From NCBI GenBank assembly GCA_026708165.1, contig JAPOVO010000199.1, forward strand, positions 1-23,493: a stretch of DNA of 23,493 bases. The letters run 5' to 3'. This document shows, piece after piece, positions 1-23,493 of the stretch. The notes under the pieces were generated by a model that was given only the letters and a program-made list of their open reading frames with translations, was not told the DNA's origin and did not search any database. The stretch comes from Chloroflexota bacterium (GTDB lineage: Bacteria > Chloroflexota > UBA11872 > VXNJ01). Numbering within the stretch: the stretch's first letter is position 1; each line of letters starts with the position of its first letter. The translations under genes and the position numbers were made by a program.

Positions 1-172
1 GAGTCAGCCACAGCGGGTACGTAAATGCCAGAGCGGCGGCGACGTAAAGCAGCGCGGCCACCGCGTGCTGCCACCGGCGGCCTTCCGACCACCAGGCCGC
101 AGCCGCGGCCAGCCGCCGCGTCACCAAGACAAGCGGTGGTCCCGCCGAAACTTCCACCGAGCGCGCACCCAT
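1..172 (-). CDS. Partial membrane protein, N-terminal end only
   Basis: This is the first 57 codons of a minus-strand gene that runs off the left edge of the window. It begins with an ATG 138 bases downstream of the acyltransferase stop; a GTG three codons upstream is an alternative start. The N-terminal stretch is Arg- and Ala-rich and leads into a hydrophobic segment (LLYVAAALAFTYPLWLT, about residues 40-56). A segment of this kind often opens PMT/ArnT-type glycosyltransferases or other polytopic membrane proteins, but too little is visible to name a family. It has the same direction as the upstream acyltransferase, so both could be co-transcribed in envelope glycolipid synthesis; that is inference. 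The Shine-Dalgarno is weak. Confidence 0.5.
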   Translation of the reverse strand, partial: MGARSVEVSAGPPLVLVTRRLAAAAAWWSEGRRWQHAVAALLYVAAALAFTYPLWLT

Positions 173-310
173 CCTGTCCACCCGACCTACCACTTACACT
201 CGCCCGAGGCTAACGGGGACGACGCGCCGGTCGATCAGCGGGCAGGGAACGACCCTTACCGGATCTTGGCGTTGGAACGCAGCGCGTTTGCGGAGGCGGG
301 AAGGCAGTCC

Positions 311-1198
311 TCACTCGCCCGGCTCGTCGCGCCATATAGGTTGCAACGCATACCAGCTCCGATAGCCCCGCCGAATTAGCAGAGTAAGCTGGTCCGCCAT
401 CCGCTGGACGCCCTTCGCGACGTCGGAAGGACCGCGGCCCAGATCGGAGAGATCGACCGCGGGCCAGAACTCGACCGTCAAATTTCCGTTTCCATCCCGC
501 TCGATGCACGTCGGAATGAATGGTGCCCCTGTGCGAATCGCCAGCGAAACCGGCCCCGCCGGAAGCACCGCAGCGCGCCCGCACAGATCGACTTCGACGC
601 CTTGACCGACGACGAGCCGGTCCGCAACGAGCCCGACCACCTCGCCCTTACGCAATGCGCGCAGTAATTCGCGGGCGGCTCCCCGGCCTTCATGCAGCCT
701 TATGCCGCCCGTGCGCCGCATCCGGTTCATCAGCATCCCGAGCCAGAGAGGCTCGACTTGCTCTCCCACGCTGTGGAATCCACCATAACGCCGCGAGCAC
801 TCCGATCCGCCCAGGTCCCAGTTCCCCATGTGAATTGAGAACAGTACGACGCCGCCGCCTTTGGAAAGCGCGGCCTCCAGCGGCCCCGTGTCCGGCTTGA
901 CGCGAGCATGACGCCCCCAAATGTCAGGCCATGCCAGCGTGAAGAACTCGACCATGTAGCGGGCGTAGGACGCGTAAACGTCAGCCGCGGCCGCGTCAAC
1001 CGCTTCCTCTGTCGCCTGTGTTCCCATGCCGATGCGTAAATTGGCGCGAAGCTGCCTCTGGCGTCGACCGCCCAAACCATATAGCCGGCGACCAACCCAT
1101 TCGGCGGCGCCGTCGACCCAGGCGGCGGGCACCCATGACAACACCAGCGTGAATGCCAGCAACAGCCGGTAGAGAATCTGGTGCGCCAACTTGGGCAT
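311..1198 (-). CDS. LpxL/HtrB-family lysophospholipid (PatA-like) acyltransferase
   Basis: The product is a 295-residue membrane-anchored acyltransferase that would transfer a fatty acyl group to a glycolipid or lysophospholipid on the inner face of the membrane. An N-terminal hydrophobic helix (about residues 8-28) is followed by the catalytic HxxxxD motif, seen as HMGNWD near residue 123. A conserved block RTGGIRLHEGRGAARELL and a basic C-terminal region (LIRRGYRSWYALQPIWR) follow. Length and motif order match the LpxL/HtrB and mycobacterial PatA (phosphatidylinositol mannoside acyltransferase) families. No lipid A pathway genes are visible, so a PatA-like role in a glycolipid of a monoderm-like envelope is possible but unproven. 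The gene starts with ATG; AAGGA lies about 13 bases upstream, which is rather far. Confidence 0.85.
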   Translation of the reverse strand: MPKLAHQILYRLLLAFTLVLSWVPAAWVDGAAEWVGRRLYGLGGRRQRQLRANLRIGMGTQATEEAVDAAAADVYASYARYMVEFFTLAWPDIWGRHARVKPDTGPLEAALSKGGGVVLFSIHMGNWDLGGSECSRRYGGFHSVGEQVEPLWLGMLMNRMRRTGGIRLHEGRGAARELLRALRKGEVVGLVADRLVVGQGVEVDLCGRAAVLPAGPVSLAIRTGAPFIPTCIERDGNGNLTVEFWPAVDLSDLGRGPSDVAKGVQRMADQLTLLIRRGYRSWYALQPIWRDEPGE

Positions 1199-1315
1199 CG
1201 ATCCGAAACCGTTCCTTCAGAAAGTCAAATTCGCATCGGGCCTGCGCCGCCGGCGGAGCGCTGCTGGCTCAAGGCTGTGCACGATCACGCCGCCCCAGGT
1301 TCCGGGATAACGCCC

Positions 1316-2881
1316 CTAGGAATCAGCGAGCTGAAAACTGTAAAGCGACGCGTTCTTAAGGTAAAACCTGAGCTTCACCGAGCCCGGGATCAGGTTGACC
1401 GCCTCTCGCCTGGCCCAACGCACCTGATGACGAACGCTGTCGCCGGTGAACGTCTCGCAATTCTCCCTAGAGTAGTCGCCCCAAACGTTGTTCCAGCTGT
1501 CCATCACCTCCACCTCGATGTAGCCGTTAGGCTCGCAGACTCCATTGATGTAAAGGTTCGCCCCGGTCGAAAACAGCGGCTTGGTTTCGACCCAGCCTTC
1601 CCGCACTGTTGCGTCCAGCGAAACGTAACCGTCGAGCCGCAGCGTCGCGAGACACAGGTGGTGACCGTCCCGACCAAGCGTGGGGTCTTTGGCCTCGGGC
1701 ACGTCCAGGCCCTCCTTTGCCCCGACGATCCACCAGTCGTGGTGAACGTTCATCCCGCCGTAGTAAAAGCGAATCTCGTCGCCGACGACCACCGGCCGGG
1801 TAGGCATCTCGACGTCGAACTCGTCATAGCTGCCGGGCGGGCCGCGCTCTATGAGTGGCCTGTGGTCCAGCATTTGGTTCCAGTTCACTCCGTCGCGGCT
1901 GTGGTGCAAGTACATGTCCACGGTGTTGTCCACCTGATGCAGCACGTTGAGCAGTCCAAGGTGCATGTCTCCGGCCCGCCAGGGAACGAATCCATAGTAG
2001 CCGTCGTCCAGATTCGCCTCTTCGCCCGGGTCCCATAGAAGTTCCGGTTTGGCCCAGTTCACCATGTCCGTGCTTTCGGTCCTGTAGATTCGGCGCCTGA
2101 CGCCCCAAACCCCCTCCGGTTTGCCGGGCACCACCGGGCAAAACCAGTTGTCCATCTCTGGATGACGCGATCCGCCCGACGAGCCTCCATACCTGCCCCA
2201 CAAAACGTATTTCTCGTCGATTGCGTCCCAGGTGAGGATCTGGACGTCGCTGATCCAGTCCGGAATGATCGGATTGTCCTCGAACGGCGTCCAGTCGACA
2301 CCGTCCGGCGAAAGAGCCATGCGCAGTCCCCCGCCGGCCTGGCCGCCGTAGGCCAGCTTGGCGTTCTTCACGCTCGGATCGTGGAACAGATAGAGCATCT
2401 TGTAGCGCCTGGACGCGTCGGACTCGTGCTCATCCAGCAATACCGTCGGGCAGATGACCTCCGCGTACGGCGGATGTCCGAATACGGTGTTCGTATCTTG
2501 GCCGTCGACGCTATGTTTGCCGAGGAGCGGCTTGGTCCAGTTGAGACCGTCCTCCGAATAGGCGTAGTAGATTCGCCCGCGCAGCGTCTGCTCGCTGAAG
2601 TTGTATTTGTCGATGGTCCCGTATTCATAGAAGTCCTGGTACCAAGACTTGAACAGCCCGTCCGCCTCGTCATACGCGACGCTGAAACAACTCGTCCTGA
2701 AGTAGGTGTTCCCTTCCCAGGGCTTGTCGCGGCGAATCAGCGGATTGTCCGGGTGCTTTTTCGGCGCGTGCTGGCGCCTGGTTACGTTCTTGACGACAGC
2801 GATAACGTCGTTGTCGAAGAAAAGCTGGGCTGTATCGCCCACGTTCTTGTAGATCTTGTCCTCTGAATAAGCTACGTACAC
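1316..2881 (-). CDS. GH43/GH32-like five-bladed beta-propeller protein
   Basis: The product is a 521-residue cytoplasmic protein with no visible signal peptide. Repeated motifs of the type SxDGxxW (for example SEDGLNWTKP, SPDGVDWTPF, SRDGVNWNQM) mark propeller blades as found in GH32/GH43/GH62/GH68 and sialidase-like glycoside hydrolases. The N-terminal part has a conserved RTSCFSVAYDEADGLFKSWY stretch. The C-terminal 110 residues form a beta-rich domain (GYIEVEVMDSWNNVWGDYS). The start is GTG, chosen because GGAGGAG lies five bases upstream. It is the last gene of an operon after an SRPBCC protein and a Gfo/Idh/MocA oxidoreductase, with 68 bases between this gene and the oxidoreductase. A role in breaking down or sensing a glycan is likely from fold and context; the substrate is unknown. 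Confidence 0.75.
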   Translation of the reverse strand: MYVAYSEDKIYKNVGDTAQLFFDNDVIAVVKNVTRRQHAPKKHPDNPLIRRDKPWEGNTYFRTSCFSVAYDEADGLFKSWYQDFYEYGTIDKYNFSEQTLRGRIYYAYSEDGLNWTKPLLGKHSVDGQDTNTVFGHPPYAEVICPTVLLDEHESDASRRYKMLYLFHDPSVKNAKLAYGGQAGGGLRMALSPDGVDWTPFEDNPIIPDWISDVQILTWDAIDEKYVLWGRYGGSSGGSRHPEMDNWFCPVVPGKPEGVWGVRRRIYRTESTDMVNWAKPELLWDPGEEANLDDGYYGFVPWRAGDMHLGLLNVLHQVDNTVDMYLHHSRDGVNWNQMLDHRPLIERGPPGSYDEFDVEMPTRPVVVGDEIRFYYGGMNVHHDWWIVGAKEGLDVPEAKDPTLGRDGHHLCLATLRLDGYVSLDATVREGWVETKPLFSTGANLYINGVCEPNGYIEVEVMDSWNNVWGDYSRENCETFTGDSVRHQVRWARREAVNLIPGSVKLRFYLKNASLYSFQLADS

Positions 2882-2949
2882 TCCAGCTCCTCCAAACGTC
2901 CTATGCGTCGGACACCAACTCGGCCCCGGTCTTCAGTCCGCCGTTCAAT

Positions 2950-4059
2950 TCAGCCGCTCTGTTCCTTTCGCCTGGCTATGGCCCTGGGCGTGTCTCCCAG
3001 CAGCACCTCGTGAGGGATGATTCGCCGCGAGCGGTCGGCAAGCGGTAGCTCGACCCGGCGTCCGCCCAGCTCGTGCGAGCTCCGCGTCGCCATGGCCAGT
3101 TCGAGCGCCGCAAGCGCGTCGTCGCCGCTGCACTTCGGCGCGTTACCCGACTCGATGCAATCGATGAGGTCATACACGGCGTTGACGCCGGGGCTGCGCT
3201 GACGCAACGGCGGCGGAAAAACGCGCCTCGCCGGAGCTCGCCCACGCATACCGTCCGGCGGATCGCCAAATACCCAGTGCTCAACGGAACGCCCATCCTC
3301 GATGAACCGGATCATTCCCTCGGTGCCAGTAACGTCGAAGGCCCACTCGTTAGGTCCGTTGAAATAGGTCCTGAAATAACCCCTGGCGCCGTTGGCAAAT
3401 CCCACGTACCCCGCGCCCCTGAACTCATTATCGGGATCAGACGGGTCCAGCTCCGCTTCCCCCATTACCCACTCCACGCGCGATCCGGCCAGCATCATCA
3501 TCGTCGTCAGCAAATGGCTGCCGTTGTGCGAAATGCCGCAATTTCCCAGCGCCTGAACATGCAGAAGGTCGCCGATAAGCCCATCTTCGATCATGGCGAC
3601 CGCCTGGAGATAACTATCCCTCCAGCGGCGGCCGCAGTTCACGGCCAAAACGATACCAGCCTCCCGGCAGGCGGCGAGCATCCGGTCCGCCTCTTCCAGA
3701 GAGATCGCCAGCGGTTTCTCGGCCCATATCGCCTTGACCCCATAACCGCCCGTCGCTATCTCGACCACGACCTCCGCCCTTGGCTTCGTGGACGTGCAAA
3801 CGCTTACGATGTCGGGCTTCGTCTCGCGCAGCATCGCCTTGTAATCGTCGTATTTGGCTTCGATACCCCACTTGCGTTCGACGGCTTCGCGCTGCTCGGC
3901 CCAGGGGTCGGCCATGCCCACGATTTCAATTTCCGGAACCTCCACGTAGCAGCCGATATGCGAAAACGGCAGCGGGTGGCCGTCGTACTTCTCGATCTCG
4001 TCGTCGATCGTGCTGGCGATTCGCCCCAGGCCGATCACCGCGGCCGTGTATTCGCTCAA
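2950..4059 (-). CDS. Gfo/Idh/MocA family NAD(P)-dependent oxidoreductase
   Basis: The product is a 369-residue cytoplasmic oxidoreductase, the usual size for the family. The N-terminal Rossmann fold shows AAVIGLGRIAS (residues 6-16) for dinucleotide binding, and the family motif AEKPLAIS near residue 120 carries the catalytic-site Lys. A CGISHNGSHLLTT stretch near residue 175 holds the His region of the active site, followed by the C-terminal alpha/beta domain. Enzymes of this family oxidise or reduce sugar and polyol hydroxyls. The start is TTG, preceded by GGGGGA six bases upstream. It lies 21 bases after the SRPBCC gene and 68 before the propeller protein, so the three form an operon. The specific sugar cannot be told from sequence. 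Confidence 0.88.
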   Translation of the reverse strand: MSEYTAAVIGLGRIASTIDDEIEKYDGHPLPFSHIGCYVEVPEIEIVGMADPWAEQREAVERKWGIEAKYDDYKAMLRETKPDIVSVCTSTKPRAEVVVEIATGGYGVKAIWAEKPLAISLEEADRMLAACREAGIVLAVNCGRRWRDSYLQAVAMIEDGLIGDLLHVQALGNCGISHNGSHLLTTMMMLAGSRVEWVMGEAELDPSDPDNEFRGAGYVGFANGARGYFRTYFNGPNEWAFDVTGTEGMIRFIEDGRSVEHWVFGDPPDGMRGRAPARRVFPPPLRQRSPGVNAVYDLIDCIESGNAPKCSGDDALAALELAMATRSSHELGGRRVELPLADRSRRIIPHEVLLGDTPRAIARRKEQSG

Positions 4060-4080
4060 TTGACTTCCCCCTGCGTCAAC

Positions 4081-4569
4081 TCAACCTGTTCGCACACCGG
4101 TGGAAAGCTCAGCCGGTAGCAATCGATCCAGCCTGTCCAGCGAGCGCTTCATGTGATTCCTGACCTGCCACAGGCCCACAAGGCGTATCAGGATTCCCTT
4201 CGAGAAACTGGCCGGGCGCTGGCGCGATTCCATCGTGACCCGCGTTCCGCCCTGTTCCTCTTGGAGTCGGATACAAAAGACAACTTCCTCCGCAAACTTC
4301 GGGGCCGGCCTGCCGTCGAGACGTTCCTCGAGGTGTCTCCAGCCGATGGCGCCCCCCGGTTCATAAAGCGTCACCTCCTGATCGACTTCAGCCGCCTTCC
4401 CGCTCCACCTGCCGTGCGTGCGCTGCCGACGGCCCAACCCGGAGCCTTCGATAAGCTCCGCCCGGTCGGCAAAAGCGAACCACTCGCTCATGCGTTCAAC
4501 GTCGTCGATCACCGCCCATACTTGGTCCGGCGAGCCGCTGAGGAGCCGGTCCATCACGACCGTAATCAT
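4081..4569 (-). CDS. SRPBCC (START-like) domain protein
   Basis: The product is a 162-residue single-domain protein. It begins with a beta strand and the helix pair typical of the polyketide cyclase/START fold (SPDQVWAVIDDVERMSEWF, residues 13-31), followed by a glycine-rich loop (EGSGLGRR) and antiparallel strands ending in a long C-terminal helix (GLWQVRNHMKRSLDRLDRLL). The family binds hydrophobic ligands or acts as a cyclase or dehydratase. The start is ATG, with GGGAGA seven bases upstream. It heads the operon with the Gfo/Idh/MocA gene. The context with sugar enzymes gives no clear substrate, and no catalytic assignment is made. Confidence 0.8.
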   Translation of the reverse strand: MITVVMDRLLSGSPDQVWAVIDDVERMSEWFAFADRAELIEGSGLGRRQRTHGRWSGKAAEVDQEVTLYEPGGAIGWRHLEERLDGRPAPKFAEEVVFCIRLQEEQGGTRVTMESRQRPASFSKGILIRLVGLWQVRNHMKRSLDRLDRLLPAELSTGVRTG

Positions 4570-4728
4570 AGTGCCGTCTCCCGCAAATCACCGATGTCGC
4601 CACATTCTTGCACCGCGCCCAAATTCATGCGGATACCAAACTTATGAGCAAGATGTCTGTCACAACTGGGTTATGATTCGAAGCAATAAATAGAGACCGT
4701 AGAACCGGCCCACCCTTGGAGCACGCCG
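4570..4728. promoter_or_regulatory. Divergent intergenic region with a possible promoter
   Basis: This 159-base gap separates the minus-strand SRPBCC operon from the plus-strand dioxygenase and must hold promoters for both if they are transcribed independently. It is visibly more AT-rich than its neighbours. A TATGAT at 4672-4677 fits a -10 box for the dioxygenase, but the matching -35 position (CAAGAT) is poor. No operator palindrome was recognised. Confidence 0.3.
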
Positions 4729-5727
4729 ATGGCCGTTGAAGCGGTCGGCATGACCGACCAACAAATCGAGCATTTCTACTCCGAAGGCTATGTAGTCGTC
4801 CCCGACGTCTTCGACCCCGAACGCGACTTCGATCCGCTGATCGCCGACTACAGCGAACTATTGGACGAGTTCGCGGGCGAGATGCTGGATAGCGGCGAGA
4901 TAACCCACTACGACGACGCCGGCTCGTTTCAGGAAAGGCTTCTGGAGATCATCCGGCAGACCGGTCAGCTATACATCCAGCGGTTCGACATCTCTCTCCC
5001 CCAGAAAAACATCGAGCACGACACTCCCATGTATCTCGGAAAGGCGGCGTTTGATCTCATCCGCAATCGCGCGCTTCTGGACGTCGTCGAGTCGTTGATC
5101 GGACCCGAGATTTATTCCAACCCGATTCAGCACATCCGGCTCAAGGCCCCTCAGGGGGCGCTAGACCCCGGTCTGCGGTTCAAAGGAACCGTCCAGCTGG
5201 GCGAAAACGTCGCCACCGTCACGCCGTGGCATCAGGACAGCGGCGTCGCCACGGAAAACGCCGACGACACCGAAGTCATTTCGGTTTGGGTGCCGCTAGT
5301 GGACGTAGACGAATACAGCGGCTGTCTGGCAATGATCCCCCGGAGCAATCACGAGGGACTCGCGCTTCACTGTCCAAGACCGGCCGCGCTGACGATTCCT
5401 GACAACCTATTGCCGAGCCGCATGAAGCCGGTACCGATGAAAGCCGGCTCTGTCCTGTTGTTCACGAGGTACACGATCCATCGCGCGATGCCCAACCTCA
5501 GCGACCACGTGCGGTTCAGCTTCGACCTGCGCTATCAGCGCCCCGGGCTTCCAACCGGACGCGGGCTCTTTCCCGGATTCCTGGTGAGGAGCCAAGAGAA
5601 CCCGTCGGCTGTCCTGCGCGATCACTCCGACTGGGCGCGCCTGTGGCTCGACACCCGCGAAGCGCTCGCCAACAAGCAGCTACCGCCCTTCAACCGCTGG
5701 AACGCCGACGTTCCCCAATGCGCGTGA
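4729..5727 (+). CDS. Phytanoyl-CoA dioxygenase (PhyH) family protein
   Basis: The product is a 332-residue Fe(II)/2-oxoglutarate-dependent oxygenase-like protein. The iron-binding HxD pair is seen in TPWHQDSGV (about residue 165). The distal His lies in RYTIHRAMPNLS near residue 245, followed by an Arg-containing strand (VRFSFDLRYQ) that would bind 2-oxoglutarate. CLAMIPRSNHEG matches the conserved G-x-L-x-x-x-P-x-S-H region. The family hydroxylates diverse small molecules, not only phytanoyl-CoA, so the substrate is open. The start is ATG, with GGAG seven bases upstream; a second ATG lies seven codons in. It stands alone, divergent from the sugar operon and convergent with the toxin gene. 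Confidence 0.88.
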   Translation: MAVEAVGMTDQQIEHFYSEGYVVVPDVFDPERDFDPLIADYSELLDEFAGEMLDSGEITHYDDAGSFQERLLEIIRQTGQLYIQRFDISLPQKNIEHDTPMYLGKAAFDLIRNRALLDVVESLIGPEIYSNPIQHIRLKAPQGALDPGLRFKGTVQLGENVATVTPWHQDSGVATENADDTEVISVWVPLVDVDEYSGCLAMIPRSNHEGLALHCPRPAALTIPDNLLPSRMKPVPMKAGSVLLFTRYTIHRAMPNLSDHVRFSFDLRYQRPGLPTGRGLFPGFLVRSQENPSAVLRDHSDWARLWLDTREALANKQLPPFNRWNADVPQCA

Positions 5728-5780
5728 GGCCATAGCCGCAAACCAGCCCCTTTGCCCGATAATCGCGATCGCTTGACGGT

Positions 5781-6215
5781 TCAGGTGACCGTCCCGCAGT
5801 TCTCCAGGTGTTTTTTCAGCGCGTTTGGGGTCAGGATCGGAACGGAAAACACCGGCGCCAGCGCGAGCAAGTCGCCGTCTCCTGTAACCAGGGCGTCGGC
5901 CCGACCCGATAGCGCCAGTTCCAGAAAAGGGCGGTCGAAAGGGTCACGACAGTCGGGAACGGCTAACGATCCCGACACGGTCACCGTCTCGCACCAAGGC
6001 AGATAATCCGCCAGCAGATCTTCGCGCTCATCTTCGTTCAGCCGGAACTTGGGGTAGAGAAGTACCCGGATCAACTCCGACGTCGTATCACGGCTCACGA
6101 GCGGCAGAATCGCCCCCGACTGCCAAGTTTCGCGCAGCCAGGACAATCCGCCGTCTGGGAAGAGCAACGCGGATAACAAGACGTTGGTATCCAGAACCAA
6201 CCGCAGCGGCGGCAT
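5781..6215 (-). CDS. PIN-domain toxin of a VapBC-like pair (COG1569 type)
   Basis: The product is a 144-residue PIN-domain ribonuclease-like protein. The acidic metal-binding residues are visible: Asp in LVLDTNVLLSALL (residue 8), Glu in TTSELIRVLLYPKF, Asp in CRDPFDRPFLELA and Asp in LVTGDGDLLAL near the C-terminus. PIN toxins cleave RNA and are held inactive by a cognate antitoxin. The stop codon of the antitoxin directly abuts this ATG (TAA-ATG), so the two are translationally coupled. The LxxPKFxL stretch and overall length fit the putative toxin COG1569/PIN_3 group better than classic VapC. The RNA target is unknown. Confidence 0.88.
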   Translation of the reverse strand: MPPLRLVLDTNVLLSALLFPDGGLSWLRETWQSGAILPLVSRDTTSELIRVLLYPKFRLNEDEREDLLADYLPWCETVTVSGSLAVPDCRDPFDRPFLELALSGRADALVTGDGDLLALAPVFSVPILTPNALKKHLENCGTVT

Positions 6216-6437
6216 TTACTCTCGGCGCGCCCACTCCACTGCCTCGGCCACGTCTGCCTCGGACAATCCCATATCTGCCAGCTTGCTCCGCACGGCGTCC
6301 GCACGAGTCAGGCGCACAGGCGTCAGCACTATGCGGCCATTCGCCTTAGTCACATCGAAGTACTCCGCGCCGGGGAATGCGGAAACCACCGCTTTCGGGA
6401 GCGTCAACTGGTTCTTTGAAGTCAGCTTGGCAAGCAC
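6216..6437 (-). CDS. AbrB/MazE-type antitoxin (VapB-like)
   Basis: The product is a 73-residue protein with an N-terminal swapped-hairpin AbrB fold: KLTSKNQLTLPKAVV is the hallmark, followed by FDVTKANGRIVLTPV. The C-terminal helical tail (ADAVRSKLADMGLSEADVAEAVEWARRE) would wrap the PIN toxin. The start is GTG, chosen because AAGG lies about eight bases upstream and the AbrB strand starts immediately after. Such antitoxins usually repress their own promoter, which would lie in the 155 bases between this start and the tRNA. No clear operator palindrome was recognised. Confidence 0.87.
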   Translation of the reverse strand: MLAKLTSKNQLTLPKAVVSAFPGAEYFDVTKANGRIVLTPVRLTRADAVRSKLADMGLSEADVAEAVEWARRE

Positions 6438-6591
6438 GAAACGGACCTTCTACTAAGGTAAGGAAACAAGGATATCTTACAACCGTACGGCTGCCTTGCA
6501 CAGGCAGTCGACCAGTCGAGGTAACCACGACACGACCGCCGGAAAAGTGTCGATATTGGTGAACGGGGTTAAGGCTCAAATGAGCATTCGG

Positions 6592-6663
6592 AGCGGAAGA
6601 GGGGATTCGAACCCCCGACCCTCTCCTTGGCAAGGAGATGCTCTACCGCTGAGCCACTTCCGC
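6592..6663 (-). tRNA. tRNA-Gly(GCC)
   Basis: This is a 72-base cloverleaf on the minus strand. The acceptor stem GCGGAAG pairs with CTTCCGC. The D-arm is GCTC...GAGC, the anticodon stem CTCCT/AGGAG holds the loop with anticodon GCC, and the T-arm carries TTCGAAT. The discriminator base is U. CCA is not encoded (the next bases read CCG). It lies between the antitoxin gene and the GH109 gene, and a degenerate copy lies at 8373-8437. Confidence 0.96.
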
Positions 6664-6979
6664 GCGACCGTTCGATAGACGGACACGAATTCTAATACAT
6701 CATAACGCCCATACATTGGCCCGTACGTGGGCGGCATCAGGCTCCTAATCCAGGTCCTCTTCGCCAAAGCCGTAGTTGAACTCGTGCGTATCGCCGCATA
6801 TTGAAATGGCCTGGCGATCGATGGCGGAACCCTCCCCCCAGCCCATCCGTATGTATCAAAAGGACATGTGGTCTTTTGCCGTTTTTTCGGGGATTAGCCT
6901 TACGATTGATCAGACGGGCCGGGAGAGTTGGAGAGACGGCGATGGTCTCTATGGACACTTCATCCCCGGGAGAAAACTC
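6664..6979. other. Intergenic stretch holding apparent gene debris
   Basis: This 316-base gap between the tRNA and the GH109 start has no complete gene. On the minus strand it holds two protein-like fragments in different frames. One reads KRPHVLLIHTDG (about 6857-6892), which resembles the N-terminus of sulfatases (RPNxLLIxTDxQ). The other is a short open frame (6745-6846) with an acidic, terminus-like end. On the plus strand the GH109 frame is open upstream to 6776, but that extension lacks a Shine-Dalgarno and does not look like a protein family N-terminus. Confidence 0.4.
6745..6846 (-). pseudogene. Possible C-terminal gene remnant
   Basis: This is a 33-codon frame ending in TAG. Its translation runs from MGWGEGSAIDRQ through CGDTHEFNYGFGEEDLD. 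The composition is balanced and the acidic end looks like the true C-terminus of a larger protein, but no Shine-Dalgarno precedes it and a stop lies four codons upstream. It may be the tail of a gene lost by deletion next to the tRNA. No family was recognised. Confidence 0.25.
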
Positions 6980-8374
6980 TTGAAAAACAACAGTGATCGA
7001 CGCGGCTTCATGAAGGCCGCAGGGGCCGGCGCGCTGGGTATGGCTCTGGCGGCCGGCCGGGAGTCGGGCGCCGACGCAAAGGAGGCCGTACAGTCAGTCG
7101 CATCCCCCGTGGCGACGGGTGAGTACGTGGGAGGACTCACGGCACCCAAGCTGGAAACGGTTCGGGTCGGCTTCATCGGCGTGGGCGCGCGTGGAGGAAG
7201 CCACGTCGAGCAAATCCTGGGACTCGAAGGAACCGAGATTACGGCGATCTGTGACAGCTACGAGCCCGCAGCCTTGCAATGGCAGACAGTCTGTCAGGAC
7301 GCGGGCCAACGAAACGTCAGGGTGTACACCAACGGAGACCATGATTACCGGAACATGCTGGAGCGGGAGAACATCGACATCGTTCTCATCTCCACGCCGT
7401 GGCGGTGGCACGCCATACAGGCCGTGGACACCATGCTGTCAGGAAAGCACGCCTTCGTGGAGGTGCCGATCGCCACAACGGTAGATGATTGCTGGCTCCT
7501 GGTCGATACTGCCGAGCGCACGCAAAAACACTGCATGATGATGGAAAACGTGTGCTACGGCCGGGACGAGCTGATGGCGCTGAACATGTGCCGCAAGGGG
7601 ATCTTCGGCGATCTAACGCACGGGGAGGCGGCTTACATCCACGATCTGCGGAGCCAGATGTTGCATATCGACCGAGGCACCGGCAGTTGGCGGACAAACC
7701 ATCACGTGTACCGGAACGGGAATCTCTATCCCACTCACGGGCTGGGACCCATCGCCCAGTACATGAACATCAACCGGACCGACGACGCATTTTCACACCT
7801 CGTGTCGCTCAGTAGCCCCGCAGTCGGACGGCAGGAGTTTGCGACAAACCTCTTTCCAGCAAATCACATCCGAAACCGCGTGGATGACTATTGCGGCGAC
7901 ATAAACACCAGCATCATCAAGACAGTTCAAGGCCGCACCATACTCGTACAGCACGACACCACCACGCCTCGTCCCTATTCCCGCCTCAATCTCATCCAGG
8001 GGACTAAGGGAGCGCTGGCCGGATTCCCCACCAGGATCTACCAGGAGGGGATGAGTCAGTGGCACTATTGGGCCGAGGGCTACGACCTGGACCGCTTCTA
8101 CGCTCAGTTTGACCACCCGCTCTGGAAGCGACTGGAAGCCCAAGCCAGGCAAGCAGGCGGGCATGGAGGCATGGACTTCGTGATGCTATGGCGCATTATC
8201 GAATGCCTCCGCAATGGAGAGCCCCTCGATCAGAACGTATACGAAGGCTGTTCTTGGAGCGTCGTTTCACCGTTGAGCGAGGAGTCGGTCAGGCACGACG
8301 GGGCGCCGGTTGCGTTTCCCGATTTCACTCGCGGAAAGTGGCGCGAGACCGCTCCGCTGGGAATCGTCTCGTAG
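6980..8374 (+). CDS. GH109-like glycosidase (Gfo/Idh/MocA fold), TAT-exported
   Basis: The product is 464 residues. The N-terminus DRRGFMK followed by a small-residue hydrophobic stretch (AAGAGALGMALAAG) is a twin-arginine signal, so the folded cofactor-bound enzyme is probably exported. The Rossmann motif VGFIGVGARGGSHVEQI binds NAD. YPTHGLGPIAQYMNINR and HPLWKRLEAQARQAGGHGGMDF match GH109, the NAD-dependent alpha-N-acetylgalactosaminidases that work by oxidation, elimination and re-reduction. The end VAFPDFTRGKW is also typical. The start is a TTG with GGGAGA six bases upstream. The frame is open back to an ATG at 6776, but starting there would bury the TAT signal. The stop codon overlaps the tRNA relic. 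The real substrate could be another amino sugar glycan. Confidence 0.88.
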   Translation: MKNNSDRRGFMKAAGAGALGMALAAGRESGADAKEAVQSVASPVATGEYVGGLTAPKLETVRVGFIGVGARGGSHVEQILGLEGTEITAICDSYEPAALQWQTVCQDAGQRNVRVYTNGDHDYRNMLERENIDIVLISTPWRWHAIQAVDTMLSGKHAFVEVPIATTVDDCWLLVDTAERTQKHCMMMENVCYGRDELMALNMCRKGIFGDLTHGEAAYIHDLRSQMLHIDRGTGSWRTNHHVYRNGNLYPTHGLGPIAQYMNINRTDDAFSHLVSLSSPAVGRQEFATNLFPANHIRNRVDDYCGDINTSIIKTVQGRTILVQHDTTTPRPYSRLNLIQGTKGALAGFPTRIYQEGMSQWHYWAEGYDLDRFYAQFDHPLWKRLEAQARQAGGHGGMDFVMLWRIIECLRNGEPLDQNVYEGCSWSVVSPLSEESVRHDGAPVAFPDFTRGKWRETAPLGIVS

Positions 8375-8437
8375 CAGTGAGCGGGACTCGAACACGTTAC
8401 CTCGCCTCGGCACGGAGATGCTTCACCGCCGGGCTGC
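8373..8437 (-). pseudogene. Degenerate tRNA-Gly(GCC) relic
   Basis: The stretch aligns with the intact tRNA-Gly at 6592-6663 on the same strand, from the 3' end through the D-arm. The anticodon region GAGCATCTCCTTGCCAAGG is matched as AAGCATCTCCGTGCCGAGG, and TTCGAAT is matched as TTCGAGT. One base is deleted in the variable region. The acceptor stem no longer pairs and the 5' acceptor half is unrecognisable, so it is not expected to function. The GH109 stop codon overlaps its 3' end. Confidence 0.7.
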
Positions 8438-8453
8438 GTACAGGGAGCAGCGC

Positions 8454-8488
8454 TTGACGACAGCGACTCAGGGCTTACCCTAAAGACA
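8454..8488 (+). promoter_or_regulatory. Candidate sigma70-like promoter, possibly leaderless
   Basis: TTGACG (8454-8459) resembles a -35 box. A weaker TACCCT (8476-8481) follows after 16 bases. Transcription would begin at about 8488, which is the A of the ATG of the next gene. No Shine-Dalgarno is visible before that ATG, consistent with a leaderless mRNA. The -10 match is only three of six bases. Confidence 0.3.
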
Positions 8489-8859
8489 TGAAGGCTCTCC
8501 GAATTTCAATGCTCGTTCTTGCAATAGCTCACGCGGCTCTCGCGGTATTCGCGGCCCTGGCGGGCGCCTTTGCGGACGGAGGAGACGTCTGGTCGCGGCT
8601 GTTACTCATCCTCTTACACCCGCTTTGCGCCGCCGCCCTGCTTCTGCTTGTATTGCTGCCTCGGGCCGGCATCGCAACGGTACTCGCAATTGCGGCGCTG
8701 CTCGTCGTGAACGTCGGCGCCGACCTTTACACCGCGCTGACGATCTGGCAGGGCGGGCTGCGGGGAGACTGGTGGCTTCCCGCGATATTCGCCGTAATTC
8801 CCGCCATCGGGATCGTCTACGCGCTGACCGTAGCCAGAATGCAACCCCAGCCTGACTGA
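8488..8859 (+). CDS. Small polytopic membrane protein, function unknown
   Basis: The product is a 123-residue hydrophobic protein with about four predicted membrane helices: residues 7-28, 36-58, 61-85 and 93-115. Only short polar loops separate them (GAFADGGDVWSRL, IWQGGLRGDWW), and the C-terminus is short and polar (ARMQPQPD). No conserved family motif was recognised. The ATG has no clear Shine-Dalgarno; a possible promoter lies just upstream. The next gene, a lipoprotein, starts 40 bases later on the same strand, so the two may be co-transcribed. Confidence 0.65.
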   Translation: MKALRISMLVLAIAHAALAVFAALAGAFADGGDVWSRLLLILLHPLCAAALLLLVLLPRAGIATVLAIAALLVVNVGADLYTALTIWQGGLRGDWWLPAIFAVIPAIGIVYALTVARMQPQPD

Positions 8860-8899
8860 GGCCAAGTCCATCAACAGTTCGGCGGCTAGAACACTTACA

Positions 8900-10012
8900 A
8901 TGATCCTCGCCAATCCCGGGTACGCCGTGCGGTTGGCGGCGATCCTTGTTTTTCTCCTTGCCTTAGCCGGATGCGACATAGGGTCCGAGCCGACATCAAC
9001 CGCCGTATCCACTGCGACCGCTACGCCAACACCGTTACCCTCCCCTCCACCGACACCATCCCCGACGGCTACGCCGACACCGCTTCCAACCGCTACGCCG
9101 ACAGCAACACCAACACCGTTTCCGACGGCGACGCCAACGCCGTCACCCACCCCCACGCCGACGCCGCTTCCAACCGCAACCCCAACACCGTTCCCAACCG
9201 CGACACCGACTCCAACGCCGGTTCCCGGACGCTCCGACCTTTACAGCCCGATCATGCCTCCGGAACACATGTCCTACATCTGGTGGGAATGGAGCGCTGA
9301 CAAGGGCGAGTTCGAGTCGCTGGAAATAGATTTCACCATCCACAACGACGTCGGGGACTTCTCCCGTCGGCACGGCCTGTATCTGATGCTCGGTTTTTCG
9401 CACATCGCGGGAGTGCCGTTCTACTTCGGTCTGCAGACCAACGTGAACGATCCGGCGGTGGGGCCACGCGGCAAGGGCTTGATCTTCTCCAGGTGGGAAA
9501 CGCGCGATCTGGACGACGCTAGGGTCGCCGACCCGGTCGAGGGATGGACAGAGTCATCGGGGCACGAGGGCGACTTCATAGGCGTCAGGCGCTCGTACCA
9601 ATGGAGCGCCGGTGAATATCGGGTGCGCGTCGCCCCCGACGGCTCCGACGAGGCCGGCAGGTGGTTCGGCATGTGGATCACGGACAAGGCCACGGGCGAA
9701 ACGACCTGGGGCGGGTCTCTACGGTTCCCGTATCAGGACGGTAAAGCCTCCATCACCTCGCCGGTCTACTCGACGATGGAGATCTACGGCACGCCGATAA
9801 GGCCCATAGACATACCCGAATGGCACGTGAGCATCGCCAGGCCGCTGGGCGACGGCGCAAAACCCACGCGGGGCGTTACAGGATTCCAGGCATTCTCGAT
9901 CGAAACCCTCAACTCCGACGCCTGGTACGACCCCACGGAGGACGCGCTCCACTTCAAAGCCGGCGGCCTCACCCAGCGCACCACCCTCCCCGGCGAAATC
10001 CTCTTCAACTAA
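8900..10012 (+). CDS. Lipoprotein with Thr-Pro linker and DUF3472-like domain
   Basis: The product is 370 residues. A hydrophobic signal ends in the lipobox LALAGC (Cys at about residue 25), so it is likely lipid-anchored on the cell surface. Residues about 32-110 are a low-complexity linker of TPTP, TATP and LPT units, typical of a flexible or O-glycosylated stalk. The remaining 260 residues form a beta-rich domain with many Trp and Tyr (MSYIWWEW, YFGLQTNV, GKGLIFSRWETRD, FIGVRRSYQWSAGEYRVRV) that resembles DUF3472-like carbohydrate-associated domains; that match is tentative. Thr-Pro stalks of this form are common in surface proteins of Chloroflexota. No Shine-Dalgarno is seen before the ATG. 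Confidence 0.75.
   Translation: MILANPGYAVRLAAILVFLLALAGCDIGSEPTSTAVSTATATPTPLPSPPPTPSPTATPTPLPTATPTATPTPFPTATPTPSPTPTPTPLPTATPTPFPTATPTPTPVPGRSDLYSPIMPPEHMSYIWWEWSADKGEFESLEIDFTIHNDVGDFSRRHGLYLMLGFSHIAGVPFYFGLQTNVNDPAVGPRGKGLIFSRWETRDLDDARVADPVEGWTESSGHEGDFIGVRRSYQWSAGEYRVRVAPDGSDEAGRWFGMWITDKATGETTWGGSLRFPYQDGKASITSPVYSTMEIYGTPIRPIDIPEWHVSIARPLGDGAKPTRGVTGFQAFSIETLNSDAWYDPTEDALHFKAGGLTQRTTLPGEILFN
9001..9228 (+). repeat. Imperfect Thr-Pro coding repeat
   Basis: This tract within the lipoprotein gene is built from short ACN-CCN repeats encoding TPTP, TATP and LPT units. Two near-identical 23-base blocks (9071-9093 and 9155-9177, beginning ACGCCGAC and differing at one base) lie 84 bases (28 codons) apart, so the linker probably grew by duplication of a larger unit. 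Confidence 0.75.
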
Positions 10013-10256
10013 AACCGCCCGCGACTCGCACCCTGCCCATCGTCCAGTCGACATGAGTGCCTACGCCGTATCCGCAACGGTCCAACACCATCCGAGTGCG
10101 AACGCGACTACCCGCCCGACAAACAGGAGAAGGCGACACTCACCGTCCTGGAGCAGGCGGAGGTGCTTTCGTAGGGTTGGGCAGCGGCCTGAGCTGAAAG
10201 CTGCTACAACTACCACCGGTGGGTCGGGAGCGCGCGACAAATTGGGAGGCGTTGAC

Positions 10257-10679
10257 ATGATTTCATGGCGGAGAATATTGGCCGTGTTGGGCGCGATTAC
10301 CGCCGCTGCGGTCCTCGGTAACGAGCTTTACTACCCATATGACAAGGAGGTCGGTCAGATCATCTGGAGCTGGATCGTCGATCCGGCGGTAGTGACAGTT
10401 ATGGGCCTTATGGTGCTGGTTAACGTCCGCGCTTCGTTAAGAATCCGCAGCGTCGGCGGCGATCACCGTATGCAAATGCCGCGCGACGTCATCACCGCCC
10501 TGGTGGCGCTCGTATGGGTGCGTTTCATCCTGCAATACGCCGACCAGATAGCCCCCGATCACCAAGCCACTTCCGGGCTGTGGGACCATTTGTCCGCTCT
10601 GGCCATAGTCATTCTGGCCTTCGAGGCCATCTGCCTGTGGCGCTCCTCGAACCAGGGAAGTCGCGGCGGTTCCGGCTAA
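10257..10679 (+). CDS. Small membrane protein, function unknown
   Basis: The product is 140 residues with about four membrane segments: an N-terminal helix (ILAVLGAITAAAVLGNELYY), WSWIVDPAVVTVMGLMVLVN, a third around VITALVALVWVRFILQYA, and a last one (LSALAIVILAFEAICLW). The C-terminus is polar. The ATG at 10257 was chosen because GGGAGG lies seven bases upstream. The frame is open further back to 10053, but that extension is basic and looks non-coding. No family was recognised. Confidence 0.7.
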   Translation: MISWRRILAVLGAITAAAVLGNELYYPYDKEVGQIIWSWIVDPAVVTVMGLMVLVNVRASLRIRSVGGDHRMQMPRDVITALVALVWVRFILQYADQIAPDHQATSGLWDHLSALAIVILAFEAICLWRSSNQGSRGGSG

Positions 10680-10849
10680 AGCTGACTAATGCCGGGAGCC
10701 GTCAGGGTCAGATCCATCGCAACGCACGAAACCGCCACGCGCTGCCGGCTGATCCGGTGCTCGTGATTCGAATGTCGTCTACTCTACGGAACGGGGATAT
10801 CTAACTTGTCAAGGAAGCCGCCGGACTCAGACCTACAAAGCGCCCAGTC

Positions 10850-11314
10850 ATGAAAAAGACCATCTACCTAGCTAATCCCTACGGGTTTTCCGCCCAGCAG
10901 AACGCCACGCTCCTGCCGCCGATAGTGGCCGCGCTGGAGGAGCTTGGGCTGGAAGTCTGGGAGCCGTTCGCCCGCAACAATCAGGTCGACTTTACAGAGG
11001 CGGGCTGGGCCTACCGGATCGGCCAGGCCGACTTCCGCGATGTGGCCGAGTCCGACGCCATCTTCGCCGTCGTGAACGGCGTTCCGCCCGACGAGGGAGT
11101 TATGGTGGAGCTGGGCATGGCGATCGCGCTGGGTAAGCCCACGTTCCTGTTTCGCGACGACTTCCGCCGGGTGGTCGACAGCGAGGAATACCCACTGAAC
11201 CTGATGCTGTTCACAGGACTGCCCGAGGACGGCTGGGAGGATTCTTTCTACACCACAGTCGAAGAGATAACCGCGCCGGAGAAGGCGTTGGCGAAGTGGG
11301 CTAGACGCTCCTAG
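10850..11314 (+). CDS. Nucleoside 2-deoxyribosyltransferase family protein
   Basis: The product is a 154-residue single-domain protein of typical family size. The N-terminal strand KKTIYLANPYGFS matches the substrate-binding start of nucleoside 2-deoxyribosyltransferases. SDAIFAVVNGVPPDEGVMVELGMAIALGKP holds the conserved Asp and the catalytic Glu region (DxGxxxExGxA) near residue 84. Members exchange nucleobases on deoxyribosides or hydrolyse nucleotide N-glycosidic bonds (Rcl-like). The insert FRRVVDSEEYPLNLMLFTGL follows the active site. No Shine-Dalgarno is obvious. It is convergent with the methyltransferase gene, with 60 bases between them. Confidence 0.85.
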   Translation: MKKTIYLANPYGFSAQQNATLLPPIVAALEELGLEVWEPFARNNQVDFTEAGWAYRIGQADFRDVAESDAIFAVVNGVPPDEGVMVELGMAIALGKPTFLFRDDFRRVVDSEEYPLNLMLFTGLPEDGWEDSFYTTVEEITAPEKALAKWARRS

Positions 11315-11374
11315 GGGGAAGGCCGCAAGAACGGGCCCCGCAGTATCCAGGGCCCCAACAGCATCGGCGCGGGA

Positions 11375-12187
11375 CTATGGCTTGCGGGCCACTACCTCGC
11401 CGAAGGCGATGGCTCCGCACGCGCCGGGTTCGCTCTTCCACCGGTCGAGGTCCCGGCGCCAGCCGTCGAACTGCTCGCTGGTGGCCAGCCCGAACTTCGT
11501 AACCGCGGCCTTCACCTGGGGTGAATAGAACCAGTCGATGATAAAGCCGTGAAAGAACGCCACGTCCTCGGTAGTGCCGAAGAAATCGAACGAAGCGCCG
11601 GTCTGTATATCTGTAAACCCGGCCTCCAGGAACGTGGACTTCAGCTCCTTGCCCATCGCGGGATGACCGCCGTTGCCCGCAAGCAGTCTTCCGAACGTCT
11701 GCCACGCGGAGTCGGTATCCTCGGACCCAGGCTCCAGGAACGACGACGAGACGAACATCTCGCGGCACCCGACGACTCCGCCCGGTTTCAAGACCCGTTT
11801 CACTTCGGCCAGCGTGGCCGCGGTATCGGGAACGTGCATCAAAACGGCATGGCAGTGGGCGGCGTCGAACGAGTTGTCTTCGAAGGGTAAGTCGGTCACG
11901 TCGCCTACGTGGAACGTCGCGTTGTCATGTCCGCCCGCCGCGGCGGCCGACCGCGCCATCTCGATCTGCGACTCCTCCATGTCGATGCCGTGCACTTCGC
12001 CCGGCTCCACAGCCCGGGCCAGGCCGACCGTGACAGTCCCAGGGCCGCAGCCGAAGTCGAGCACACGGATTCCGGGCTTGAGGTGCGGTAGCAGATATGC
12101 GGCGTGAGTCTCCGCGCTGCGTCGATCGAGAAGCTGTAGAAACTCCTCGCTGTAGCCCATCGTGTACTCAGACGTTTGGTCGGCCAC
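11375..12187 (-). CDS. Class I SAM-dependent methyltransferase
   Basis: The product is 270 residues. The Rossmann-like SAM fold is clear: motif I VLDFGCGPGTVTVGLA, acidic motif II VHGIDMEESQIEMA, motif III FHVGDVTDLPFEDNSFDAAHC, and the post motif LAEVKRVLKPGGVVGCRE. It belongs to the Methyltransf_11/25 (UbiE/COQ5-like) group of small-molecule methyltransferases. The C-terminal 100 residues (IIDWFYSPQVKAAVTKFG, FDGWRRDLDRW) form a substrate cap. The start is the GTG at 12187, preceded by AAGGAG at nine bases; a TTG eleven codons upstream would place this site inside the gene. The substrate is unknown. Confidence 0.9.
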   Translation of the reverse strand: MADQTSEYTMGYSEEFLQLLDRRSAETHAAYLLPHLKPGIRVLDFGCGPGTVTVGLARAVEPGEVHGIDMEESQIEMARSAAAAGGHDNATFHVGDVTDLPFEDNSFDAAHCHAVLMHVPDTAATLAEVKRVLKPGGVVGCREMFVSSSFLEPGSEDTDSAWQTFGRLLAGNGGHPAMGKELKSTFLEAGFTDIQTGASFDFFGTTEDVAFFHGFIIDWFYSPQVKAAVTKFGLATSEQFDGWRRDLDRWKSEPGACGAIAFGEVVARKP

Positions 12188-12196
12188 CGTTGCGAA

Positions 12197-12202
12197 CTCC
12201 TT
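12197..12202 (-). promoter_or_regulatory. Ribosome binding site deciding the methyltransferase start
   Basis: AAGGAG on the minus strand lies nine bases before GTG 12187 and inside the longer TTG-started frame, so it supports the shorter protein. Confidence 0.65.
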
Positions 12203-12438
12203 TTCCAAATCGATAACCAATTATTGCCAAATCCGCGTCGTAAACCAGGAGAAGTTTCGCAGTCTGTAATTCGCCAAGACCATATCCGTGGTGCGGAATG
12301 GAGCGATTCGGAACGGCGGTCACCTGGCAAATGGATGTATCGCGCTTACTGGACGTTCGAAGACCCGGAATGAGCCGCGATCAGTCCATGGTCGCCCCTA
12401 CAAGCGACTCGACTCCGCGATGCGCCGTGATGTACGGC

Positions 12439-13101
12439 TTACGGACTTAAACGGAATGGCGGATATCTGTCGGTCGTAAGCATAAATGCGTAGGCAGCTG
12501 CCCTGAAGCTCCAGCGCAGCGTCCCTTCGACGAACGTGAACAGACCCTGCGGATAGCGCCCCGAAGTTAGTACCGCCAACCAGGCGATCACACTGACGAT
12601 AAGCACTCCGACCGCAAGGACGGCCAGGATGATCATATGTGGGATCACCAACAGCCACTTGACGATGGGGAGAAACCTGTTCAGTTGACGTTCCACGTCC
12701 GGATACTCAATCTCAAGGCTAACGGCCTGCTGCTCGTCGGTGGACGGATACTCGTCGCGCATCAGCAAGATGTACGCGGAGATTCTGGCGCTAAAACGAC
12801 TCAGTTCCAGGTTCCAATCGAACCACCAGCGAGGATACTTCTGACGGAACAGGATCATCAGAAGTGGGGCAATCCACAGCGCTCCTCCCGCGTAAAAAAC
12901 GGCAAGATAGTCATCCACCGACTGGTTGCCGGTAGTGAAGGCCCCGCTTACGAACGCTGAGACTACAAGGATCGGGATCACCAGAACGATCCGCATCAGC
13001 GCCGTGAGCCTGTTACTGGCCTCAGGATATTCGACCGAAAACTGTACCGGATACGGAGTCTCTCCCCCGGCTGCTCGTGAATCGTCGGAGGCTTCCTGCA
13101 T
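12439..13101 (-). CDS. DUF4389 membrane protein
   Basis: The product is 220 residues built of two similar halves. Each half begins with a YP-x-N/R-x-L stretch, has membrane helices (IVLVIPILVVSAFVSG and WLLVIPHMIILAVLAVGVL) and ends in an amphipathic block with aromatic and Arg residues and a YP motif (ARISAYILLMRDEYP and FRAAAYAFMLTTDRYPPF). This two-fold layout is the hallmark of DUF4389, a family of unknown function found in actinobacteria and Chloroflexota. The start is ATG, with GGAGA about eight bases upstream. It is divergent from the permease gene. The 218 bases downstream, before the methyltransferase, hold nothing recognised. Confidence 0.85.
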   Translation of the reverse strand: MQEASDDSRAAGGETPYPVQFSVEYPEASNRLTALMRIVLVIPILVVSAFVSGAFTTGNQSVDDYLAVFYAGGALWIAPLLMILFRQKYPRWWFDWNLELSRFSARISAYILLMRDEYPSTDEQQAVSLEIEYPDVERQLNRFLPIVKWLLVIPHMIILAVLAVGVLIVSVIAWLAVLTSGRYPQGLFTFVEGTLRWSFRAAAYAFMLTTDRYPPFRLSP

Positions 13102-13332
13102 GGTGGATCTCTCCGGTTGGGGGTTGCTCAGATCAGGCTTGAAAACGTCCGCATCATAGCAATGTCAGAAAACCCGTCGCGGCTGATCGCCGCATGGCTA
13201 CTAACATCTTGAACCTGTCCCGGCCTCACCAGCAGCCAGGCGACGGCGGCAAAGAGCCGTATGGTCGTCGGATCGTTAGGATAATCACGGCATCCCCGGC
13301 GGATTCACGACAGGTCTCTCCGACCCAGGACA

Positions 13333-13343
13333 GGGAGGCAGGA
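13333..13343 (+). promoter_or_regulatory. Ribosome binding site supporting the permease start
   Basis: GGGAGG (13333-13338) and AGGA (13340-13343) lie 11 and 6 bases before GTG 13350 and fall inside the longer ATG-13194 frame. They favour the shorter start. Confidence 0.5.
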
Positions 13344-13349
13344 ACCTGT

Positions 13350-15116
13350 GTGAAATACCGCCAAGCTACGGAAGGAACCTTGGCAACAGCGCGAGGCAAT
13401 CAGGGCATCCGTTACGAGCCGGAGGAGCGTTGCCCAACCCTCTTGTCCGTCGGCATCGGCTTCCAGGGCATGTTATTGATGCTTGGTCCGGCGGTGGTGC
13501 TCCCGACGATTATCGTCCGGGCAGCCGACCAGCCGGAGAGCTATCTCACGTGGGCCGTATTTGCGGCGCTTGTGGTGGCTGGAGTTACCACCGTGCTCCA
13601 GGCGGTGAGGGCCGGGCGACTGGGCACCGGGCATGTGCTTGCCTCGGGCGCGTCGGGCATCTTCATTCCTGTCTGCGTAACCGCGCTGGTGGATGGCGGA
13701 CCGGCCATGCTGGCTAGCCTCGTCGTCATCTCCTCCACCGTTCAGATCGTGTTGGCGGCATGGCTGCCTTTGCTACGCCGCATCATCACGCCGGCAGTCT
13801 CCGGCACGGCGATGATGTTGATCCTATACGGGCTCGTGCAGATCGTGTTCGACAAGCTCAACGAAATACCCGAGGACGCTTCGGCGGCCGCCGCTCCGTC
13901 CATCGCCGCGGTAACGCTGGCAGTCGCCGCGGGAATGTCGCTGCGCTCGACCGGGGCCTGGCGGCTATGGTCGCCGCTCATTGGAATCGTAGCTGGATGC
14001 GTCGCGTCAGCAGCTTTCGGAGTTTACGACTTTCAGCGCGTGATCGACGCGTCCTGGGTTGACGTGCCAAGGGCCGGATGGCCGGGGTTTGACCTCACGC
14101 CGGGACCCGACTTCTGGGCGATACTGCCGACGTTCCTGATTGTTACCCTGCTATTGACCATCAAGATCATTGGGGACGGCATCGCCATCCAGGCGCCCGC
14201 GCGGCGCAGACCGCGGACGCCCGACTTTCGAATCGTGCAGGGCGCACTCAACGCCAACGGCGTGGGAAACCTGCTGGCCGGAATCGCGGGTACGGTGCCG
14301 ACCACGGGCTACTCGGCGTCCAGCGCGTCGCTCGTCAGCCTTACCGGCGTCGCCTCTCGCCGCGTCGGGTATGCCATCGGAGCCATGTTCGTCGGGCTGG
14401 CGTTCCTGCCCAAGCTGACGGCCTTCCTGATCGTCATTCCCGGCCCCGTCGTGGGAGTCTACGTCATCCTGCTCATGGGAGTGCTATTCGTGGCGGCCAT
14501 CAGGGTGATCGTGCAGGGCGGCCTCGACCTTCGAAACACGATCATAGTGGGGCTGGCGTTCTGGATCGGGATCGGAGCGGAGAATCGGCTCATCTTCCCA
14601 GACCACCTGAGCGGCGCATGGGAGGCGGCCCTCAGCAACGGCACGATGGTCGGCACCATCGTGGCAATAGTCCTGACCCTGTTCGTGCAGCTCACCAGCG
14701 CGCGGCGCAAACGCCTGGAAGCCGAGCTGGACTTTTCCGCACTGCCTGAAATCGACGCCTTCATCCGCGAGCTCGCCGCCAGGGCCGGCTGGAACGACGC
14801 CTCGACGCAACGGCTGCGCTCCGCGGGCGAGGAAACTCTGTCGAGTCTGCTGCAGCCGGGTGATGACGACGCGGCCGTGCAAGCGCCCCGCCTGATAGTC
14901 ACGGCGCGCCCCGTCGAGGGGGCCATGGAGATGGAGTTCATCGCCGCCTTCGAACAGGACAACCTTGAGGACCGTCTCGCTTATCTGGGTGAACAGGCCG
15001 AGATCGTTGACGAAAGGGAGATATCGTTTCGCCTGCTACGACACTACGCTTCTTCGGTCCGGCATCAGAAGTATCACGGCGTGGATATCATCACGGTGCA
15101 AGTCGAAGGCTCGTAG
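13350..15116 (+). CDS. NCS2-type (xanthine/uracil permease-like) transporter with C-terminal HATPase-like domain
   Basis: The product is 588 residues from the GTG at 13350. The frame opens at ATG 13194, but the extra 52 residues are not membrane-like. Residues about 20-450 contain a dozen or so membrane helices of the NCS2 family, starting IRYEPEERCPTLLSVGIGFQ and including LLLTIKIIGDGIAIQ and the TGVASRR motif. Key residues differ from known members: the ESxGD-type Glu is Lys (KIIGD), and the signature QNxGxxxxTG reads SSASLVSLTG. Residues about 455-586 form a soluble domain (IDAFIRELAARAGWND, LRSAGEETLSSLL, YHGVDIITVQVEG) that resembles anti-sigma HATPase_c folds but lacks the N-box Asn. 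Substrate and transport activity are uncertain. Confidence 0.82.
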   Translation: MKYRQATEGTLATARGNQGIRYEPEERCPTLLSVGIGFQGMLLMLGPAVVLPTIIVRAADQPESYLTWAVFAALVVAGVTTVLQAVRAGRLGTGHVLASGASGIFIPVCVTALVDGGPAMLASLVVISSTVQIVLAAWLPLLRRIITPAVSGTAMMLILYGLVQIVFDKLNEIPEDASAAAAPSIAAVTLAVAAGMSLRSTGAWRLWSPLIGIVAGCVASAAFGVYDFQRVIDASWVDVPRAGWPGFDLTPGPDFWAILPTFLIVTLLLTIKIIGDGIAIQAPARRRPRTPDFRIVQGALNANGVGNLLAGIAGTVPTTGYSASSASLVSLTGVASRRVGYAIGAMFVGLAFLPKLTAFLIVIPGPVVGVYVILLMGVLFVAAIRVIVQGGLDLRNTIIVGLAFWIGIGAENRLIFPDHLSGAWEAALSNGTMVGTIVAIVLTLFVQLTSARRKRLEAELDFSALPEIDAFIRELAARAGWNDASTQRLRSAGEETLSSLLQPGDDDAAVQAPRLIVTARPVEGAMEMEFIAAFEQDNLEDRLAYLGEQAEIVDEREISFRLLRHYASSVRHQKYHGVDIITVQVEGS

Positions 15117-15120
15117 CAAC

Positions 15121-15181
15121 CCCGCCGGCGTCTGCACACCTGAAGCCAGCGCCCGATAACATGCTAGCTTCAGACGGCGGG
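15121..15181. terminator. Candidate bidirectional terminator hairpin
   Basis: The 67-base gap between the convergent permease and hydrolase genes holds overlapping inverted repeats. CCCGCC plus GTCTG (15121-15134) can pair with CAGACGGCGGG (15171-15181), and CTGAAGC (15140-15146) can pair with GCTTCAG (15167-15173). The two cannot fully form together. No U-tract follows on either strand, so the role is inferred from position. Confidence 0.35.
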
Positions 15182-15183
15182 CG

Positions 15184-16089
15184 TCAACTCCCAGTCAGCT
15201 CAAGAAACTCGCGCACCGCCGCGGCACACTCCTCCGGTTTTTCCAGCGGAAGAAAGTGCGTCGCTTCGGGCAAGAAGTCGTAATCCACGATCAAAACATC
15301 ACTGAGATCGAACGTTGGAAGGTACGAGTACGGCAACGTGGGGTCGGCCCCAATGACTTTGACCGGGCAATAGATTGCTTCAAAGTCCACCAGCACGGCA
15401 AACGCGCTGGCGTAATCGATGATCTGCGCTTCATATTCGCGAGGGCACCGAAGCTCATAACCTTCCCCTCCGGTGTCTGGTCGAAGCGTTGTCCTCGCCA
15501 CAAGTTCAAAAACCCCAGGAACGGCACGATAGTAAGCCGGGATATAACTCAGGAGATCGGCAAACTGCTCTCTGGTTTCAAATCGGGGCGTGCGTCGCCG
15601 GGCCATCGCGGCCGTTCGCAGTGCTGCGGCGTCGAACTCTTCGTAGCTGGCGCCAGGCCTACACAGTGGTGGGTCAAACAGAACGAGCGCTGAGAATTCG
15701 CTGCCTTTGGTGGGAGACAAGAGCGTTGTAAGCGCCGAAACCGAATGAAATACGCCTGCTTTGGGTTTCTCACCGTAATGGCGATCGATCGCGTCGAGAA
15801 TACGGTCGTGATCGCGAACTAGTGTCGGAATATTGTGCCTTTGTAGATTGCCGGCAGTATTCCATCCATGGTTCCTGAGGTCGTAGATGACCAGGTCGAA
15901 ATCGTCGACCAGGAGCGACCAGAACGGGTAATAGAGATCGATCGCCAGCCCATTGCCGTGGCTCAGGACGAGCCGTGGCCCCTCAGGATTCCCATGACGC
16001 CGCAGAATGACGATGGTGTCATCGTCCACCCGGGCCTCATAAGTGGAGAGCGGTTCGGGTATCTCCCATACGGTTTCTGAAGTCGTCAA
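15184..16089 (-). CDS. Alpha/beta-hydrolase, candidate off-loading thioesterase/esterase
   Basis: The product is 301 residues with an alpha/beta-hydrolase fold. VLSHGNGLAIDLYYPF holds the HG oxyanion motif, VIYDLRNHGWN follows, and the nucleophile elbow is VFHSVSALTTLL. The usual G-x-S-x-G is thus F-H-S-V-S, with the Ser kept but both glycines replaced. The catalytic His is probably in EATHFLPLEKPEE near the end. The start is TTG, the only start codon in a frame that opens at 16110, with GGAAAG about 10 bases upstream. It is the last gene of the PKS operon, 62 bases after the PPTase, so hydrolytic release or editing of the acyl chain is the likely job. The unusual elbow makes the activity uncertain. 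Confidence 0.8.
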   Translation of the reverse strand: MTTSETVWEIPEPLSTYEARVDDDTIVILRRHGNPEGPRLVLSHGNGLAIDLYYPFWSLLVDDFDLVIYDLRNHGWNTAGNLQRHNIPTLVRDHDRILDAIDRHYGEKPKAGVFHSVSALTTLLSPTKGSEFSALVLFDPPLCRPGASYEEFDAAALRTAAMARRRTPRFETREQFADLLSYIPAYYRAVPGVFELVARTTLRPDTGGEGYELRCPREYEAQIIDYASAFAVLVDFEAIYCPVKVIGADPTLPYSYLPTFDLSDVLIVDYDFLPEATHFLPLEKPEECAAAVREFLELTGS

Positions 16090-16151
16090 GCGGCTGGTCT
16101 TTCCGTAGAGTTATCTTCCAGTTTCGGGAAGTCGTGTAGATTCAGCGGCCC

Positions 16152-16862
16152 CTAAAACTGTTCGTGAGCGATAGCGGCCGCGAAACGGTCGTTGCCGAGG
16201 TTTTCCAGCCGCCATCTTACCGATGGCATCTCCGGAAACCGAAACGTACTCGTCACTACGCCGCGGCGCATGGCTAGCGGTACCTCAAATCCGGACACGT
16301 CCAGCGAAAACCCCTTGCCCAGCGCCTTGATTAACGCTTCCTTGATAGTCCATAGGCTAAAGAACAGGTGAACCTTATCGCAGCCGCTCTTCAGCGCAAG
16401 CTCGGATTGTTCGCCCAGACTAAGCACACTCGTGACCAGCACATCGAGATCGCGACGGGCGACACGTTCCTCGACGTCCACTCCCAGCCGTCCCTTTGGC
16501 GCGAACGCGACCAGTCCATGCTCGCCGCTGTGACTGACGTTAAAGCTGATGGGATGCCGTCTCCCATTCACCACGGCAAACGGCTTGCCATGGTCGGATG
16601 CGCCGAACTCGAGCCGTTCGTTCTGGCACCCGAGTTGATCGCAGAGTATGGCGCGGAGTGCCGCCCGGCACAGGGCAAACCGGCGTCGAGCGCCTTGATG
16701 CTCGTACCGCCGCCAACGCGCCTTTTCCTCTTCGTTGAGCCACGTCAAGGCGTCGCCCTCGCGCGTCGAATCGGCTTCCAGATCAATGTGTATGACGACA
16801 GCGTCGCCAATCTCTCGGAACGGACGCCACCAGCATCCCGCAGCCGAATCGGCCACTGTCAA
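16152..16862 (-). CDS. Sfp-type 4'-phosphopantetheinyl transferase
   Basis: The product is about 236 residues, normal for the Sfp/Gsp group. It moves 4'-phosphopantetheine from CoA to the Ser of carrier proteins. The family motifs are in order: WLNEEEKARWRRYEHQGARR, FNVSHSGEHGLVAF (P1), LGVDVEE (P2, metal-binding Asp and Glu) and FFSLWTIKEALIKALGKGFS (P3, WxxKEAxxKxxG). The start is uncertain: TTG at 16862 is used here, GTG at 16856 is possible, and no ATG precedes the first motif. The frame is open further upstream to a TGA near the ACP gene. It lies 111 bases after the discrete ACP and would activate that ACP and the ACP in the megasynthase. Confidence 0.93.
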   Translation of the reverse strand: MTVADSAAGCWWRPFREIGDAVVIHIDLEADSTREGDALTWLNEEEKARWRRYEHQGARRRFALCRAALRAILCDQLGCQNERLEFGASDHGKPFAVVNGRRHPISFNVSHSGEHGLVAFAPKGRLGVDVEERVARRDLDVLVTSVLSLGEQSELALKSGCDKVHLFFSLWTIKEALIKALGKGFSLDVSGFEVPLAMRRGVVTSTFRFPEMPSVRWRLENLGNDRFAAAIAHEQF

Positions 16863-16973
16863 GTCGCTAGCTTTGGCGGGGCAAATCCACCGGTCGGCGT
16901 CTCGCCAAACTGTCAGAAAGCCCGATGTTAGCGAGAGCGCCGAACACCCCCAATCCAGGGGCGCTCAGCCAGC

Positions 16974-17210
16974 CTAGGCGTCTAGGTGATCGATCAAGGC
17001 CCGCAAGGTGGGAAGCTTCGCGCAGTCCTCGACGGAAAGGTTGGCGTTGAATTCTTCGTTTACCAGTTTCCCGAATGCAACGACGTCCATGGACGAGACG
17101 CCGGCGTCAGACAGGTTCGAATCCAGGTTAATAGGCTGAGCTATTGGCTGCCCATCGACTTCCAGGTTCTCTTCTACGAGCTGTCGAATGCGATCCTCGG
17201 TTGAACTCAT
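16974..17210 (-). CDS. Discrete acyl carrier protein of the PKS operon
   Basis: The product is a 78-residue, strongly acidic, four-helix carrier protein. The phosphopantetheine Ser lies in SDAGVSSMDVVAFGKLVNEEF: the usual G-x-D-S-L reads G-V-S-S-M, so the Asp before the modified Ser is replaced by Ser. A helix II start with DVVAF, then NANLSVEDCAKLPTLRALIDHL, completes the fold. The start ATG 17210 is preceded by AGGAG at 10 bases; a GTG at 17234 in the same frame would put that site inside the gene. It lies 146 bases after the megasynthase, which ends in KS-AT without its own ACP, so it probably serves as the acceptor carrier for that KS. Confidence 0.93.
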   Translation of the reverse strand: MSSTEDRIRQLVEENLEVDGQPIAQPINLDSNLSDAGVSSMDVVAFGKLVNEEFNANLSVEDCAKLPTLRALIDHLDA

Positions 17211-17220
17211 GAAAACGTTA

Positions 17221-17225
17221 CTCCT
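17221..17225 (-). promoter_or_regulatory. Ribosome binding site deciding the ACP start
   Basis: AGGAG on the minus strand stands 10 bases before ATG 17210 and would be coding if the gene began at GTG 17234, so it supports the 78-residue product. Confidence 0.6.
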
Positions 17226-17285
17226 ACAACCCACGCCAACAGAAAGGGTACCAAGAACGGTAACAAGAGAGGGTTGTTAATTCAA

Positions 17286-17299
17286 CTCCGGACTCGGAG
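17286..17299 (-). other. Small hairpin between PKS and ACP genes
   Basis: CTCCG and CGGAG form a five-base-pair stem with a four-base loop in the 146-base gap between megasynthase and ACP, and an AT-rich stretch follows in the transcript. It could attenuate read-through or be chance. Confidence 0.2.
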
Positions 17300-17356
17300 G
17301 GCGCGCTTCAGAACGTGTTCTTACTCCTGCCGATCAACCCACTAACGACAGTAGCC

Positions 17357-20300
17357 TCAAGCTCGGCGCTTAGGCGCTTCGATCCAGTGACGCCGACGTT
17401 GGAACGGATAGCCCGGCAGCGAAATGCGCCGTCGCATCTCCCCCGCGTACAGCCCCTCGAATGACACTTCCAGCCCCGCCTCGTACGCTGCCGCAACGGC
17501 CTCCACAAAGCCCCCGTCAGTCTCTACCATCCCGTCACCGGCTGGCCGCCGCAGGCTCCCCAGCACGACCGGCCCCCCTACAACCTCCCCGCCTGCCGCC
17601 GATTCCGGCCAGTCCGAGGTCACCTTGGGGCCCAGCACCTCGTGCGGGCCTATCTCTATGACCGCGTCAACTCCCATCTCCGCCAGCTTCTCGACGCACC
17701 TGCCAAATGCCACAGGCTCTCGCGCCTGCCGATGCCAATAGGCCGCATCCAAAGTCTCCCCTGACTCAACCACCCCTCCGGTCGCACTGCTCACAAGTGG
17801 CATTGACGGCGCCATGATCGCAACATCGCGAAGGGCCGCTTCCAGACTACCCTCCAGAGTCAGTCCGGGTCCCGGCAGCGCCGACATCAGCGCGCCCCGC
17901 GTCGACGCGAACTGCAGTCCCGCCTCCAGGTCGAACACACCCGCCGCCTGCGCGGCCGCGAGTTCGCCTGAGCCATGCCCCACAACGACGCTCGGCCTAA
18001 TTCCCACGCTCGCCCACAGCGCGGTAACCGCGCACTCCAGCGCATAGATCGCCGGCTGCGCATAGGCCGTGTCGTTCAGGTCTCCAGCCGGCCCGGCCCG
18101 TCCGAACATCACGTCCAGCAATGACGTACCGCGCTCGTTTCGAAACACCTCGTCGCAGCGGTCCAGAACCGCCCGCACCACCGGCTCGCTCTCGTACAGG
18201 GCCTCCCCCATACCGACCCATTCACTACCCTGTCCGGTATAGGCAAACGCCACTTTGCGTGGATGATCAGGCTTCGATTCCACCGCCGACTGATCCAGCG
18301 CTAGCAGACGCTCGCGCAGCGATCCCGTGTCGCGGAACACCACGCCTGCACGATGATCGAAGTGACTCCGTCCCACCCCCGCCGTCCACGCCATGTCCGA
18401 GAGCAACGAATCCGCAGCGCCATTTCCCGAAGCAAGGTCCCCAGAGCACTCATCGAGCCACTCCAGATACTGTTCAGCCAGCTCCCGCAGCGCCTTGGCC
18501 GTCTTCCCCGACAGCGGCAGCAGCCGTTTGGCGCGCGCGCCAAGCGCCTCCTTTGCCACCAATGCACTATCGGCCAGTTCCGGCAGGCAAACCGCGACGG
18601 GCGTCGGGGAACCCGCAGGCCACCCCTGAATGCCATCTCCGGCGGCGTCCTCCGGTGCGCGGTAACCCTCCACAACCAGGTGCGTGTTTGCGCCTGAAAT
18701 ACCAAAAGCATTCAGTCCCGCAAGCGAGCGGCGATTGGGAACGATCGGCCAGTCCATTGCCTCAGTCGTAACCTGCACCGGCAGCCGCTCCCAGTCGATT
18801 TCCGGATTCGGGTTGTGGAAGTTCAAGTGCTTCGGGATCACCCCCTGACTCATCGCCAGAACGGTCTTGATCAAGCCAGCGATCGCCGCAGCACATTCCA
18901 GATGACCTACGTTCGTCTTTACCGAGCCGATCAGCAGCGGGTGTTTCGCCTCTCGGTCTCTGCCATAGACGGCCGCCGTTGCGCTCATCTCAATCGCGTC
19001 ACCCAAGTCCGATCCCGATCCATGCGCCTCCAGGTAGTCCACCTCGGCCGGTTCGACATCTGCCCGCGTCAGCGCCTCCTCCATCGCCCGCTGCTGCGCT
19101 GGTCCGTTTGGCAAAGTGAGGCCCAGGCCCGCTCCGTTCTGGTTCACGGCCGAGCCTCGGACAACGCCCCAGATCCGGTCACCGTCCGCTTCCGCCTCGC
19201 TCAGACGCTTGAGGACTACCATTCCGCAGCCTTCGCTGCGCACGTAACCGTCGGCGGCAGCGTCGAATGACCAGCACTGCCCGCTCAACGAGAGCATCCC
19301 AATTTCCGTGAGGGATCTCGCGACCGGCTGGAAGAGCACGACGTTCACACCCCCCGCCAGAGCCATATCCACCTCGCCCCGTTGCAAAGCCGCAGATGCC
19401 TGATGCACCGCAACCAGCGACGACGCACAGTTCAGATCCAAGGGGACGGCAGGCCCCTCCAGACCCAGCGCGAAGGCGACCCGTCCGACGGCCACGCTTC
19501 CGGCGGTGCCAAATAGACTGTCGTCCCTTCCGTTCGCGGCCATCAGACTCCGGTACTCGCTGCTGCCGACTCCGGCATACACTCCGGTTCGGCTGCCTTT
19601 GAGCCGGTCCGGGGCGATTCCCGCATCCTCAATCGCCTGCCAGCTTGTTTCGAGCAGCAGCCGCTGTTGGGGGTCCATGGTTCGCGCCTCGATCGGCGCA
19701 ATCTTGAAGAACCTCGAATCAAAACGGTCTATTCCGTCGACAAACCCGCCTTTCCGGCCCACGGGATCGTCTGCTGCGGGGTCTCCCGCAACGCCGTTCC
19801 AGGAGCCGGAATCCCGGCGTCCGTCGGTCACCGCGTTCTCGCCCGCTTCCAGCAGACGCCAGAAGGCCGAAAGACCCTCCGCGCCGGGGAATCGGCAAGC
19901 CATGCCGACAATCGCTATTCCGTCCTCCTCAGGCCGAACCCGAGGAGGTTGAACGGGGGCGCGCTGCTCGGAAAGCACCGCTTCCTCGCCAACTCCCCCG
20001 AGCTCTCCGGCCAGAAAACGGGCGAGGCTTACGGCGTCCGGATAGTCGAAGACCACCGTGTTGGGAGCGACGTACTCCCCGGCGAACGCACGGTTCATAC
20101 GGTTTCGCAGCTCCACCGCCATTAGCGAGTCCATACCCAGATCGGAAAACTCCACCGATGGTGAAGGCGTCGTTGGCAATCGCATCACCGCTTGCAGCTC
20201 TCGCTGCAGGAACGCCACGAGCACCTCCTCACGCTCCGTCGCCGACGCAACTCCGAGGCTTGACAGAAGATCGTCCGGCGAATCCGGAGAATCAACGTCG

Positions 20301-23300
20301 TCCGTAGACACGGACAATAGGTCCTCCAATAACGGTGGACGGTCTTGGACGGCCTCCTCGAACACCGACCAGTCCATCGACATCACCACCGACGTTGTGG
20401 TGTCCTGACGCACCAGCCGCTCAAGAGCCTTGATGCCCTGCTGCGGGGTAAACCAGCGGCCACCCAAGGCCGCCCGCCGCTGCTCGATCCGCTCCCGCTG
20501 CTCCGCAGCTTCGCCGATCTCCGACCACGCTCCCCAGGCAATGGCCTGTCCCGGAAGACCGAGAGCCCGGCGGTGACCGGCGAGTTGGTCCAGGAACGCG
20601 TTCGCTGCCGCGTGGTTCGCCTGGCCCGGATTGCCCATGACCCCGACCCGGCTCGAGAAGAGGATGAACATATCCAGATCGCGATCCATGGTCGCGCGGT
20701 GCAGGTGCCAGGCTCCCACGATCTTCGGCCAGAGCACCCGTTCAAAGCTCGTCCATGTCTGATTGGCAAGCGAGGCGTCCGATAACACACCCACGCTGTG
20801 GATGACACCACCGAGCGGCGGCAACTCCGCGTCGATGCGCGCCAGCATCTCGTCGATTGCTGTCGCGTCCGTCACATCTGCAAGCTCGACCTCAACCCTG
20901 ACCCCACGTCCGCGCAGCGCAATGATTGCTTCTTCAGCCTCGGCGTCGGGATCTCTCCGGCCGTTGAGCACAATCGCGCCTGCGCCGTGGTCCGCGAGCC
21001 AGTCGGCCACGGCGCATCCAATGCCGCCGAGGCCCCCGGTTACTAGGTACGTGCGGTCCTGCCGCAACTGACCTCTCATGAGCGGCGGCGGTGTCAGAAC
21101 AATCTTTCCGACGTGCCTGGCTGATCGCATGAACCCCAGCGCCGCTCCCGCCTCGGCCAGCGGCCACCTGCTGTGAATGAGCGGTTCCAGTTCTCCAGTC
21201 GAAAGCCGCTGCATCACCTCTCGCAGCACCTCTCCTACCCAGGCCGGGTCGGTCTTCTTCAGAACATCCAGCTCAAGGATTGCGTAGGCCACGTCTGGAC
21301 GCACCGCCGCCATCTCCTCATGGCTCAGGATGTCCCTTCTGGCCAATTCCACGAACCGGCCTCCCTGTGCGAGGCACGACAGGCTGGCCTCGATGAATCC
21401 TTCGCTCGTGAGGCTGTTAAGAACCACGTCAACGCCTTCGCCGCCCGTGGCTTCGAGGATTTGCTCCCCGAACTTCGTCTCCCGGCTATCGAACACGTGC
21501 TCCACACCCAGCGACCGCAGATATGCCTGTTTCGGGGCGCTCGCCGTCGCGAACACTTCCGCCCCGGCGGCTTGCGCCAGCTGGATTGCCGCCAGTCCAA
21601 CTCCACCCGCGCCGGCGTGAATCAGTACTCGGTCGCCAGCCTCAAGCCCCGAGTATTCGTAAGAGAGCGCGGCCGACACGAATGCGCTCGGAACCGTAGC
21701 CAGCGCCGACACGGACATATCTGGCGGCGCTGGCGCCACCAATTCCTCTCGCGTGACCATTTCCGGCGCGAACGCGCCAAACCCCAGTCCAACCACCCGA
21801 TCGCCGATGGAGACGGTTGCGACGTCGGATCCTGTGTCCAGGACGCGTCCGCACATCTCCCGGCCCAGATTTCCCTCCTCAATAAAGCCGAGCGACCGGA
21901 ACACGTCCCAGAAGTTGAGTCCGGTAGCCTCGACCGAAACGCGAACTTCCTTTGGCTCAAGGGAACGCGCGGGGAGCGGCTTGACCTCTGGACTGTCGAA
22001 CACGCCACTCCGGTTCGGGGCCAGAACCCAGTCCGACTCCTCTGGTAAGACCAGCCGCTCGCCTGCGGCGTTGGGCCGAACCAAGCGTGCCGAGAGTCGG
22101 CGGCCGCGATACGCGATGTGGTTCTCCTGGTCGGGATACAACAGCTCATTCAAGAGGTCTGGCGGTAGGCCCGACGTGCCGGGATCTAGATCAAGCATTC
22201 GCGGCTGCAGATGGACCGCCTCCAAAGCCACCACCTTGCCCAGGCCCCAAAGGACCGCGCCCGCAAGCTGCCCACTCTGTTCACGCTCGAGCACCTGCGC
22301 CCCACGCGTGACAAACCACACACCTTTTTCCGGCACCACATCGGATTCGGCCAGTCCCTGCACCATGGCCAGCGCGCTCGCGCCCACTTGTTTCACATCG
22401 CCGGCTATTTCGTCGGTTGTCGCTTGCGTCCCGTGACCGTTCAGCGCAGCGAGATGGACAACGCCGCTAAACGGCACATCCCCCGGCAGGTCCTCAAGCA
22501 GCGATTTCCAAGACTCGCGACTTTCCGGATCTACAGCGGTTTCGAGAACTACAGGACCAACAGCGGCTGAGACGCCGTTTTCCGGCGCCTCTCGGCTCGC
22601 CAATACGACCGTCTGGTTCCGCGCCGCCAACGCCGTTGCCAGTTCCTCCGCCACACCGCCGTGGTCCGCAGTTAGAACCCACACGCCTGGAGGCTCAGCT
22701 ACCTGCGCCGGCCCCTGGGCTACGATCACGCCTTTATCCAGCATTTCATGCGTGAACGACTCGTCCACCCCCAAGACTTCGACGCTCTCGAAACCAGCGT
22801 CACCGAGGGCTTGACTCCAAACCGCGGGGCCGGCCAGAGCGTGGTGCGGGCGGTAGTCGTCGGCGAACCGCCACCATCCGTCCAACTGGCCGAAGGTGAG
22901 GTCCATCCAACCCAGGCCCCGCAGGTTTTCGAGCGCCACCAAGTGACCGGACGGTGCGAGCAGCTCCCGACAATGCGCCAGCGTCTCCTCCAGATAGCGC
23001 GTCGCGTGCAGCACGTTGGACGCAATCATCAGGTCATAGCTGTGGGAATCAAAGCCCTGCTTAACGGGGTCCCTCTCGATATCCAGCGGGCGGTAGTCGA
23101 TGCCGTCGCTGCCGAACCGCGCCTCCGCCTCGGCAAAGAAGCCTGCGGAGATGTCCGTGTATACGTAGTCGAATTGCCCATCGGGAAGCTCCGGCAGCAC
23201 CGAGGCCGTTGCCGATCCCGTCCCCGCCCCGACCTCGATCACCCTGAGTCGCCGTCCTTCGGGCAGGTCGGCTAGCAGCGCCTGGACCGCCTCGGCCAGC

Positions 23301-23493
23301 ATCTGGTTCGCGGCCCGTGCCACCGGCGCCTTCAGATACAGATCGGCCGCAGTAGGTTCGCCGCTGCTGAACAGCAGCGTCAAAGGGTCCGCTTGACCGC
23401 GAAGCACATCGGCCAGGGCGCGGCCAGACCGCCGGAACAGCCCGATCTCGGTTAGGCCATCGGGATACAGTTCCTCCATCCGAGCGGCGATTT
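17357..23493 (-). CDS. Type I polyketide/fatty acid synthase, 5'-truncated: MT-(structural KR)-ER-KR-ACP-KS-AT(degenerate)
   Basis: The frame is open to the right edge, so the start (presumably KS-AT-DH) lies outside. Residues are numbered from the ATG at 23479. The C-methyltransferase (about 50-245) has IEVGAGTGSA at 81-90 and NVLHAT with H158. A structural KR half (265-470) precedes the ER (about 490-795; GAGGVG 623-628). The KR (about 808-1000) has GGLGGIG 815-821, K919 and S943, but the catalytic Tyr is H956. The ACP has GMDSL with S1118. The KS (about 1186-1605) keeps C1351, H1486 and H1526. The AT (about 1743-1955) has GHGSGE (1834-1839) for GHSxGE and lacks about 80-100 residues near 1870. 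The post-AT linker (YPFQRRRHWIE) ends the protein at 2040. It probably builds reduced, methyl-branched acyl chains. Confidence 0.93.
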   Translation of the reverse strand, partial: IAARMEELYPDGLTEIGLFRRSGRALADVLRGQADPLTLLFSSGEPTAADLYLKAPVARAANQMLAEAVQALLADLPEGRRLRVIEVGAGTGSATASVLPELPDGQFDYVYTDISAGFFAEAEARFGSDGIDYRPLDIERDPVKQGFDSHSYDLMIASNVLHATRYLEETLAHCRELLAPSGHLVALENLRGLGWMDLTFGQLDGWWRFADDYRPHHALAGPAVWSQALGDAGFESVEVLGVDESFTHEMLDKGVIVAQGPAQVAEPPGVWVLTADHGGVAEELATALAARNQTVVLASREAPENGVSAAVGPVVLETAVDPESRESWKSLLEDLPGDVPFSGVVHLAALNGHGTQATTDEIAGDVKQVGASALAMVQGLAESDVVPEKGVWFVTRGAQVLEREQSGQLAGAVLWGLGKVVALEAVHLQPRMLDLDPGTSGLPPDLLNELLYPDQENHIAYRGRRLSARLVRPNAAGERLVLPEESDWVLAPNRSGVFDSPEVKPLPARSLEPKEVRVSVEATGLNFWDVFRSLGFIEEGNLGREMCGRVLDTGSDVATVSIGDRVVGLGFGAFAPEMVTREELVAPAPPDMSVSALATVPSAFVSAALSYEYSGLEAGDRVLIHAGAGGVGLAAIQLAQAAGAEVFATASAPKQAYLRSLGVEHVFDSRETKFGEQILEATGGEGVDVVLNSLTSEGFIEASLSCLAQGGRFVELARRDILSHEEMAAVRPDVAYAILELDVLKKTDPAWVGEVLREVMQRLSTGELEPLIHSRWPLAEAGAALGFMRSARHVGKIVLTPPPLMRGQLRQDRTYLVTGGLGGIGCAVADWLADHGAGAIVLNGRRDPDAEAEEAIIALRGRGVRVEVELADVTDATAIDEMLARIDAELPPLGGVIHSVGVLSDASLANQTWTSFERVLWPKIVGAWHLHRATMDRDLDMFILFSSRVGVMGNPGQANHAAANAFLDQLAGHRRALGLPGQAIAWGAWSEIGEAAEQRERIEQRRAALGGRWFTPQQGIKALERLVRQDTTTSVVMSMDWSVFEEAVQDRPPLLEDLLSVSTDDVDSPDSPDDLLSSLGVASATEREEVLVAFLQRELQAVMRLPTTPSPSVEFSDLGMDSLMAVELRNRMNRAFAGEYVAPNTVVFDYPDAVSLARFLAGELGGVGEEAVLSEQRAPVQPPRVRPEEDGIAIVGMACRFPGAEGLSAFWRLLEAGENAVTDGRRDSGSWNGVAGDPAADDPVGRKGGFVDGIDRFDSRFFKIAPIEARTMDPQQRLLLETSWQAIEDAGIAPDRLKGSRTGVYAGVGSSEYRSLMAANGRDDSLFGTAGSVAVGRVAFALGLEGPAVPLDLNCASSLVAVHQASAALQRGEVDMALAGGVNVVLFQPVARSLTEIGMLSLSGQCWSFDAAADGYVRSEGCGMVVLKRLSEAEADGDRIWGVVRGSAVNQNGAGLGLTLPNGPAQQRAMEEALTRADVEPAEVDYLEAHGSGSDLGDAIEMSATAAVYGRDREAKHPLLIGSVKTNVGHLECAAAIAGLIKTVLAMSQGVIPKHLNFHNPNPEIDWERLPVQVTTEAMDWPIVPNRRSLAGLNAFGISGANTHLVVEGYRAPEDAAGDGIQGWPAGSPTPVAVCLPELADSALVAKEALGARAKRLLPLSGKTAKALRELAEQYLEWLDECSGDLASGNGAADSLLSDMAWTAGVGRSHFDHRAGVVFRDTGSLRERLLALDQSAVESKPDHPRKVAFAYTGQGSEWVGMGEALYESEPVVRAVLDRCDEVFRNERGTSLLDVMFGRAGPAGDLNDTAYAQPAIYALECAVTALWASVGIRPSVVVGHGSGELAAAQAAGVFDLEAGLQFASTRGALMSALPGPGLTLEGSLEAALRDVAIMAPSMPLVSSATGGVVESGETLDAAYWHRQAREPVAFGRCVEKLAEMGVDAVIEIGPHEVLGPKVTSDWPESAAGGEVVGGPVVLGSLRRPAGDGMVETDGGFVEAVAAAYEAGLEVSFEGLYAGEMRRRISLPGYPFQRRRHWIEAPKRRA

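Follow-up and report, generated by a model that had tools for sequence, protein, structure and literature searches.

The window, by which we mean the whole stretch of 23,493 nucleotides that was analysed, encodes part of a giant lipid- or polyketide-making enzyme, and it raises the question as to why such an enzyme should end in a second acyltransferase (AT) domain, here termed AT2*, that has lost both of its catalytic residues. Comparison with homologous proteins suggests an answer: AT2* is most probably a catalytically dead AT, retained in the folded shell around KS2, the C-terminal ketosynthase. The features of the gene are as follows, with residues numbered along the translated frame P0001.

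17357..23491, minus strand: 3' part of a polyketide synthase (PKS) gene of iterative type, translated as P0001 (2044 aa), incomplete at the contig edge and with the domain order cMT-ER-KR-ACP-KS2-AT2*-stop
22940..23239, minus strand: C-methyltransferase, cMT (PF08242; residues 85-184)
21095..21955, minus strand: enoylreductase, ER (PF08240, PF00107 and PF13602; residues 513-799)
20519..21052, minus strand: ketoreductase, KR (PF08659; residues 814-991)
20012..20209, minus strand: acyl carrier protein, ACP (PF00550; residues 1095-1160)
18815..19921, minus strand: second ketosynthase, KS2 (residues 1191-1559), with Cys-His-His present in LNCASS, EAHGSG and KTNVGH
18257..18811, minus strand: KS-AT linker region (matches to PF16197, PF22621 and PF22336)
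17864..18247, minus strand: N-terminal half of the AT2* core (PF00698 positions 2-127), holding GQGS and the Arg
17963..17980, minus strand: nucleophile-elbow motif GHGSGE (residues 1838-1843), Gly for Ser at codon 17972-17974
17846..17863, minus strand: deletion scar, where the small subdomain with the catalytic His is absent (PF00698 positions 128-201 unmatched; 74 residues by alignment)
17612..17845, minus strand: C-terminal half of the AT2* core (PF00698 positions 202-278)
17360..17611, minus strand: post-AT linker (from the translated frame and alignment)
17384..17410, minus strand: YPFQRRRHW, closing motif of the post-AT linker, with its Pro conserved in 121 of 121 AT2 domains

The gene does not begin with the ATG at 23479, as its frame runs on to the end of the contig. 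Its 5' part is found on contig C285 of the same genome (L037) as a 1263-aa frame encoding KS1-AT1-DH, with a full AT1 (PF00698 positions 2-271); the end of this frame duplicates the opening residues of P0001. A complete homologue, P0122, is present in the same-genus genome G001, where an unbroken protein of 3460 aa on a 349-kb contig was resolved by profile search into KS1-AT1-DH-cMT-ER-KR-ACP-KS2-AT2*-stop and is 87% identical to the window in the AT2* region. It contains a single PP-binding match, with the ACP located before KS2 and none behind it. In G001 the PKS gene is immediately preceded on its upstream side by a large serine recombinase (PF07508, PF13408; L036:3189-5039). Elsewhere in the window are a tRNA-Gly (gcc) at 6590-6663 (minus strand), an ORF with long Thr/Pro-rich repeats after a lipoprotein-like start at 8900-10012 (plus strand) and, on the strand opposite to it, a Gly/Val repeat ORF at 8614-9156 (minus strand).

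The PF00698 profile matched P0001 with 144.2 bits (cut-off 32.7) in two stretches with nothing in between, and its His column is empty, which bears out the original prediction of an in-frame loss of the His-bearing subdomain. The loss had been put at about 80-100 residues, while alignment with 120 AT1 domains gives the smaller figure listed above. The spacing between the Arg and the [S/N]xTG motif is 37 residues in the window's AT2*, compared with 107-113 (commonest 111) in these AT1 domains. Where a functional AT has Ser in GHSxGE, AT2* reads GHGSGE, exactly as had been noted; the motif was correctly recognized, but its numbering as residues 1834-1839 ran from the internal ATG. The same applies to the substrate Arg, given as R1861, which is indeed kept and is residue 1865 of P0001. 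GQGS and the post-AT linker are likewise retained, as is the KS-AT linker, and a terminal motif of the YPFxxxxxW type (SLPGYPFQRRRHW) ends eight residues upstream of the stop. The KS-AT didomains of DEBS module 3 and CurL differ from AT2* in possessing the small subdomain and the Ser-His dyad; alignment of the CurL and DEBS AT sequences, with the family motif visible in CurL, showed the same pattern of one block on either side of the small subdomain. As judged from the translated frame, AT2* has thus lost its nucleophile Ser, its general-base His and the small subdomain, with the AT core and both linkers staying in frame.

The lesion proved to be a trait of the whole protein family and no peculiarity of this one genome. 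Using the AT2* region as query, the best 120 of 3279 listed homologues were aligned with the window, giving 121 AT2* domains, and the search for homologues that the original prediction had proposed thereby returned the same deletion in every one of them. In the 120 homologues AT1 retains Ser, His and Arg without exception (120/120 each), whereas in AT2* the His column is empty and the subdomain absent in 121 of 121, and the Arg-to-[S/N]xTG spacing ranges from 20 to 40 against 107-113 in AT1. The nucleophile position of AT2* is Gly in 92, Asp in 15, Ser in nine, Asn in three and Glu in two, and the Arg is present in 105 of 121. These alignments indicate that the disabled state is common to a large bacterial enzyme family and, since the same lesion occurs throughout, that it is inherited rather than a sequencing error. 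In one protein, P0072, AT2* matches the protein's own AT1 at 98% identity over its N half, up to about the scar, with the C halves at 48% and KS1/KS2 at 59%. This looks like recent intragenic gene conversion, which would have restored GHSLGE without the subdomain; in the other eight Ser-bearing AT2* domains the N half is 66-81% identical to its own AT1.

As the first search had employed the AT2* region itself, a second was run with a KR-ACP query, and the 59 of its 120 listed matches at approximately 80% identity or above (lowest 79.8) were taken as close relatives. The majority, 49, possess AT2*, three have a shorter AT2*, three lack the AT core (P0185, P0207 and P0213, all of which retain the linker and YPFQRRxxW), three are broken inside AT2* and one ends after the ACP. 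A homologue with a full second AT, which would have pointed to an assembly error in the window, was found neither among these 59 nor among the 121 aligned AT2 domains. In a class-wide set of 41 genomes, 26 contain a KS2 match of at least 64% identity, and the same 26 show an AT2* match, in two frames in G029 and partial in G037 and G033. The frame breaks in relatives (G029:C2:214123-215387, P0191, P0197 and P0199) may be sequencing errors or real lesions. Furthermore, KS2-AT2* occurs at 53-64% identity in records labelled Latescibacterota, Binatota, Chloroflexi and Gemmatimonadetes (L050-L055), which are six of the 80 loci among the matches listed, the remaining 74 being at 44% identity or less. 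A search of open-licence literature, outside which most subscription journals lie, returned no account of a truncated or inactive AT in this PKS family, and we do not claim that none is in print.

Substitution rates were then compared between domains. Between the window's genome and G001, dN/dS is 0.25 and 0.43 for the two halves of AT2*, 0.084 for KS2, and 0.039 and 0.034 for AT1. Across the 67 of 253 locus pairs with a KS2 dS below 0.9 (61-66 per block after removal of dS below 0.05; the pairs are not independent), the median is 0.13 for KS2, 0.295 for the KS-AT linker, 0.195 and 0.281 for the N and C halves of AT2*, and 0.296 for the post-AT linker, and all pairs stay below 1 in each block. 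These ratios indicate that AT2* is under purifying selection, weaker than that on AT1. AT2* is constrained no more loosely than its own linkers, and the linkers are therefore not singled out as the selected part. A structure model without the KS presents AT2* as a normal AT core with a KS-AT linker, the end of the post-AT linker having a pLDDT of about 30; in a larger KS2-AT2* model the KS half is poor, with a mean of 53.4. In view of these low values, the models do not show packing onto KS2.

The ketosynthase itself is well preserved, with the catalytic Cys in 122 of 122 sequences, the first His in 121 and the second in 118 (Tyr in the other four), and it is probably active. In a KS tree, KS1 and KS2 separate with none misplaced (support 1.0), and 85 sampled Sup-like KS2 sequences group together in a larger tree (0.999). 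Trees of the AT halves do not part AT1 from AT2* cleanly: 30 AT1 sequences fall among AT2 in the N-half tree and three, at a support of 0.55, in the C-half tree. Where KS1 has HGTGT, KS2 has HGxGS (P0001 about 1488-1494; last position Ser in 112 of 122), a family-wide difference that may bear on the role of KS2. KS2 may provide another site of condensation, drawing on malonyl-ACP that AT1 has charged, or it may be a chain-exit station passing the acyl chain to a neighbouring alpha/beta hydrolase. Two genes follow the PKS gene in the window:

16152..16862, minus strand: 4'-phosphopantetheinyl transferase, PPTase (PF01648), the next gene downstream of the PKS
15184..16089, minus strand: alpha/beta hydrolase (PF12697), with S116, D249 and H278 conserved

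Among 19 loci, 12 have both genes behind the PKS, two have the hydrolase alone and five have neither (two of these end at a contig edge). S116, D249 and H278 of the hydrolase are kept in 14 homologues, which makes it a plausible candidate for the acyl-releasing enzyme. No AT besides the PKS itself was detected in the five G001 frames scanned; in the window's genome, further PF00698 matches lie on contigs C143 and C478.

These data allow other explanations of AT2* to be weighed. The domain may simply be decaying, having no role, not even a structural one, and persisting because in-frame deletions seldom arise and frameshifts would cost the protein its C-terminus. Selection on AT2* is relaxed relative to AT1 (0.25-0.43 against 0.03-0.04), the nucleophile and other motif positions drift, and the nine close relatives with an absent, shorter or frame-broken AT core (three each of 59), together with the two-frame match of G029, are what decay would produce. 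Nevertheless, all 67 pairs have a dN/dS below 1 in every block, AT2* is open and alignable in 121 of 121 sequences, and the residues replacing the nucleophile Ser are narrow in range (Gly, Asp or Asn in 110 of 112), and we consider plain decay unlikely. Alternatively, AT2* may have acquired a new non-catalytic function, for example as a docking surface for the ACP, the hydrolase or a trans-acting AT. Purifying selection on the core and the PPTase and hydrolase conserved behind the PKS are in line with this, as is a passage of PMC11907408 in which a docking site for the discrete AT is held to be necessary in trans-AT systems. However, the core is wholly lost in P0185, P0207 and P0213 and, with AT1 present and intact, loading in trans is not needed, and such a function seems decidedly improbable. 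That AT2* transfers acyl groups by another route, such as through the shifted Ser of GHGS, is barely credible: this Ser does adjoin the lost nucleophile in the window, but the position is Ser in only six of 121 domains and mostly Leu or Val otherwise, so that it is not a conserved substitute and was rejected as the nucleophile, a possibility that had been named in advance as telling against a dead AT, and all 121 lack the catalytic His together with its subdomain. Finally, although the draft genome is in 505 contigs, of which the window is one, an assembly or sequencing artefact has a negligible chance of being the cause and is ruled out by the homologues, as G001 carries the same deletion in an intact frame and all 121 homologous domains share it.

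We therefore return to a dead AT held within the shell of KS2. AT1 would charge the sole ACP in every cycle, and there is no separate ACP for KS2; a second loading activity would thus be redundant and could be lost. What remains of AT2* would persist because KS2, the linker subdomain and the post-AT linker would need it to stay folded. The modular relatives described below suggest that Ser-to-Gly replacement came first and excision of the small subdomain second; in some lineages the whole AT would then have been excised to leave KS-linker-YPFxxxxxW, as in trans-AT ketosynthases. Some observations count against a scaffolding role. The post-AT linker, expected to be the constrained part, has a median dN/dS no lower than that of AT2*, and the three relatives without an AT core, along with the one that stops after the ACP, fit slow decay too. 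AT2* is not, then, indispensable everywhere. The original view that a structural AT is kept, as opposed to decaying at random, holds in that the state is family-wide and under purifying selection, with the reservation that being kept is not the same as being required, given the loss of the core in three of 59 relatives.

The order of AT loss can be followed in the modular relatives, represented by the remaining 61 of the 120 listed KR-ACP matches, in which 113 KS units have a readable post-AT linker. Of these units, 76 have an intact AT, nine a full-length AT with Ser replaced by Gly (seven of which keep the His), 17 a truncated AT (all with Gly; the alignment is doubtful for P0131, P0153 and P0180) and 11 no AT. 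Ser to Gly at the nucleophile elbow requires one A-to-G transition. The AT is dead in all four KS units that end the protein at the post-AT linker (P0129, P0134, P0146 and P0177) and in all five KS-DH ends (P0128, P0157, P0159, P0160 and P0166), compared with 17 of 93 other AT-bearing units, although these tail-length classes were set post hoc, and P0129/P0134 and P0157/P0159/P0160 look closely related. Tested against absence of an ACP alone, a dead AT shows a weaker association, with an odds ratio of 6.2 (p 0.0014), or 3.7 (p 0.02) with AT-less units counted as dead. The exceptions are 16 dead ATs in ACP-bearing modules and seven live ATs in units whose frame shows no ACP, the latter possibly cut by contig ends. 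Several dead or missing ATs may share one polypeptide, as in P0131, P0155, P0163 and P0124: P0131 comprises KS-AT-ACP followed by two modules with heavily truncated ATs, while P0124, P0155 and P0163 have no intact AT on their frames and might therefore depend on a neighbour's AT, or on one acting in trans, to charge their ACPs.

The distribution of modular AT states, the 49, three and three close relatives with AT2*, a shorter AT2* or no core, and the scatter of AT-less members over more than one part of the KS tree lead us to a tentative proposal, which we put at a little short of an even chance. The family and its modular relatives may preserve, in working enzymes, a repeated and ordered route from cis-AT to AT-less modules, through Ser-to-Gly replacement, subdomain excision and core excision to KS-linker-YPFxRxxxW, triggered by a KS without an ACP on its own polypeptide. 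The reverse order for AT2*, deletion first with later drift of the Ser, was dropped in view of the full-length ATs that have Gly and keep the His; in AT2* itself, where Ser is still present in nine of the 121 domains, either order may apply.

If AT2* is indeed dead, a widespread symbiont PKS family bears a dead loading domain throughout, and both the annotation of two ATs and any product prediction from the second are wrong for thousands of database entries. The family would also offer extant intermediates of the passage from cis-AT to AT-less modules, a transition usually inferred from its end points alone, and AT2*-type ends would provide engineers with natural examples of how much of its AT a KS can spare. 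It would further draw attention to KS2, a conserved ketosynthase without its own carrier protein.

With regard to known systems, the PKS appears most like the Sup (sponge symbiont ubiquitous) type I PKS, SupA, a likeness drawn from architecture and spread. The Sup type consists of one module, KS-AT-DH-cMT-ER-KR-ACP, in one protein; P0122 has all of these domains plus KS2-AT2*, and the window has them from cMT to the end. Common to Sup and the window's family are thus a mono-modular, C-methylating and fully reducing set with a single ACP, and an occurrence in Chloroflexota and other phyla. Sup is presented as a small PKS of one module, with mid-chain-branched fatty acids as its proposed products (PMC4245539), SUP clusters are reported from MAGs of Chloroflexota, Spirochaetota, Proteobacteria and Acidobacteriota (PMC9426513), and architecture and distribution are treated further in PMC3908369, PMC9864124, PMC4210886 and PMC6306507; the KS2-AT2* end is not described in the passages of the Sup papers that were compared.

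The second likeness is to trans-AT ketosynthases and their flanking subdomain, with which the window shares the KS, the KS-AT linker fold and the terminal YPF...W motif. According to passages of the respective papers, the post-AT linker wraps back over the AT and the linker to the KS, with the linker subdomain part of the shell (PMC11907408), the trans-AT flanking subdomain is regarded as a probable remnant of the interface between KS and AT in cis-AT enzymes (PMC9113145), and an LPTYPFxxxxxW-type junction follows the KS-AT linker fold in trans-AT PKSs (PMC6941969). Unlike in these, some 210 residues of the AT core still separate the linker from the terminal motif in the window, the protein has an intact AT1 in cis, and it ends there with no further module; only P0185, P0207 and P0213, with linker and YPFQRRxxW but no AT core, are exactly trans-AT-like. 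Lastly, the AT of irumamycin module 12 (AT0) shows the same change of the Ser of GHS to Gly and is read as inactive (PMC11672594). As described there, it is a full-length module AT lacking its Ser, whereas in AT2* the small subdomain is excised too and the state is family-wide.
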